Assembly (NCBI RefSeq): GCF_900215505.1
Contig: NZ_LT907844.1
Coordinates: forward strand, 3,116,001-3,180,000
Length of the DNA stretch: 64,000 bases
Source: Cohaesibacter sp. ES.047
GTDB lineage: Bacteria; Pseudomonadota; Alphaproteobacteria; Rhizobiales; Cohaesibacteraceae
Direction: 5' to 3'
The notes under the pieces are model-generated. The model had not been told where the DNA came from, did not search any database, and saw nothing but the letters and a program-made list of their open reading frames with translations. Position 1 is the first letter of the stretch; each line of letters opens with the position of its first letter. This document shows positions 1-64,000 of the stretch, piece after piece. The translations under genes were made by a program, and so were the position numbers.

Positions 1-226
1 AGGCATCCTCCGGCACGGCGTTTTCCATCACGCAAGCGACGGTACAGGCCTGACAGCCGATGCATTTGCGCAGGTCGACGACCATGCCCCAATGGGGGGA
101 TTGGATGTCATTGCTGTCGGGTGAAGGGGTCTTGGCGTTGGCGTGTTTGGCTCCGGCAACTGTGGCCGCAGCGCCAATCGTCACCTGGCCGACCGATCCC
201 AGAAAGTGGCGGCGTGTGGTGTCCAT
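1..226 (-). CDS. ttrB: Tetrathionate reductase iron-sulfur subunit TtrB-like, partial (N-terminus only)
   Basis: Only the first 75 codons are present; the gene runs off the left edge. The start is an ATG at 226, preceded by an AAAGGA ribosome site. The N-terminus is a twin-arginine signal (RRHFLG from residue 5) followed by a hydrophobic stretch, so the protein is exported folded. Residues C55, C58, C61 and C65 form a CxxCxxCxxxC 4Fe-4S ligand set, as in the electron-transfer subunits of DMSO-reductase-family complexes. On its own this would fit several such oxidoreductases. The TtrB assignment rests on the adjacent ttrR and ttrS genes, which encode the dedicated tetrathionate two-component system. 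The membrane and molybdopterin subunits (ttrC, ttrA) would lie beyond the window. Confidence 0.75.
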
Positions 227-399
227 GGTTGGTCCTTTCGCTCAAGGCCTTTTGCGTTAAGTGGCGCGAAAGGCTCTCGGTCCTTGATGTGCCAGCCACC
301 AAAACACGCTTGATAAGAGCGTGCGGGAGGGCTGGCCTGATCTTGAACCAAGCCTAGGAGCAGAGCGATAAGGAGTGAATCAGAGCAAACCCAATGGCT

Positions 400-417
400 T
401 TAGGGGCTAACCCCTAA
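400..417. promoter_or_regulatory. Inverted repeat at the ttrR stop, candidate TtrR operator
   Basis: Perfect 7-bp arms (TTAGGGG and CCCCTAA) flank a 4-bp centre and overlap the ttrR stop codon. There is no T-tract on the ttrR side, so it is a poor intrinsic terminator. It lies about 175 bp upstream of the ttrB start in the only intergenic space before the ttr structural genes. NarL/FixJ-family regulators commonly bind inverted heptamers of this shape. Function as a TtrR site is inference. Confidence 0.4.
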
Positions 418-1031
418 TCTTGGGGCCAATCAGCCGTGACAAGCTGTCGCACCAGGTCGGCCGTGGTGGTCGCTTCCATCTTGGCCATCAGGTTATGGCG
501 ATGAATCTCGACGGTCTTGGGACTGATTCCAAGATCGGCGGCAATCTGCTTGTTCTGTCTGCCATCCATGACAGCGCGGGCCACGTCCATCTCACGGCTG
601 GTGAGGCTGGCGATGCGCTCGGCAATTTGAGCCTTTTTCTGGGCGTCGCCAGCGCTGGCACGGGCTGTTTTCAGAGCTTCATTGATGCGTTCGACAAGCG
701 CCATGCCATTGACCGGCTTTTCAAAGAAGTCGAGCGCTCCGGACTGGATGGCTCTGACCGCCATGGGCACGTCTGCGTGGGCGGTGATAATGATCACCGG
801 CAGAGCACAGCCGCGCCGGTTCAGCTCATCGAGCAATTCCAGTCCCGTCATGCCGGGCATGCGCACATCGGCCAGTATGCAGCCAATAACCGCGTCATCA
901 AGGCGGTCGAGCAGGTCCATGGCCGAGCCATGGGTCTGAATGCCAAGGCCGAGCGAGGAGAGCATGAAGCCGAGCCCTTCACGGACGGCGCGGTCATCAT
1001 CAACGATATGAATGACGGCATCTTCGTTCAT
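414..1031 (-). CDS. ttrR: Tetrathionate response regulator TtrR-like (NarL/FixJ family)
   Basis: 205 residues. The N-terminal receiver domain carries the acidic pocket (DDD at 11-13), phosphoacceptor D55 in the context ADVRMPG, and the conserved T and K of CheY-like folds. The C-terminal LuxR-type helix-turn-helix (residues ~140-200) contains the typical LTSREMDVARAV and ISPKTVEIHRHNL segments. Domain order and size match FixJ/TtrR proteins. The start codon overlaps the stop of ttrS by 4 bp (ATGA), so the two are translationally coupled. TtrR activates transcription of tetrathionate reductase genes when TtrS detects tetrathionate; the ttrB-like gene lies directly downstream. Confidence 0.85.
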   Translation of the reverse strand: MNEDAVIHIVDDDRAVREGLGFMLSSLGLGIQTHGSAMDLLDRLDDAVIGCILADVRMPGMTGLELLDELNRRGCALPVIIITAHADVPMAVRAIQSGALDFFEKPVNGMALVERINEALKTARASAGDAQKKAQIAERIASLTSREMDVARAVMDGRQNKQIAADLGISPKTVEIHRHNLMAKMEATTTADLVRQLVTADWPQD

Positions 1032-2815
1032 GGAGCGTCTCCTGTCGGCAAAAAGAGTATGACCACAAGGCCCGGCCCTTCGCTTGGTGCCTCGGCGCGC
1101 ATGGTGCCGCCGTGGGCTTCCACAATCGAGCGGCTAAGGGCAAGGCCGAGGCCGATGCCATTTTCCTTGGTGGTGTAGAAGGCTTCGGCAAAATGCCCAA
1201 GGCCTTCTTCATCCATGCCATGGCCAAAATCGCGAAGGGAAAGAACGATCCCCGGAGCGTCGCCACTTGCTCGCCGGGCATTCAGTCGCACGCGTTTTTG
1301 GTCTGCGGGGGCGTCAATCATGGCGTCGATGGCGTTCTGGACGAGATTGAGAATGACCTGTTGTAGCTGGATCCGGTCGGCCTCAATGGTGGGCAGGCCC
1401 GGTGCGATGGTCACCTCGACCGCCACCCCGGCCCGATGGGCCGAGGCCTCGTAGACCGGAGCGCAATCGGCGATGAGGCCAGCAATGCCGACCGTTACCT
1501 TCTGGCTTTCCTTGTTGCGAACAAAGGCCCGAATACGCCGGATGACGGACGCCGCCCGTTCAGCCTGTTGGGCAATCTCGTTGCTGGCGACTTCCATGTC
1601 ATCCTGCGTGAAACGCCCGGTGCTGATGCGCATGGCACAGCCCTGAGCATAATTCGAGATGGCCGCCAGCGGCTGGTTCAATTCATGAGCGATGGATGTC
1701 GCCATCTCGCCCAATATGGACAGGCGGGCCACATGTTCGAGCTCTCGCCTGTGCATCCGGTCGGCTTCCTCGGCGCGTTTGCGCTCGGCGATTTCCAGCA
1801 CCAACTGTTCATTGGTTTCGTTAAGCGCCCGTGTCCGCCGCCGTACCAGATTTTCGATCCGGACCGAATAGATCGCCCAGAAAATCAGGGCACAGGCGAT
1901 CAACAACAGCCATTCGCTGTAGTCCTCGATGAAATCGGCAAGCGAAATGAGCCCTGTTCGGGCATAGGGGCCGATCTCAAGACGCCGCAGAACAGCATGG
2001 ACGGACTGATAGTCGAGGGGAACGGTCCAGAGGTTGCCTTCCTTGATGCTCATCAGGGTGACCGCGACCTCTTTGGCAAGCTCGCTGTCTGTCTTGCGTG
2101 TCTTGGCAAAGGGCCAATTTGGAAACAGCGGACTGGAAACCACGCAGTCAGTCTCATCCGTTTCAACGAGGCCAAAGCCATGCAGCGAACCATAGCGATC
2201 CGGATCCTCCGCCTGCAAATACTCCAGCGTACAGGTGCGCAGAACCGCTGCGTCAGCGTCTCCCGAGAGGACGGCGTTCACCGCCTTTTGCATCGGATAG
2301 CCCGTAGCAACCACCTCGACGCGGCGGGAGAGAGACGGATCGACCTTGTCCATCTCGGCCCAAATGATCTGAAATCCGCCAAAGGCTTCTGGCGTGACGA
2401 CCGCCAGACGCTTGCCGACCAGATCCGCCAGATCCTTGTAACCCTTGTTGGTCACCAATGTGGACGCGACCGGCTGATCCTCCTGTGCGGTGGCGATGCG
2501 GCTGATGTGGTAGCGATATTCCAGCTCGGCATAGTTGCCCGGATTGGTGATGACAAAGTCGAGCCGGTTTTCGGCCAGCGCCTTGTCGAGGCCATCGATA
2601 TCAAGCGCGACGAGTTCAAAGGAGAGTTGAGGAAAGGCAGCGTCAAGACTGGCCGCCGTTGCCCCCCAATGTCTCAGGGAATGATCGCCGCCAAGAAAAT
2701 CCAGAACGCCGATCCGCTTCACGGCCTGCTCGTCTGCCCTTGCAAAGGGCACTGAGAGCCAGACAACGGATATCAGAAGTCCCATGAGCAGAGAGAGAAG
2801 GCGATGGCTCAACAT
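1028..2815 (-). CDS. ttrS: Tetrathionate sensor histidine kinase TtrS-like
   Basis: 595 residues. A cleavable-looking signal peptide (1-27) precedes a PhnD-type periplasmic binding domain (about 33-290), a single membrane span (302-320), a coiled-coil linker, a HisKA domain with phosphoacceptor H377 (AHELNQP) and a HATPase domain with N, G1 and G2 boxes near the C-terminus. This architecture, with a phosphonate-binding-like periplasmic sensor on a kinase, is characteristic of TtrS and close relatives such as thiosulfate sensors. Overlap with ttrR by 4 bp and the adjacent ttrB-like gene support the tetrathionate assignment. The ligand itself cannot be read from the sequence. Confidence 0.85.
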   Translation of the reverse strand: MLSHRLLSLLMGLLISVVWLSVPFARADEQAVKRIGVLDFLGGDHSLRHWGATAASLDAAFPQLSFELVALDIDGLDKALAENRLDFVITNPGNYAELEYRYHISRIATAQEDQPVASTLVTNKGYKDLADLVGKRLAVVTPEAFGGFQIIWAEMDKVDPSLSRRVEVVATGYPMQKAVNAVLSGDADAAVLRTCTLEYLQAEDPDRYGSLHGFGLVETDETDCVVSSPLFPNWPFAKTRKTDSELAKEVAVTLMSIKEGNLWTVPLDYQSVHAVLRRLEIGPYARTGLISLADFIEDYSEWLLLIACALIFWAIYSVRIENLVRRRTRALNETNEQLVLEIAERKRAEEADRMHRRELEHVARLSILGEMATSIAHELNQPLAAISNYAQGCAMRISTGRFTQDDMEVASNEIAQQAERAASVIRRIRAFVRNKESQKVTVGIAGLIADCAPVYEASAHRAGVAVEVTIAPGLPTIEADRIQLQQVILNLVQNAIDAMIDAPADQKRVRLNARRASGDAPGIVLSLRDFGHGMDEEGLGHFAEAFYTTKENGIGLGLALSRSIVEAHGGTMRAEAPSEGPGLVVILFLPTGDAP

Positions 2816-2986
2816 GTCCGGTCCGGCAGGCGTCTTGAAGAAGGAATGGGCAGGAAAGGGGATGACATGCCTGTTCGCGACAAAGCCTAGTGCATTTGGG
2901 TGGGGCTGTCATGCCCCATATCGCAGTTGCCACGGAACAGCGATGACCGGATTTCGAGACCGGATCCTGGGACCGGGCCAGCTAGG

Positions 2987-5062
2987 TCAGGCCCAGGCGA
3001 GATCCTGCTCCTCGAACCCGATCACCATGCCATCCTTCGCCCAGAGGGGCGGGTTGTTGAGCAGGTGGAGCAACTGGTGAAGCGGCCGGGGTTTGGAATA
3101 GAGATAGCCCTGATATTCATCACAGTGGTTGAGCTGTAGCCATGCCAACTGATCAATGGTTTCAACCCCTTCCGCGACGGCGGAAATACCAAGGAGGCGG
3201 CACAGGGACAGGATCATGTTGACCACCGGAGACTGATCTTCGATCATCTGGATGAAGGAGCTATCCACCTTCAGGCTTGAAATTGGATAGGATTGAATGT
3301 AGGCGAGATTGGAATAACCGGTGCCGAAATCATCCACGGCAATCGAGAAGCCGGCCTTGCGCAGATCCTTCAGCACCGCTTTCGCATCATAGCCATGCCC
3401 CATGAGCATGCTTTCCGTTATTTCGATTTCGATCTTGCTTGGCGAACATCCGGTCTGGCCAAGATTGTTACGCAGCCGATGGACGAATTGCGGATGGGCA
3501 AACTGTTCCGGCGACACGTTGATCGAGATGGGAATGTCATAGCCATTCTCATTGAGAATCTGCTGATCGTATCCGGCCTGCATGGTGATCCAGTCTCCGA
3601 CGTCATGGATCATGCCGGTTTCTTCCAGCACCTCGATAAAGACAGCGGGTGAAACGACACCCTGATTGGGGCGATACCAGCGCATGAGGGCTTCGACGCT
3701 CAGAACTTTCTGCGAGATACAATCAACGCGAGGCTGATAATAAAGCCGGAATTCTCGTTCCTTGATCGCCCGATCAAGGTCTTTTTCCAATGTGCGTTTG
3801 AGAACGGCAGCCTGCTGCAGGGCAGGGCGGTAATAGCGGAAGGTCTTGCGGCCATTGTCTTTGGCCTCATACAGCGCCAGATCCGCATGCTGCATGAGTT
3901 CGGGCAGCGTCGTGCCATGTTCGGGGAACAGGCTGATCCCGATGGAGGCCTGGGTGTTCAGGAGGTGACCATTCAGCTTCGTCTCGAACGAGATGGCACA
4001 CATGATGTCATTACAGAAAAAGTCGAGCTCTTCTGTTGTCTCGAACGGTATCAGGATCGCAAACTCATCGCCGCCAAGGCGGGCAATATGCCCCTTGCCG
4101 TGCATCGAGGTCTTGAGCTGACGGGCGACATGGATCAGCAACCCGTCCCCTGACAGATGTCCAAGCGTGTCATTGATTGCCTTGAAGTCATCAAGATCGA
4201 TCAGCAGCAAGGCCAGCCGCTTTTGAGCTTGGCCTGCCTTTGCCAATACCTCCGGAAAATGATGGTTTACATAATTCCGGCTGTGCAGCCCCGTCAGCAT
4301 ATCGTGATGGGCAAGATAGGAGATCTTCTGTTGCTGCAGTTTCTGGTCCGTCACATCGATATCGGAGAGAATGTACGCCGGAACACCACTGACAGAATCG
4401 CGGCAGGCTCGGATCGAGATTTCACGCCAGCGCACCCCATCGAGTGTGAGCATCCGGCACGTCATCACGGCAATATCATTTTCTTCGGCCGTTGCAAGCG
4501 CCGCGGCGAAAGCCTTGTCTTTGCTAATCAGAGCAGTCAGGGGGCGGATTCCCCAGCCATAGATGCGATTGGCTTCGGTATTGGCATAAAGCAGCGCACC
4601 ATCGCGCGTGAAAAGGGATATGCTGATCGGTATGTGGTTGAGAGCTTCCGCGCTCCGCATCTTGTTCGGAACATGGTCCTCTTCCGCATTGGCTTGACAG
4701 AGCAGGCCGACGCGCCCGTCGGGAAGGTGGTAGCCACGGAACGCAATTTGATAGGTTGCCGGCTCGCCGTTCGGATAGAGGGTCCAGAGCTCGCGGAAGG
4801 TTTCGTCGGTTGTCTCGAAGGCTGTGATGTACTGCTTGAGCCGGCTCTCGATCCCGCTGCTCATGTCTGCTTGCATGTTGCGTTGGTAGAGCTCGTCAAG
4901 AGTGGACGCCTGCCAAAGGAGCCGTGCGGCTTCGTTGGCCCAGACGACCTGCGCTTTGTCGACGTCGAATATCCATAAGGGAACGGCCAATTCCATCAAA
5001 TCGGAGTGGCCTAGATTCACCGTCACCTCACTGGGTTGACCTTGGGACATATTACCGTACAC
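2987..5062 (-). CDS. PAS-PAS-GGDEF-EAL cyclic-di-GMP signalling protein
   Basis: 691 residues from a GTG at 5062 with a GAGAGG ribosome site; an ATG at 5050 is an alternative. Two PAS-like sensor segments (about 20-125 and 135-240) precede a GGDEF domain with an intact GGDEF signature at 330-334 and an EAL domain with EAL at 457-459 and the DDFGTGYSNL segment. Both catalytic signatures look intact, so the protein could make or degrade cyclic-di-GMP. No RxxD inhibitory site is visible just before GGDEF. There is no signal peptide or membrane span, so it is cytoplasmic. It is transcribed toward ttrS with a 171-bp gap and is probably a separate unit. Confidence 0.9.
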   Translation of the reverse strand: MYGNMSQGQPSEVTVNLGHSDLMELAVPLWIFDVDKAQVVWANEAARLLWQASTLDELYQRNMQADMSSGIESRLKQYITAFETTDETFRELWTLYPNGEPATYQIAFRGYHLPDGRVGLLCQANAEEDHVPNKMRSAEALNHIPISISLFTRDGALLYANTEANRIYGWGIRPLTALISKDKAFAAALATAEENDIAVMTCRMLTLDGVRWREISIRACRDSVSGVPAYILSDIDVTDQKLQQQKISYLAHHDMLTGLHSRNYVNHHFPEVLAKAGQAQKRLALLLIDLDDFKAINDTLGHLSGDGLLIHVARQLKTSMHGKGHIARLGGDEFAILIPFETTEELDFFCNDIMCAISFETKLNGHLLNTQASIGISLFPEHGTTLPELMQHADLALYEAKDNGRKTFRYYRPALQQAAVLKRTLEKDLDRAIKEREFRLYYQPRVDCISQKVLSVEALMRWYRPNQGVVSPAVFIEVLEETGMIHDVGDWITMQAGYDQQILNENGYDIPISINVSPEQFAHPQFVHRLRNNLGQTGCSPSKIEIEITESMLMGHGYDAKAVLKDLRKAGFSIAVDDFGTGYSNLAYIQSYPISSLKVDSSFIQMIEDQSPVVNMILSLCRLLGISAVAEGVETIDQLAWLQLNHCDEYQGYLYSKPRPLHQLLHLLNNPPLWAKDGMVIGFEEQDLAWA

Positions 5063-5453
5063 CTAACCTCTCGATTAGGTCCCTTCCCTGATATCGTTCT
5101 CACCGCGACTTTTTGCTTGTCTTGCTGTGTCCCCTACTCACCCGCCCAGTTCTTTTCTTAACTGACGAGCAATTCAGCAAAACGGAAATCGGGTTGTATC
5201 TTCGACCCCATTAAACCCGTTAAGCTGTAAAAAAAAACTTAACTTGCTAGTGTTGAATAACTTGCAAAAAATAAGCACCTCTTTTCGGGCATTTGAGGCT
5301 TTTGATATCGTAAGTAACACTTCCAATTTGTGCATCAATGCCTAGGTAATTATCTATATGTTCTGCTGAAAAATTCCTACTTTTGGTAGAAAAATAATAA
5401 AATTTACAATCATAAACTGTATTGTGAATGGTTGGGGGCAAAGGTGTTCACAA
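5063..5453. other. AT-rich intergenic region
   Basis: 391 bp between the GGDEF-EAL gene and the downstream end of the acetyltransferase gene, clearly richer in A and T than its surroundings. It must hold the promoter of the GGDEF-EAL gene. A 64-codon open frame at 5247-5441 on the minus strand has an unremarkable composition and no convincing ribosome site, and I do not call it a gene. I see no strong hairpin or repeat. Confidence 0.5.
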
Positions 5454-5966
5454 CTAAAAATTTGCCCAGTGCATATATTCCGTATCGACGGGATAATCGC
5501 CTATCACTTCCCGACACACCCGGCCCGGAGTTGCGCCGAGTCGCAGGTAGAAACGCTTAGCTGCGTCGTTGCCGACTAGGACACTCAGGGATGCAGATGT
5601 CTTGTTTCTCGAACGCAGTCGATCAAAGGCTGCTTGCATGAGGGCCTGACCGGTTCCTCTTGATCGGATGGCTGTCGCGCAATGAAGATTGTCGATGAAG
5701 GGGGCCGGGCGGCAGCGAACGGACAGGAACCCCGCAGGGCCAGTATGGTCATCCCGAAAGGCAACCAGAATGAAGTCATCCGCCTTAAGGCGCATGTTTC
5801 GCCACTGATCCATCAGATCCAAGGGCGCCTGATCATGAAGATAGCGGGCGGGCAGAAATCGGTTGTAGCTTGTTTGCCAGCTGTCCAGTTGCAACTGCGC
5901 CAGAGCTTCGTAGTCTGACCGTTTTGCCGCGCGAATGAGCACGTTACCCATCGCCAGTCGCTCCAT
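5454..5966 (-). CDS. GNAT-family N-acetyltransferase
   Basis: 170 residues with the GNAT fold pattern. The acetyl-CoA-binding motif A region is recognisable as AIRSRGTGQALMQAA around residues 105-120, followed by the beta5-alpha4 segment NDAAKRFYLRLGA. The acceptor substrate is unknown. An internal ATG at 5951 (MGNVLIRAA) is an alternative start. The gene begins only 2 bp after the stop of the upstream LysR gene, so the two are probably co-transcribed. Confidence 0.8.
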   Translation of the reverse strand: MERLAMGNVLIRAAKRSDYEALAQLQLDSWQTSYNRFLPARYLHDQAPLDLMDQWRNMRLKADDFILVAFRDDHTGPAGFLSVRCRPAPFIDNLHCATAIRSRGTGQALMQAAFDRLRSRNKTSASLSVLVGNDAAKRFYLRLGATPGRVCREVIGDYPVDTEYMHWANF

Positions 5967-5968
5967 GG

Positions 5969-6967
5969 TTAGCTTGCCACAGAAGAAGCAGAAGAAAGAG
6001 TGTCACTGTCCAGTTCGGCCATTTCGCGCTGTTTGGCCAGAACCAGCTGGCAGGCCTCGCTAATCTCGGGCAGATCTCTGGCAACAGACTTCACCAACTC
6101 CCGGAACCATTTATGGCGTGGCGAATGTCGATTGCGCACGTGCCAGACCATATAGAAGTGGGTCGGCTCCAGTTCAAACGGCGTCTCCACCCATGCCAGA
6201 TCCCGAAAGATCGTGGAGGCCATGCGGGATGGGCCCGTCACCAGCATGCGGGTTCCGCGCACGACCATGGCTGCGGAGTTGAAGGTCGGACCGATGTAGG
6301 CAACCCGGCGCGTGTGGCCCAGTTTGCCAAGCGCTTGGTCGATGTTGGTCGTCTCGTTGTTGCCGAACGCAAGGATGGCATGTTCCGATGCGCTGAACTC
6401 ATCAACGGTGCAAGGGGCATCGCGCTGCGTGGGATCATAATAGGTGATCGAGCGGTCCGAGCACAGCTTGGTGACCACAATGTCCGAGGAATCCTCAGGC
6501 GGGAAGGGGCAAAGCTCCAGATCGGCCATGCCCGACTTGAGATGCATGTTCCCCGACAACAGTTGCTGATGGGTGCGCAGGGTGCTGTCGGGGGCTTCCC
6601 GTTTCAGTCGTTCAAAGATGGATGGGACAATCAGGTCGTGCTCGAAGTCATTGCAGACGATAGAAAACCGGTCCTTGGACTTGAACGGATCGAACTCGGT
6701 CTGGTGAAACAGAGCTTCGAAATTTTCGAGCACCTGATCGATTTCGGGGGCCATTGCCTCCACCCGTTCGGTCGGCACCATCGAGCGGCCAACCTTGATG
6801 AACAGCGGATCGCCCAACAGGCTGCGCAGCCGGTCCAGAGAATGGCTGACCGATGACTGGGTAACGCCAAGGATGCGCGCGGTTTCCGTAACGGATCTGT
6901 GCTCGTAGATCAGCTTGAGCATGTAGAGCGAGCGACCGTCAAGGGACAAGTAATCGATATTCTTCAT
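5969..6967 (-). CDS. LysR-family transcriptional regulator
   Basis: 332 residues. The N-terminal winged helix-turn-helix (about 8-65) contains SVTETARILGVTQSSVSHSL, and the rest is a periplasmic-binding-like effector domain, slightly longer than average and of the NodD/PcpR-like type. It is divergent from the flavodoxin gene at 7106 across a 138-bp intergenic region, the classic arrangement for a LysR regulator controlling its neighbour. It shares a transcript with the GNAT gene that starts 2 bp after its stop. The inducer is not predictable. Confidence 0.88.
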   Translation of the reverse strand: MKNIDYLSLDGRSLYMLKLIYEHRSVTETARILGVTQSSVSHSLDRLRSLLGDPLFIKVGRSMVPTERVEAMAPEIDQVLENFEALFHQTEFDPFKSKDRFSIVCNDFEHDLIVPSIFERLKREAPDSTLRTHQQLLSGNMHLKSGMADLELCPFPPEDSSDIVVTKLCSDRSITYYDPTQRDAPCTVDEFSASEHAILAFGNNETTNIDQALGKLGHTRRVAYIGPTFNSAAMVVRGTRMLVTGPSRMASTIFRDLAWVETPFELEPTHFYMVWHVRNRHSPRHKWFRELVKSVARDLPEISEACQLVLAKQREMAELDSDTLSSASSVAS

Positions 6968-7105
6968 GATACCGATGTTTATAATGCATTTGCCCTAATA
7001 AGAGCAATGGCTATTGTGGCGAACCAGTTGGATCTCCTCCCGATCCAAAAGCCAATTAGAAAATTTACCGCTCACCAGAAGCGAAAAATCAAAAAGGAAT
7101 TCCGG

Positions 7106-7693
7106 ATGTCCGAAACCAGCGAAACATCTGTCGTTATCGTCTATCACAGTGGCTATGGCCATACTGAATCCATCGCCAACACCGTTGCAAAGGGCGTGCA
7201 AAGCGTCGAAGGCGTCAAGGTCACGATGATCAAGGCCGACGATCAGGACAAGGATTGGGACGTTCTGGCCGCCGCCGACGCCATCGTCTTCGGTAGCCCC
7301 ACCTATATGGGTTCGGTCTCAGGTCAGTTCAAAATGTTCATGGACGAGAGCTCCAAGGTCTGGTTTACGCAGGGTTGGAAAGACAAGGTCGCAGCAGGGT
7401 TCACCGTATCCAGCTCGCAGTCTGGCGACAAACTCAACACCCTGACCCAGCTTCAGATTTTTGCAGGACAGCACAGCATGATCTGGGTTCCGCTCGGCAT
7501 GCTTCCGGGCAACAACAGCTCAACCGCCAGCATCGAAGACCTCAACCGCCTCGGCGCCGCCACCGGCCTGATGGCGCAGGCAAACGCTGATGAAGGCCCG
7601 GACGTTGCTCCGCAGTCCACCGATCATCGCACCGCAGAGAAATTCGGAGCGAACGTTGCGGCCAGCGCCAAGCGTTGGGCGTCTGCTGCCTAA
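7106..7693 (+). CDS. WrbA-like flavodoxin / NAD(P)H:quinone oxidoreductase
   Basis: 195 residues from the ATG at 7106, which has an AAGGA ribosome site; the open frame upstream overlaps the promoter and the LysR start and is unlikely to be used. The N-terminus YHSGYGHTESIA is the FMN-phosphate-binding loop of flavodoxin-like folds, followed by the conserved FGSPTYMGSVSGQFKMFMD segment seen in WrbA and related quinone reductases. These enzymes reduce quinones by two electrons with FMN. It is divergent from the LysR gene, which is the likely regulator, and is followed by a strong terminator, so it is monocistronic. Confidence 0.88.
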   Translation: MSETSETSVVIVYHSGYGHTESIANTVAKGVQSVEGVKVTMIKADDQDKDWDVLAAADAIVFGSPTYMGSVSGQFKMFMDESSKVWFTQGWKDKVAAGFTVSSSQSGDKLNTLTQLQIFAGQHSMIWVPLGMLPGNNSSTASIEDLNRLGAATGLMAQANADEGPDVAPQSTDHRTAEKFGANVAASAKRWASAA

Positions 7694-7721
7694 TCAAGCT
7701 TCGTTTGGCTCACAAACAGTA

Positions 7722-7756
7722 AAGAAGCAGAGGGTTGATGCCTTCTGCTTTTTTTA
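7722..7756 (+). terminator. Rho-independent terminator of the flavodoxin gene
   Basis: A hairpin with arms at about 7725-7733 and 7741-7750 (AAGCAGAGG pairing with CCTTCTGCTT, one wobble) is followed directly by a run of seven T residues. It lies 30 bp after the flavodoxin stop. Confidence 0.85.
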
Positions 7757-7886
7757 TTTCCAAGGGAGCACAGCGAAGAATTGAGATTGTCCACGATTGG
7801 ACTTATGCTGATCCACGAACAGATTTGCGCCGCCCGTCGGCGCTCGAAGCGTGCCCAAATTTTGCGTTCGAGGAAAAGCGACTGAA

Positions 7887-8774
7887 ATGGCAGGGGTCTA
7901 CAAGTTTAAAACCTCCCGGTTGGCCCGTTGGGCATTGTGGTTGTCGCGCCTGACTATTCCGGTAGCCATTCTGTCTTTTCTTTTGATGCGGTTTGGCGGC
8001 ATCCACCCATCCCTGGCGGTCTATTGTTTCGGGGCATCGCTGGTGCTGGCGTTGCTGTCGATCCTTGTCGGTCTCGCAGCCATTCCAGCCATCTGGTCCG
8101 AAGGGCAGGTTGGCGGACAGCGCATTATCGGCACTGTGCTCAGGAGCATGGTGGTGATCTTGCCCGCACTGGCGCTTGCCTATCTTTATTTTACGCGCCC
8201 CGCCTTTTCCGATCTCTCTACCAACCCGATTGACCCGCCCGAGTTCGAGACTGCATGGCAGATGCGTGAAGATGCCGACAACAGCCTTGATGTGGTCAGC
8301 CTTGCCGAGCGAGAGCAGCAGGCGCTCGCCTATCCGGAGCTTGCCAGCATCCGGATCGATCACCCCATCGAAGTCGTCTATCTTCTGGTTGCCGATGAGC
8401 TTGCCAAGCAGAAATGGAAGCTGATTTCTGCGACCGACCATGCTTTGTCCGCCGACGGAAGCCGCTTTGAGGCCTATTACCGCTCCGTCATCACGGGCTT
8501 GCGCTATGTTGTTGCCATTCGGTTGCGTCCAGATGGCGAAGAAGCGACCATACTGGACATGCGATCCGCCAACCTGTGGGGGCCGCACGATCTCGGTCGC
8601 AATGCCAACAGCATTACCGGTTTCCTCAGTTCGGTCGAACAAAGGGTCGCTCAGGGCATAGCGGCCTTTGAGCTGCAATTCGAAGAAATTCAGCGTCAAC
8701 GCAGGCTGCAACTGGGGCCGATGCCGCGACCCAAGCCTCTTGATCTGATCAACGATGACGCCGCGAACAGCTAA
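7887..8774 (+). CDS. DUF1499 membrane protein
   Basis: 295 residues from the ATG at 7887 with an AGGAAAA ribosome site; an in-frame upstream start at 7851 is less likely. Three hydrophobic segments near the N-terminus (about 18-36, 42-62 and 82-102) are followed by a soluble domain (about 105-280) that matches DUF1499, including the typical ATDHALSADGSRFEAYYRSVITGLRYVV region, broken by indels. The biochemical role of DUF1499 is unknown. The gene is convergent with the metallohydrolase gene at 8823. Confidence 0.75.
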   Translation: MAGVYKFKTSRLARWALWLSRLTIPVAILSFLLMRFGGIHPSLAVYCFGASLVLALLSILVGLAAIPAIWSEGQVGGQRIIGTVLRSMVVILPALALAYLYFTRPAFSDLSTNPIDPPEFETAWQMREDADNSLDVVSLAEREQQALAYPELASIRIDHPIEVVYLLVADELAKQKWKLISATDHALSADGSRFEAYYRSVITGLRYVVAIRLRPDGEEATILDMRSANLWGPHDLGRNANSITGFLSSVEQRVAQGIAAFELQFEEIQRQRRLQLGPMPRPKPLDLINDDAANS

Positions 8775-8822
8775 GGCAGCGTAAGGCTTCGTGACAATGC
8801 TTTACGGCGATATCATGCGGGA

Positions 8823-9737
8823 TCAGTCCACCAGCCTGTAGCGCGCCGAAAGGGTAGGGGCTTCGTCAAGGCACACGACGCGCTCCTGCGCCATGAGATA
8901 CTCGAGCTGGGCGAACATCGACAGGCTGGCAGCGTCATGTAGGGATCGATCAACATCTCGATAGACCACCGCAACCATCTCCGCGATGGTCTCATCGCCC
9001 GCTGTGAGACGATCAACAAGCGCTGCTTCTCTTTGCACCCGGTGCGCCTTCAGTCCTGCAAGAAACGGTTTCGGGTCTTCAAGCACATCCCCGTGCCCCG
9101 GCCAGAATACCGGATCATTCCGCGCGATCAGGCGGTCCAGACTGGACATATAGTCTGCCATCGAGCCATCCGGCGGCGCAACAATCGAGGTGGACCAGGC
9201 CATGACATGATCGGCGGAAAACAGGCCCGTTCCATCCGTGAAGGCAAAGCACAGGTGGTTCATGGCATGGCCGGGTGTATGCAGAACGGTTAGCGCCCAC
9301 CCATCGCCGTTGATCTGGTCGCCATCCTTGATCTGATGATCAATGACAAGATCCCGGTCACTGGACGCGTCGAGTGCATTAACCTCGCCCAGATGCAACG
9401 GGCGGGAGTCGCGATGCGGCCCTTCTGCATAAATGGGGGCGCCGCAACGGTCCTGCAGCAATTTCGCGCCCGCCGAATGATCCGCATGGGTGTGGCTTAT
9501 CAGTATCTTGTCGATGCGTTCGCCTTTGGTGGCAGCAAGCAGCGCATCGATATGCACGCTATCCACAGGGCCGGGATCAAGCAGCATGACATCGCCTTCA
9601 CCGATTATGTAGCTGTTGGTGCCACAAAAGGTGAAGGGGCCGGGATTGTTGCACGTCACGCGCCGCACCCCCGGTGCCAATTCGATCGCGGAACCATGAT
9701 CGGTGAGGGGCGTGGTGTTGAACCTCAGCTTGGCCAT
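8823..9737 (-). CDS. Metallo-beta-lactamase-fold hydrolase (LACTB2-like)
   Basis: About 304 residues from the ATG at 9737 (MAKLRFNTTPL), the start that matches this family; an in-frame ATG at 9791 would add 18 residues. The zinc-binding HxHxDH motif appears as SHTHADHSAGA, followed by further metal ligands in HTPGHAMNHLC, SADHVMAW and WPGHGDVL. The C-terminal ~70 residues form the winged-helix tail of the LACTB2/BLACT group (hydrolases or nucleases). The substrate is unknown. The protein has no signal peptide and is probably cytoplasmic. Confidence 0.85.
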   Translation of the reverse strand: MAKLRFNTTPLTDHGSAIELAPGVRRVTCNNPGPFTFCGTNSYIIGEGDVMLLDPGPVDSVHIDALLAATKGERIDKILISHTHADHSAGAKLLQDRCGAPIYAEGPHRDSRPLHLGEVNALDASSDRDLVIDHQIKDGDQINGDGWALTVLHTPGHAMNHLCFAFTDGTGLFSADHVMAWSTSIVAPPDGSMADYMSSLDRLIARNDPVFWPGHGDVLEDPKPFLAGLKAHRVQREAALVDRLTAGDETIAEMVAVVYRDVDRSLHDAASLSMFAQLEYLMAQERVVCLDEAPTLSARYRLVD

Positions 9738-10218
9738 GAAATGTCGTTGCCTTTCAAATTTCGTCAGTCGCGTCTGGCGCGGTGATGCCATTTCCTATCA
9801 GATAACCCTATGCCCTTCAAATAGTGGTGTATTTTCATCTGCGCCGTACATTTATTCGATGTAAGACTAAATTGCGTAAATATGCTTAGGTACTATTAAT
9901 CAGAAAACCGCTTCGCTATTCTGCCTAGCATCAACCAATATTCAATTTGGGATGACTGGTTTTTGCCGCAAAAATATTGAACATGAGTCCAAATTTGAAA
10001 TCCGAAATAGTGTAAAGATCCAGACCTTTAATAAGTGAATGGAGTTTTGAGCAAGGGTGGTCGCTGTATTTAGTGTTTTGATGATTTGTACAAGCTTTGG
10101 TTTAATTGTCTTTTAACCTGGTGTGGCAAGGATAGAAGATAGTTGAGTCTCTTCTTTGTGAGCTATGGTTGGATAAAGAAAATTTTGATCATAACTATTT
10201 GTCAGGTGCTGCTTATCC
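9738..10218. other. AT-rich intergenic region between divergent genes
   Basis: About 480 bp between the metallohydrolase gene and the PAS gene. It is AT-rich, with no convincing small gene, hairpin or repeat. It must contain the promoters of both flanking genes. Confidence 0.5.
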
Positions 10219-10770
10219 ATGGGACAGTCAGTTTACGTTTCCGGTGTCGAAAGATACTTCGATGCAGATGACATCATCGTCAGCAAGACAGATCTCAAGG
10301 GGCGCCTGACCTACGCCAACCGTCTCTTTCTCGATCTATCCGGCTATACCGAAAAGGAAGTTCTGGGACAGCCTCACAGCATGATCCGACATCCTGAAAT
10401 GCCGCGCTGCATTTTCAAGGTGCTGTGGGGCGCGATAGAGACGGGCAATGAAATCTTCGCTTACGTCAACAATCGCTCCAAGAACGGAGACAATTATTGG
10501 GTCTACGCGCATGTCACGCCAAGCCTGAGTGTCGATGGTAAGGTGGTAGGGTATCACTCCAATCGCCGTGTTCCGGACCGCAAAATTCTGGAAAGCCACG
10601 TCTTTCCTCTCTATGCAAAATTAAAGTCGATTGAAGATAAGCATACCAATCGCAAGGATGGCCTGTTGGCAAGCGAAAAGGCCATGAACGAAATTCTGGT
10701 CGAAAAGGGCGTGGATTACACGGAGTTTATCGTCACTCTCGGTCAGCGCCGGCGACGCGGTTTTCGTTGA
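10219..10770 (+). CDS. Stand-alone Aer-type PAS domain protein
   Basis: 183 residues. Residues 18-125 form one PAS domain of the type found at the N-terminus of Aer-like chemoreceptors: LTYANRLFLDLSGYTEKEVLG, then IRHPEMP and a NGDNYWVYAHVTP segment. Such domains often bind FAD or heme. The C-terminal EKGVDYTEFIVTL helix resembles the natural end of short PAS proteins of this group, followed by an arginine-rich tail. There is no membrane span and no signalling output domain. It lies 68 bp before a soluble chemoreceptor gene and probably supplies its sensory input, but in a different reading frame. Confidence 0.85.
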   Translation: MGQSVYVSGVERYFDADDIIVSKTDLKGRLTYANRLFLDLSGYTEKEVLGQPHSMIRHPEMPRCIFKVLWGAIETGNEIFAYVNNRSKNGDNYWVYAHVTPSLSVDGKVVGYHSNRRVPDRKILESHVFPLYAKLKSIEDKHTNRKDGLLASEKAMNEILVEKGVDYTEFIVTLGQRRRRGFR

Positions 10771-10838
10771 CGTGGTGATGGCGGCAAACAGGGCAGGACT
10801 GTCACAACGACTTTAAGGATTTTTTGGGGTACGCATCT

Positions 10839-11999
10839 ATGAAATTTGGAAGCAAAAAGGCTTCGATCAGACAAGCCATTGAGGTCTGCAAAGCGGTTGC
10901 TCGTGGAGACTTCGAAGCCCGTATCCTGAATATTCCGGAGCGTGGTGAGACCGCTGAGTTGATGGATGCCATCAACGAAATGATCGACCGCACGGATGCC
11001 TACATCAGAGAATCCAAGGCCTGTCTGGACTATGTATCCAGAAACCAGCATTTTCGCCTGATTGCCGAAAAGGGCATGATCGGCAATTTCAAGTCCGCCG
11101 CAGAAAGCATCAACAAGGCGACCTACCAGATCAAGACACGTCACGATGGCTTTTGCGAAATGGGAGCACGGTTCGAAACCGATCTGGATACGATCATCAG
11201 AGATATGACCGCAATGATCAACGAGCTGCAGTCATCGTCCCAACAAGTGTCGAACGCCTCGAACAGCGCCAAGGAGCAGTCCCTCGTGGCAGCCTCCGGG
11301 GCGGAAGAGGCCTCAACCAACATGCAGTCTATCGCGTCCTCCGTGGAGCAACTGAGCGCTTCCATCGCCGAGATCAACACACAGGTTGTGACCAGCTCCG
11401 ACATTGCGCATCAGTCCGTTGACAAGTCGCGCGATATGAGCGGGGAAATCTCCGGTCTCGCCACCGCGTCGCAGGAAATTGGTGATGTCATTGCACTGAT
11501 ATCGGACATTGCCGCCCAGACCAACCTCTTGGCACTGAACGCGACCATTGAGGCAGCTCGGGCCGGGGAAGCGGGCAAGGGTTTTGCCATTGTTGCGCAA
11601 GAGGTCAAGAGCCTATCGACACAGACTGCAAACGCGACCGAGCAGATCGGCAAGCAGATCGACGGCATTCAGGCCGCCACATCGCGCGCTGTTCGGGCCA
11701 ACGATGAGATTTCCGCAACCATCGAAAGGGTGAGCGAGATTTCTGCTGCCATCGCGGCGGCCGTTGAAGAGCAGAGCTCGGCAACGCGGGAAATCGCCAA
11801 CAATGTGGAAGAGGCAGCCAACGGCACGAGGCATGTCAGCTCCGGCATCACCGAAGTGAATGAAGCGACCGCAGCGACCGAAGAAACAGCGAAGAACGTC
11901 CTGACAGTTGCCGAGCGTATGGCCGAAAAGGAAGAAAGCCTTGATACCCTGCGCAAGGAATTGCTCGAGTTCCTCGTCGAGGTGCGCCGGGTCGGATAG
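10839..11999 (+). CDS. Soluble methyl-accepting chemotaxis protein
   Basis: 386 residues from the ATG at 10839 ([12 protein letters not shown]); a TTG at 10824 with an AAGGA site is an alternative start. An N-terminal HAMP-like segment (about 10-115, with RGDFEARI and [18 protein letters not shown]) leads into a long MCP helical hairpin whose tip carries the conserved [20 protein letters not shown] region, broken by no gap. There is no membrane span and no ligand domain of its own. It should bind CheA/CheW in a cytoplasmic array. The adjacent PAS protein is the obvious candidate sensor. A strong terminator follows. Confidence 0.9.
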
Positions 12000-12023
12000 A
12001 AAATAATGTGGTGGGTGCAAGAA

Positions 12024-12054
12024 AAAACGGCGCTACACACTGTAGCGCCGTTTT
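12024..12054. terminator. Bidirectional terminator between the MCP and pgm genes
   Basis: A perfect 14-bp stem (12024-12037 with 12041-12054) with a 3-nt loop is bordered by an A-tract on the left and a T-tract on the right. It can terminate the chemoreceptor transcript on the plus strand and pgm on the minus strand. Confidence 0.92.
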
Positions 12055-12078
12055 GCTGTTTTCAGATCTTAGGCCGGA

Positions 12079-13749
<1,671 letters not shown>

Positions 13750-13876
13750 TCACATTGCAAAGCGAACATAGATTTGAATCAAATTGGAGACGAAGAAATG
13801 CATTTTATCGCCTCTTTGGGGGTGAGAATGCGAAGTTTTTGTAATGCAAACCCGACAAACTCAAAGCGGGGTGGCT

Positions 13877-14839
13877 CTAGATCAGGAGCCAGCCAGTTGG
13901 ACAAATGTCGTCAATGAAGTGATTTTGCATCTTTGAACGCGAAAACCAGTTGCGTGGCGCAATCACATGTTTACTCGGAGACGGATTGAGCCACGCTCCC
14001 CACCAGCTAAATGTGCTGTTGGCCACGATATGATGATTGCAAAGGGTCATCAATGCCAAATCATGGGCGCGTTCCTGACCTTCAGGCATCAGGCGACGGG
14101 GCCAGTGATCCGTCAATTTCTTCGCGGCGTCCTGATCGTCGCTGAGAATAAGGAATTGACACTCTGGAACAAGTTGCTCAATGAGTGCACGCGCCCGTTC
14201 GTAGTAGGAAGCATCAAGAATGCCGAAGTCCTTCAAATTCTCCGGGTTATTGAGATAATCTCCTCGCCGGATGTGGACTGACGCCGTCGGTCGCGTTTGC
14301 ATGTCCGCGAGCAGCCCGGTATCCAATTCCTCATGGAGATAGGCAAGCGAGAATTCCTGCCGGATTGCTTCGCTGTAATCACTGAAATAGCGCTCTGAGG
14401 AGAAGTTTCCTTGCAGACAGCAGCCCGGTGAGATCGTCTCGATATCGGGATTGTAGGCAGAGCTCATATCGACGAAACTGGTGCCCGGCCAAAGGTCTAT
14501 CAGTGACAAGCCTTTTGGTTCCCTCTTGATCAGTCGAATGAGTTTTCGAGACCTATTGCGTTGTTCTATACGCCAGATTTTTGCGCTGATCGGGAAGATA
14601 TCAAGACCAAACTCGGTGTGGGCAATTTTGTTCGCTGATTTGACGAAGAGGACCAGATCAAGGCCGAGCCTTTTGGCTTGCGCAAACCCGGCTGCGTAGA
14701 AGAACATCTGGTTGCCAAGACCGGCATTGATCTGGGAGCAAATGTAATTTTGGACCGAATCCTGATCGATATCCACCTGCTCCATATCGGCAAGGCAGGT
14801 CGGGCGGCGGGCATGGGTACCATGATTCACAGTGAGCAT
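13877..14839 (-). CDS. GT11 family alpha-1,2-fucosyltransferase-like glycosyltransferase
   Basis: 320 residues, with a possible shorter start at 14785. The GT11 motifs are recognisable: an N-terminal INAGLGNQMFFYAAGFAQAK segment, the GDP-binding HIRRGDY around residue 190, and the C-terminal NSTFSWWGAWLNP motif. Members transfer fucose from GDP-fucose to galactose in O-antigens or capsules. No fucose-synthesis genes or other polysaccharide genes are adjacent, so the acceptor is unknown and it may be an orphan decoration enzyme. No membrane span is seen. Confidence 0.8.
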   Translation of the reverse strand: MLTVNHGTHARRPTCLADMEQVDIDQDSVQNYICSQINAGLGNQMFFYAAGFAQAKRLGLDLVLFVKSANKIAHTEFGLDIFPISAKIWRIEQRNRSRKLIRLIKREPKGLSLIDLWPGTSFVDMSSAYNPDIETISPGCCLQGNFSSERYFSDYSEAIRQEFSLAYLHEELDTGLLADMQTRPTASVHIRRGDYLNNPENLKDFGILDASYYERARALIEQLVPECQFLILSDDQDAAKKLTDHWPRRLMPEGQERAHDLALMTLCNHHIVANSTFSWWGAWLNPSPSKHVIAPRNWFSRSKMQNHFIDDICPTGWLLI

Positions 14840-14945
14840 TCGTCGCCTTCGGCAGGTCTTGAGGATTATTCAATTCCTAGCGTATCTGGTCACCTCTGTC
14901 CACCTTCTGAGACGGGTCGCCGAATGTGCGCCCAGCGCGTATCAA

Positions 14946-15839
14946 TCAACGCGATCGGCGGCTGTTGAGCGCTATGCCCACAGCAATACATGCAATCCCC
15001 AGAATATGGAAGCTTTGAAGACGCTCACCCAGAAAGATGAAGGCGAGAATAGCAACCCAGCCCGGCATCAGATGGATGGCCACGCCAGCCTTTGCCGGTC
15101 CAATCAGACTGACGCCGCGATTGTAGCTGGCAAAGGCCAGAAGCGAGGCAATGAACGTCAAATATGCGATTGTCACGAGCGACAGCGGGCTGATGGGCAT
15201 CGGTTTGAAAACAAGACTCTCCCAAATGTAGAATGGTAGCAAGAGAATTGCGCCCGTGCCTGTGATCAGCGTCAGCATGACCAGCGGATCCAGATCGTCA
15301 GGGCGCATTTTTACTGTGATAGAATAGCCCGCCCAGACAAGCGCCGCTGCAAGCATCCAGAGATCGCCAACCCTGAACGTCACCTCCAGCAATCGCGCCA
15401 AATTGCCATTGGTGATCACGATCGCGACCCCGATAAACGAGATGATGATGCCTGTGATCTGTGACCAGCCGATCCGGTCCTTGAGGAAAAGCACCGAAAA
15501 CAGCGCCATCAGCGCTGGGCTGGTTGCGAGTATGAGTGTGACGTTGATTGCTGTGGTGGTCTGAAGAGCATAATATTGCAAGGAATTGAACGTGGCGATG
15601 CCAAGCGCCGACATTACGAGCAACAGCTTCCACTCTCGCTTGATGATCGGCAAATTGGCCGGAAACTTCGGCGCGGTGAAAAACAGCAATACCAGACAGC
15701 ACAGGAACCAGCGCCAGAATGACATGCCCAGAGGCGGCAAGTCGGCGCGGACGGCGCGCCCGATGACGATATTGCCGCTCCAAGCCAGCGTTGCTGTGGC
15801 AAGAAGAGCGAAGGCGAGGATGGTCTGATTGGTCTTCAT
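14946..15839 (-). CDS. EamA-family (DMT superfamily) transporter
   Basis: 297 residues from the ATG at 15839 (MKTNQTILAFALL), where the hydrophobic core starts; a longer frame reaches 15971 but its extra residues are polar and unlike the family. About ten transmembrane helices are arranged as two EamA repeats; the characteristic ATLAWSGNIVIGRAV and FLGERLQSFHILG segments are visible. Members export amino acids or other metabolites. The substrate is unknown. Confidence 0.88.
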   Translation of the reverse strand: MKTNQTILAFALLATATLAWSGNIVIGRAVRADLPPLGMSFWRWFLCCLVLLFFTAPKFPANLPIIKREWKLLLVMSALGIATFNSLQYYALQTTTAINVTLILATSPALMALFSVLFLKDRIGWSQITGIIISFIGVAIVITNGNLARLLEVTFRVGDLWMLAAALVWAGYSITVKMRPDDLDPLVMLTLITGTGAILLLPFYIWESLVFKPMPISPLSLVTIAYLTFIASLLAFASYNRGVSLIGPAKAGVAIHLMPGWVAILAFIFLGERLQSFHILGIACIAVGIALNSRRSR

Positions 15840-15985
15840 CGGATGCACTTGACGAGAGGTGCCGGCAAATGCCGGAGAAAGGGGAGGCTTCAATTCCTTT
15901 ACACACTTTGAACCCGGGCAAAAGCGTAAAAACACGCCTGCAGGCGCATCCCGGACGAAAAGTCCGTGCAAACCGGGCGCGCAGC

Positions 15986-16948
15986 CTACTGGGCCAGCAT
16001 CCAGTTCAGCGTGTCGCGCCAGTCAACCATCCGGATCGGCGTGCCGTGTTTGCCGGTCTTGAAGAGGGCCAGTCGGATTGGATAGCCGGGTTTGAGGCTC
16101 TTCACCGTCTCGAAAAAATCAAGCTGGCTTTTCCAGGGGAAGGCGCTATCCCATGTGCCATGCCCGATATAAAGAGGAATGGCATTGTCGGCCGATTGAA
16201 AGGCAGGAGAGGAGAAAAGAGAATCATTGCGCGCGACCCCCAGCAACAAGAGCCCATCCAGCATCGGCGACATATGCGCATCGGACAGAAGCCGCCAGCA
16301 AATCTCTCCCCCCATGGAGCCGCAGGCAACAAAGACGCGTGCGGCTGGTGACTTGGCTTTCTGGCTCAGGATGAGAGCCTTGATCTCCTCTGTGCCCCGG
16401 TATCCAAAGTCCGAGAAATCAGGCGAGATATAAAGCCCGCTGTTTCGCGCCATCAGGTTCTTGATGCGATTGAAATTCCCGCCAAAGCTCCAGTCGTCGA
16501 TGCCCTGATGCCGATTGCCACCCTTGCCATGAAGGTAGACAACGATAATGTTCGCGCCGCCATCGGTGTTCCCGACCGCTTCATATTTCAGGCCGCGCCC
16601 GTTCACGCTAAACCCGCGGCTCACTCGGCTGCGGCCCGGCTTGAACGAGACATAGTAGCTCTTCACCTTGCGAACCGGGACTTCATCCCGTTCATTGATG
16701 TCGCGTGCGACGTCGTAATCCACGAGAACGAGGTCGCCTCCATACTTGCTTTCAAGGATGCCGGGATAGCGGAACAGGCGATCCTTGTAGGACGAGAGGC
16801 GAAGCGCATGGCCGGGAGTGGCGGTTGCGATGACCGCAAAGCATGCGATCAAAAGGGCGGCTAGAACGGAAGAAAGAGAGCATCCCGTGACGAGCCGTAA
16901 GCCGGTCCGGAGCAGTGTGCGGACAGGCCGCGCAGAAACGAAGATCAT
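15986..16948 (-). CDS. Exported or membrane-anchored alpha/beta hydrolase
   Basis: 320 residues. A hydrophobic segment around residues 28-46 ending in GHA looks like a signal sequence or anchor. The rest reads as an alpha/beta hydrolase: oxyanion loop YLHGKGGNRH, nucleophile elbow CGSMGGE (GxSxG), acid candidate in GHGTWDSAF, and histidine candidate in TGKHGTPIRMVDW. The start overlaps the stop of the MATE gene by 4 bp (ATGA), so the two are coupled. I do not recognise a specific substrate class. Activity in the periplasm next to an exporter is inference. Confidence 0.7.
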   Translation of the reverse strand: MIFVSARPVRTLLRTGLRLVTGCSLSSVLAALLIACFAVIATATPGHALRLSSYKDRLFRYPGILESKYGGDLVLVDYDVARDINERDEVPVRKVKSYYVSFKPGRSRVSRGFSVNGRGLKYEAVGNTDGGANIIVVYLHGKGGNRHQGIDDWSFGGNFNRIKNLMARNSGLYISPDFSDFGYRGTEEIKALILSQKAKSPAARVFVACGSMGGEICWRLLSDAHMSPMLDGLLLLGVARNDSLFSSPAFQSADNAIPLYIGHGTWDSAFPWKSQLDFFETVKSLKPGYPIRLALFKTGKHGTPIRMVDWRDTLNWMLAQ

Positions 16949-18282
16949 TCAGATATCCGGGTGTCGGTGGTGCGGGACAATTTTCGCCACATGATACCGG
17001 CTCTGATCGTTTCTTCAAGCAAAAGCACGCTGAAAGCCACATAGATAGACAGGTCGAACGACAAGGTCAGAACAAGCAGAAGGGGCAGGCCAACCCCCCA
17101 TTGTAAACCGACTTGAACCCGCGTCACCCAGCGTGGCCAACCGGTTGCCCGAAGGATAGCGCCGATCGTCACCGATATTGTGCGGATAATCACCATACAT
17201 CCGGCAAACGGAATGAGCAGCATGAAATTGATCCGTACAGCGCTTGAGATGTGCCAGCTCACACCGCCGACTACCAGTGTCACGCCAACAAAGATCAGCG
17301 CAAGGCGCGGCGCGAGTATCTTGAGCGCCTTGAGGATTGCACCAATGGTATTGTCCAGCTTGCGGCTGCCCGAGGGCAAATCAGCACAAGAGATGGTGGC
17401 CGAAAGCGCCACGGCCCGCCCCAGAACATTAGACACCGACAGCCAGGGAACCATCAATGCAAGGGCTGCAAAGGACAGATAGGGCAACTGCGAGAACAAC
17501 AGATTATAGGCTTGCGAGCCCACGATCAGCGAAGCGACGTTGAGGGTCACCGGCACAAGGATCGTTCGTTCAGATTGCGGATCGATTGATGTCCGTCCGA
17601 CATCCTGTTGGCGGAAATCGATGACCGTGAGGCCGATCAGATAGCAAAGACGGGCGCTCTGGCTGACAAGTGTCGCCACGGCCGCGCCTTTGACGCCCAA
17701 TTCCGGCGCTCCGAACCAACCATAGATCAAAAGCGCATTGAGAATGACGTTGATCGGCAGCTCGATGATATAGCCTTTGAGTTCTCTCTTGGCCTGCCGC
17801 CTGACGTCAAATGAAAGGGAAAGAAGATAGGCGGCAAAACTGATCGGCAAGCCATAGACCATCAGTTCGAGATAGCGCTTGGCGGCAAAGCCGACGCCAG
17901 ATGTGGTCGCCAGATGATCGACCAGAAAATTGATATTGAAGCGGAACAGGAGCACAAGAACGAGGCTGCATGCCAGTCCGAGTGCCAGAATGCGAAACAG
18001 TCGGCTGTAGAACAGCGCGGTGTCCCCGGCTCCGAAGGCGCGCGTCAAAAGGATTTGTGCGGCTGATCCCATGCCGAACAAAAGCGCCATGAAAACCCCG
18101 TAGAGCCCGGCGCACAGACCAAGGCCTGCAAGTGTTTCGTCACCGACAGGCGCCACCATGTTGGCATCGATGAGAATCGCAGAAGTGGCCAGCAGCCCTG
18201 AAAGCGACAGATACCCGGCGAGCCGCAGGATCGACGGAGTGCCACGATCAAAGAGATCTTGTGGGGGGGAGGCGTTTGTCAC
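16945..18282 (-). CDS. MATE-family multidrug/toxin efflux transporter
   Basis: 445 residues with about twelve hydrophobic helices in two similar halves. The N-terminal LAGLGLCAGLYGVFMALLFG region and the central duplicated segment fit the MATE (MatE) family, which exports cationic or weakly acidic compounds in exchange for sodium or protons. The 4-bp overlap with the downstream hydrolase suggests a joint role, perhaps processing and export of one compound, which is inference. Confidence 0.87.
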   Translation of the reverse strand: MTNASPPQDLFDRGTPSILRLAGYLSLSGLLATSAILIDANMVAPVGDETLAGLGLCAGLYGVFMALLFGMGSAAQILLTRAFGAGDTALFYSRLFRILALGLACSLVLVLLFRFNINFLVDHLATTSGVGFAAKRYLELMVYGLPISFAAYLLSLSFDVRRQAKRELKGYIIELPINVILNALLIYGWFGAPELGVKGAAVATLVSQSARLCYLIGLTVIDFRQQDVGRTSIDPQSERTILVPVTLNVASLIVGSQAYNLLFSQLPYLSFAALALMVPWLSVSNVLGRAVALSATISCADLPSGSRKLDNTIGAILKALKILAPRLALIFVGVTLVVGGVSWHISSAVRINFMLLIPFAGCMVIIRTISVTIGAILRATGWPRWVTRVQVGLQWGVGLPLLLVLTLSFDLSIYVAFSVLLLEETIRAGIMWRKLSRTTDTRISE

Positions 18283-18385
18283 GGGTTTTGATGAGACCTT
18301 GCAACGTCAATTGGCTTGCGTGAGCAGGACATTAGGATAAATTGGCTGCGATTCCAATGTTCAAAACAATAAGGTCGGAGCGATC

Positions 18386-18574
18386 GTGTCTCACATAGCC
18401 ATAACCAGTCCCTTTGTCGGGATGACCGTTCTCGTGATCTTCGTGATCGCAGGCAAGGTTTTCAGAGACAACTGGAAGCTGGGAGGGGCGCATTGGAAGC
18501 GGAATTGCTGGCTGAGCGGTCTGGTCGCAGCAGCCTGCTTTGGTGTTCTGGCCTTTGTCCCCTTCTTGCCGTGA
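18386..18574 (+). CDS. Small putative membrane protein, 62 residues
   Basis: Starts at a GTG at 18386 with a GGAG ribosome site 6 nt upstream. Two hydrophobic segments (about 8-25 and 42-60) are joined by a short basic and aromatic loop (KVFRDNWKLGGAHWKRNCW), giving a plausible two-span hairpin protein. I do not recognise the family. It sits alone between the MATE and nqrM genes and is convergent with nqrM. The open frame on the other strand here is arginine-rich and looks spurious. Confidence 0.5.
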   Translation: MSHIAITSPFVGMTVLVIFVIAGKVFRDNWKLGGAHWKRNCWLSGLVAAACFGVLAFVPFLP

Positions 18575-18708
18575 TCGGGTGTCCATCACAATGGCACGAC
18601 AGCAACGAAGTACTAGCAACGAAGTATAAGCGTCATGGCCGCGAGCTGCACGCCCGCGACGCTCCATCTGCCAGATAGCTCCAAAAAGCCGAGGCGAGGG
18701 GGATACGA

Positions 18709-18978
18709 TCAGGCCTTGCCTGCCGACCCTTCCATGGCCGCTTCGCGTTCGAGCTTCTCGCGCATCGCTTTCTTGCGGGGGCATTCGCCATTGAGGCGAT
18801 CTTTCAACGGGCTGTCCTTGTCGACAGCCGAGCCGCAAATCAGGCAGTGATCGGCATCGGAAATGGCATTCAGGCCACCGCAGGAGCCGGCGATTGGCTT
18901 GCGCTTGAACATCACGCCCACGGCCATGCCGGACATGACCACCAAAAAGGCGAAGAATGCGATCAGAAAGGTTTCCAT
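18709..18978 (-). CDS. nqrM: Na+-NQR maturation factor NqrM
   Basis: 89 residues. One N-terminal membrane span (4-23) is followed by the family signature KPIAGSCGGLNAI and four cysteines (C33, C45, C48, C66). This matches NqrM (formerly DUF539), a small membrane protein required to insert iron into the Cys cage between NqrD and NqrE during assembly of the sodium pump. It lies 42 bp downstream of apbE in the same direction and beside nqrABCDEF, as expected. The C-terminal tail is charged and somewhat longer than in short homologues. Confidence 0.9.
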   Translation of the reverse strand: METFLIAFFAFLVVMSGMAVGVMFKRKPIAGSCGGLNAISDADHCLICGSAVDKDSPLKDRLNGECPRKKAMREKLEREAAMEGSAGKA

Positions 18979-19020
18979 TGGACTGTTCCTTCGTTACCCG
19001 GCTTCAAGGGCCGGGGTGTC

Positions 19021-20052
19021 CTAATTTGCGGCCATCAGGGCATCGAATGCATCGCTGCTCGATGTCGCAAATCCGTCCGCTTCCCGCGTGATGAAATAGG
19101 CGGGAATCGATAGTTTGTTGGCCAGCGCCCGTCCGGCTTTCTCACCCAGCACCAGAAGGGCCGTTGCCAGTCCGTCGGCTCGCATGCCCGATGGCGCAAG
19201 AACCGTGACAGACGCTAGATTGTGCCGCGCGGGATGGCCTGTCACCGGGTCGATGATGTGGGACATGCGCTGACCATCTTCATCGAGATAGAAATTGCGA
19301 TAGTCCCCCGACGTGGCCATGCCCATGTCGCGAACCGAGACGATCAGTTGCACAGAGCGTCCCTTTTCGTCCGGTTTTTCGATGCCGACCCGCCACGGCA
19401 CGCCATAATCATTGTTACCATGCGCGATCAGGTCTCCACCTATCTCAACCAGATAGTTCGAAATGCCATGTTTCTCAAGGGTGCGTGCGATCAAATCCGC
19501 GCTATATCCCTTTGCAATTGCGCCAAGGTTGATCGAAACGGGCGCTTTTTTCTTGCGAATGCCGGGGGGATTGTCCCTGATCTCAAGGAGTTCGCTCTGC
19601 CCCACATTGTTGAGAGCAGCCTGGATTTCCACCTCGCTCGGTGCCGTGTCGCGATCGCCAGGACCAAATCCCCACATATCGATCAACGGCGACAGAGTGA
19701 TATCGAATCGCCCGTTGCTTTGATCATGAATTCGCTGTGATTCTTTAAGGACTTCCAAAAAGGGTGGGGATATCTCTAGCCAATTAGTCGTAGAACTTGC
19801 GTTGAATGCCGATATTTCCGAGTCATCGGTCCAGTTATTCAGTTTGTCATTTGCTTCATCCAGTGTCTTTTTGATATCGTGATACAGGGCTTCCTCATCC
19901 ACCTTTCCGCGGGCGTGTAAAGCCTTGATCGTATAGCTCGTGCCCATTGTATTGCCGCGCAATACATATTCATCGGTTTGCTCGCTGAGCAGGTCGCAAC
20001 CCGAAAGACTCATGATAACGGCAAGGAAGGCAAGGGCGACGAGCGCGCGCAT
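19021..20052 (-). CDS. apbE: FAD:protein FMN transferase ApbE (lipoprotein)
   Basis: 343 residues. A lipoprotein signal ends in the lipobox LSGC with C19 as lipid attachment site, so the protein is anchored on the periplasmic side. The ApbE core is evident: RGNTMGTSYTIKA near the N-terminus, the NLGAIAKGYSADLI motif, the NYLVEIGGDL strand, and the GMATSGDYRNF and SHIIDPVTGHPA segments. ApbE moves FMN from FAD onto threonines of NqrB and NqrC. Its position next to nqrM and divergent from nqrA marks it as the dedicated flavinylating enzyme of this pump. Confidence 0.94.
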   Translation of the reverse strand: MRALVALAFLAVIMSLSGCDLLSEQTDEYVLRGNTMGTSYTIKALHARGKVDEEALYHDIKKTLDEANDKLNNWTDDSEISAFNASSTTNWLEISPPFLEVLKESQRIHDQSNGRFDITLSPLIDMWGFGPGDRDTAPSEVEIQAALNNVGQSELLEIRDNPPGIRKKKAPVSINLGAIAKGYSADLIARTLEKHGISNYLVEIGGDLIAHGNNDYGVPWRVGIEKPDEKGRSVQLIVSVRDMGMATSGDYRNFYLDEDGQRMSHIIDPVTGHPARHNLASVTVLAPSGMRADGLATALLVLGEKAGRALANKLSIPAYFITREADGFATSSSDAFDALMAAN

Positions 20053-20373
20053 AAGGTCTTTTCCTTAAAAGGCTGGAGTGCAATTCTTAACACTATCCCT
20101 TAGGATATCTCGGCAGGATTCGATCGCTTTGTGCCTTTCCTATTCGATCGAAGTCAAGGTATTTTCACCAACGTCAATGAGAAGGATTAGCGGATTTAAA
20201 GGGAAAATTATTTCATTTTCTCTATCCATATCCCATCGCGTTGCAAAACCAACCCTTCTCGCGGCAATTGGACTTGAATTGTCCTGCGTCCACAGTTAGC
20301 AAGAGGACGCTATTTCGCAGGGCAAGACTAGCGCTCGCGGCCAAAAAGAACACACATTTAGTCAAGGTATGCT
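20053..20373. promoter_or_regulatory. Divergent promoter region of apbE-nqrM and nqrABCDEF
   Basis: 321 bp between the divergent start codons. It contains a 9-bp direct repeat ATTCGATCG at 20118-20126 and 20142-20150, spaced 24 bp, which could be a regulator site. No confident -35/-10 pair can be assigned by eye. No gene is visible here. Confidence 0.4.
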
Positions 20374-21723
20374 ATGAAGCTAAAAAAAGGATTGGACTTG
20401 CCGATAGCCGGCGCTCCTGTCCAGACCATTCATGAAGGGCCAAAAATCACCAAGGTGGCTGTGAATGGTCGGGACTTCATCGGCCTCAAACCCAAGATGC
20501 TGGTCGCAGAAGGGGATAAGGTCAAGAAGGGTCAACCACTCTTTTTGCACAAGGCTTCTGAGGATGTGATGTATGTCGCTCCCGGTGGTGGTACGATTAC
20601 CGCCATTAACCGAGGGCCCCGCCGCGTGCTCGAAACCATCGTGATCACTCTCGACGACACCGAAGAGGAAGTCACGTATGAGGCCTATGCGCTCAACCAA
20701 CTGAGTGCATTGCCACGTGAGGCGGTTCAGAAACGCCTTTACGAAAGCGGCCAGTGGACCTACTTCAAGACCCGGCCCTATTCCTACGTACCTGAGCAGG
20801 ACACCGTTCCTCACTCGATCTTTGTCACGGCAATGGACACCAACCCGCTCGCTGCGGATCCCAAGGTGATTATTGCAGAGAATGCCGAAGCCTTTGGCGC
20901 CGGCGTTGACGTGATTTCCCGATTGACCGACGGCCATGTCTATGTCTGTCACGCTCCGGATGCCAAGATGCCGGGTGTGACCACCGAAAGCGCCGTGTTC
21001 GAAACCTTCGAAGGTCCGCATCCGGCCGGTCTTGCCGGGACGCACATTCACTACCTTGATCCTGTCGGGCCTGAGAAAATGGTGTGGTCCATTTCCTATG
21101 CTGACGTGATCGCCATCGGTAATCTGTTCAAGAACGGCAAGATCGACACGGACCGCACGATTGCGCTTGCTGGGCCGCTGGCGACCAATTCGCGTCTGAT
21201 CAAGACCCGGGTCGGCGCTTCGACCGATGAGCTCACCGCAGGCGAAGCCGAAATCGGCATTGACTGCCGCGTTGTCTCGGGTTCGGTTCTGTCCGGCGTG
21301 CATGCCCATGATCACTTCGGCTTCCTGTCGCGCTCTGCTCTTCAGATCACCCTGATCGAAGAAGACATGAAACAGCGTGTTCTGGGTTGGGTGAACGCGT
21401 CGCCGAACAACTGGTCCTTCAATAACGTGCATCTGTCCTCTCTTTTCGGAGGCGACAAGAAGTTCGCATTCACGTCCAACCAGCGTGGTGGACGTCGTGC
21501 GATGGTGCCGTTCGGGTCCTATGAGCGCGTTATTCCTCTGGACATCCTGCCGACCCAGTTGCTCCGGGCACTGGTCACGCTGGACACCGACCAGTCCCAG
21601 AAGCTTGGCGCTCTGGAGTTGGATGAAGAGGATCTCGCTCTGTGCACTTTCATCTGCCATTCGAAATATGAGTATGGTGAAGCCTTGCGTGCCAATCTCA
21701 CAAAAATCGAAAAAGAGGGCTAA
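20374..21723 (+). CDS. nqrA: Na+-translocating NADH:quinone reductase subunit A
   Basis: 449 residues, the usual NqrA length. The ATG at 20374 is preceded by AAGG. The N-terminus KLKKGLDLPIAGAP and the GPKITKVAVNGRDFIGLKPKM region, read in pieces, are typical of NqrA, a membrane-associated cytoplasmic subunit without cofactors that lies near the quinone site. It is the first gene of a tightly packed six-gene operon; nqrB starts 3 bp after its stop. Confidence 0.96.
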   Translation: MKLKKGLDLPIAGAPVQTIHEGPKITKVAVNGRDFIGLKPKMLVAEGDKVKKGQPLFLHKASEDVMYVAPGGGTITAINRGPRRVLETIVITLDDTEEEVTYEAYALNQLSALPREAVQKRLYESGQWTYFKTRPYSYVPEQDTVPHSIFVTAMDTNPLAADPKVIIAENAEAFGAGVDVISRLTDGHVYVCHAPDAKMPGVTTESAVFETFEGPHPAGLAGTHIHYLDPVGPEKMVWSISYADVIAIGNLFKNGKIDTDRTIALAGPLATNSRLIKTRVGASTDELTAGEAEIGIDCRVVSGSVLSGVHAHDHFGFLSRSALQITLIEEDMKQRVLGWVNASPNNWSFNNVHLSSLFGGDKKFAFTSNQRGGRRAMVPFGSYERVIPLDILPTQLLRALVTLDTDQSQKLGALELDEEDLALCTFICHSKYEYGEALRANLTKIEKEG

Positions 21724-21726
21724 ACC

Positions 21727-22935
21727 TTGGGTCTGCGCAGTTTTTTCGACAGCATCGAGCCGCATTTCCATAAAGGCGGCAAGCTGGAAAAATTCTTTGC
21801 CATTTACGAGATGGTGGAGTCTTTCATCTATACGCCCAAGTTCGTAACACGCGCCGCGCCACATGCGCGCGACGATATCGACTTGAAGCGTGTCATGTCC
21901 TACGTGGTTCTTGCCACATTCCCCTGTGTCCTGATGGCTCTTTATAACACCGGCTATCAGACCAACATGGCCCTGTCGCAGTTGGGTATCGAGGATGTGC
22001 CCGGTTGGCGCGCCTGGATCCTGTCCGCGCTCGGCGTCGGCTTCAATCCTGACAGTCTGTTCGCCAACATCATGCACGGGCTGCTCTACTTCCTGCCCGT
22101 CTATATCGTGACGTTGACAGCAGGCGGCATCGTGGAAGTGATTTTCTCCATCGTGCGTGGTCACGAGATCAACGAAGGCTTCTTCGTTACCTCGATGCTC
22201 TATGCGCTGATCCTTCCTGCTTCGTCTCCACTCTGGATGGTTGCCCTTGGCATCATCTTCGGCGTTGTCTTGGGTAAGGAAGTGTTTGGCGGAACCGGCA
22301 AGAACTTTCTCAACCCGGCGCTTGTGGGTCGTGCGTTCCTCTATTTTGCCTACCCGGCAGCCATGTCCGGCGACTCCGTCTGGACGCCGGTAGACGGCTT
22401 TTCAGGGGCAACAGCACTTGGCGTGTCCGCACTTCAGGGACATCAGGCGCTCGGCTCCATTGATCTGACCTGGTGGGATGCCTTCATCGGTATCATGCAG
22501 GGGTCTCTTGGTGAAACTTCGGCGCTTGCCTGCCTCATTGGCTGCGTCTTCCTGATGTACACCAAAATCGCCAACTGGCGCCTCATCGCGGGCTGCGTGG
22601 CCGGCACGGCAGGCTTCTCTCTGCTGCTGAACCTGATTGGCTCCGATACCAACCCGATGTTCGCAATGCCCTTCTGGTGGCATATGGTTCTGGGTGGTTG
22701 GGCCTTCGGTCTGGTCTTCATGGTCACTGAGCCTGTTTCTGCCGCACATACCAATGCGGGCCGCTTCTGGTACGGGGTCCTGATCGGCTTCATGGTCATC
22801 ATGATCCGTGTCATCAACCCGGCTTTCCCGGAAGGCATGATGCTCGCAATCCTGTTCGGTAACATTTTTGCGCCGCTCATCGACTATGTCGTTGTGCGTG
22901 CCAACATCAAGCGGAGGGCTGCTCGCAATGCCTGA
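21727..22935 (+). CDS. nqrB: Na+-translocating NADH:quinone reductase subunit B
   Basis: 402 residues starting at a TTG at 21727, the position that gives the conserved MGLRSFFDSIEPHF start, with an AGAGGG ribosome site in the end of nqrA. About ten membrane helices. The motif SGAT at 226-229 marks T229 as the covalent FMN site, as in characterised NqrB. The subunit also carries riboflavin and forms the sodium path with NqrD and NqrE. It overlaps nqrC by 8 bp. Confidence 0.96.
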   Translation: MGLRSFFDSIEPHFHKGGKLEKFFAIYEMVESFIYTPKFVTRAAPHARDDIDLKRVMSYVVLATFPCVLMALYNTGYQTNMALSQLGIEDVPGWRAWILSALGVGFNPDSLFANIMHGLLYFLPVYIVTLTAGGIVEVIFSIVRGHEINEGFFVTSMLYALILPASSPLWMVALGIIFGVVLGKEVFGGTGKNFLNPALVGRAFLYFAYPAAMSGDSVWTPVDGFSGATALGVSALQGHQALGSIDLTWWDAFIGIMQGSLGETSALACLIGCVFLMYTKIANWRLIAGCVAGTAGFSLLLNLIGSDTNPMFAMPFWWHMVLGGWAFGLVFMVTEPVSAAHTNAGRFWYGVLIGFMVIMIRVINPAFPEGMMLAILFGNIFAPLIDYVVVRANIKRRAARNA

Positions 22936-23743
22936 GGCATCTGAAAAGAAACTCGGTCCCTGGGGTCGTTTTCTGGCAATGCCAGCCGACAATCCCGTCA
23001 AAACGGTCATCGTCGCCGTGGGCCTGTGTCTGTTCTGCTCCATGATCGTGTCCGCAGCCGCCGTTGCTCTGCGACCGGTTCAGGAACAGAACAAGGTTCT
23101 CGACAAGCGCCGCAATATTCTCGAAGTGGCTGGCCTCTATCAGTCCGGCATGGACGTCAACAAGACCTTCAGCGAGCGGGTTGAACCGCGCCTTGTCGAT
23201 ATCGAAGCCGGCACCTTCTCTGATGCTGCGGATCCGGCAACCTACGACCAACGTGCGGCCGCAAGCGATCCGACCAGATCTGTTGCCCCGGAGAATGACA
23301 TTGCCGGTATCGGCCGTCAGGCCAAACTGGCAGCCATCTACCTGGTTCGTGACGACGCAGGTGAGGTCGAGAAGATCATTCTTCCCGTCCATGGCTATGG
23401 TCTTTGGTCCACGCTTTACGGCTTTGTTGCTTTGAAATCTGATGGCAATGAAGTGGCCGGTTTCCAGTTCTATGAACATGCGGAAACTCCGGGTCTGGGT
23501 GCTGAAGTTGATAACCCCAGCTGGAAATCACAGTGGCCCGGCAAGAAAATTTACGGCGAAGATGGCGATGTTCAAATCACTGTCTCAAAGGGATCTCCTT
23601 CCGGCGAAATGGCCCAGTACCATATCGACAGTCTGGCAGGTGCAACCCTGACAAGCCGTGGCGTTGATAACCTTGTCCAGTTCTGGATGGGCGAACAAGG
23701 CTTCAAGCGCTTCCTTGAAAACCTCAAAGAAGGGACGGTCTGA
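22928..23743 (+). CDS. nqrC: Na+-translocating NADH:quinone reductase subunit C
   Basis: 271 residues from the ATG at 22928, inside the end of nqrB. One N-terminal membrane span (about 25-48) anchors a periplasmic FMN domain. The flavinylation motif near the C-terminus reads [10 protein letters not shown], with T240 as the predicted FMN-linked residue. This is the second substrate of the nearby ApbE. The stop overlaps the nqrD start by 1 bp (TGATG). Confidence 0.95.
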
Positions 23744-24402
23744 TGTCTGAGCCAAGCAGAAAAACAATGCTGATCGACCCGCTGGTCGACAACAACCCCA
23801 TCACTTTGCAGGTTCTGGGCATCTGTTCAGCACTTGCCGTGACGTCCTCGCTTAAGGTGGCGTTCGTGATGGCATTGTCGGTGACAATGGTGACTGCGTT
23901 CTCGAACCTGTTCATCTCGATCATCCGCAACCATGTACCCAACAACATCCGCATCATCGTGCAGATGGTCATCATTGCATCGTTGGTGATCCTGGTTGAC
24001 CAAATGCTCAAGGCTTATGCCTTCGAGATTTCGAAAACCCTCTCGGTTTTCGTCGGCCTGATTATCACCAACTGCATCGTGATGGGACGTGCAGAAGCCT
24101 TCGCCATGAAGAATCCGCCGATTGCGAGTTTGCTTGACGGGATTGGCAACGGACTTGGCTATTCGCTGATCCTGATGCTGGTCGGTTTCATCCGCGAACT
24201 CTTCGGAGCGGGCTCCTTGTTCGGCATCACCATTCTGGAAACCGTGAACAACGGTGGCTGGTATGTACCGAACGGCATGCTTTTGTTGCCGCCAAGCGCC
24301 TTCTTCATCATTGGCTTCATCATCTGGGGGTTCCGGACCTGGAAGCCGGCACAGGTTGAAGCACGTGACTTCAAGATCATAGAACAAGAAGGGGGCCACT
24401 AA
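23743..24402 (+). CDS. nqrD: Na+-translocating NADH:quinone reductase subunit D
   Basis: 219 residues, six hydrophobic helices. It is one of the two homologous membrane subunits (NqrD/NqrE, related to RnfE/RnfA). Signature regions include [20 protein letters not shown] and the [13 protein letters not shown] segment with the conserved cysteine that helps hold the iron centre at the NqrD-NqrE interface. Translation is coupled to nqrC through a 1-bp overlap. Confidence 0.95.
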
Positions 24403-24404
24403 GA

Positions 24405-25013
24405 ATGGAAGGTCTCATTTCTCTCGCAGTCAAGGCGATCTTCATTGAGAACCTTGCACTGGCTTTCTTTCTGGGTATGTGCACATTTCTGGCCGTATCC
24501 AAGAAGATTGAAACTGCATTAGGACTTGGCATTTCTGTGACCGTCGTACAGCTCATCACGGTTCCAGCCAACAACTTGATCCTGACCTATCTTCTCGACG
24601 AAGGAGCCCTGTCGTGGCTCGGTCTCGAAAATGTAGATCTGCGCTTCCTCGGCTTGATCTCCTATATCGGTGTGATCGCGGCCATGGTTCAGATCCTAGA
24701 AATGATCCTCGATCGCTTTTTCCCGGCGCTGTACAACGCGCTTGGCATCTTTCTGCCGCTCATCACGGTCAACTGTGCCATCCTTGGTGGCTCGCTCTTC
24801 ATGGTGGAACGCAGTTACGATTTTGCCGAAAGCACGGTCTACGGTCTGTCATCCGGTATCGGTTGGGCTCTTGCGATCACAGCAATGGCTGGCGTACGCG
24901 AAAAGCTGAAATACTCCGATATTCCTGATGGCCTTCAGGGGCTGGGTATCACATTCATCACCGCAGGGTTGATGGCCATGGGCTTCATGGCTTTCTCCGG
25001 CGTGAAGCTGTAA
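24405..25013 (+). CDS. nqrE: Na+-translocating NADH:quinone reductase subunit E
   Basis: 202 residues, six membrane helices, in inverted topology relative to NqrD. The [20 protein letters not shown] and [15 protein letters not shown] segments carry the two conserved cysteines that complete the iron cage with NqrD. It begins 2 bp after nqrD and is followed 12 bp later by nqrF. Confidence 0.95.
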
Positions 25014-25025
25014 GGGAGACAAAAG

Positions 25026-26246
25026 ATGCAAGAGTTCGCCCTAGGCATCACGTTCTTTACGATTATCGTATTGGCGCTGGTGTTCCTGATCCTGTTTGCG
25101 CGTAGTCGCCTTGTCTCAAGCGGCAACGTGAACATCACCATCAACGGGGAGCGTACGATTACCGTTCCTTCAGGCGGTAAGCTTCTCGGTGTGCTGGCTG
25201 GACAAAAGATCTTCGTTCCCTCCGCGTGCGGTGGTGGTGGTACTTGCGCCCAGTGCCGGTGCAAGGTTCTCGAAGGCGGCGGGTCCATCCTGCCAACCGA
25301 GGAAACCCACATCACCAAGCGTGAAGCCCGCGAAGGCGATCGCCTGTCTTGTCAGGTGGCCGTCAAGCAGGACATGAAGATCGAAGTTCCCGAAGAGGTC
25401 TTCGGGGTCAAGAAGTGGGAATGCACCGTTCGCTCGAACGAGAACGTTGCCACCTTCATCAAGAACCTGGTTCTGGAATTGCCGGAAGGCGAGAATGTTG
25501 ACTTCCGCGCCGGTGGTTACATCCAGATCGAGGCACCTGCGCACGTGGTCAACTACAAGGACTTCGACGTCGAGGAGGAATATCGCGAGGATTGGGACAA
25601 GTTCAATCTCTGGCAATATGTCTCCAAGGTTGATGAGCCGATTGAGCGCGCCTATTCGATGGCCAACTATCCAGAAGAAAAAGGCCTGATCATGCTCAAC
25701 GTACGTGTCGCAAGCCCGCCCCCGGGCATGCCGAGCGTACCTCCGGGCAAGATGTCGTCCTACATCTTCAACCTCAAACCGGGTGACAAGGTCACCATTT
25801 CCGGTCCGTTCGGCGAATTCTTCGCCCGCGACACCAAAAGGGAAATGGTCTTTATTGGCGGTGGTGCCGGTATGGCTCCGATGCGTTCGCACATCTTCGA
25901 TCAGCTCAAGCGGATACACACCGATCGCAAGATCACCTTCTGGTATGGTGCCCGTTCCAAGCGTGAGATGTTCTTCGTCGAAGACTTCGATCAGCTGGCG
26001 GCAGAAAACCCGAACTTCACCTGGCATGTCGCACTGTCTGACGCATTGCCAGAGGATGATTGGGATGGCCACACCGGGTTCATTCACAATGTTCTATACG
26101 AACAATATCTGAAGAACCATGAGGCACCGGAAGACTGCGAATATTACATGTGCGGTCCTCCGATCATGAACCAGTCCGTGATCAACATGTTGCTCGATCT
26201 GGGCGTTGATCGCGAAGACATCATGCTTGATGATTTCGGCGGCTAA
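25026..26246 (+). CDS. nqrF: Na+-translocating NADH:quinone reductase subunit F (NADH-oxidising)
   Basis: 406 residues. One N-terminal membrane span (5-25) is followed by a 2Fe-2S ferredoxin domain with ligands C68, C74, C77 and C109, then a ferredoxin-reductase module with the FAD-binding [11 protein letters not shown] segment and the NAD-binding [13 protein letters not shown] and YMCGPPIMN segments. It is the entry point for electrons from NADH. It is the last gene of the operon and is followed 24 bp later by a strong terminator. Confidence 0.96.
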
Positions 26247-26270
26247 GTCGCGCAATCCTTGAACATTCTG

Positions 26271-26301
26271 AAAAAGGGCCGGGATCTACCCGGCCCTTTT
26301 T
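26271..26301 (+). terminator. Terminator of the nqr operon
   Basis: A perfect 13-bp stem (26271-26283 with 26289-26301) has a 5-nt loop, a G+C core and an A-tract/T-tract at the base. It ends the nqrABCDEF transcript. The 245 bp that follow, up to the GntR gene, hold no recognisable feature. Confidence 0.92.
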
Positions 26302-26548
26302 CTATGTCTCTTCTGGGCAGAGGCAAGTCAACCATTTGGAGACTTTGTTTATGCAATCTCTCTAATACTACTCCTTTCTGTTGTAACCCCATGGCGAATG
26401 ACTTAACCTTCGGTTGCAAGAGCCTGCTTTGTCTCACCCTGTTTAGCGTTCAAGTGGTCGGTGCGTGAGACACAAATAGTCACTTCAATAGCTGAGATCA
26501 TCCATTACAATCGGTTGTGCTCAGGCACTGAACCGGGGGAGGTTGCAT

Positions 26549-27250
26549 GTGGAATCGCAAACAGCGGTAAAGTATCTGGCGATCAAAGAGCTCATTTTAG
26601 AACGGATCAAACAGAAGCAATGGCCTCCGGGGTCGCTGCTGCCAACCGAAATCCAGCTTGCGGAGGAATTCGGCTGTGCCAGAGCGACGGTCAACCGGGC
26701 ACTGGCACAGCTCGCTGAGGATGGCATCATTGACCGTCGGCGCAAGGCAGGCAGCCGGGTAAATTCCCTGCCGCAGCGAAGTGTGCGCGTCAATATTGTT
26801 TGTGCTATGCGGGAAATTGAGGCGAAAGGCACCGATTATCGCTATCAGCAGCTAAGACGAAGCTTTGGACTGGCGCCCGAGTGGCTCTGCGATCTAGTCG
26901 ATCTGCCAAAAGACATAGAGATGCTGTATCTGCAAAGCCTGCACTTTGCGGATGACCAACCATTCCAGTTTCAGGAAGCCTGGCTGAATGCGACGGACTA
27001 TCCGGAAGTTGTTGATATGGATTTCATCAAGCAGGACCCCTTCAACTGGGTGCTGCGGGAAATGCCGTTTCTTGACACGACGCTCTACCTGAAAGCACAG
27101 GCCGCGCACAAGCATGTCGCAAAGTGTCTGGATATCGCAACTGGTGACCCTGTGCTCTTTAGAAGCTATCATGGATCGTGGTCGTCCAAGACGGTCTGCT
27201 TTTTCCGCAGGATCTACCGCAGCGATTATGAAATGATTTCGCAAGGGTGA
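26549..27250 (+). CDS. GntR-family (HutC/UTRA) transcriptional regulator
   Basis: About 233 residues from a GTG at 26549, which has a GGGGGAGG ribosome site 6 nt upstream; a TTG at 26543 is an alternative. The N-terminal GntR winged helix (about 12-75) contains PGSLLPTEIQLAEEFGCAR and the conserved RATVNRALAQLAEDGII region, and the C-terminal domain (about 90-230) is a UTRA ligand-binding fold. HutC-type members often sense histidine-pathway or sugar metabolites. No catabolic operon is directly attached and the regulated genes are not obvious. Confidence 0.87.
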   Translation: MESQTAVKYLAIKELILERIKQKQWPPGSLLPTEIQLAEEFGCARATVNRALAQLAEDGIIDRRRKAGSRVNSLPQRSVRVNIVCAMREIEAKGTDYRYQQLRRSFGLAPEWLCDLVDLPKDIEMLYLQSLHFADDQPFQFQEAWLNATDYPEVVDMDFIKQDPFNWVLREMPFLDTTLYLKAQAAHKHVAKCLDIATGDPVLFRSYHGSWSSKTVCFFRRIYRSDYEMISQG

Positions 27251-27275
27251 GGAATAGCCCTGCGGCGTTTCGATC

Positions 27276-27545
27276 TTAGGCGCTCATGGCGAGGGGATGC
27301 CGGTCTGCGCTCCACGCGTCGTCGATCACATGCTCGATGGCTGGCATCAGTTCGTCCCAACCAAAGGGAACGGCACCGGTCCGGACACGGTCTGCTCCGA
27401 TGCTGTAGGCCAGCAGGGTATTGTCGAGATTGGGGTGCGCCGCAGAATAGTGATCTGTGCAGTCGCAATATGGAATGGCTTCAGCTTCCAATGCAATGGC
27501 GCGGGCTGCCTTGCTGCATTCCGCGCGTCTGTCGTATCCAACCAT
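27276..27545 (-). CDS. Hypothetical protein, 89 residues
   Basis: The ATG at 27545 has a good AGGAGA ribosome site 6 nt upstream, supporting a real gene. The protein is soluble, mildly acidic, and has three cysteines (C10 and a CDC pair near residue 28) followed by DHYSAAHPN, which could bind a metal. I do not recognise the family. It is convergent with the GntR gene and lies beside a perfect palindrome about 77 bp upstream of its start. Confidence 0.6.
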   Translation of the reverse strand: MVGYDRRAECSKAARAIALEAEAIPYCDCTDHYSAAHPNLDNTLLAYSIGADRVRTGAVPFGWDELMPAIEHVIDDAWSADRHPLAMSA

Positions 27546-27621
27546 TTGTTTCTCCTACTTATGTATAGGTAAATAGCGGATTGTGAGCGGGTGTGCATCT
27601 ATAAATTTAGCAGGCAAACTA

Positions 27622-27638
27622 ATTTTGCACTGCAAAAT
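27622..27638. promoter_or_regulatory. Palindrome upstream of the 89-residue protein gene, candidate operator
   Basis: Perfect 8-bp arms ATTTTGCA and TGCAAAAT flank a single central base. A further TGCAAAAT half site occurs at 27663-27670. Size, symmetry and position upstream of the 27545 start suggest a repressor site. Which regulator would bind is unknown; the GntR gene next door is one candidate. Confidence 0.45.
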
Positions 27639-27710
27639 AAACTGAGGTTAACAACGCTGCGGTGCAAAATCCAAAGGCGTGCATGCAAAGGCGTGGCGAG
27701 GAGGGTATGG

Positions 27711-28075
27711 CCTCAGCATTCGGGCAGGTTCACGGCAAGCCCGCCACAAGATAGGCCGCCGTTGGTCGCAACGGTGCAAAGCCTATCGCCAGAAAAGAAG
27801 CGCGGCGGGCTTATTCCGAAGCTCAGCATTCGGGGAGATTGACCGCAAGCCCGCCACAAGATAGGCCGCCGTTGGATCCAGCGGCGCAAAGCCTATCGCC
27901 AGAAAAGAAGCGAGGCGGGCTAATTTCGTAGCTCAACACTCGGGCAGGTTCACGGCAAGCCCGCCACAAGATAGGCCGCCGTTGGATCCAGCGGCGCAAA
28001 GCCTATCGCCAGAAAAGAAGCGAGGCGGGCTAATTTCGTAGCTCAACACTCGGGGAGATTGACCGCAAGCCCGCC
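27711..28075. repeat. 110-bp tandem array: three full units plus the sdaA 3' end
   Basis: Units begin at 27711, 27821 and 27931, with the matching end of sdaA at 28041-28075. The period is exactly 110 bp with no indels. Offsets 3-35 of each unit are the minus-strand last ten codons and stop of sdaA. All differences between copies in these codons are synonymous: GCG/GCC, GTC/GTG, AAT/AAC, CTC/CTG, GAG/GAA and TGT/TGC. Offsets 29-100 of each unit form a nested hairpin: outer stem GCCCGCC/GGCGGGC, middle stem ATAGGC/GCCTAT, and an 8-bp inner stem with a 4-nt loop. Identity to sdaA ends abruptly after codon GGC. The left flank (before 27711) shows no further homology. Confidence 0.95.
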
Positions 28076-29458
28076 GAGCGACGTCTCTTTGTATTTCTCG
28101 CCCATATCCTGGCCGGTCTGCCACATGGTCTCGATGCAATTGTCGAGCGGCATGAAGTGGGTGCCATCGCCATGAAGGGAGAGGGACGCCGCTGACACCG
28201 CCTTGATGGCCCCAAGGCCGTTGCGCTCAATGCAAGGCACCTGAACCAGCCCCTTCACCGGATCGCAAGTCATGCCCAGATGATGCTCCAGCGCGATTTC
28301 AGCTGCATTCTCGATCTGCTCGTTGCTGCCGCCAAGGGCCGCACAGAGACCGCCAGCAGCCATTGCCGCCGCAGAGCCAACTTCGGCCTGACAACCTGCT
28401 TCTGCGCCCGAAATGGAGGCGTTGTGCTTGATCAGCCCGCCAATGGCTGCCGCCGTCAGCAAAAAGGTGCGGATGCCTTCATCGCTCGAACCGGGGCATT
28501 GATCGCGGTAATAGCGCAGTACGGACGGTATGACGCCAGCCGCGCCGTTGGTCGGCGCGGTGACAACGCGCCCACCCGCAGCATTTTCCTCATTCACCGC
28601 CATGGCATAGAGGCTCAGCCAGTCATTGACCTGATGCGGCATAGGCTGATTGTTGCCCCGATCGGCAATCAGCCGCTCGCGGATGGCTTTTGCGCGGCGT
28701 TTGACATAGAGGCCTCCCGGCAATTCGCCATCCTTCTCAAGCCCTCTATCGATCACTGCCCGCATCGTGTGCCACAGGCGATCAAGGCCTGTCAGCAAAG
28801 CCTCCCGGTCGAGCTCCACTTCCTCGTTTGCCTGCTTCATCGCCGCGATGCTGAGCCCGGAGCGCTGTCCCATGTCGAGCATCTCTGCTGCAGAACCGAA
28901 GGGATAGGGATAACCCGCCGCCTTCTGCTCCTTGTGTAGATCCATGGGGTCATGGCTGATCTGTTCATCCAGCTCGCTGGCGGTGACGATGAAGCCACCG
29001 CCGATGGAATAATAGGTGGCGCTGGCGAGCTGCTGGTTGCCCTCGCCATAAGCAAAGATCTTCATGCCGTTGGCATGGCCGGACAGGGGCGGGCCATAGT
29101 CAAAGACGAGATCCTCGTCAGGGTTGAAGCGCAGGCGCTCAAAGCCATCCGGCTCAATGTGTTTTTCTTCGCGGATGCGCGCTTCCAGCCCTTCGGCTTC
29201 GTCCGGATCGAGCTTGTCTGGCGTGATGCCGATCAGCCCGAGGATCACGGCCCGGTCCGTCGCGTGCCCCTTGCCGGTGAAGGCCAGCGAGCCATGCAGC
29301 GAGCAGGAGACACGTCGCACCTGCTCAGCGCTGACGCCCATGAAGACACCGCCGCGCAGGTCATCCATGAACCGCGCCGCCGCATTCATCGGCCCCATCG
29401 TGTGGGACGAGGAGGGGCCAACCCCGATCTTGAAGATGTCAAAGACGGAAAGGAACAT
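28043..29458 (-). CDS. sdaA: L-serine ammonia-lyase, single-chain iron-sulfur type
   Basis: 471 residues, the normal size for the single-chain enzyme with beta and alpha domains fused. The N-terminus [20 protein letters not shown] is the family signature, and the C-terminal domain carries the cysteines of the 4Fe-4S cluster, including GCQAEVG and the [16 protein letters not shown] region. It converts L-serine to pyruvate and ammonia. It lies 43 bp downstream of gcvP in the same direction, so glycine and serine breakdown are probably co-expressed. Its last ten codons are the site where the 110-bp repeat array begins. Confidence 0.95.
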
Positions 29459-29501
29459 GGGTATGCCTCAGATCGGGGTCGTAGAGTTCAGATTGGACGG
29501 C

Positions 29502-32369
29502 CTATTCAGCTGCCTCTTCGTAGGCATCCACCGGTGGGCAGGTGCAGATGAGATTGCGGTCGCCATAGGCATTGTCGACGCGGTTGACTGGCGGCCAATA
29601 TTTGTCCACCTCGAAAGCGCCCGCCGGGAAACATCCCTGCTTGCGGCTGTAGGGACGGTCCCATTCGCCAACCAGATCGCGCACCGTATGAGGCGCATTT
29701 TTCAGCGGGTTGTTGTCCTTGTCAATCTTGCCGTCTTCAATGTCCTGCGCTTCGCGACGAATGTCGAGCATCGAGGCGATGAAACGATCAAGCTCGGCCT
29801 TGGGTTCGGACTCGGTCGGCTCGACCATCAGGGTGCCCGCCACCGGCCAGCTCATGGTCGGCGCGTGGAAGCCATTGTCCATCAGGCGCTTGGCGATGTC
29901 ATCCACGGTCACATGGCAGGCCTCATCGAGGGGGCGGGTGTCGAGAATGCACTCATGCGCTACACGGCCCGTCTTGGAGGTGTAGAGGATGTCAAAGGCA
30001 TCCTTGAGGCTTTCGGCGATGTAGTTGGCATTGAGGATCGCCACCTTGGTGGATTGGGTGAGGCCAGCGCCACCCATCAACAGGCAATAGGCCCAGCTCA
30101 CCGGCAGGATCGAAGGAGAGCCGAAGGGCGCCGCCGAAACCGGTCCGATGGTCGCGTCCCGTTCCGGATGGCCGGGAAGATAAGGAGCAAGATGGGATTT
30201 GACGCCAATTGGCCCCATGCCCGGTCCGCCACCGCCATGGGGGATGCAGAAGGTCTTGTGCAAGTTGAGATGGCTGACGTCGCCGCCGATGTCACCGGGC
30301 CGGGACAGCCCCACCATGGCGTTCATGTTGGCACCATCGATATAGACCTGCCCACCATGCTCGTGGGTGATGGCACAAACCTCCTGCACCGTCTCCTCGA
30401 ACACCCCGTGGGTGGAGGGATAGGTGATCATGCAGGCGGCGAGTTGATCGGAATATTGCTCCGCCTTGGCCCGGAAATCCTCAAGATCGATGTCGCCATT
30501 GTCTGCCGACTTGACTGGCACCACCTTCCAGCCGGCCAAATGGGCCGAGGCAGGGTTGGTGCCATGGGCCGAGGTCGGAATGAGGCAAATGTTGCGGTGG
30601 CCCTGACCCTGAGCCTGCTGATAGTTGCGGATGGTGATGAGGCCCGCATATTCCCCTTGCGCGCCGGAGTTGGGCTGCTGAGAGATGGCGTCATAACCGG
30701 TGACAAGGCAGAGCTTGTGATTGAGATCGTCAATCATCTCCTTGTAGCCAAGCGCCTGATCGTCGGGCACGAAGGGGTGCAGGTTGGCAAATTCGGGCCA
30801 TGTCACCGGGATCATCTCGATGGTCGCATTGAGCTTCATCGTGCAGGAACCGAGCGGGATCATCGCCCGGTCAAGCGCGAGATCGCGGTCGGCGAGGCGG
30901 CGCATGTAGCGGGTGATCTCGGCCTCGGCGCGGTTGAGATGAAAAATCGGGTGGGTGAGATAATCGCTTTCGCGCAGGTTGGCCTGTGGCAAGCGATAGG
31001 CGATGTCTTCCTCGCGGGCATATTCGTCCGCACCATAGTCAAGATCGCCGCCAAAACTCTTCCAGACCGCTTCCACGACTTCCGGCCGTGTCTGTTCATC
31101 AAGGCTGATGCCGATCTTGCTGGACCCCACCTTGCGCAGGTTGATGCCGTTGGCAACCGCGGCGTTCATGATGACGCCTTGAAGCGCGCCCACTTCGACC
31201 GTGATGGTGTCAAAGAAGACATCCGGTTCGACCTTGAAGCCTAGTTTCTCAAGGCCATCTGCGAGGCGGACGGTGCGGCGGTGAACATATTGCGCGATGG
31301 CCTTGATGCCGTCCGGTCCGTGGTAGACCGCATACATCGAGGCAATGACGGCCAGCAGGGCCTGTGCGGTGCAGACGTTGGAATTGGCTTTTTCGCGGCG
31401 GATATGCTGCTCGCGGGTCTGAAGCGCGAGGCGATAGGCCTTGCGGCCCTGACTGTCGATGGTCACGCCAATGATGCGGCCCGGCATGGAGCGCTTGTAG
31501 GCGTCGCGACAAGCCATATAGGCGGCATGTGGTCCGCCATAGCCGAGCGGCACGCCAAAGCGCTGGGTGGAGCCGACGGCGATGTCCGCGCCCATCTCGC
31601 CCGGTGCCTTGAGCAGCGCCAGAGACAGCGGGTCGGCGATGACGATGCCAAGGGCCTTATTCTCATGCAGGCTCGCGATGAGGTCTGAGAAATCGCGCAC
31701 ATGACCATGGGTGCCGGGATACTGGAAGATGGCCCCGAATACTTCGCTGGGGTCGAGATCTTCCGGTGCGCCGATCTTGACCTCGATGCCAAGTGGCTCT
31801 GCCCGTGTCTCGATCACGGCGATATTCTGCGGATGGCAATTCTCGTCGACAAAGAAGACATTGGCCTTGGTCTTGGAGGCGCGTTTGGCCATGGTCATGG
31901 CTTCGGCGGCTGCCGTTGCTTCGTCTAGGAGTGAGGCGTTGGCGACCTCCAGACCGGTCAAGTCCGACACCATGGTCTGGAAATTGAGCAAGGCTTCAAG
32001 CCGACCCTGACTGATTTCGGGCTGGTAGGGAGTGTAGGCCGTATACCAAGCCGGATTTTCAAGGATGTTTCTCAGGATCACCGGCGGCGTGGTGGTGCCA
32101 TAATAGCCCTGACCAATCAGCGAGGTGAGAAGCTTGTTCTTGGAGGCGACCTGCCGCATGTGGTGCAGGGTGTCTTTTTCCGTCAGTGCACCGCCCCATT
32201 CCAGCGGCTCTTTTTGACGGATCGAAGGAGGAACGGTGGCATCGATGAGCGCATCCAGCGTTTCGAACCCGACGACCTTCAGCATCTCTGCCATTTCCGA
32301 CGGGCTCGGGCCGATGTGGCGCCGGTTGGCAAAATCATAGGCTTCGTAGTCGGTCAGTTGGAATGCCAT
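29502..32369 (-). CDS. gcvP: Glycine dehydrogenase (decarboxylating), P-protein of the glycine cleavage system
   Basis: 955 residues, the full-length fused P-protein. The PLP-binding lysine lies in [20 protein letters not shown] near residue 700 in the C-terminal half; the N-terminal half contains the related but inactive fold. It decarboxylates glycine and passes the aminomethyl group to lipoyl-GcvH. gcvT and gcvH are not in the window, which is unusual because they are often adjacent. The gene is divergent from an XRE-cupin regulator across a 204-bp intergenic region. Confidence 0.96.
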
Positions 32370-32463
32370 GGGCTCTGTCCTCTGTCTTTTTGAGCGGCTC
32401 GCCGTTGCGGGGTAGTCTGAGTGGCGAGGGACAATGTTGCAAGTGCAGTTGTGTTTCTTATAG

Positions 32464-32475
32464 GGGAAATTTCCC
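32464..32475. promoter_or_regulatory. Palindrome between gcvP and the XRE-cupin regulator, candidate operator
   Basis: GGGAAATTTCCC is a perfect 12-bp palindrome, about 95 bp upstream of gcvP and 98 bp upstream of the regulator start. It is the only strong symmetrical site in this divergent region and may be bound by the XRE-cupin protein. No glycine riboswitch fold is evident here. Confidence 0.4.
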
Positions 32476-32573
32476 TCTTGGGCAATAATGTGTTATATGA
32501 GATACCTGACTTGAGGCCCAAAATTGCGAATGCTCCACCGCCATTTGGAAGGAGCGCCAAGGAGATCCGAAAG

Positions 32574-33251
32574 ATGAGCGGCATTGTGACACAAGACGAG
32601 GACGGCAAGCTGCGAATCGATGATGGCGTCAGCGTGACGGAAGCAATTGGTGTTTCCCCAGGACCATTGTCCCTTTCCTCGCAAGAGGCACCCGGCCTTG
32701 AGGAAATCGGCCAGATGGTGCGTGAAGCGCGCAAGAAGAAGGGCTGGACGCTTGAGGAAACGGGCAGGCAAGCAGGCATCGGGCGATCGACCCTGTCAAA
32801 AATCGAAAATGGCCAGACAAAGCCGGGCTTCGATATCGTGCGCCGTCTCACCAAGGCGCTGGAGCTTGAAACCCCCAACCTGTTTCTGCAATCCGGCAAG
32901 AGCGATCTGTCCGGCCGCCGCGACCTGACCCGAAAAGGGCAGGGGGAGCCGAAGATTACCGCGACCTATTCCCATGAGCTATTGTGCAATGAGCTGATCA
33001 GCAAATCCATGGTGCCCTATGTCAGCACCATCAAGGCACGTGACATTTCGGATTTTGGCGACTGGATCCGCCATCGCGGCGAGGAATTCATGTATGTCCT
33101 TTCCGGCGAGCTTGTTTTGCACACCGAGCACTACCGCCCCCTTGCCATGAAGACCGGAGACAGCATTTACTATGACAGCTCCATGGGGCATTGCTGCGTG
33201 ACAACAAGCAAGGAGGACGCCGTCGTCCTCTGGGTCAGTCTAGAACGATAA
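32574..33251 (+). CDS. XRE-family regulator with cupin sensor domain
   Basis: 225 residues from the ATG at 32574, chosen for its AAGGAG ribosome site; the frame is open back to 32421 but that stretch is the divergent promoter. The helix-turn-helix (about 45-100) contains WTLEETGRQAGIGRSTLSKI, and the C-terminal cupin barrel (about 140-225) carries RHRGEEFMYVLSGELVLH. Such proteins usually repress or activate adjacent metabolic genes in response to a small molecule. Divergence from gcvP suggests control of the gcvP-sdaA unit, which is inference. Confidence 0.85.
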   Translation: MSGIVTQDEDGKLRIDDGVSVTEAIGVSPGPLSLSSQEAPGLEEIGQMVREARKKKGWTLEETGRQAGIGRSTLSKIENGQTKPGFDIVRRLTKALELETPNLFLQSGKSDLSGRRDLTRKGQGEPKITATYSHELLCNELISKSMVPYVSTIKARDISDFGDWIRHRGEEFMYVLSGELVLHTEHYRPLAMKTGDSIYYDSSMGHCCVTTSKEDAVVLWVSLER

Positions 33252-33263
33252 GAGACGTTGCGG

Positions 33264-33758
33264 ATGATCATCAGAAACGCCGAGCCAGGCGATGCAGCGG
33301 CCATCGCCGCCATCTACAATCATGCGGTCGAGCACACCACGGCCATATGGAACGAAGCGACGGTGACGTCGGACAACCGCGCCAACTGGATCACCGGGCG
33401 TCAGCAAGGGGGCTTTCCTGTCCTAGTGGCCGTTGATGAGGCTGGAGACATTGCGGGCTATGCCAGCTATGGCCCATGGCGGGCCTTTGACGGCTACCGC
33501 CACACGGTGGAGCATTCGGTCTATGTTGAAAAAGACCATCGCGGCCAAGGGATCGGACGTCAGCTCATGGACGCCCTGCTTAAAGAGGCGGGCGCGAGCG
33601 GCATCCATGTCATGATCGCTGGAATTGAAGCCGAGAATGCCGGCTCAATCGCGTTGCACCGAAAGCTAGGCTTCGTTGAGGCCGGAACGCTCCATGAGGT
33701 CGGCACCAAATTCGGGCGCTGGTTGGACCTTACCTTCATGGAGTTTCGCTTCGGTTGA
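33264..33758 (+). CDS. GNAT acetyltransferase, phosphinothricin acetyltransferase-like
   Basis: About 164 residues from the ATG at 33264. The acetyl-CoA motif reads HRGQGIGRQLMDALL, and the segments YNHAVEHTTAIWNE and VYVEKDH, with the C-terminal HRKLGFVEAG, match the PAT/Bar and MnaT group that acetylates phosphinothricin or methionine sulfone-like amino acids. The natural substrate is not certain. It starts 12 bp after the XRE-cupin gene, so they may be co-transcribed. It is convergent with the DUF533 gene with only 4 bp between the stops. Confidence 0.82.
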   Translation: MIIRNAEPGDAAAIAAIYNHAVEHTTAIWNEATVTSDNRANWITGRQQGGFPVLVAVDEAGDIAGYASYGPWRAFDGYRHTVEHSVYVEKDHRGQGIGRQLMDALLKEAGASGIHVMIAGIEAENAGSIALHRKLGFVEAGTLHEVGTKFGRWLDLTFMEFRFG

Positions 33759-33762
33759 AAGG

Positions 33763-34563
33763 CTATTCTTCGGCTTCTATCAGTGTCTGATGAATCTGGC
33801 TGATAAGATCCGGTTCGAGATCGAGACGCGCTGCCAGCATCGCCAGATAGGCCTGTTCGGACGGCGTGTCCGGCTCGATGGCCATCAGGGAGGCCATGTA
33901 GACCTCAATGGCCTGTTCCCGGGTGCGCGTGTGTGCCACGATATTGTCGATGTCGAGCGGCTTATTAAGCTGATCGAACAGGAACAGTTTTTCCTCCGAG
34001 GACAGTTGCATCTCTTCGATCTTATCGAAAATGGCCTTGTGCTCTGCGGTGTCGATCTGCCCATCCGCTTTGGCCGCCGCGATCATCGCGCTGACAAGTG
34101 TTGCCCCAACGCCGGTTGCCCGATCAGTCATTTCGTTGACTTCAAAGCCCGACCCTGTGGGCACGATAGGCACATGTTTGAGTTTGGCTTGCGAACCGAG
34201 TGTCTGGTGCATGCTGGCGGGAATAGTGTTTTCACCTCGCCCGACCTGGCCATCAACCACAGGTACGCCTGCCTTCTTGCCCTGATAGTCCGAATAGGCC
34301 TTGTAGGCGAGACCCGCAACGAGCGCCAAACCACCGTAGGTCGCCGCCTTCTTGGCCATTTTGCGACCCTTTTTGGACCCCATCATATAGCCGGCGAGAC
34401 CGCCAGCAACAGCACCACCACCGATGCCGCCTGCGTTGTTGCTCAGGTAATTTCGTCCTTGCTGTAAAAGATCTCCCGAATTTGTTTGATTGCTTGCGGT
34501 TGATTGGCCCGCTCCACCGGTTGCGCCAAGAATTTCATTGATCAGTTTCGATGCATCAAACAT
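33763..34563 (-). CDS. DUF533 / TerB-like protein (YebE family)
   Basis: 266 residues. The N-terminal part contains a low-complexity glycine-rich region (GGIGGGAVAGGLAGYMMG) and one hydrophobic segment around 70-90. The C-terminal ~130 residues form the TerB-like helical domain of DUF533, with ADGQIDTAEHKAIFDKIEEM, an acidic motif also found in tellurite-resistance TerB. The function is unknown; YebE homologues are membrane-associated and often stress-induced. Confidence 0.8.
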   Translation of the reverse strand: MFDASKLINEILGATGGAGQSTASNQTNSGDLLQQGRNYLSNNAGGIGGGAVAGGLAGYMMGSKKGRKMAKKAATYGGLALVAGLAYKAYSDYQGKKAGVPVVDGQVGRGENTIPASMHQTLGSQAKLKHVPIVPTGSGFEVNEMTDRATGVGATLVSAMIAAAKADGQIDTAEHKAIFDKIEEMQLSSEEKLFLFDQLNKPLDIDNIVAHTRTREQAIEVYMASLMAIEPDTPSEQAYLAMLAARLDLEPDLISQIHQTLIEAEE

Positions 34564-34762
34564 TCGGTTTCAGAGTCTCCTCATTTGGTTGTTCTTCTTG
34601 CAGTCCCCACGTCGTGTGCAGGATGTGCGTTTTGCTCTCGAACAGGTTGAGAGTTCACAAAGTGTTTCACAGAAATATAGGGCGTATCGGGCCGGAGTCC
34701 AAAAATTCTTTTTCCGCTTTTAGTGGTAGGGGTCTTCGGGGGGCAGAGCGAAGGGTCAGAAA

Positions 34763-35092
34763 GTGATAGTTGCGAAAGTTATGAAATATCGCTATGGAGT
34801 GACATTGAATTGCACGCTCTTTGCGCGTGAACCCGAGAGACTGTTTGGGGATTTGGCTTTGTTGACCCTTATTGATCGCATCCCGCTGAGCACATTGATC
34901 GTTGCTGCGCTGACCCTTGGCCTCGCGCCATTCGTGCCGGAGCCGCACATATGGGAAAAACTCAAGATGCTCGCTTCCGGCACCCTGACCCGGCCCATTG
35001 ATGTCTTCGATCTTTTGTTTCATGGTCTCCCGTGGGTCTTGTTGCTGGCCAAGCTCGCGCGTATCGCAACGACCAGCAAACACGAATCCTAG
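34763..35092 (+). CDS. Small two-span membrane protein
   Basis: The family-like core begins near 34857 (TLIDRIPLSTLIVAALTLG) and contains PFVPEPHIWEKLKMLASGTL and a second hydrophobic segment ending LLLAKLARI. Database entries of this type are often labelled RND transporter without evidence. The start is uncertain: a GTG at 34763 with AAGGG, an ATG at 34781, and TTG codons near 34857 are all in frame. The shortest form, about 75 residues, would match the conserved core best. Function unknown. Confidence 0.6.
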   Translation: MIVAKVMKYRYGVTLNCTLFAREPERLFGDLALLTLIDRIPLSTLIVAALTLGLAPFVPEPHIWEKLKMLASGTLTRPIDVFDLLFHGLPWVLLLAKLARIATTSKHES

Positions 35093-35126
35093 AAGAAACG
35101 TGTAACCCTATAACGGTTTAACCCGA

Positions 35127-35720
35127 TTATTGTTCCGCTTTGCAGAATAGTTTTGTCGCTGCCGTCTCAAGATGATGTACAATTTTCTCGTCTGCCCACT
35201 GTCGTTCACGGCTTAGCAATTCCCATGTGCGAACCGAGATCATTGCCCAAAGCAGATCCGTTGCCGTCTCTGCGTCATAGGCGTCGCTGAGCGTGCCATC
35301 GCGTTCCAGCGCCCGAATTGCTGCCTCGCATCCCTCTCTCATATCCTCCATTCGCTTGCGCCACGCCCGCTCCACTTCGGCATCATGTTCAGCCAGATGA
35401 AGAATGGTGCGCGCGACCGGATACATGTGCGGAATAAAGGAGCACCAGGCCCTGACAAAGCTGACAAGGCGCTCGCGCCCGGTCGTCGCCTGCCTACTGG
35501 CCTCAAGCCGCTGCTCTACCCCTTGTGCATCGTCCTGCAAAAGAGTCGCCGCGATGATGAGATCTGCCCGATTTTGAAAATGCAGATACAGCGCTTGGCG
35601 GGAGACGCCCGCTCGCTTTGCGATGTCGGACATGCGGATGCCGCTGCCTGCTCCTTCTTCGAGCAGGGCGAGACAGGCCTTCAGAATTTTTTCTCTGGTA
35701 TCACTTTCGGTTCTTGACAT
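35127..35720 (-). CDS. TetR/AcrR-family transcriptional regulator
   Basis: 197 residues. The N-terminal helix-turn-helix (about 10-55) contains GIRMSDIAKRAGVSRQALYLHF, typical of TetR. The C-terminal ligand domain is of a general all-helical type. It is divergent from the oxidoreductase at 35805 across 84 bp that hold three matching palindromic sites, one covering its own start codon. It therefore most likely represses itself and the oxidoreductase. Confidence 0.9.
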   Translation of the reverse strand: MSRTESDTREKILKACLALLEEGAGSGIRMSDIAKRAGVSRQALYLHFQNRADLIIAATLLQDDAQGVEQRLEASRQATTGRERLVSFVRAWCSFIPHMYPVARTILHLAEHDAEVERAWRKRMEDMREGCEAAIRALERDGTLSDAYDAETATDLLWAMISVRTWELLSRERQWADEKIVHHLETAATKLFCKAEQ

Positions 35721-35770
35721 GGTGTCAAGTTAACAGTATTTGACACGGTGTCAACTTTACACAGTGTCAA
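35714..35770. promoter_or_regulatory. Three TTGACAC-n-GTGTCAA operators of the TetR regulator
   Basis: A perfect 15-bp palindrome (TTGACAC, one base, GTGTCAA) lies at 35740-35754. Near copies are at 35714-35728, overlapping the TetR start codon, and at 35756-35770 (one base changed in the left arm). Centres are 26 and 16 bp apart. The TTGACA elements can also serve as -35 boxes, which would make repression direct. Confidence 0.8.
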
Positions 35771-35804
35771 GATATTAAAAACTCTGGGAACAGGAGAGAG
35801 ACCC

Positions 35805-36434
35805 ATGAAAGTCATCATTTTTGGAGCGACCGGCAAAGTTGGACGACAGCTCACGGCACAGGCCCTGAGTGAGGGTCACGACGTAACAGCATTCGTCCGC
35901 AAGCAGAGCGGCGATCTGGGTGAAGATCCCAAACTTCGTCATCATCTGGGAGATGTGCTCAATCCAGCCGACGTTGCAGCCGCAATCAAGGATCATGACG
36001 CGGTGTTTGTGGCGTTGGGCAAACCGCTGCGCAACAAGGATCGATTGCGCACCCGAGGCACCGCCAACATCATTGCCGCCATGCAGCAGCATGGACCCCG
36101 CCGCCTTGTCTGCCTGTCCGGCTATGGGGCAGGGGAGAGTTATGCAAAGCTGCCGCGCTTCTATCGCTGGGTCATCATGCCGCTGGTGCTCAACCATGTC
36201 TATGCCGACCACGAAGAGCAGGAGAAACTGGTCAGGGCAAGCGGTCTCGACTGGACCTTGGTGCGCCCGTCCAACTTGTTCGACGGTCCACGCACCGACA
36301 GCTACAGGATCGATTTCGACAAGGTTGAAAAGGGCATGAAATTCAAGATCAGTTTCAAGGATGTGGCGCACTTCATGCTTGGTCAGCTTATCACACGGTC
36401 GCATCTCAAGGCCGCGACGGCCATATCTTCGTGA
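35805..36434 (+). CDS. NAD(P)H-binding atypical short-chain dehydrogenase-like protein
   Basis: 209 residues from the ATG at 35805, with an AGGAG ribosome site. The N-terminal GATGKVGRQL is the Rossmann dinucleotide-binding loop of NmrA/atypical SDR proteins, and TLVRPSNLFDGP matches the family C-terminal region. Members reduce flavins or biliverdin or act as NADP-sensing regulators; the substrate is unknown. It is the predicted target of the divergent TetR regulator. A hairpin follows 33 bp after the stop. Confidence 0.82.
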   Translation: MKVIIFGATGKVGRQLTAQALSEGHDVTAFVRKQSGDLGEDPKLRHHLGDVLNPADVAAAIKDHDAVFVALGKPLRNKDRLRTRGTANIIAAMQQHGPRRLVCLSGYGAGESYAKLPRFYRWVIMPLVLNHVYADHEEQEKLVRASGLDWTLVRPSNLFDGPRTDSYRIDFDKVEKGMKFKISFKDVAHFMLGQLITRSHLKAATAISS

Positions 36435-36466
36435 AACAGATAGCGGACAAGGCCAGAGTAACCATC

Positions 36467-36495
36467 GGGGATCAGAAGCTGTCGCTCTGATCCCC
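36467..36495 (+). terminator. Hairpin downstream of the oxidoreductase gene
   Basis: A perfect 10-bp stem (36467-36476 with 36486-36495) with a 9-nt loop. It lacks a strong T-tract, so it may be a weak terminator or a transcript-end stabiliser. Confidence 0.55.
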
Positions 36496-36674
36496 GGTTT
36501 GGTCAGAAGGTGAGCGAGAGGAGCTGTGCGAGTGATCGGGATTTTATACAGATGCGACATTTTGCAAGGCCTTCAGGCGTTCAAAGACAAGAAAATGTCA
36601 ATAAAACACCTTTAAAAGTGGGGCAGGATGTGTCGGAACAGAGCGTTCGTCACCAGACTTTTCGGGGAGCTTTT

Positions 36675-38321
36675 ATGTCTGGCAACAAAATGGTCGTGGT
36701 CACGCGGCTGGGCACCATCGTGGCATCTGCACTTGTCATTTCGCTGATCGCCTCAATGATGACCACCCTTCCATATGGTCGCGCGTTTCATGACCTATTT
36801 ACACTGCTCGATGGGGCCTATCGGGTTTCTGTCGGGCAATTGCCGGGGGTCGATTTCGCCTCTCCAATCGGCCCTTTGTTGCTCTATTTCATGCGTTGGG
36901 GGCAAATCCTCTGGCCAGCCGGCCATGATTATGTCACCTACCATGCCATAACCTGGCTGTTCATGCTGCCCCCGATGGCCGTCCTGTCGTTGCGGCTTCG
37001 CTCGGGGCTGGCCTTTGCTGGCGCCTTTGCCCTGCTTGCAGTGATGATCCTCCTGCCGATGACGCTGGATGATACCTACCTGTCAGAAATCAGCTATTTT
37101 GCCTCCTACAACCGATTTGCCTCGGGGCTTCTGTTCCTCCTCAGCCTCTGGCTTGTGTTGCCGAAGGGGCGGATAGACGGGGTGCTGTTGGCGTACCTGT
37201 TGTTGTTGATGGCCTTTATCAAGATCACCGCTGGCATGGTCGGTCTGGGGATGCTTATCTGTGCGGTGATCCTTGGCCGAGCGAGCCTGCGCATCGCGAT
37301 TGAAGCGCTCTGCCTCTTGGTTGCGGTATTGCTTCTGCTCGATGTCTCGACAGGTATGGTTTCGGGCTATCTCCATGACATCGGAACGATGATTGCGCTC
37401 AACGAAGGTGGAGGCCTTTACAAGCTTTTCTACTATGGTTTCAACAACTGGCTTGTGCTGTTTCTGCTGGGGCTTCTTGTGCTTTCTGCACTCTACAAGG
37501 CGGTGTCCAGCAGCGAGCTTAGTAGGTTGTGCCTTGTTGATTTTACGCGCACGGTATGGCAGCGCGAAGCTTTCATTGTCGATGCCGTCCTCATTACCGT
37601 TGCCGTGTGGGGGGCAGAAAGCCAGAACACGGGAAGTCTGGGCCTGATCCCGGCTGCCGCGATCTTCTTTCATCCCGCCGCTTGGCGCGAGTATCGTCTG
37701 GTCAACATGGCCCTTCTGGCGGCGCTTGTCTTCCCGGTTGCTGACATGGCCGTCAAGCGTTCGATAAGAGCCTATGTGCGCGAAAACAAACCGGCTCCCG
37801 TGCAGCCGCTTGAACCCATGGTCAAGGGCACGCGCGTCCCGTTCACGACCTATGAGGGGGCCCGGTTCTTTAGCGAGATCTTCAGGGACAAGCTTGAGCT
37901 GACGCGAGAAGTACAGAACAATCGCTTCTTCATCACCCTCGATCCCACGTCAAACGCCCCGGCTGCCCAGTTGGCTCTTCATATGGATACGATTGAAGCT
38001 GCCCGCCTGTTTGAGGAACGGGGCTATCGCAAACTCGCCAATCACTATGCCTCGCTCTATTTCTCGGATCCGTTCGGAATGATGCTGGGTTTGATGCCAG
38101 CCAAGGGCACCATGTTGACCATGGATGCCGACCGAACCGTTCCGCGCTTTAATGATGAGCAGGCACACGACTACCTCAAGACCGTAGACGGTGTTTTCGT
38201 TGGCCATTGCGATCTCCACAACGAGGAGTTCGACAAGATGTTTGCCAATGTGCTCGAAGCCGAATTTGACGGCTATCCGCTGACCCAATGCTGGAGCTTC
38301 TACGCGCGCAAGCAGCCCTGA
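36675..38321 (+). CDS. Polytopic membrane protein, candidate GT-C type glycosyltransferase
   Basis: 548 residues from the ATG at 36675 with a GGGGAG ribosome site. About ten hydrophobic helices fill residues 10-385, followed by a soluble C-terminal domain of about 160 residues. The first extracytoplasmic loop reads LLDGAYRVSVGQLPGVDFAS and then a GPLLLY helix, a pattern seen in GT-C enzymes, which use polyprenyl-phosphate sugars. I do not recognise a named family. It is convergent with the lipid-linked sugar cluster at 38421-44394 across a bidirectional terminator, which would fit use of that donor. Function is inference. Confidence 0.55.
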   Translation: MSGNKMVVVTRLGTIVASALVISLIASMMTTLPYGRAFHDLFTLLDGAYRVSVGQLPGVDFASPIGPLLLYFMRWGQILWPAGHDYVTYHAITWLFMLPPMAVLSLRLRSGLAFAGAFALLAVMILLPMTLDDTYLSEISYFASYNRFASGLLFLLSLWLVLPKGRIDGVLLAYLLLLMAFIKITAGMVGLGMLICAVILGRASLRIAIEALCLLVAVLLLLDVSTGMVSGYLHDIGTMIALNEGGGLYKLFYYGFNNWLVLFLLGLLVLSALYKAVSSSELSRLCLVDFTRTVWQREAFIVDAVLITVAVWGAESQNTGSLGLIPAAAIFFHPAAWREYRLVNMALLAALVFPVADMAVKRSIRAYVRENKPAPVQPLEPMVKGTRVPFTTYEGARFFSEIFRDKLELTREVQNNRFFITLDPTSNAPAAQLALHMDTIEAARLFEERGYRKLANHYASLYFSDPFGMMLGLMPAKGTMLTMDADRTVPRFNDEQAHDYLKTVDGVFVGHCDLHNEEFDKMFANVLEAEFDGYPLTQCWSFYARKQP

Positions 38322-38364
38322 CCAATTTGGCTCAGGGCCGGCCATGATGCCAAGTCTGAAACGA

Positions 38365-38391
38365 AAAAGGCCCGCTGCAAGCGGGCCTTTT
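38365..38391. terminator. Bidirectional terminator
   Basis: A perfect 11-bp stem (38365-38375 with 38381-38391), loop TGCAA, with A-tract on the left and T-tract on the right. It serves both the membrane protein gene and the convergent five-gene cluster. Confidence 0.92.
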
Positions 38392-38420
38392 CTATTCTCT
38401 TGACTGTGCCTTCGGAAGAC

Positions 38421-39908
38421 TTAGCCCGCCTGACTTTTCACAAAGTCGGTGACGATCTTGACCACACCGCCGGACAGGACCTTGTCGAAGGCAGTGATGA
38501 ACTGATCGACATGTTCCTTCGTGGTGATCAGCGGTGGCTGCAAGCGCACGACATTGCGGTTGTATTCGGTGAAGGCGACCAGCACATCATGATCGCGCAG
38601 AAGCGCCGAGCCGATAAAGCCCGAGAGTGATCCCTTGAGCTTGTCATCCAGCATGCCGAGCATCGGACGCACGGCCATCGGCATCGTTTGCGAGAAATCC
38701 TGAAACTCAAGCCCAAGCATGAAGCCGCGCCCGCGCACATCCTTGATAAGGCTCGGATGCTTTGCCTGAAGGCGCTTGAGCTCCTCTTTCATGTAGTTGC
38801 CAACCTCCTGAGCATTCTCCAGGAGGTTTTCCTCATAGATCACATTCAGCGTCTCGATGGCGGTGATGCAAGCCTCACCAATGCCGCCGAAAGTTGCCGG
38901 ACCATGGATAAGCGCCGTGGCTGGCTTGCCGTAGGCACCCATGTAGATCTCGCGGCGCGCAATCATGGCCGCCATGGCGGTCTTGCCGCCGCCCAGTGCC
39001 TTTGCTAGAGCGGTCACATCGGGCACCACGCCATAATGCTCAAAGGCAAAGAAGCGGCCGGTACGGCCCGTGCCGGACTGAACCTCATCAGCCACCCACA
39101 AGACGCCGCGTTCATCACACAGCTTGCGCAGGCCCTGCCAGAAAGAGGCGGGAGCTTCGATGATGCCGCCACCGCCCTGAATGGTCTCAAGACAGACAAT
39201 GCCGATGGCGGGATCATTGTCGAGCGCCACACGAATGGCATCGAGATCGCCAAAAGGCACCTTGGTCACATTCTCTACCAGCTTGAAATCGGACTGATAG
39301 AGCTCGCTGTCGGTGATCGAAAGAACGCCCTTGGATTTGCCGTGGAAACTGTTCTCCGCATAGAGCACCTTACAGCGGTCCGGGCCCTGATATTTCTCGG
39401 CAACCTTGATCGCAGCTTCCATCACCTCCGACCCGGTGGTGCCAAGGAAGACCATGTCGAGGTCACCCGGTGCAATGGCGGCCAAGTTGTTCGCAAGAGC
39501 CGAGGCATATTGTGACAGGAAGGCCATGGCGACCTCGTGCCGGTCCTCTTCGCCGAACTTGCGCCGTGCTTCGATGACACGGGGATGGTTGTGACCGATG
39601 GCCAGTGTGCCAAAACCGCCGAAGAAATCGAGAATGTCGCGCCCGTTCTGGTCCCGGTAGTGGAGCCCTTTGGCGCTCTCGATTTTCACCTTGTGAAAGC
39701 CTAAAAGCTTCATGAAATGAAACTGGCCGGGATTGAGATGGGCCTTGAAAAGCTCGGCGATCCGGTCGATATCCATCGCCTTGGCGTCCTCGACGCTGAT
39801 CAGCGCGGGATGAGGCACGGGTGTTTTCACTTCCTCACCCGGATCGATAACAATCGGTTGGCTGGCTTGCTTGGTTGCTTTGTTCCGTTTGCGGAGCTTG
39901 AGGAGCAT
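38421..39908 (-). CDS. Class III PLP-dependent aminotransferase
   Basis: 495 residues. After an N-terminal extension of about 70 residues it reads as a class III aminotransferase: GGFGTLAIGHNHPRV, GTTGSEVMEAAIK, the DEVQSGTGRTGRFF segment, and the PLP lysine in ALAKALGGG. Relatives act on ornithine, GABA, diaminobutyrate or lipid-linked aldehydes such as hopanoid precursors. It is the last gene of the five-gene cluster, 23 bp after the epimerase, so an unusual amino group may be added to the product or precursor. The substrate is unknown. Confidence 0.85.
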   Translation of the reverse strand: MLLKLRKRNKATKQASQPIVIDPGEEVKTPVPHPALISVEDAKAMDIDRIAELFKAHLNPGQFHFMKLLGFHKVKIESAKGLHYRDQNGRDILDFFGGFGTLAIGHNHPRVIEARRKFGEEDRHEVAMAFLSQYASALANNLAAIAPGDLDMVFLGTTGSEVMEAAIKVAEKYQGPDRCKVLYAENSFHGKSKGVLSITDSELYQSDFKLVENVTKVPFGDLDAIRVALDNDPAIGIVCLETIQGGGGIIEAPASFWQGLRKLCDERGVLWVADEVQSGTGRTGRFFAFEHYGVVPDVTALAKALGGGKTAMAAMIARREIYMGAYGKPATALIHGPATFGGIGEACITAIETLNVIYEENLLENAQEVGNYMKEELKRLQAKHPSLIKDVRGRGFMLGLEFQDFSQTMPMAVRPMLGMLDDKLKGSLSGFIGSALLRDHDVLVAFTEYNRNVVRLQPPLITTKEHVDQFITAFDKVLSGGVVKIVTDFVKSQAG

Positions 39909-39931
39909 GAAGTCAGTCCTTGTTGAAATGG

Positions 39932-40954
39932 TTATTCAGCGGCTTCGGGAGAGGCGGTCAATTTACCGGCTTTCTCATCGAGGCCGTGGCGATATTCGCG
40001 ATAGGCCGCAACCAGCATGTCGTCATCGGAATAGCGGGCTTTCCAGCCAAGATCCCGTTCGGCTTTGGAGCAATCGAGCAGGCATTCCTCGTCTGCAATC
40101 AGATATTGCTCCGGATCCATGATCGGCTGGTTGATCATGTCCAGAAAATCGAGTGTGCGTTTCACCGCCCAGCCCGGCGTTGGTACCAGGATGGAGTAAC
40201 TGTTCGCATCGTCGATCAGCCGCTTCAAGAGCTTGCGAACGCTCGGTGGATTGGACGAACCCAGATTGTAGGCCTCGTTCGGGAAGCCTTTCTTCCAAGC
40301 CAGATACGCCGCTTCGGCGCAGTCAAAGACCGAGATGAATTGATAGGGATTCTTGCCCGATCCGATCATTGGAACCGGCAGGTTATAGTCCACCAGCTTG
40401 AACAGCTTGGACAGGATGCCCAGCCGACCGGGGCCGATGATCAGGCGCGGGCGGAAAAGCGAGATATTGAAGCTCTTTTCTGCGCGCCAGACGCTGGCAA
40501 GCTTCTCGGTCTCCCACTTGCTTTCACCATATTCACCAAGGGGCGACACCGGATGATCTTCATACATCGGCACGGTCTTGGTGTGCCCATATATCATGTC
40601 AGTGGTGAAATGCACCAGATTGCGGGCCCCGGCCTTCTCCATGGCTTCGAGAATATGGGCCGTGCCATGATAATTGACCGGCCAGAAAAACTCGTGCCGT
40701 TCGGCGCGGGTCACGATGGGCGACAGCATTTTGGCGGACAGATTGTAAACGGCATCCTCAGGCTGCATGTCGAGCGGCTCAAAAGCCTCCCGTTTGGTGA
40801 CATCCAGCTCGATCCATGTGCAAAGCTCGTGATTATAATGCGGATAGTTGCTGTTCTTGATATCGCAGACGATCACTGTCTCGCCTTCTGCAATCAGCTT
40901 GGCCGCGAGAACATGACCCACAAAGCCATCTCCGCCGAAAATAATGTGCTTCAT
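39932..40954 (-). CDS. NAD-dependent epimerase/dehydratase (extended SDR)
   Basis: 340 residues. The N-terminal Rossmann loop is GGDGFVG, and the catalytic YGESK (YxxxK) with upstream serine or threonine candidates is present. It resembles nucleoside-diphosphate-sugar epimerases. In the context of a DprE1-like oxidase and a UbiA-HAD protein, it could act as the reductase partner that completes 2'-epimerisation of a lipid-linked ribose, a job done by a different SDR (DprE2) in mycobacteria. That role is inference. Its start overlaps the stop of the upstream small transporter by 1 bp (TAATG). Confidence 0.82.
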   Translation of the reverse strand: MKHIIFGGDGFVGHVLAAKLIAEGETVIVCDIKNSNYPHYNHELCTWIELDVTKREAFEPLDMQPEDAVYNLSAKMLSPIVTRAERHEFFWPVNYHGTAHILEAMEKAGARNLVHFTTDMIYGHTKTVPMYEDHPVSPLGEYGESKWETEKLASVWRAEKSFNISLFRPRLIIGPGRLGILSKLFKLVDYNLPVPMIGSGKNPYQFISVFDCAEAAYLAWKKGFPNEAYNLGSSNPPSVRKLLKRLIDDANSYSILVPTPGWAVKRTLDFLDMINQPIMDPEQYLIADEECLLDCSKAERDLGWKARYSDDDMLVAAYREYRHGLDEKAGKLTASPEAAE

Positions 40955-41436
40955 TACACCAACTCCTTGTCACCGGTCGGCGAGGCCACCAACTCGGCAT
41001 GGTCTTTCTGCAATTCGATTTGTTGCGCAATTCCGTCGGGCTGCTCGTGCTCGGCCGACCCGCCTTGTGCGATCAGGTAGGTCCCGACACAAATGAAAGC
41101 GATGCCCGCGATCCGCCAGTTGTTGAGGTCTTCCTTGAATAGCCACCATGCCGCGACAGCCACCGCAACATAGGCCAGAGAGAGGAAGGGATAAGCAAAG
41201 GACAGTTCAACCTTGCTCAGGACATAAAGATGAGAGGCCATGGAAATGACGAACGTTACCAGACCAGCAAACACCCATGGATGAAAAACGATCTTGAGCA
41301 CCATGGTGATGACGCCCAGCACCGATATCCCGTCAGCCGGAGCGATTGGCCCCAGAGTCAACATGCCCTGCTTGAGCATCATCTGTGCCGCCGCATTGGT
41401 CAGGACGGTGAAAAGAATGAATGGCAAATAAGTCAT
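40954..41436 (-). CDS. Small EamA/SMR-like membrane protein, candidate lipid-sugar flippase
   Basis: 160 residues, four hydrophobic helices (about 1-20, 40-65, 80-100 and 105-125) followed by a polar tail. The FAYPFLSLAYVAVAVAAWWL and GIAFICVGTYLIAQ segments match half-size DMT proteins such as ArnE/ArnF, which flip undecaprenyl-phosphate aminosugars. Placement within the cluster suggests it moves the lipid-linked sugar across the membrane. It is coupled to the epimerase gene by a 1-bp overlap. Confidence 0.75.
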   Translation of the reverse strand: MTYLPFILFTVLTNAAAQMMLKQGMLTLGPIAPADGISVLGVITMVLKIVFHPWVFAGLVTFVISMASHLYVLSKVELSFAYPFLSLAYVAVAVAAWWLFKEDLNNWRIAGIAFICVGTYLIAQGGSAEHEQPDGIAQQIELQKDHAELVASPTGDKELV

Positions 41437-41551
41437 GTTGGGTCTTATCTTCCTTTAACGAATAACTCTTCAGGGCTCTTACTTTGCGGTGCTACAAGAA
41501 ATTACTTACGCTCTTGAAGACGCGACGGAAACCTGCCGGTTCAAGAGATGG

Positions 41552-42916
41552 TTAAGATGCTTTCTCGGCCTTTATTTCCGATCTGAATTCTTCAGTCTGA
41601 TGGCTCACCCGACGCCAGAAATCGCTCATCATCGCCGGATCGCGCAATCGCTCAAGCGCGCGCCATTGACTGAAGCCAGATCGGAAGGTTTCGGGTTGCA
41701 TGCGGCTGTCTTTGTAAGGATTAACCCGGCCTCCCACCTCAAGGGTGATCCTGTCGAGCCTGTCGAGCAGGGCATGGGTCGCCGGTTCCCGATTGGGGAA
41801 GTCGAGCGTCAGGGTGAAGCCTTCCATCGGAAAGGACAGAAGCCCCGGCGACCGTACCGATCCGAACCGTTTGAGCACCGTTAAAAACGAACCGTGATTG
41901 GCATCGTGGCTGGCTTCGAGCATCCGCCGCAGGGCCGCTTCACCGCCTTCAAGCGGGAGGGAGCATTGATGCTGATGCAAACCGCCCGGGCCATAAAGCC
42001 GGTTCCATCCACCCACCGCATCAAGGGGGAAGAAAAAGCTGTCCGGTCTTGCTACATGGGGCGCCTGTTGACTGGCGTTGCGCCAATAATAGAGCTTGTT
42101 GAAAGCCGACAGTGCCGGTCCCGCCACCAGAGGGATCGGTGGTGTGAAGGGAACGGAAAGAAGCGGCTTGCCATATTTGGGCGGGGTGGGGCTCTCGATG
42201 TGATCCCCGAGCATCAGGATGCCGCGTCCCAGACGATCACCGGTGGCAAGCGAGTCGATCCAGGCAACGGAATATTCATGCTCGGGATCCTCCTGAGCAA
42301 GCAGATCAAGGCCTTCTTCAAGGCTGTCGAACGGAAGTTTGGTCTCCAGCACCTTGTGTGAAGCAACGGGGATCAAAGACAACTCGATCCACTCGATGAA
42401 GCCGGTCAGGCCCATGCCCCCGATGGTCGCAGCATATAGATCGCTGTTCTGATCAGCAGCGCACACGAGCCGTTCGCGATCCGATCGCAAAAGTGAGAAT
42501 TGACGCACGTGGCAGCCGATGGTGCCGCGATGACCATGGTTCTTGCCGTGAATATCGTTGGCGACCATACCGCCCAGCGTGACGAATTTCGTGCCTGGAA
42601 CAACAGGTATGAACCAGCCGCTATCCTTGAGCGCATCAAGAAGCTCGATCAGCAGGATGCCGCTTTCCGCCCGCAGGATACCTGCATTCAGATCAAGTGA
42701 CAGGACGCGATTGTGGTGCCGGCCATCCAACAGGGTGCCGACGTCATTCAGACAACTGTCACCGTAGGAGCGGCCATTGCCATACGGCAGGTAGCTTTGA
42801 GACTGGGAAAGCAATCCGTCGCGCTGAACCGAGGCATCAAACGCGATGATTTCGCGTGCCCTCGTGTCGATCCGTCCCCAGCTATTGGTTTCTTTCATTG
42901 CCATGGGTTCCGCCAT
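41552..42916 (-). CDS. DprE1-like FAD-dependent oxidoreductase
   Basis: 454 residues from the ATG at 42916, 2 bp after the UbiA stop; a later ATG at 42904 is possible. The FAD-binding region has YGNGRSYGDSCLNDVG and GTKFVTLGGMVANDIHGKNH, and the C-terminal part has FPLDAVGGWNRLYGPGGLHQ, KRFGSVRSPGLLSFP and YKDSRMQPETF. This matches mycobacterial DprE1, which oxidises decaprenyl-phospho-ribose at C2 on the way to arabinose. The residue aligned with the mycobacterial Cys387 is T370 (context GFTLTLDFP). The lysine of YKDSR is conserved. Substrate in this organism is inferred. Confidence 0.85.
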   Translation of the reverse strand: MAEPMAMKETNSWGRIDTRAREIIAFDASVQRDGLLSQSQSYLPYGNGRSYGDSCLNDVGTLLDGRHHNRVLSLDLNAGILRAESGILLIELLDALKDSGWFIPVVPGTKFVTLGGMVANDIHGKNHGHRGTIGCHVRQFSLLRSDRERLVCAADQNSDLYAATIGGMGLTGFIEWIELSLIPVASHKVLETKLPFDSLEEGLDLLAQEDPEHEYSVAWIDSLATGDRLGRGILMLGDHIESPTPPKYGKPLLSVPFTPPIPLVAGPALSAFNKLYYWRNASQQAPHVARPDSFFFPLDAVGGWNRLYGPGGLHQHQCSLPLEGGEAALRRMLEASHDANHGSFLTVLKRFGSVRSPGLLSFPMEGFTLTLDFPNREPATHALLDRLDRITLEVGGRVNPYKDSRMQPETFRSGFSQWRALERLRDPAMMSDFWRRVSHQTEEFRSEIKAEKAS

Positions 42917-42918
42917 CC

Positions 42919-44394
42919 TCAAATCATTTGCGCCACGAGCATGACCACAGCGCCAAGCGCGATCATGAGCTGGCTGCGCCAATCGGTCATCAGGAAGACG
43001 ACCGGGTCGTCGTTCATCTCCTGCCGACGGGCTAGGGTCCAGATGCGCAAAATCAGATAGAGCACCAGTGGGCAGACAAGCCAGATCAACTCCGGATAGG
43101 TATAGTTTTCCGAGATTTGAGGCGTGTCTATGAACAGCGCCAAAACGACCACCGCCGCAAAGCCCGATGCCAGACCGCCTTGCGAAATTGTCTCGGCATC
43201 CTCGGAATGATAACCGCGCCCAGTGTCCTTGCGCCCTTTCACCTCAACCTGATGATCCAGTTCGACATAGCGTTTGACGAAGGCAAGCGAGAGGAAGAAG
43301 AACATGCAAAAGGCGAGCAACCAGGTGGAGATGGGCGCGGCAATGGCCGCGGACCCCGCGATCACACGGATTGCGAAAAGGCCAGCCAGCGTAAGTGTAT
43401 CGATCAGCAGCATCCGCTTGAGCAGGAAGCTGTAAGTTGTCGTCACCACCAGATAGATCAGCAGCACCGCAGAGAAAATCGGTGGCAGCAGCACCGAGAT
43501 GCTAAAAGCGACCGCGATGAACAACACCGCTGCGACGATGGCATGGGCGGGCGAAACCAATCCGGATGGGATGGGACGCGCATGCTTGCTGCGATGTTTG
43601 CGGTCGGATTCAATGTCGAGCAGATCATTGAACAGATAGACGCTGGAGGCGCAAAGGGAAAAGGCCAGAAACGCCAGAATGAGCGCCGGAATGTTTGACA
43701 GGGTCACCAATTGGCTCGTCAGAATTGCCGGAACAAAGATCAGCGAGTTCTTCAGCCATTGATGCACCCGGATGGCTTTCAGCCAGACACGCCAGCGTGG
43801 TTTGGAAGGCTGTTTGCTGGAAACATGCCGCGCATGGTCTTGCTTTTCGCAGTAGGACAGGGCGGCGCGGTCGTCTCCCACGACGATGGCCTCACCGGCC
43901 TTGTCCCAAACGGAAAAGTCGGCTCGGCTGTTGCCGACATAATCAAAGCCCTTCTCACCATAAAGAGCACTCAAGCGGTCCGCCTTGGTCTTGCCAACCA
44001 GATTGACCGCATCATCGGTTGCTTCGATGCCGTCAAAAAAGCGCAAGTGTTCGGCAATGGCCTTTGCATACGGATAGGGCGATGCCGTTGCGAGCACGAG
44101 TTTACGTCCGCGCGCACGCTCGGTTTTCAACATCTCGACAAGATGAATCCGATAGGGCAACAACGTCACGTCAGGCGTCACTCGCTTGGCGATCTGCATT
44201 TTCAGATGTGCCTTGCCCTGCATGAGCCAGAGCGGAAGCATCACGATGAGATGAAAGTGATTGCGCAGCAGCAACAGGACGGCCTCATACAGCAGATCGG
44301 TCCGGATCAAGGATCCGTCGAGATCTACACAAAGAGGTCGCTCCCGTGATTCCGGCGACGAAGTAACAACACGTTCTGGTGAGGAATTGCTCAT
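42919..44394 (-). CDS. HAD-UbiA fusion, polyprenyl-phosphate phosphoribosyl (DPPR)-type synthase/phosphatase
   Basis: 491 residues. An N-terminal HAD phosphatase domain (about 20-200) has the nucleophile motif DLDGSLIRTD with D24 and D26. The C-terminal UbiA prenyltransferase domain (about 205-490) has several membrane helices and the aspartate-rich motif N257-D258-xx-D261-xxx-D265. In mycobacteria, a UbiA protein joins PRPP to decaprenyl phosphate and a separate phosphatase removes the 5-phosphate. Here both are one protein. This fusion, followed 2 bp later by a DprE1-like gene, points to a lipid-linked ribose or arabinose. Confidence 0.85.
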   Translation of the reverse strand: MSNSSPERVVTSSPESRERPLCVDLDGSLIRTDLLYEAVLLLLRNHFHLIVMLPLWLMQGKAHLKMQIAKRVTPDVTLLPYRIHLVEMLKTERARGRKLVLATASPYPYAKAIAEHLRFFDGIEATDDAVNLVGKTKADRLSALYGEKGFDYVGNSRADFSVWDKAGEAIVVGDDRAALSYCEKQDHARHVSSKQPSKPRWRVWLKAIRVHQWLKNSLIFVPAILTSQLVTLSNIPALILAFLAFSLCASSVYLFNDLLDIESDRKHRSKHARPIPSGLVSPAHAIVAAVLFIAVAFSISVLLPPIFSAVLLIYLVVTTTYSFLLKRMLLIDTLTLAGLFAIRVIAGSAAIAAPISTWLLAFCMFFFLSLAFVKRYVELDHQVEVKGRKDTGRGYHSEDAETISQGGLASGFAAVVVLALFIDTPQISENYTYPELIWLVCPLVLYLILRIWTLARRQEMNDDPVVFLMTDWRSQLMIALGAVVMLVAQMI

Positions 44395-44648
44395 TTTGGA
44401 ATAATCATTTTGTTGTTTAGTCTTTCGGTGTTTTCGATAGTGTCATCAAATTCCTAAATTCAGTTCTAGAATTTAGGTTAATGCTTTCCAAAATTCCGCA
44501 ATGCAATTTTACGGTTAATACTGACTTAAGGTACAATCGTGGTGTGACAGGAAATATGCGGACACATTGCGCAAATGCCCGGATTGTCATGCCGGTGTCA
44601 TCCAACATCCCGTAGATCTTGCTTGGAAAGAAGAAAGTCTTGGTGAGA

Positions 44649-45521
44649 ATGAAGCTATCAATCAATCAGATGCGGGCTGTTGACGCGGTTGTCCGGACCG
44701 GCAGTTTTTCGGCTGCAGCCAAGGAACTTGGCATTTCCCAACCATCGGTTTCTAACCACCTGTCAGCGCTGGAAAAGCACTATAATACCCAGCTGATTCA
44801 CCGCAATGGGCGTCAGGCTGAACCGACAGGGGCCTGCCGCGAGGTTCTGTCGCGGATTCGGTCCGTCTTGGCCATCACCAATGAGATCGAGCATTCTCTC
44901 GAAGGGCGCCGGAACCTGAAATCGGGATCTCTGCGACTTGGCTATTCGGCCCATCAATTTGCCATGCCGATCCTGTCCGCATTCATGACCCGATTTCCCG
45001 ACGTCGAGATCGAGGCCCGGGCAATGGCGTCGAATGATCTTCTGCCCCTGCTTCTGGATGGCAAGTTCGATGTTGTCTTCTTGACAGCCAAGGAGCCGCC
45101 CGCCGATCTGCATAGTACCCATATCTGCACGCAGAATGTCTCGCTTGTTGTGCCCAAGGGCCATCCCCTGACAGCAAGGGAAGCTGTAAGCTGGGCCGAG
45201 ATTTCGAGCTTTTCGCTGCTTCAGCGCGAGAAGAGTTCGGGCACCCGTCAGGTTTTTGAACAGGCAGCTGCCCGTGTCGGTGCCAACCTCAATACGGTGC
45301 TTGCTTTGGGATCCTGGGGGTCGATCGTGTCCACCATTCACGCCGGGATGGGTTTTGGTGTTGCCATGCAGGGTGAGGTGAGTGAAGCGGACAACCTCGA
45401 TACCATCTTGATTGAGGACAGCAATCTGATGGTCGGTCACTATCTCGTCTGCCTGCCTGAAATGCAGCAAGTGGCTGCGATCAAGGCGATGATCTCAACG
45501 GCACAAAACCATACTCCCTGA
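44649..45521 (+). CDS. LysR-family transcriptional regulator, likely of the phosphonate operon
   Basis: 290 residues from the ATG at 44649; a GTG at 44643 is an alternative. The winged helix-turn-helix (about 5-62) contains TGSFSAAAKELGISQPSVSNHL, and the effector domain is a periplasmic-binding-like fold with PKGHPLTARE. It is divergent from the UbiA-HAD gene and directly upstream of the ABC-phn operon in the same direction. LysR regulators commonly control phnWX genes, so it is the likely activator, responding perhaps to 2-aminoethylphosphonate. That link is by position only. Confidence 0.85.
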   Translation: MKLSINQMRAVDAVVRTGSFSAAAKELGISQPSVSNHLSALEKHYNTQLIHRNGRQAEPTGACREVLSRIRSVLAITNEIEHSLEGRRNLKSGSLRLGYSAHQFAMPILSAFMTRFPDVEIEARAMASNDLLPLLLDGKFDVVFLTAKEPPADLHSTHICTQNVSLVVPKGHPLTAREAVSWAEISSFSLLQREKSSGTRQVFEQAAARVGANLNTVLALGSWGSIVSTIHAGMGFGVAMQGEVSEADNLDTILIEDSNLMVGHYLVCLPEMQQVAAIKAMISTAQNHTP

Positions 45522-45670
45522 CATTAGGTTCATGTGTCGCCGTCGTGAGTGTGACGGTTACATGTCAACGCCTCATGTATAGTAAAAAGCTATAGTAAGC
45601 ATGACTTCATAAAACTGTTAAATAAGCTGCTTAGGACAGGGATTGCTCGATACAAACAGGGAGTCCATCC

Positions 45671-47725
45671 ATGAGTCCGAAATCTGTGTTTCTCGCAAGT
45701 GCCGCGCTTCTTGCACTTGGCGTGACCGCCGATGCAGCCTGTCCGGTTGCTACGGTGGCCGACATGAAGGGTTTGACCTCGGTCTACCCTCAGCAGTTCG
45801 AATTGGCCGAATTCGAAAAAGCCGCTGACTGCGACCTGACCTTCACCCAAAACCCGAACATTGCTGACTTCAACGACCGGATCGTTGGCAACAATGATCT
45901 GGCCGATGTTGCTGACCGTCTGCCTGCCGAACCGCTGGTCGTTGCGCCATATGAGGTCAAAGGCAACTATGGTGGCGTGATCACCGGCCTGTCCAAGGGC
46001 ACCGAGTCCGGCACCTCGGATCTCTTGTCCGTGCGACACGTGAACCTCGTGCGCTATTCCGACGATCTGCAGACCATCGTTCCCAACATTGCCAAGAGCT
46101 GGGAATGGAACGACGATTACACCAAGCTGACCTTCACGCTGCGCAAGGGGCACAAGTGGTCTGACGGCGAGCCTTTCACCGCCGAAGATGTGGCGTTCTG
46201 GTACAATGATCTGATCCTGAACAAGGATATCTTCGAAAAAACCTCCGGCCGTTGGCTGTTTGATGGCAAGCCTGCAAAGGTGGTTGCCGAAGACGATGTC
46301 ACCTTGTCCTTCAGCTTTCCGGTGCAGGCTCCTGGCATCCTGAACCGCTTTGCAACCGACTACGGTCAGCCTTTCCAACCCAAACACTTCCTGTCCCGGT
46401 TCATGTCCAAATACAACAAGGACGCGGACAAGCTGGCCAAGGAATACGGCCTTGAAAGCGGCACCACTGCCGTGAACATGTATTATGGCGGTTCCGACTG
46501 GAAAGACGTGCCGAGCCCGCTGCTCAAGGATGCTGAAATGGCGATGAAGATCGGCCGTGCCGTTGTGCCGACGCTGGAATCGCACATCGTTGTCGAGGAA
46601 AGTGCTGAAGGCCGCAAACTGGTCGCCAACCCCTACTTCCACATGGTTGACACTGCTGGCCAGCAGCTGCCTTACATTCCTGAAATTCAGGAAACCTATG
46701 TGGGCGACAAGGAAGTCCAGAATCTCAAGATCATGAATGGCGAGGTTGTCTGGAAGCAGCAGGCTGTCTTCCTTGAGGATTTCCCGCTTTTGAAAGAGAA
46801 CGAAGCCAAGGGCAACTACACGGTCTCCTACGCTCCGACCTTTGGCGAGAATGTCTTCTTCTCCTTCAACCGTACCCACAAGGATCCGGTGCTGGCCAAA
46901 CTGTTCAACGACATCCGCTTCAACCGCGCCATGTCCATCGCCATGGACCGTGATGAGATCAATGAGATCGTCTACCTCGGTCAGGGTACACCGATGCAGG
47001 GCGTGCCGGCTGAACCCAAGACCGTATCCTTCATTACCGACGAAGAGCTCAATAAAGACATCGACTATGATGTCGAGGGTGCAAAAGCGCTGCTGGCAGA
47101 AATTGGCCTGAAAGACAGCGATGGCGACGGCACGCTGGAACGCGAAGACGGCAAGCCTCTGGTTCTTCGTCTTGTCTATTCCGCACAGGGCGTTCCGGTG
47201 AAAATGATGGAGCTGGTCCGCGATTACTGGACTGCCGTTGGCGTCCGCATTGATCTCAAGGAAGTCTCTTCCGACGAATATCGCGCCGCTGGCAACAACA
47301 ATGATCTGGACCTGACCACCTGGAAATATGACGGCAATGCTGGCCCGACCATTTCTCAGGATGTGACCGTCTTCATTCCGCCATTTGGTGATGTCTTCAA
47401 CCCCGGTACCGGTTTTGCCTGGGCTGCATGGAAAGAGTCCGATGGCGCACAGGGCACCAAGCCTCCGGCAGACATCCTGAAACTCTATGATCTGTCCGAG
47501 CGCTTCCGTCAGGTGGCCATGGGTACGGACGAATCCAACAAGCTGGGTGCCGAGATCACCAAGATCCACACGGACAACATGCTCAAGATCGGCACCGTTG
47601 GCGACATCGTTGCACCGTTCCTCTATCGCAATGATCTCAAAAACGTCAAACCGATCAAGGCCAAAACATACGACTTCTACTGGACCTATCCATACCGTCC
47701 TCAGCAGTGGTTCCTGGAGAAGTAA
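45671..47725 (+). CDS. Periplasmic substrate-binding protein of a Dpp/Opp-type ABC importer (family 5)
   Basis: 684 residues with a signal peptide (about 1-23) and a GGGAG-type ribosome site. It is a large family 5 binding protein, about 150 residues longer than DppA/OppA, and its N-terminus (YPQQFELAEFEKAA, then PAEPLVVAPYE) resembles the AgpA alpha-galactoside-type group. Two early cysteines (C24, C54) could form a disulfide. The bound compound is unknown. Because phnW, phnX and a phosphonate-monoesterase-like gene follow, a phosphonate or phosphonate ester is the leading candidate. A hairpin separates it from the permease genes. Confidence 0.88.
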   Translation: MSPKSVFLASAALLALGVTADAACPVATVADMKGLTSVYPQQFELAEFEKAADCDLTFTQNPNIADFNDRIVGNNDLADVADRLPAEPLVVAPYEVKGNYGGVITGLSKGTESGTSDLLSVRHVNLVRYSDDLQTIVPNIAKSWEWNDDYTKLTFTLRKGHKWSDGEPFTAEDVAFWYNDLILNKDIFEKTSGRWLFDGKPAKVVAEDDVTLSFSFPVQAPGILNRFATDYGQPFQPKHFLSRFMSKYNKDADKLAKEYGLESGTTAVNMYYGGSDWKDVPSPLLKDAEMAMKIGRAVVPTLESHIVVEESAEGRKLVANPYFHMVDTAGQQLPYIPEIQETYVGDKEVQNLKIMNGEVVWKQQAVFLEDFPLLKENEAKGNYTVSYAPTFGENVFFSFNRTHKDPVLAKLFNDIRFNRAMSIAMDRDEINEIVYLGQGTPMQGVPAEPKTVSFITDEELNKDIDYDVEGAKALLAEIGLKDSDGDGTLEREDGKPLVLRLVYSAQGVPVKMMELVRDYWTAVGVRIDLKEVSSDEYRAAGNNNDLDLTTWKYDGNAGPTISQDVTVFIPPFGDVFNPGTGFAWAAWKESDGAQGTKPPADILKLYDLSERFRQVAMGTDESNKLGAEITKIHTDNMLKIGTVGDIVAPFLYRNDLKNVKPIKAKTYDFYWTYPYRPQQWFLEK

Positions 47726-47754
47726 GCCGCAAGGGAACTATTCTTAAAACACAA

Positions 47755-47781
47755 GATGCGGGGGGCGCACCTTCCCGCATC
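47755..47781 (+). other. Intercistronic hairpin after the binding-protein gene
   Basis: An 8-bp stem (GATGCGGG with CCCGCATC) with an 11-nt loop lies between the binding-protein stop and the first permease. It has no T-tract, so it probably stabilises the upstream message and favours excess binding protein, as in other ABC operons. Confidence 0.5.
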
Positions 47782-47835
47782 CGACCATGCCTCGTCCGTC
47801 ACGATGGAAAAGGCTGTTTTGTGGGGACCAAAATA

Positions 47836-48831
47836 ATGCTTCGTTTCATCTTTCAACGACTGCTTGGCATGGTTGTTACCATGGCGTTGGTCTCCGTGAT
47901 GGTGTTTCTGATCATGGAAATTCCACCCGGAGACTACGCCGACCGGTATGCATTCCGCAAATTCTCGGGAACCGGCGTCAGCGTGACTCAAGCCGATATC
48001 CAGAGCATCCGGCACGATTTCGGCCTCGATAAGCCAATGGTGCTCCGATATTTCGACTGGATCGGTGGCATCGTCATGCATGGGGATTTCGGTCAGGCTT
48101 TTGCCTTCGAGACCGACGTGACCAACGTCATCGGCGACAAGATCTGGCTCACATTGGCCATTCTGTTCGGCACGTTGATCGTCACCTATCTGGTCTCAAT
48201 ACCGATCGGCATCTATGCCGCGATCCACCGTGCATCGATGGCCGATTATGGCCTGACGATCTTTTCTTATTTGGGGCTGGCACTGCCCAACTTCCTGCTG
48301 GCGCTGATCATGCTCTATTTTGCCAATCTCTGGTTCGGCGCCGATATCGGAGGGCTGTTTTCGTCTGAGATGTCCGACGCACCATGGTCCTTTGCCAAGG
48401 CATGGGATCTCATCAAGCATTTGTGGTTGCCAGCGTTTGTTCTCGCCTGGTCAGCGGTCGCCTACCAGATTCAGACCATCCGCGCGACCATGTCCGATGA
48501 GCTCAACAAGCTCTCGGTGACCGCAGCCCGCGCCCGCGGCGTGCCAGAGGGCAAGCTGCTGATCAAATATCCCGCCCGCCTTGCCATCAACCCGGTGGTC
48601 TCGACCATTGGCTTTGACGTCAACCGCATCTTCTCCGAGCTGCCTATTGTGGCGGTGGTGCTTGGCCTGAGCGAGCTGGGTGAGCTGTTGCTAAAGGCCT
48701 ACGTCGATCTCGACATGTATGTGGCCGGGGCCATCCTTCTGATGCTCACCTTCATCATCGTGCTGATGAATTTCGTCTCCGACATCCTGTTGGCCTGGCT
48801 GGATCCGCGTATCAAACTGGGGAGCAACTGA
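47836..48831 (+). CDS. ABC importer permease, DppB/OppB-like
   Basis: 331 residues from the ATG at 47836; the frame is open further upstream but that part covers the intercistronic hairpin. Six membrane helices in the binding-protein-dependent inner-membrane fold; the first helix follows MLRFIFQRLLGM and the EAA-like loop contains ARARGVPEGKLLIKYPARLAI. It pairs with the next permease. The stop precedes the next start by 2 bp. Confidence 0.9.
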   Translation: MLRFIFQRLLGMVVTMALVSVMVFLIMEIPPGDYADRYAFRKFSGTGVSVTQADIQSIRHDFGLDKPMVLRYFDWIGGIVMHGDFGQAFAFETDVTNVIGDKIWLTLAILFGTLIVTYLVSIPIGIYAAIHRASMADYGLTIFSYLGLALPNFLLALIMLYFANLWFGADIGGLFSSEMSDAPWSFAKAWDLIKHLWLPAFVLAWSAVAYQIQTIRATMSDELNKLSVTAARARGVPEGKLLIKYPARLAINPVVSTIGFDVNRIFSELPIVAVVLGLSELGELLLKAYVDLDMYVAGAILLMLTFIIVLMNFVSDILLAWLDPRIKLGSN

Positions 48832-48833
48832 TC

Positions 48834-50009
48834 ATGACCGATGCAACCAGAGGTGAATTTGGCGACCAAGCCGGCCCCGCACTCCCAGTGGAAAGCGAAA
48901 AAGAGCGCAAGCGGCGGCTTGATTACTATTCCGCCAGTCAGTGGACGCTCATCTGGTGGCGCTTTCGCCGTCACAAGGCCGCGATGATCGCGGCGGGCTT
49001 GCTGATCTTCATGGGCCTATTGGGCATGTTCGCCGAGTTTGTGGCTCCCTACAGCCCGACCACACGCGATTCCAAATATATCGACGGGGCACCGCAAATC
49101 CCCATGGTCTGCGATCAGAACGGCTGCTCTGTCATCCCCTTCGTGCATGGTGTGTCAACCAAGCGGGATCCGGTGACACTGCGCGCCATATCCGTCCCAG
49201 ACCCGGAAACACGGGTCTTTGTCGCCTTCTTTGTTCAAGGCGAGGCAACCGAGGTTTTGGGCTTCCTTCCCACAAAAACGCACTTGTTCGGTCTTGATGA
49301 TCCAAAGGCGCAACTGCACCTGTGGGGCACTGACGATCTGGGGCGCGATGTCTTCTCGCGCACGATCTATGCGACCCGCACATCGCTATCCATCGGTGTC
49401 CTCGGGGTGCTCATTTCCTTTGTGCTGGCCCTGATCATCGGGGGTGTTGCGGGCTATGCCGGAGGCCTCATCGACAACCTGATCCAGCGCGTGACAGAGG
49501 TGATCCGGGTCGTGCCGATCATTCCTCTTTACATGGGACTGGCCGCCGCCATGCCAAAGGAATGGTCGACCACCGAGGTCTATTTCGCCATGACGATCAT
49601 TCTGGGGCTATTCGGTTGGCCGACACTTGCCCGCCGCATTCGCTCCCAGCTGTTGTCGATCCGCACCGAGGATTATGTCATTGCCGCAAGGCTCGCGGGG
49701 GCGCGGCCCTTTCGCATCATCACCCAGCATATGCTGCCCAGCTTCACCAGCTTCATCATCGTCGATCTGGTGATTTCCTTCCCCTACATGATCCTGTCGG
49801 AAACGGCGCTGTCATTCGTTGGGCTTGGCTTGCGCCCACCGACCGTCTCATGGGGCGTTCTGCTGCAACAGGCCCAGTCGGTGAGGGTGATCGAACAAAC
49901 ACCATGGTTGTTCATACCAGCCATATTTGTCGTGGTCGCCGTGCTTGCCTTCACGGTGGTGGGCGACGGTCTGCGTGACGCGGCCGATCCATACTCAGAT
50001 GCACGATAG
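48834..50009 (+). CDS. ABC importer permease, DppC/OppC-like
   Basis: 391 residues. A long cytoplasmic N-terminus (about 50 residues) precedes the first helix, and about 110 periplasmic residues (with VCDQNGCSV, a possible disulfide) separate helices 1 and 2, longer than in DppC. The remaining five helices contain the EAA loop with AARLAGARPFRIITQHMLP. The enlarged periplasmic loop may contact the oversized binding protein. It is followed 21 bp later by the first ATPase gene. Confidence 0.9.
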   Translation: MTDATRGEFGDQAGPALPVESEKERKRRLDYYSASQWTLIWWRFRRHKAAMIAAGLLIFMGLLGMFAEFVAPYSPTTRDSKYIDGAPQIPMVCDQNGCSVIPFVHGVSTKRDPVTLRAISVPDPETRVFVAFFVQGEATEVLGFLPTKTHLFGLDDPKAQLHLWGTDDLGRDVFSRTIYATRTSLSIGVLGVLISFVLALIIGGVAGYAGGLIDNLIQRVTEVIRVVPIIPLYMGLAAAMPKEWSTTEVYFAMTIILGLFGWPTLARRIRSQLLSIRTEDYVIAARLAGARPFRIITQHMLPSFTSFIIVDLVISFPYMILSETALSFVGLGLRPPTVSWGVLLQQAQSVRVIEQTPWLFIPAIFVVVAVLAFTVVGDGLRDAADPYSDAR

Positions 50010-50030
50010 AAAACGGGAAAGATATCAACC

Positions 50031-51032
50031 ATGTTGAAAGTCGAAAATCTTTCGATCTCCTTCAAGACAGATGAAGGTCTGATCACGCCGGTGCAGAATA
50101 TTTCGTTCGAGGTTCGCCCCGGGCGCACACTCGGGATCGTGGGCGAATCCGGTTCTGGCAAGTCCATCTCGACCAAAGCGCTGATGCAGCTTCTGCCGGG
50201 CAACTCCATTCTCTCGCCCGATGCGAAAATGATCTACACCAACAAGGCGGGCCGTCAGATCGACATCAACAAGCTCAGGAAGACGGGTAAAGAGATCCGT
50301 CATATTCGGGGCGGGGAAATCGGCATGATCTTTCAGGAGCCGATGGCCTCCTTCTCGCCGGTCTATACCATTGGCAACCAGATGATCGAAGCGATCCGTC
50401 TGCATCGCCACGTAAGGAAAAGGGAAGCACGCGAGATTGCCGTCGAGATGCTCAACAAGGTCGGCATATCCAACGCAGAAGCCCGGATCGATCAGTATCC
50501 GCACGAAATGTCCGGCGGCATGCGGCAACGGGCCATGATCGCGCTTGCACTGTCCGCCGGTCCGGCGCTTCTCATTGCCGATGAGCCGACAACGGCCCTT
50601 GATGTGACCATTCAGGCACAGGTTCTCGAACTGATGAGTGATCTGCAACGCGAGCTCAACATGGGCATGATTTTCATCACCCATGATCTGGGTGTCATTT
50701 CTCATGTCGCCGATGATGTTGCGGTGATGTATCTGGGCACCATCGTGGAGCGCGGCCCGACCAAAAAGGTGATTCACAATCCCAAGCATCCTTACACCCA
50801 AGGGCTGATCAAGGCACTGCCGAGTGTCGATAGCCTCCATTCTCGCCTCAGTCCGATTCCGGGGGATATCCCGAGCCCCAACGAGCGGCCCACCGGATGT
50901 CCGTTCCATACCCGCTGCAGCAAGGTGATCCCGGGACTGTGTGACCATCAGGCCCCCGGCGATCTGCAGGTGGGAGAGGACCAGTCCGTGCGCTGTTTCC
51001 TGCATGAAGAAAAGGGAAGGGCCGTTGCATGA
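50031..51032 (+). CDS. ABC importer ATPase, DppD/OppD-like
   Basis: 333 residues with Walker A GESGSGKS, signature MSGGMRQR, Walker B LLIADEPT and the H-loop THD. The C-terminal oligopeptide-type extension carries the cysteine set of the 4Fe-4S-like or zinc motif ([15 protein letters not shown] and a final RCF). It overlaps the second ATPase by 4 bp (ATGA). Confidence 0.92.
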
Positions 51033-52201
51033 CCAAACCAGAGCTCCATTTGGAACAAGGAACCGCTTTGACAAAGGGCGGGGAAACCGAGCCGCATGTG
51101 CTTATCGAGGTGAAAAATCTCGAAGTACGCTTTCCGGTCAAGACAAAGAAGCTGTTCTCGACAACGGTGCAATATGTCAGGGCGGTCGACAATGTTTCCT
51201 TCGACATTAGGCGAGGGGAGACCGTGGGGCTGGTGGGCGAGTCCGGTTCGGGCAAGACCACCGTGGGGCGCGCGATTTTGCGCGCAATTGATCCGACCGA
51301 TGGCGATGTGATTTTCCATACCCGCATGGAAGATATTGATCTTGTGGATCTGGAAGGGGAGGAGTTGCGCCAGTTTCGCAAGAAAATGGGCATGGTCTTC
51401 TCCGAAGGCGCCCACTCCCTAGCATCGATGGGGCACGATATCCTGCGCAGCTTTCGCCCGCGTATGAGCCTTGTCTTTCAGGATCCCTATTCCTCGCTCA
51501 ACCCGCGCATGACTGTTCGCGATATCATTGCCGAGCCGCTGGTCGCGTCTGGCATGATGAAGAACAAGGACAAGATCGACGAACGCGTCCGCGAGATTGC
51601 CGCACGCTGCAAGCTCAATCTGGAACATTTGCGCCGCTTTCCGCACGCTTTTTCTGGCGGACAACGCCAACGCATCTGCATCGCCCGCGCACTGGTGACA
51701 CGGCCGGACTTTGTCGTCTGTGATGAGAGCGTTTCGGCGCTCGATGTGTCCATTCAGGCCGAAATCGTCAACCTGCTCAAGGACCTTCAGGAAGAGATGG
51801 GGGTGGCTTTCCTGTTTATCGCCCATGATCTGGCGGTTGTCGCCCAGATGTCTCACCGGGTGGCGGTGATGTATGTGGGCAAATTCGTTGAATATGCGCC
51901 GACCGAAAACCTCTTCTTCAAGCCACGGCACCCTTATACCCACGCATTGCTGTCGGCCATTCCGACCGTTGATCCCGACGAAGACTTCGACCCCATTCGT
52001 CTTGAAGGCGAAATCCCCAATCCGTTGGCAGCGCCGACCGGCTGCCGGTTTCACACCCGTTGCCCTTATGCGACGGAGCAATGCGCGCAAACCGAGCCGG
52101 AATGGCAGGAAATTGAGCCGACACACTTTGTTGCCTGCCACCGCGTGAACGAGCTCGATTTCTCCCGTGGTCCGGCCCCGGTCGCTCACGCGGTCGAATA
52201 A
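51029..52201 (+). CDS. ABC importer ATPase, DppF/OppF-like
   Basis: 390 residues with Walker [10 protein letters not shown], signature FSGGQRQR, Walker [12 protein letters not shown] and the C-terminal [14 protein letters not shown] motif. It is about 50 residues longer than typical DppF; part of this is an insertion of roughly 25 residues (around 120-145, [18 protein letters not shown]) just before the Q-loop [10 protein letters not shown]. The insertion lies in the region that contacts the permease and may be a subgroup feature. The phnW gene starts 36 bp downstream. Confidence 0.9.
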
Positions 52202-52237
52202 TGCAATGACAGAGTTAAGAGATAGAAAGACAAGACA

Positions 52238-53476
52238 ATGACTGCGACGGTTGCAAACGAACTGGCAATCAAAGCCAACTCCCTGCCTGACCCTGAAAAA
52301 GGCGAGCCATTTCTGCTGACGCCCGGACCGCTGACCACGTCTTATGCGGTCAAGCAGGCGATGCTCAGGGACTGGGGCAGTTGGGATGGTGACTTCCGCG
52401 CCATGACCGCCGAGCTGCGCCGCCGTCTCGTCGACCTGCTGGGCAACGAACGAAAGGCCTTTGAATGTGTGCCCATGCAAGGCTCTGGCTCCTATGTGGT
52501 TGAAGCCATGCTGGGAACTTTCGTTCCCAAAGACGGCAAACTGCTGGTACTGGCCAATGGTGCCTATGGACTGCGAGCCGCCAAAACCATGGATTATCTC
52601 GGCCGCGCCTGTCACTTGCTCGATAAGGGCGATTATCTACCGCCGCGCGGGGAGGAGGTTGGCCAAATCCTCGCTGCAGATCCGGCCATCACGCATGTCC
52701 TCGCCATCCATTGCGAAACCAGCTCAGGCATTCTCAACCCGATTGACGAAATATCCAAAGCCACCTACGCCGCCGGCCGCAAGCTCCTCATAGACTCAAT
52801 GTCCGCCTTCGGAGCCATTCCGGTAGAGCCGGACAAGATCCGCTTTGAGGCTCTTGTCTCCTCGGCCAATAAATGCATCGAAGGGGTGCCGGGCTTTGGC
52901 TTTGTGCTTGCCCGACGATCCGAGCTGGAGGCAAGTGCTGGCAACTGCCATTCCCTCAGCCTTGATATTCATGCCCAGTGGCAGGCGATGGAGGAGACCG
53001 GTCAGTGGCGTTTTACCCCGCCGACCCATGCGGTTGCTGCTTTCCTTGCGGCATTGAAAGCCCATGAAGTGGAAGGCGGCATTGCGGCTCGCGGCGAACG
53101 GTATGAGGCAAACCGCGACACACTGATCGCCGGTATGCGTCAACTCGGGTTTGAAACCCTGCTCGATGACCGCTGGTTGTCCCCCATCATTGTCACCTTC
53201 TTCTGTCCAGTTGACGGGGCATTCTCTTTCGATCGGTTCTATGACCTGATGAAAGATCAGGGCTTCATCATCTATCCGGGCAAACTGACTGTGGTGGACA
53301 GCTTCCGCATCGGCTGCATCGGCCAGATGGATACAACCATCATGCGACGCGTCGTCACAGCGGCTGACCTCAGCCTTAAGCAAATGGGTGTCGTTTCTGC
53401 CGCCCCGCCCCGTGAGGCTTTGCAAGAACGCCAGAAACTCCAATCTCGACCTGATGAAATGGGGATGACATCATGA
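52238..53476 (+). CDS. phnW: 2-aminoethylphosphonate-pyruvate transaminase
   Basis: 412 residues. The PLP lysine is K212 in SSANKCIEGVPGFGF, with the conserved D186 in LIDSMSAFGA. The N-terminal LLTPGPLTTS and RDWGSWDGDF segments are diagnostic for PhnW. It transfers the amino group of 2-aminoethylphosphonate to pyruvate, giving phosphonoacetaldehyde and alanine. The N-terminus carries about 25 extra residues relative to short homologues. The stop overlaps the phnX start by 4 bp (ATGA). Confidence 0.93.
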   Translation: MTATVANELAIKANSLPDPEKGEPFLLTPGPLTTSYAVKQAMLRDWGSWDGDFRAMTAELRRRLVDLLGNERKAFECVPMQGSGSYVVEAMLGTFVPKDGKLLVLANGAYGLRAAKTMDYLGRACHLLDKGDYLPPRGEEVGQILAADPAITHVLAIHCETSSGILNPIDEISKATYAAGRKLLIDSMSAFGAIPVEPDKIRFEALVSSANKCIEGVPGFGFVLARRSELEASAGNCHSLSLDIHAQWQAMEETGQWRFTPPTHAVAAFLAALKAHEVEGGIAARGERYEANRDTLIAGMRQLGFETLLDDRWLSPIIVTFFCPVDGAFSFDRFYDLMKDQGFIIYPGKLTVVDSFRIGCIGQMDTTIMRRVVTAADLSLKQMGVVSAAPPREALQERQKLQSRPDEMGMTS

Positions 53477-54246
53477 AAGCGATCAAAGCCGTTGTCTTCG
53501 ACTGGGCCGGAACCATGGTCGATTTTGGCAGCTTCGCGCCCATGGGCGTGTTTGTGAAATGCTTCGAAGAGTTCGGCGTCACAGCCACCATCGACCAAGC
53601 CCGCGCACCGATGGGGTTGCCCAAATGGGACCACATCAACGCAATGATGAAAGATGCGGATATCGCAGCCCAATGGCAGACAAAACATGGGGCAGCGCCA
53701 ACGGATGCGGATGTCGACCGGGTGTACAAGATATTCGTGCCGATGAACGAGAAAGTTGCCGCCGACTATGCCGAGCTTATTCCCGGTGCCCTTGAAGCGG
53801 TTCGGTATTTGCGAGCGCGCAACATCAAGATCGGATCAACAACCGGCTATGTCCGCTCGATCATGGAACAGGTGTTGCCCGTCGCCGCCGCGCAAGGCTA
53901 TGTGCCTGACAATCTGATCTGTGCGGATGATCTGAGCGAAGGTCGTCCGGGCCCCTTGGGCATGTACCAGACCTTCGTCGATCTTGCCGTCTATCCACCA
54001 TCTGCGGTCATCAAGGTTGATGACACCGTCCCCGGACTTCTCGAAGGGAGCGCCGCCGGATGCCTGACCGTTGGCCTTGCCCTGTCTGGTAATTTCGTCG
54101 GGAAGACACGTGACGAACTGGCATCTATGCCCGAAGAGGACGTGGAACGGCTGCGCGCAAGGGCAAGCGAAATGCTCAAGGATGGCGGCGCTGATTATGT
54201 CATCGACACGGTTGCGGATCTCCCCGCGCTGCTGGAAAGGATATGA
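53473..54246 (+). CDS. phnX: Phosphonoacetaldehyde hydrolase (phosphonatase)
   Basis: 257 residues, HAD superfamily. The nucleophile is D10 in VVFDWAGTMVDFGSFAP, and the Schiff-base lysine of phosphonatases is K51 in MGLPKWDHI. The distal acidic motif VIKVDDT is present. It cleaves the C-P bond of phosphonoacetaldehyde to acetaldehyde and phosphate. It is translationally coupled to phnW. Confidence 0.95.
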   Translation: MKAIKAVVFDWAGTMVDFGSFAPMGVFVKCFEEFGVTATIDQARAPMGLPKWDHINAMMKDADIAAQWQTKHGAAPTDADVDRVYKIFVPMNEKVAADYAELIPGALEAVRYLRARNIKIGSTTGYVRSIMEQVLPVAAAQGYVPDNLICADDLSEGRPGPLGMYQTFVDLAVYPPSAVIKVDDTVPGLLEGSAAGCLTVGLALSGNFVGKTRDELASMPEEDVERLRARASEMLKDGGADYVIDTVADLPALLERI

Positions 54247-54253
54247 TCCAGCC

Positions 54254-55795
54254 ATGAATCGCCCCAACATCATTCTCATCACGGCGGACCAGTGGCGCGG
54301 CGATTGTCTGGGCGCAGCGGGACACCCGGTCATCAAGACCCCGAACATTGACGCCCTCGCAGCGGACGCGGTGCTGTTCCGCTCTCACTTTAGCGCAACG
54401 GCTCCCTGTTCTCCGGCGCGGGCCAGTCTCTATACCGGCCTTTACCAGATGAACCATCGGGTCGTGCAGAATGGAGCGCCACTGTTGGCCAGACTGGATA
54501 ATCTCGCCAAGGCCGCGCGCCGCGCCGGATATCTGCCAACCTTGTTCGGCTATACCGATACATCACAGGACCCGCGATGCCTTCACCCCAATGATCCGGA
54601 TCTGACCACCTATGAAAAGGTTCTTCCCGGCATGCATGTGGGCCAGATGCTGCCCGAGGACGACAAGCCGTGGATCACCTGGCTGAAACGGCGCGGCCAT
54701 CGCATCGAAAATGCCGATCAGGTGCATGTTCCCGATATGGAAGGGAACGAGCGCGTCTCCATGAAGGCACCTTTCTATCGCGCAGACGAAACCCAGACCG
54801 CATTCCTTCTCGAAAAGTTTGACGATTGGCTCGATGAGCGGGAAGGGGCGGAGAGTCCCTTCTTTGCCCACCTGTCCTTCTTGCGACCGCATCCGCCGTT
54901 CGTTGTGCCCGAGCCATTCAATGAGATGTACGATCCCGGCGGCGGGCCGCCTTACGCACGTCTGGCATCATCGGAGGCTGAGGGGCAATCTCATCCCTTG
55001 ATAGCGCTCATTCAGTCGGCTCAGAAAATGTCGAGCTTTCTTCCCTATGGCGCTGATGGCGAAGCGGGACCGACCGATCTCGCTAGAGATCTGTCTGGCC
55101 ACGATATTGCGCGCATCCGCGCTCTTTATTATGGCATGATCTCGGAAGTGGATGAAGAGATCGGCCGATTGATTGCCAACCTCAAACAACGCGGACTCTG
55201 GGAGACGACGCTTTTCATCTTCACCTCCGATCATGCGGAAATGATGGGGGATCACTGGATGCTCGGCAAGGGCGGCTTCCATCAGGGCAGTTATCACATC
55301 CCGCTGATTATCCGCGCGCCCGGCGGCGGACGTGGAAAAACAGTCGATGCCTTCACCTCAAGCGCAGACATCTTTCCAACGCTGCTTGACGTGCTCGACA
55401 AAGAGGCGACAAACAGTCTTGATGGCGCATCCTTGATGGAGCATGTACAGGGCAAGCCGGTCTCGGGTTGGCGCGATGCGGCTTTTTATGAATTCGATTT
55501 TCGTGCCATGCGGGCGAGCAACCCCGACCTTAGGGCACGAAACCGGCAGCAAGATTGTCGTCTGGCGGTGTTGCGGGACGAAGCCTTCCAATATGTGCAT
55601 TGCCCCGGCATGCCAACCGTGCTCTTCGACCTGGAGAAGGATCCGGATTGTCTGGTCAATGTTGCCGATGAAGACGACTATCTGGCAATAAGACTGGCCT
55701 ATGCCGAGAGGATGCTCGATCTCAGGGCGCGCCACCTTGATGAAACGCTCGCCCGTTATGTGGTCGGCAACGACGGAGCGGCGTTGATCGAGTAG
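54254..55795 (+). CDS. Phosphonate monoester hydrolase-like enzyme of the sulfatase family
   Basis: 513 residues from the ATG at 54254, 7 bp after phnX. The sulfatase signature CSPAR (C52-R56) would have C52 converted to formylglycine, and D12 in ITADQWRGD is a metal ligand. Length, motif and lack of a signal peptide match the cytoplasmic phosphonate/phosphodiester monoester hydrolases of Rhizobium and Burkholderia. In an operon with phnW and phnX it would release free 2-aminoethylphosphonate from an imported ester. An aryl- or choline-sulfatase role is possible but less consistent with the context. Confidence 0.8.
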   Translation: MNRPNIILITADQWRGDCLGAAGHPVIKTPNIDALAADAVLFRSHFSATAPCSPARASLYTGLYQMNHRVVQNGAPLLARLDNLAKAARRAGYLPTLFGYTDTSQDPRCLHPNDPDLTTYEKVLPGMHVGQMLPEDDKPWITWLKRRGHRIENADQVHVPDMEGNERVSMKAPFYRADETQTAFLLEKFDDWLDEREGAESPFFAHLSFLRPHPPFVVPEPFNEMYDPGGGPPYARLASSEAEGQSHPLIALIQSAQKMSSFLPYGADGEAGPTDLARDLSGHDIARIRALYYGMISEVDEEIGRLIANLKQRGLWETTLFIFTSDHAEMMGDHWMLGKGGFHQGSYHIPLIIRAPGGGRGKTVDAFTSSADIFPTLLDVLDKEATNSLDGASLMEHVQGKPVSGWRDAAFYEFDFRAMRASNPDLRARNRQQDCRLAVLRDEAFQYVHCPGMPTVLFDLEKDPDCLVNVADEDDYLAIRLAYAERMLDLRARHLDETLARYVVGNDGAALIE

Positions 55796-55817
55796 CGCCG
55801 CCCGTCTTCATGATCGC

Positions 55818-56342
55818 TCACAAGACATCCGTTGATGAGCAGACCGTGACAAGAGGACCGAGAGCGTTAAGGGCGATCTTGTGAACCATTTCACTCACAC
55901 TCGTTGAGAGATCTTCAAGCACGGTCACATTGTAAATGTCGGCTTGGCGGGAGATTGCTGTGTGAGTGACGCAGTTCTGCGTCATCATCCCTGCGATCAG
56001 GATTTTGGTTGCTCCGATTTCGGCGAGCCGCTCCGACAGGTCGGTTTGATAAAAGCTGTCTGCGTGGCGCTTGGTCACGACTGGGGCATCGGGACAGGCC
56101 GCCAGCAATTCCGGACGGATTGCGACCCCTGCCGTTCCGTCATTGAAAAAGGGAGCTGGTCCGTTCGCAGGATCGGCGACATGGCGAACCAGAACAACCG
56201 GTAGCCCGATTTTGCGGGCCTTCTCGACGGCTTCAAGGGTCTTTTCCAGCACAGTTTCGGCCTGCCACAGAGGGAATGCAAAACCATCGAAATAGTCGTT
56301 CTGTATGTCGATGACGACAAGGGCGGATTGTGTGTCACTCAT
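55818..56342 (-). CDS. Isochorismatase-like cysteine hydrolase
   Basis: 174 residues. The catalytic triad of the family is visible: D12 in VVIDIQND, a lysine in VVTKRHADSF, and the nucleophilic cysteine in GMMTQNCVTHTA. Members hydrolyse amides such as nicotinamide, carbamates or ureides, or isochorismate; the substrate is unknown. It is convergent with the phn operon and divergent from the GlxA-type regulator, which may control it. Confidence 0.85.
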   Translation of the reverse strand: MSDTQSALVVIDIQNDYFDGFAFPLWQAETVLEKTLEAVEKARKIGLPVVLVRHVADPANGPAPFFNDGTAGVAIRPELLAACPDAPVVTKRHADSFYQTDLSERLAEIGATKILIAGMMTQNCVTHTAISRQADIYNVTVLEDLSTSVSEMVHKIALNALGPLVTVCSSTDVL

Positions 56343-56508
56343 GGGGAAATGTCCGATTAAGAGATGGGAAATCGAGGCTGTCTTTTGCTTGGGAAAGAGA
56401 AGCCGCTGATCGTGCGGCTAAAGCCTATGCCGGATGGTGTGTTGGAAAAAGTGACCCGAAAGACAATATATGCTAATATCGGGCCAATCTTTCCAAGGTG
56501 CCAATCCA

Positions 56509-57606
56509 ATGCACGGTTCGACAGGACAACAGACAGCCATGACCAGCCAACCCGCCGCGTCAGGAAGAACCATCAAAGTTGCGGTGATTGCCGTCGATCA
56601 GATGAGCCCCTTTCATCTCTGGATCCCCATGACTGTGTTCGGACAGGGGGCGCGATCGGGCGGGAGCTATCACCCGTTCCTCTGTGCCCAGAAAAGTGGC
56701 CCGATCGAGACATCGGACGGCTATACGCTCGTTGTCCAGCATGACTACTCAGACTGCGACGACTTCGCCGCGGGAGACCTGATTGTCGTTCCCACCTGGC
56801 ATGATCTGGACGCGCTGCCAGACAAGGAGCTACCAGACAAGGCGCTGCCAGACAAGCCTCTGATCGACATGCTCAAAAATGCGCATCAGCGCGGTGTGAC
56901 CATTGTCGGGCTTTGTCTCGGTTCATTCGTCCTTGGGGCGGCGGGCTTGCTTGACGGCCAAAAAGCAACGACCCACTGGGCATATGCAGACCGGTTTGCC
57001 AAGGACTATCCCATGGCGACCTTGTGCGCTGATCAGCTTTATGTCGATGAGGGCACCATCGTCACTTCAGCGGGCGTTGCCGCTGGCATTGATTGCTGCC
57101 TGCATCTCATGCGCCGCCAGTTTGGCTCCGCACTCGCCAATCAGGTCGCCCGGTCTATGGTCGTGGCACCCCACAGGGATGGTGGCCAGTCACAATTCAT
57201 CGCGCGACCTCTGCCGCAAGAGATCAACGAAACGAGGCTTGCTGACGCGGTTCAAAGCGTTCGGGACAAATTGCATCAGGACTGGGATATAGAAGTCATG
57301 GCCTCTCGCTGCCACATGAGCCGGCGCACCTTCACCCGTGCCTTCAGAAAGCAGATGGGAACAAGCTTCACCCAATGGCTTCTGGATGAGCGGCTTGGCC
57401 GCACTCAGGACCTTCTCGAGAGCACCGGACTCTCGATAGAGCAGATCGCCGAGCAGGCCGGTTTTAGGACTGCAGCCTCTCTTCGCCATCACTTTCGGCA
57501 GAAATTCAAACGATCACCGCTCGACTGGCGGAGAACCTTCCGCGTTGTCGCAGAACCGGCGATAGCTGCTGATGGGGATCTGAGTGTAACGCATATGTTG
57601 CAATAG
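56509..57606 (+). CDS. GlxA-family transcriptional regulator (DJ-1/PfpI plus AraC HTH)
   Basis: About 365 residues from the ATG at 56509, which has an AAGGTG ribosome site; starts at 56470 and 56539 are in frame. The N-terminal DJ-1/PfpI-like sensor domain (about 20-200) retains the nucleophile-elbow-like cysteine in VGLCLGSFVLGAAG. The C-terminal AraC domain (about 255-345) contains MASRCHMSRRTFTRAF and SIEQIAEQAGF. Inside the sensor domain a 15-bp triplication encodes LPDK-E, LPDK-A, LPDK-P. It is divergent from the cysteine hydrolase gene. Confidence 0.88.
   Translation: MHGSTGQQTAMTSQPAASGRTIKVAVIAVDQMSPFHLWIPMTVFGQGARSGGSYHPFLCAQKSGPIETSDGYTLVVQHDYSDCDDFAAGDLIVVPTWHDLDALPDKELPDKALPDKPLIDMLKNAHQRGVTIVGLCLGSFVLGAAGLLDGQKATTHWAYADRFAKDYPMATLCADQLYVDEGTIVTSAGVAAGIDCCLHLMRRQFGSALANQVARSMVVAPHRDGGQSQFIARPLPQEINETRLADAVQSVRDKLHQDWDIEVMASRCHMSRRTFTRAFRKQMGTSFTQWLLDERLGRTQDLLESTGLSIEQIAEQAGFRTAASLRHHFRQKFKRSPLDWRRTFRVVAEPAIAADGDLSVTHMLQ
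56815..56859 (+). repeat. In-frame 15-bp triplication inside the GlxA-type gene
   Basis: Three consecutive 15-bp units encode LPDKE, LPDKA and LPDKP. The copies differ at a few bases. They enlarge a surface loop in the DJ-1/PfpI domain before the LIDMLKNAHQRG helix. Probably a slippage duplication. Confidence 0.85.
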
Positions 57607-57677
57607 CATGCCATAACAGCGACTGGAACGACGTATTTTTGCTGGCTTTTGGCTAAGATCGGTCTTGCTTGTCCGTC

Positions 57678-57827
57678 ATGTTCAAATTGAGTGCAATTTG
57701 AGCATGTGAACATGCGCCTTAGCATGGCGTTGGTGGTAAACGGCAGAAAACTGCGATTTTTCGAAAAATCTGTTGTCTATCTGAGGCCAGGCGAGATTTC
57801 ATTTGAATGTCACATAACGTTCAAATG
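57678..57827. promoter_or_regulatory. Inverted repeats upstream of the DeoR operon, candidate operators
   Basis: The region 57607-57970 (364 bp) has no gene. At 57678-57714 two nested inverted repeats occur: CATGTTCA with TGAACATG, and TCAAATTG with CAATTTGA. At 57800-57827, CATTTGAA pairs with TTCAAATG across 12 bp. The shared TTCAAAT/ATTTGAA element recurs four times, which fits operators for the DeoR-type regulator that follows. Confidence 0.5.
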
Positions 57828-57970
57828 CTTGAAATATTCCCCCCCTAACGTCCCGCCCAACGACGGATGCAGGTCCTGTGTCTGTCCTTCAAAAAGAACA
57901 AACAGAACGGGCAGCCCTGAAGGGCTGTTGCGGCGACGGGTGCCTGCGAAAGGCAGCCGAAGGGGTGTCT

Positions 57971-58765
57971 ATGGCTCTGGCCAAGCAATATAGCGACCGG
58001 CAGGTCCAGATCATTGAAACCGTGACGGAGACCGGATTCTCGGCCATCGATGCCCTGTCCGCACAGTTCAATGTCTCGACCCAGACCATCCGCCGCGATG
58101 TCAACGCACTGTGTGAACTTGGCGAATTGCGCCGGGTGTGGGGCGGGGTCGAACCGCCCCCGCTTAGCGGCAACCTGCTCTATGCCAAGCGCCGCATCAT
58201 GAATGTCGAGGCCAAACGGCAGATCGCGCGTGAAGTCGCCAGAGAGATCCCGGACGGAAGCTCGGTCGCCCTGTCTATTGGCACCACACCAGAAATGCTC
58301 ATCGATGCCCTGCAGGAGAAGACCAATATCAAGGTCTTCACCAACAATCTCAATGTCGCAATGCAGGCAAGTGAGCGCCACGACTGGTCCGTGACCATTG
58401 CCGGTGGTGCCGTTCGGTCCGGTGATCGCGACATTCTCGGCTCTGAGGTCGAGGCCTTTTTCAATCGGTTCGAAGTCGATTTCGGTGTGTTCGGTGTTGC
58501 CGGTGTCTCGCAAGACGGCGGCTTGCTCGACTTCTCAGAGGCCGAAGTCGGCTGTCGTCGATCAATTGTGAAAAACTGCCGGTCGTCCTTTCTTGTCATG
58601 GATCACACCAAGTTCGGACGCCCCGCCCATGTTCGTGGCGGGCATCTTTCCGACGTGGACACCATTTTCTGTGACAAGCCGATCCCGGAAATATTCGCCG
58701 ACAAATTGGGCAAGACCCGTCTCATCATTGCTGCCCCCGAGCGGGGCGAGGAGGGGGAAGCATGA
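57971..58765 (+). CDS. DeoR/GlpR-family transcriptional regulator
   Basis: 264 residues from the ATG at 57971 with an AAGGGG site; the frame is open upstream to 57878 but without a family match. The helix-turn-helix (about 10-60) reads SAIDALSAQFNVSTQTIRRD. The DeoR sensor domain (about 80-240) contains SIGTTPEMLIDAL, a sugar-phosphate-binding loop, and GVSQDGGLLDFSEAEV. GlpR-type regulators respond to glycerol 3-phosphate or related sugar phosphates. It overlaps the ATPase gene by 4 bp and is part of the importer operon. Confidence 0.9.
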   Translation: MALAKQYSDRQVQIIETVTETGFSAIDALSAQFNVSTQTIRRDVNALCELGELRRVWGGVEPPPLSGNLLYAKRRIMNVEAKRQIAREVAREIPDGSSVALSIGTTPEMLIDALQEKTNIKVFTNNLNVAMQASERHDWSVTIAGGAVRSGDRDILGSEVEAFFNRFEVDFGVFGVAGVSQDGGLLDFSEAEVGCRRSIVKNCRSSFLVMDHTKFGRPAHVRGGHLSDVDTIFCDKPIPEIFADKLGKTRLIIAAPERGEEGEA

Positions 58766-59847
58766 TCAATGCACATCCCGCCCATCACGGGCGCTCAATC
58801 GAGCTACATGGCATCACCAAAACCTGGGATCAGGTCTGCGCGCTCGACAATGTAAGCATCTCGATCCCGGCAGGCTCCTTCACGGCCCTCCTGGGGCCGT
58901 CGGGCTGCGGTAAGTCGACGCTTCTGCGCATCATTGCCGGTCTGGAAGTGGCAACCAAAGGCAAGGTCATGATCGGTGACGAGGATGTGACCCGCCGGTC
59001 TCCGGACAAGCGCGACCTGTCCATGGTGTTCCAGTCCTATGCCCTGTTCCCGCATCTGGATGTGGCCGAAAACATCATCTTTGGTCTGCGTACACGGCGC
59101 GAGCCCAAACAGCAGCGCACCGAAAAGCTCCTTGCTGTTGCTGACTTGATGGGGCTGGGGCATTTGCTGGACCGCAAACCCGGTGAGTTATCCGGTGGCC
59201 AGCAGCAACGCGTCGCGTTGGCCCGCGCAGTGATCGCCGAGCGATCCATCTGTCTGATGGATGAGCCGCTCTCCAACCTTGACGCAAAGCTTCGTCACGA
59301 AATGCGCCTTGAACTCCGCGCCCTTCAACAAAAGCTTGGTTTCACCATGGTCTATGTCACCCATGATCAGGCCGAGGCCATCACCATGGCCGATCAGGTG
59401 GTGCTCCTCAAGGATGGACAAGTCGAGCAGGTCGATGCACCGCGCGCCCTTTATGACACACCCCGCACGACATTTGCTGCCCGGTTCATCGGCACGCCGC
59501 CCATGAGCCTGTTCGATGCCGATGCTTTCGGAGAGCGGGGGGCAAAGCTCAAACAACTCGCCGGAGCCGATGTGCTCGTCGGTCTGCGGCCTGAAGCCGT
59601 AAGTCCTGCGGACGAAGGCATGGTCGAGGCGACCATTGAATCTGTCGAGTTTCTGGGTGCCGACACCATGCTTGCTTGCGATATCGCCGGACAGTCCATC
59701 AACGTGCGTGCATCCGGACGATCAAGCTACTCGCCCGGTTCCCCGGTTCGTCTTTCCTTTGCACCTGAGGAGTTGGCCTTTTTCGACAAGGCATCAGGTG
59801 CGCGTCTAGTCAAGTCCACGACAATGGTTGAGGCGCTCAAGCCTTGA
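58762..59847 (+). CDS. Carbohydrate ABC importer ATPase, UgpC/MalK-like
   Basis: 361 residues. Walker [10 protein letters not shown], signature LSGGQQQR, Walker [12 protein letters not shown] and the H-loop THDQ are intact, and the C-terminal ~120 residues form the TOBE regulatory domain of the MalK/UgpC group. It overlaps the DeoR gene by 4 bp (ATGA) and is followed 48 bp later by the binding-protein gene, so it powers the importer encoded downstream. Confidence 0.92.
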
Positions 59848-59895
59848 TCAAACGCCATCTTTCCCACTGACGTTAGATTAAAAGGGTCCAAACTC

Positions 59896-59940
59896 ATGGC
59901 TTCCAAACTCATGGCTTCCAAACTCATGGCTTCCAATCTC
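59896..59940 (+). repeat. 15-bp tandem repeat spanning the start of the binding-protein gene
   Basis: Three in-frame copies of ATGGCTTCCAAACTC (the third with one change) encode MASKL, MASKL, MASNL. The 9 bp before the first ATG repeat the unit's end, so each ATG has the same TCCAAACTC upstream context. Copy number changes would alter the signal peptide n-region in 5-residue steps. Confidence 0.92.
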
Positions 59941-61206
59941 GTAAAATCCACTCTTGTTGCTGCAATGCTGGCCGCGACCGCCGTTCCGGCCTTTGCTGTT
60001 GATCTTCAGTTCTACTTTCCGGTTTCTGTTGGCGGCAAGGCAGCCGACACCATCAAGGCTCTGACAGACCAATATGTCGAGGAGCATGATGATGTGTCGA
60101 TCGATGCGATCTATGCCGGCTCCTACACCGATGCCCTCACCAAAGCCATGACGGCAGCACGCGGCGGCACGGCACCCCAGCTCAGCGTTCTGCTGTCCAC
60201 CGACATGTTCACCCTCATCGATCAGGATCTGATCGAGCCGTTTGATGATTTTGTCTCCGAAGAAGAGGGAAAAAAATGGTTTGGGTCCTTCTATCCGGCC
60301 TTCATGCTGAACAGCCAGACGGCCGGCAAAACCTATGGCATTCCCTTCCAGCGTTCCACGCCTGTCATGTACTGGAACAAGGAAGCCTTCAAGGCCGCTG
60401 GTCTTGATCCGGAAAAGGCGCCTAGCAGCTGGGACGAAATGGTCGACATGGGCAAAACCCTGACCAAGAAAGACGACAGCGGCAATGTTTCTCAGTGGGG
60501 CCTGCGTATCCCGCTTGACGGCTTCCCCTACTGGCTGTTCCAGGGGCTCTCCACCCCGGCAGGTGCCATTCTGGCCAATCAGGACGGCAACGAAACCAAT
60601 TTCGACGATCCCAAGGTCGTTGAGGCTCTGCAGTTCATCGTCGACATGCAGCAGAAATACAAGATCATGGAAGAGGGTGTGACCGCATGGGCTGCCACGC
60701 CGAAAGCCTTCTTCGAGGGTGAAGCCGCCATGATCTGGACCACCACTGGCAACCTGACCAACATTCGCAGCAACGCGCCGTTCGACTTCGGTGTTGCTTT
60801 CCTTCCGAAAAAAGAACGCTTCGGCGCTCCAACCGGTGGCGGCAACTTTGTTCTGTTCAAGGATTCAACCGATGAGCAGAAAAAGGCCGCTGTCGATTTC
60901 GTGAAATGGATGTCCGCTCCTGAGCAGGCCGCAAAATGGTCCATCGCGACTGGCTATGTCGCCCCGAGCCCGGCTGCATGGGAAACCGACCTGATGAAGG
61001 ATTATGTCAAGGACGTGCCGCAGGCACTGGTCGCACGCGATCAGCTTGAATATGCGGTTGCCGAACTCTCCACCTATGACAACCAGCGCGTCACCAACTT
61101 CCTCAACGATGCAATCCATGCTGCAATCGCTGGCGAGAAAACCCCTGAGGAAGCGCTCAAGGAAGCCCAGAAACAGGCTGACCGCATTCTCAAGAAATAC
61201 CGCTAA
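59896..61206 (+). CDS. Carbohydrate/glycerol-3-phosphate-type ABC binding protein, UgpB-like
   Basis: 436 residues from the first of three repeated ATG codons; AAAGGG lies upstream. A long signal peptide ends at about AVPAFA (residue 34). The mature protein is a family 1 binding protein with the SVLLSTDMFTLIDQDLIEP segment shared with UgpB-like proteins. Because the regulator is GlpR-like and the ATPase UgpC-like, a glycerol-3-phosphate ester or sugar phosphate is plausible, but the ligand is not proved by sequence. A hairpin follows before the permeases. Confidence 0.88.
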   Translation: MASKLMASKLMASNLVKSTLVAAMLAATAVPAFAVDLQFYFPVSVGGKAADTIKALTDQYVEEHDDVSIDAIYAGSYTDALTKAMTAARGGTAPQLSVLLSTDMFTLIDQDLIEPFDDFVSEEEGKKWFGSFYPAFMLNSQTAGKTYGIPFQRSTPVMYWNKEAFKAAGLDPEKAPSSWDEMVDMGKTLTKKDDSGNVSQWGLRIPLDGFPYWLFQGLSTPAGAILANQDGNETNFDDPKVVEALQFIVDMQQKYKIMEEGVTAWAATPKAFFEGEAAMIWTTTGNLTNIRSNAPFDFGVAFLPKKERFGAPTGGGNFVLFKDSTDEQKKAAVDFVKWMSAPEQAAKWSIATGYVAPSPAAWETDLMKDYVKDVPQALVARDQLEYAVAELSTYDNQRVTNFLNDAIHAAIAGEKTPEEALKEAQKQADRILKKYR

Positions 61207-61256
61207 TCCCTGATTGGCGCGAGGGGCAGTGTTGCCCTTCGAAATAGAACAAAAGC

Positions 61257-61279
61257 ACGAGGGGAGCCAATCCCCTCGT
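61257..61279 (+). other. Intercistronic hairpin after the binding-protein gene
   Basis: A perfect 9-bp stem (ACGAGGGGA with TCCCCTCGT), loop GCCAA, is preceded by a second small GGGCA/TGCCC hairpin near 61224. There is no T-tract. The position is typical of elements that protect the binding-protein message and lower permease expression. Confidence 0.55.
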
Positions 61280-61359
61280 ATCTCCATAAGCCTTTGGGGA
61301 GCGCTACAGCTCCTCACTTTTTAAAAGCTCCTACAAGGCATGAGCCAGCGAGGCAAGGA

Positions 61360-62229
61360 ATGAGACGAGACTGGATATACGCTCTGTTGTTTCTGTTGCC
61401 GGCGATGGTGCTGCTGCTGGGCTTTACCCATATCCCCGCGGTGGAAACTCTGGTCAGCAGCTTCTTCTCAACGCCAACCGGCCGTCGCCCGGCTCATTTC
61501 GTTGGACTTGAGAATTACGCCTACCTGCTGGACGATGAAGTCTTTCTGAAGGCCTGCATGAACAACGTGATCTATGCCGCGATCACCATTCCCGCGTCGA
61601 TCATCATCGCGCTCGCCATGGCGCTGTTCGTTCACAGCAAGATGCGCGGTCTTGGCTTCTTGCGTATGGCCTATTTCACGCCAACGGTTCTGCCGATGAT
61701 CGCGGTGGGCAACATCTGGCTGTTCTTCTACACCCCAAGCTTTGGCCTCATCGATCAGATCCGCTCTTTGTTTGATCTTCCAGCGCAAAACTGGATCGGC
61801 ACACCCCAGACCGTGCTCTATACGGTCATTGTCGTTGCGGTCTGGAAAAATGCCGGGTTTTTCATGATCTTCTATCTTGCCGCGCTGCAGACGATCCCCG
61901 AGCAGCTGCGCGAGGCCGCGAGCCTTGAGGGCACCGGACGCTGGAGCTTTTTCCGCCGTGTGACGCTGCCGCTCATCATGCCGACGACCCTGTTCGTTCT
62001 GGTCAATGCCATCATCAATTCGGTGCGTCTGATCGATCATATCTTCATCATGACCCTTGGTGGCCCGAGCAATGCCTCCCGTCTGCTGCTCTATCACATC
62101 TATGAGGTCGCGTTCGAATATTGGGACACCGCTTCGGCAAGCGCCATGACTGTGGTCATCCTTTTCATTCTGTCCCTTCTGGCCATCGGACAGTTCTTCT
62201 GGCTTGATCGCAAGGTGCATTACAGATGA
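61360..62229 (+). CDS. Carbohydrate ABC importer permease, UgpA-like
   Basis: 289 residues from the ATG at 61360 (MRRDWIYALLF) with a GAGG site 6 nt upstream; the frame is open back to 61294. Six membrane helices, with the EAA motif REAASLEGTGRWSFFRRVTLP, broken here only for length. It is overlapped by the second permease by 4 bp (ATGA). Confidence 0.9.
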   Translation: MRRDWIYALLFLLPAMVLLLGFTHIPAVETLVSSFFSTPTGRRPAHFVGLENYAYLLDDEVFLKACMNNVIYAAITIPASIIIALAMALFVHSKMRGLGFLRMAYFTPTVLPMIAVGNIWLFFYTPSFGLIDQIRSLFDLPAQNWIGTPQTVLYTVIVVAVWKNAGFFMIFYLAALQTIPEQLREAASLEGTGRWSFFRRVTLPLIMPTTLFVLVNAIINSVRLIDHIFIMTLGGPSNASRLLLYHIYEVAFEYWDTASASAMTVVILFILSLLAIGQFFWLDRKVHYR

Positions 62230-63059
62230 CAGCGACTGAAACCAATTTTGCCGCCCGTCTCGACCGTGGGCTCTTGACGCTCGGTGCATGGACGTTGGCT
62301 CTGCTCTGGATCCTGCCGCTCTTCTATGCGGTCTGGACAGCGTTCCACCCCTCGGCCTATGAGACCAATTTCACCCTGACGGCTCCATTGACGCTTGAGA
62401 ATTTCCCAAAGGCCTGGGCGCAGGCGCCGTTTGCGCGCTATTTCCTCAACACGGTCATTCTCGTGACCATGACCCTCATCGCACAATTGGTCCTGAGCAC
62501 CCTTGCGGCCTATGCTTTTGCCCGGCTCAAGTTTCCGCTCAAGAATGTGCTGTTCACGCTGGTGCTGCTGCAATTGATGGTCACGCCGGACATTCTCTTG
62601 GTCAAGAACTATGAGACCATGCGAATTCTGGGGCTTGTCGATACGATCCTTGCAATCGGTCTGCCGTATTTTGCATCCGGTTTTTGTATCTTCCTGTTGC
62701 GCCAGACCTTTATGACCATCCCCAAGGAACTTGATGACGCAGCGCGGATCGAAGGGGAGGGCTTGCTCGGAACCCTGTGGCGGGTCTATATACCGCTCGC
62801 CAAGCCGACCTATCTTGCCTTCGGTCTTGTCTCGGTGTCAGCCCATTGGAATGACTTCCTGTGGCCGCTGATCGTGACCAACTCGGTTGAGACCCGACCG
62901 TTGACGGTTGGCCTGTCGGTCTTCTCGATGACGGAGTCGGGGGTCGAATGGTCCGTGATCAATGCGGCGACCCTGATGACGTCTGCACCACTGCTCATTG
63001 GGTTCTTGCTGTTTCAACGTCAATTTGTTCAAAGTTTCATGCGCGCTGGTATCAAATAG
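62226..63059 (+). CDS. Carbohydrate ABC importer permease, UgpE-like
   Basis: 277 residues with six helices and the EAA motif DDAARIEGEGLLGTLWRVYIP. It belongs to the MalG/UgpE group and forms the membrane heterodimer with the preceding permease. The isomerase gene starts 54 bp downstream. Confidence 0.9.
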   Translation: MTATETNFAARLDRGLLTLGAWTLALLWILPLFYAVWTAFHPSAYETNFTLTAPLTLENFPKAWAQAPFARYFLNTVILVTMTLIAQLVLSTLAAYAFARLKFPLKNVLFTLVLLQLMVTPDILLVKNYETMRILGLVDTILAIGLPYFASGFCIFLLRQTFMTIPKELDDAARIEGEGLLGTLWRVYIPLAKPTYLAFGLVSVSAHWNDFLWPLIVTNSVETRPLTVGLSVFSMTESGVEWSVINAATLMTSAPLLIGFLLFQRQFVQSFMRAGIK

Positions 63060-63113
63060 CGCCTTTGCCAATACGCACGGGGCAAAAAGCCCCTGAAGTC
63101 AAAGGAAAGCCTT

Positions 63114-63935
63114 ATGTCCTCGTTGCCTATCTTGGGCGCAGCCCTCCGTTATGATGATGTCGTTTCTCTCAAGGACTGGATCTTCGAGAAGAACCGGACG
63201 CTGGAGCTGCAGGATTTCAGCCCGGTTGATATTCTGGACGACGATCAGGACGACCTGATCGACGCCTACAAGACATTGCTCGACGGCTTCACCGGGCTTT
63301 ACGGCATCCATGGTCCCTTCCTCGGTCTCAATCTCGCCGCCAGCGACAAGCTGGTTCAGAATGTCGTCACGGTTCGTCTGCTCGATGCGCTCAACAAATG
63401 CGAGCGTCTCGGCGCGACCCACATGGTCATTCACAGCCCGTTTTCTGCGTGGCTGTCGCTCAACTTCGTCAACTTCAGCTTCATGCGCCCGTCACTGTTT
63501 GAAGCCGCTGCCGAAACACTGGCACCGGTGATCAAGCGCGCCGAAGAGATTGGCTGTTGTCTGATGCTGGAGAATATCGAGGACACCGATCCGACCCTGC
63601 GCAACGATCTGGTTGAGGAATTCAACAGCCCGATGTTTCAGGTCTCCATCGACACCGGTCATGCGCATATGGCGAATGGCAGTTTCAATGCGCCTCCGGT
63701 GCCAGATTTCATCACGGTTGCTGGCAGTCTGCTCGGTCATGTTCATCTTCAGGATGCCGACGGTTATGCCGACCGCCATTGGCACCCCGGTGAAGGCAAT
63801 ATCCCTTGGGGTGCCGTCTTCAAGACCTTGGCCGAGATCCCGGCCGCGCCGCGCCTCATTCTCGAAGTGCGCGATCGGCAGCATCTCTTGCCGCAAACGG
63901 TCGCACGGCTTGAAGCCCTTGGTCTTGCTCAATAG
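63114..63935 (+). CDS. TIM-barrel sugar phosphate isomerase/epimerase-like protein
   Basis: 273 residues of the xylose-isomerase-like / AP endonuclease 2 superfamily. Metal-ligand candidates follow the family order: a histidine in GIHGPF, H in VIHSPF, E in MLENIED, D and H in SIDTGHAHM, H in HVHLQD and E in LEVRD. Such enzymes epimerise or isomerise sugars or inositols. As the last gene of the importer operon it probably acts on the imported compound or its derivative; the substrate is unknown. A strong terminator follows. Confidence 0.85.
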   Translation: MSSLPILGAALRYDDVVSLKDWIFEKNRTLELQDFSPVDILDDDQDDLIDAYKTLLDGFTGLYGIHGPFLGLNLAASDKLVQNVVTVRLLDALNKCERLGATHMVIHSPFSAWLSLNFVNFSFMRPSLFEAAAETLAPVIKRAEEIGCCLMLENIEDTDPTLRNDLVEEFNSPMFQVSIDTGHAHMANGSFNAPPVPDFITVAGSLLGHVHLQDADGYADRHWHPGEGNIPWGAVFKTLAEIPAAPRLILEVRDRQHLLPQTVARLEALGLAQ

Positions 63936-63960
63936 CAGCCGTTGAGATCAGTTTGATCAG

Positions 63961-63991
63961 GACGGCGCAGTATCAACTGCGCCGTCTTTTT
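63961..63991 (+). terminator. Terminator of the UgpBAEC-like operon
   Basis: A perfect 11-bp stem (63961-63971 with 63976-63986), 4-nt loop, followed by TTTTT. It lies 25 bp after the isomerase stop. Confidence 0.93.
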
Positions 63992-64000
63992 CATTTCTGG

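Follow-up and report, generated by a model that had tools for sequence, protein, structure and literature searches.

Hairpin repeats with rebuilt gene ends behind sdaA and a few other genes of Cohaesibacter

The window, a 64,000-nt stretch of the Cohaesibacter sp. ES.047 genome, holds a tandem array behind the gene for L-serine ammonia-lyase, sdaA. This gene lies at 28043..29458 on the minus strand and is identified by TIGR00720 (594.5 bits, over the cut-off) and by PF03313/PF03315. Three units of 110 bp stand 3' of its stop codon. As described in an initial annotation made from the sequence, the units start at 27711, 27821 and 27931, the sdaA end at 28041 is in register with them, and there are no indels, the spacing being 110/110. 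The same annotation was correct in stating that each unit closes with the last ten codons of sdaA and a stop, since all three copies give the same ten residues, and that identity to sdaA has a sharp boundary at one codon, which is the GGC codon where identity begins. The template end is the last 33 nt of the gene (28043-28075, minus strand). Its rebuilt copies, all on the minus strand, are found at 27933..27965 (copy 1), 27823..27855 (copy 2) and 27713..27745 (copy 3, the outermost), with four, two and six synonymous differences from the gene, respectively, and no nonsynonymous difference in any of them (12 of 12 synonymous). As a chance control, the window was searched for open frames that end in a stop and have 150 codons or more (110 found, 109 testable). 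Among the 109, sdaA alone has a copy of its 33-nt end within 300 nt downstream, with 2 mismatches, and the next best frame has 12.

Each 110-bp unit also contains a strong hairpin, which reads GATAGGC...GCCTATC on the minus strand, together with GGCGGGC in an inverted copy. The inner hairpins, all on the minus strand, are at 27970..28007 in unit 1 (pattern match at contig 3143970-3144008; E 8.7e-12 with covariance model R2, described below), 27860..27897 in unit 2 (hairpin pattern and R2, E 8.7e-12) and 27750..27787 in unit 3 (hairpin pattern and R2, E 1.2e-10). In unit 1 the minus strand reads as a GATAGGC stem, a 4-nt 5' bulge, an upper stem and GCCTATC. The inverted copy, or arm, is GCCCGCC, the reverse complement of the rebuilt-end start GGCGGGC. 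It is seen in the minus-strand sequence at 28024..28030 in unit 1 and at 27914-27920 and 27804-27810 in units 2 and 3, and its pairing in the window comes to 8 bp with one flanking base counted. Between arm and hairpin of unit 1 is a pyrimidine-rich stretch (28008..28023, minus strand), which has the same position in the 32-sequence alignment A2. A terminator scan of 26500-28600, requiring a stem and then an immediate T run, returned 5 candidates against 1.9 expected; four of the five are on the minus strand inside the array, with tails such as CTATCTTGTG. A protein-coding role for the unit was rejected, since the period ranges from 104 to 114 across the genus and is not constant modulo 3.

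Arrays behind sdaA are common in Cohaesibacter and vary in copy number. The gene is present in all 18 Cohaesibacter genomes searched, and 13 of them have one or more hairpin units behind its stop codon; G003, G005, G008, G015 and G017 have none. The period is 104-114 in 11 of the 13 unit-bearing genomes. G010 has a period of 196 with three hairpins in one unit, and in G002 the period is about 108 by eye and the rebuilt end is very degenerate and was missed by the script. Empty sites and differing copy numbers, which the initial annotation had considered for close strains, are both found when the sdaA 3' ends of relatives are compared: G003 has a clean empty site, and arrays contain from one to five rebuilt ends. 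In the tree, G003 groups with G002 and G009 (supports 93/85 and 91/89, on branches that the program left unstarred). Because G003 is nested inside array-bearing relatives, it has probably lost its array. Within the genus, the changes in copy number look like the outcome of local expansion and loss. The exact sdaA-end pattern occurs in 22 of 297 genomes of the order and is present in more than one copy in seven, all of them Cohaesibacter. Beyond the genus, one of 75 sdaA loci (five of which have less than 1000 nt of downstream sequence) has an end-like stretch, without an array. This locus, L049 from a Roseibium MAG, has the stretch 203 bp downstream of sdaA with 25 of 33 positions identical (8 mismatches), and no hairpin was seen there.

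The rebuilt ends have changed mainly at synonymous positions. Across 12 genomes (G002 was excluded, its copy being too degenerate), the changes from the gene are 49 synonymous and 7 nonsynonymous in internal copies of the sdaA end, and 48 and 21 in the outermost ones, where 25% synonymous would be expected under random change. The simplest reading is that sdaA ends are exchanged between the array and the gene; recombination of this kind, as proposed below, would be the reason that the array copies stay coding-correct.

The hairpin belongs to a family that is found at other genes. Alignment of 30 distinct hairpin cores from sdaA gives a common stem, GATA-N-GC / GC-N'-TATC. Its 5' side carries a bulge of 4 nt, the upper stem is variable, and pair five of the lower stem is G-C in 18 cores, C-G in nine, A-T in two and T-G in one. 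A BLAST search of the unit against its own genome finds sdaA as the only locus. Further sites were located by a covariance model of the sdaA core (R1) together with a degenerate hairpin pattern, for which a control pattern gave 0-2 hits per genome and some of whose own hits have long unpaired loops and are chance-like. With these structural searches the family appears at two more genes of the ES.047 genome, msrA and a reductase gene, and at a further two, etfD and recQ, in relatives. The initial annotation had regarded a core confined to sdaA as the sign of a local tandem duplication, and the four further genes take the family beyond that case. etfD encodes ETF-ubiquinone oxidoreductase (PF05187), and msrA matches TIGR00401. 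The recQ protein is cut off, with RQC, HRDC and helicase domains and a best match to TIGR01389 under its cut-off. The hydroxyacid-type reductase has its best match, also under the cut-off, to 2-hydroxy-3-oxopropionate reductase (TIGR01505). A hairpin of terminator-like form, GATAAGCCCGC...GCGGGCTTATC, is seen behind the reductase array of G001 (L213, offsets 1274 (+) and 1693 (-)).

A second covariance model, R2, was built from 32 inner hairpins from all gene settings, which match it by construction. At E<=1e-4 it has at least 95 matches, spread over 17 of the 18 Cohaesibacter genomes; 150 of 853-1948 candidates were scored per genome, so weak copies may escape this count. By coordinates and loci read, 34 matches are at sdaA, 33 at etfD, seven at the reductase, six at msrA and one at recQ, and 14 are elsewhere, all in G010 (13 of these were read). 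The ES.047 genome has six matches, three at sdaA, two at msrA and one at the reductase. Apart from G010, strong R2 matches are confined to gene ends in the Cohaesibacter genomes that have them (16 genomes), and G017 has no strong R2 match. Overall the family is present at one or more of the five gene 3' ends in 17 of 18 genomes. Its stems covary, with a score of 0.428 compared to 0.113 (sd 0.017) in shuffles, and none of 500 shuffles scored as high. Further pair types are in weak excess (22 vs 18.9 in shuffles), and pairs changed on both sides show no excess (2 vs 2.0). G-T cells number 10 and A-C cells 6, an excess too small to name the acting strand.

R2 was also run outside Cohaesibacter. 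It found no match at E<=5e-4 in 384 other Alphaproteobacteria, under stricter filters than in the Cohaesibacter run and with scoring of 14 candidates in each genome. In a run with the threshold E<=0.002 on 397 genomes of the order, matches occur in 17 Cohaesibacter genomes, in seven of one second genus, and singly and more weakly in three more. The seven genomes of the second genus have 1-11 hairpin copies each, and G184 of the same genus is not among the R2 matches. At the printed loci these copies sit in larger palindromic repeats that by eye are like those of G010, and no gene-end copies were noticed. Larger palindromic repeats with the same hairpin near the stem tip are seen by eye at L160 and L163-L167 (G010) and at L242-L246 (second genus), and several repeats of this type in G010 and the second genus begin with a CTCTCACGGCTATT-like sequence. 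The hairpin also occurs alone in tandem, with a period of ~47-54 bp, at L027, L161 and L162 (G010) and at L241, L243 and L249 (second genus).

At the gene ends the units follow one plan. Read on the gene strand, the gene end with a target sequence (T) and the stop codon comes first, and 0 to about 22 nt separate it from an arm that is complementary to T. The arm is followed by a pyrimidine-rich stretch and the hairpin, and after a further 0-5 nt the gene is directly repeated from T onward. A script found the direct repeat of the gene end 0-5 nt past the hairpin in 34 of 40 first units (9/10 and 25/30), and the aligned repeats are 33-73 nt long at nine sites and 44-102 nt at 25. The script failed at sdaA of G002 (degenerate copy), msrA of G015 (decayed), sdaA and etfD of G010 (tandem hairpins), and etfD of G007 and G013 (clear by eye). 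Two distinct T sites are used at etfD, each with its own arm. The length and sequence of the direct repeat vary by gene, and there is no constant attachment core.

The arm is matched to the gene that it follows. Its longest Watson-Crick run to its own gene has a mean of 8.0 over 39 sites (two of the five msrA rows, G016 and G012, are misplaced in this set), compared to 4.51 for shuffled arms (sd 0.15, maximum 4.95 of 300); the value for other genes, 4.5, is at the shuffled level. For etfD type 2 of G006 and G013, the arm differs from the gene at one position, and the scored runs of 7 do not correspond to these arms. At msrA the runs to the own gene are 9 (G000), 9 (G012), 11 (G016) and 12 (G007), and runs to the genes of other species are 3-7, except that for G000 and for G012 one relative with the same target sequence also gives 9. 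The decayed msrA unit of G015 has a run of 3. In the sister species G012 and G007, T differs and the arms differ correspondingly. Species tracking is absent from the sdaA arms, which have a mean of 6.1 to their own gene and 6.2 to the sdaA of other species. The arm crosses the junction, matching gene sequence that is absent from the downstream copy, at etfD and recQ, at six of the seven reductase sites and at three of the four msrA sites that have not decayed. The second msrA unit of G012 has a perfect fold-back of its own arm in place of the hairpin, and this looks like the scar of a template switch. Template switching is reported in PMC8604942 to homogenise the arms of inverted repeats.

The plan thus recurs at five unrelated genes, with a covarying hairpin, a gene-specific arm and rebuilt gene ends. 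Taken together with the history proposed here, the array at sdaA probably belongs to a family of short hairpin repeats, non-coding and located behind the stop codons of a few Cohaesibacter genes. The initial annotation had pointed to the shape of a mobile element. An element-like origin is supported, because the hairpin and the order of gene end, hairpin and rebuilt end recur at msrA, the reductase, etfD and recQ; the version with an integrase and an attachment site gains no support. We infer that the first unit reached each gene end by an insertion or a template-switching event, in which the gene end would have been duplicated and the gene left intact. Once two gene ends were present, homologous recombination could expand, shorten or remove the array, and it could also swap ends between the array and sdaA. 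Quasi-palindrome template switching, selection for pairing, or the two together may keep the arm matched to the gene. This history makes no claim of a dedicated enzyme. The genomes examined showed neither a donor copy nor a circle, an enzyme or a fresh insertion, and all of the sites may be old, with local turnover alone since.

A more specific mechanism is conceivable, although it is put forward tentatively. The hairpin element may copy itself behind genes by base-pairing, with the arm as guide and the gene end re-copied. Upstream of the stop codon the arm would anneal to the coding strand, and synthesis from the 3' side of the hairpin would then re-copy the gene from the annealing point on, stop codon included. 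The junction-spanning arms behave as a guide would, because they match intact gene sequence that is missing downstream. If true, this would be a class of insertion in which host sequence supplies both target recognition and gene repair.

A role in the 3' UTR is an unlikely explanation of the units, but it would account for several of the observations. The unit would be a cis-acting RNA structure in which the hairpin and the pairing of arm to coding region protect, process or end the mRNA, with the array as spare copies and the pairing under selection. The covariation of the stems and the species tracking of arm-gene pairing at msrA fit such a role, as does the gene-sense orientation of the units at the gene-end sites read. 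Terminator-like stems, identified by eye, lie past the etfD and reductase arrays, suggesting that the units at these genes would be transcribed. However, the five genes have no evident common pathway, and the genus contains unit-free orthologues of msrA and sdaA, with no substitute noticed in passing. Folding z-scores at five sites are modest (-0.77 to -2.95), and the G-T excess is weak (10 vs 6). Rfam 15 also gives no match to the unit at gathering score: the three matches in window positions 26400-29600 (E 0.32-2) are all far under it, and a tRNA is the sole match that reaches it in ten hairpin loci.

It is improbable that the array is a plain minisatellite, formed when the sdaA end and adjoining intergenic DNA were duplicated once and copy number then drifted. 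The BLAST result in the ES.047 genome and the variable copy number across the genus are as expected from this, and deletion would explain the empty site, but the same hairpin and plan at four other genes and the gene-specific inverted arms are not. Purely local duplication was rejected on the basis of the hairpins at msrA, etfD, the reductase and recQ.

Least probable is an integrating element that restores the gene end through its attachment site and depends on a recombinase, Y1 transposase or reverse transcriptase acting in trans; it would fit the targeting and restoration of gene ends and the dispersed copies in G010 and the second genus, but the direct repeats of 33-102 nt have no fixed common core, the reverse-copied arm of host sequence is not predicted by att-type integration, Y1 transposases (PF01797) and RVT_1 (PF00078) are found in nine and eight of 18 genomes compared to 17 for the hairpins, none of the listed coordinates of either family is within 15 kb of a strong hairpin, and both families are missing from G001, G006 and G007, which have hairpins. 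The REP-type transposase that the initial annotation had suggested as a partner is thus not supported, nor is a reverse transcriptase, since neither family tracks the hairpins in the 18 genomes.

The hairpin family shares features with several known systems. The MIRU of mycobacteria are short tandem units at gene ends that overlap stop codons; the Cohaesibacter units are likewise short, in tandem and at gene ends, and MIRU are not known to copy the last codons of the host gene or an inverted arm of it. Integrative elements of gene 3' ends can accrete in tandem and leave their target gene with a restored end. The target gene end is restored here as well, but the unit of 110 bp has no coding capacity, being too short for an integrase, and it has long variable repeats and an inverted arm. 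REP sequences have a conserved tetranucleotide. The REP, BIME and REPIN sequences described in PMC12306157 resemble the Cohaesibacter family in being short non-coding palindromic repeats, some of them close behind stop codons. The Cohaesibacter gene-end units differ in having a host-derived inverted arm and then rebuilt C-terminal codons, and no Y1 transposase is linked to their hairpins. MITEs of the Correia/NEMIS, RUP and ERIC sort are similar in that they are <200 bp, non-autonomous, structured and mainly intergenic, and according to PMC2229807 most have terminal inverted repeats and target site duplications. In contrast, the Cohaesibacter arms vary by gene, with no terminal inverted repeats common to all copies, and the direct repeats of 33-102 nt are not a short fixed target site duplication. 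Quasi-palindrome template switching, as described in PMC8604942 and PMC7202029, homogenises the arms of inverted repeats and would keep an arm matched to its gene, but it is a mutation process and alone brings no common hairpin to five genes. No description of a gene-end hairpin family was found among the best matches of a literature search, and the pattern seems to represent a type of gene-end repeat not described before.

Short palindromic repeats are common in bacteria, and their origin and spread are poorly understood. In this family the host gene sequence stands in the repeat twice, inverted and direct, and at some genes both track the evolving gene. The five genes in 18 species provide a readable record of how a repeat is formed, spread and erased without damage to the gene. 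The roles of template switching and of base-pairing with the host gene become directly testable.

Other features are found downstream of the array in the window. A small protein of about 80-90 amino acids is encoded at 27276-27545 (minus strand) and comes after the array in several species (among L019-L026); at E 0.001 neither Pfam nor NCBIfam gives a match to the window copy. The gene is preceded by a TTTTGCAGTGCAAAA-type palindrome. A HutC/GntR-type regulator at 26543-27250 (plus strand) is convergent with it, and the inverted repeat at 27622-27670 could be a candidate operator for this regulator.
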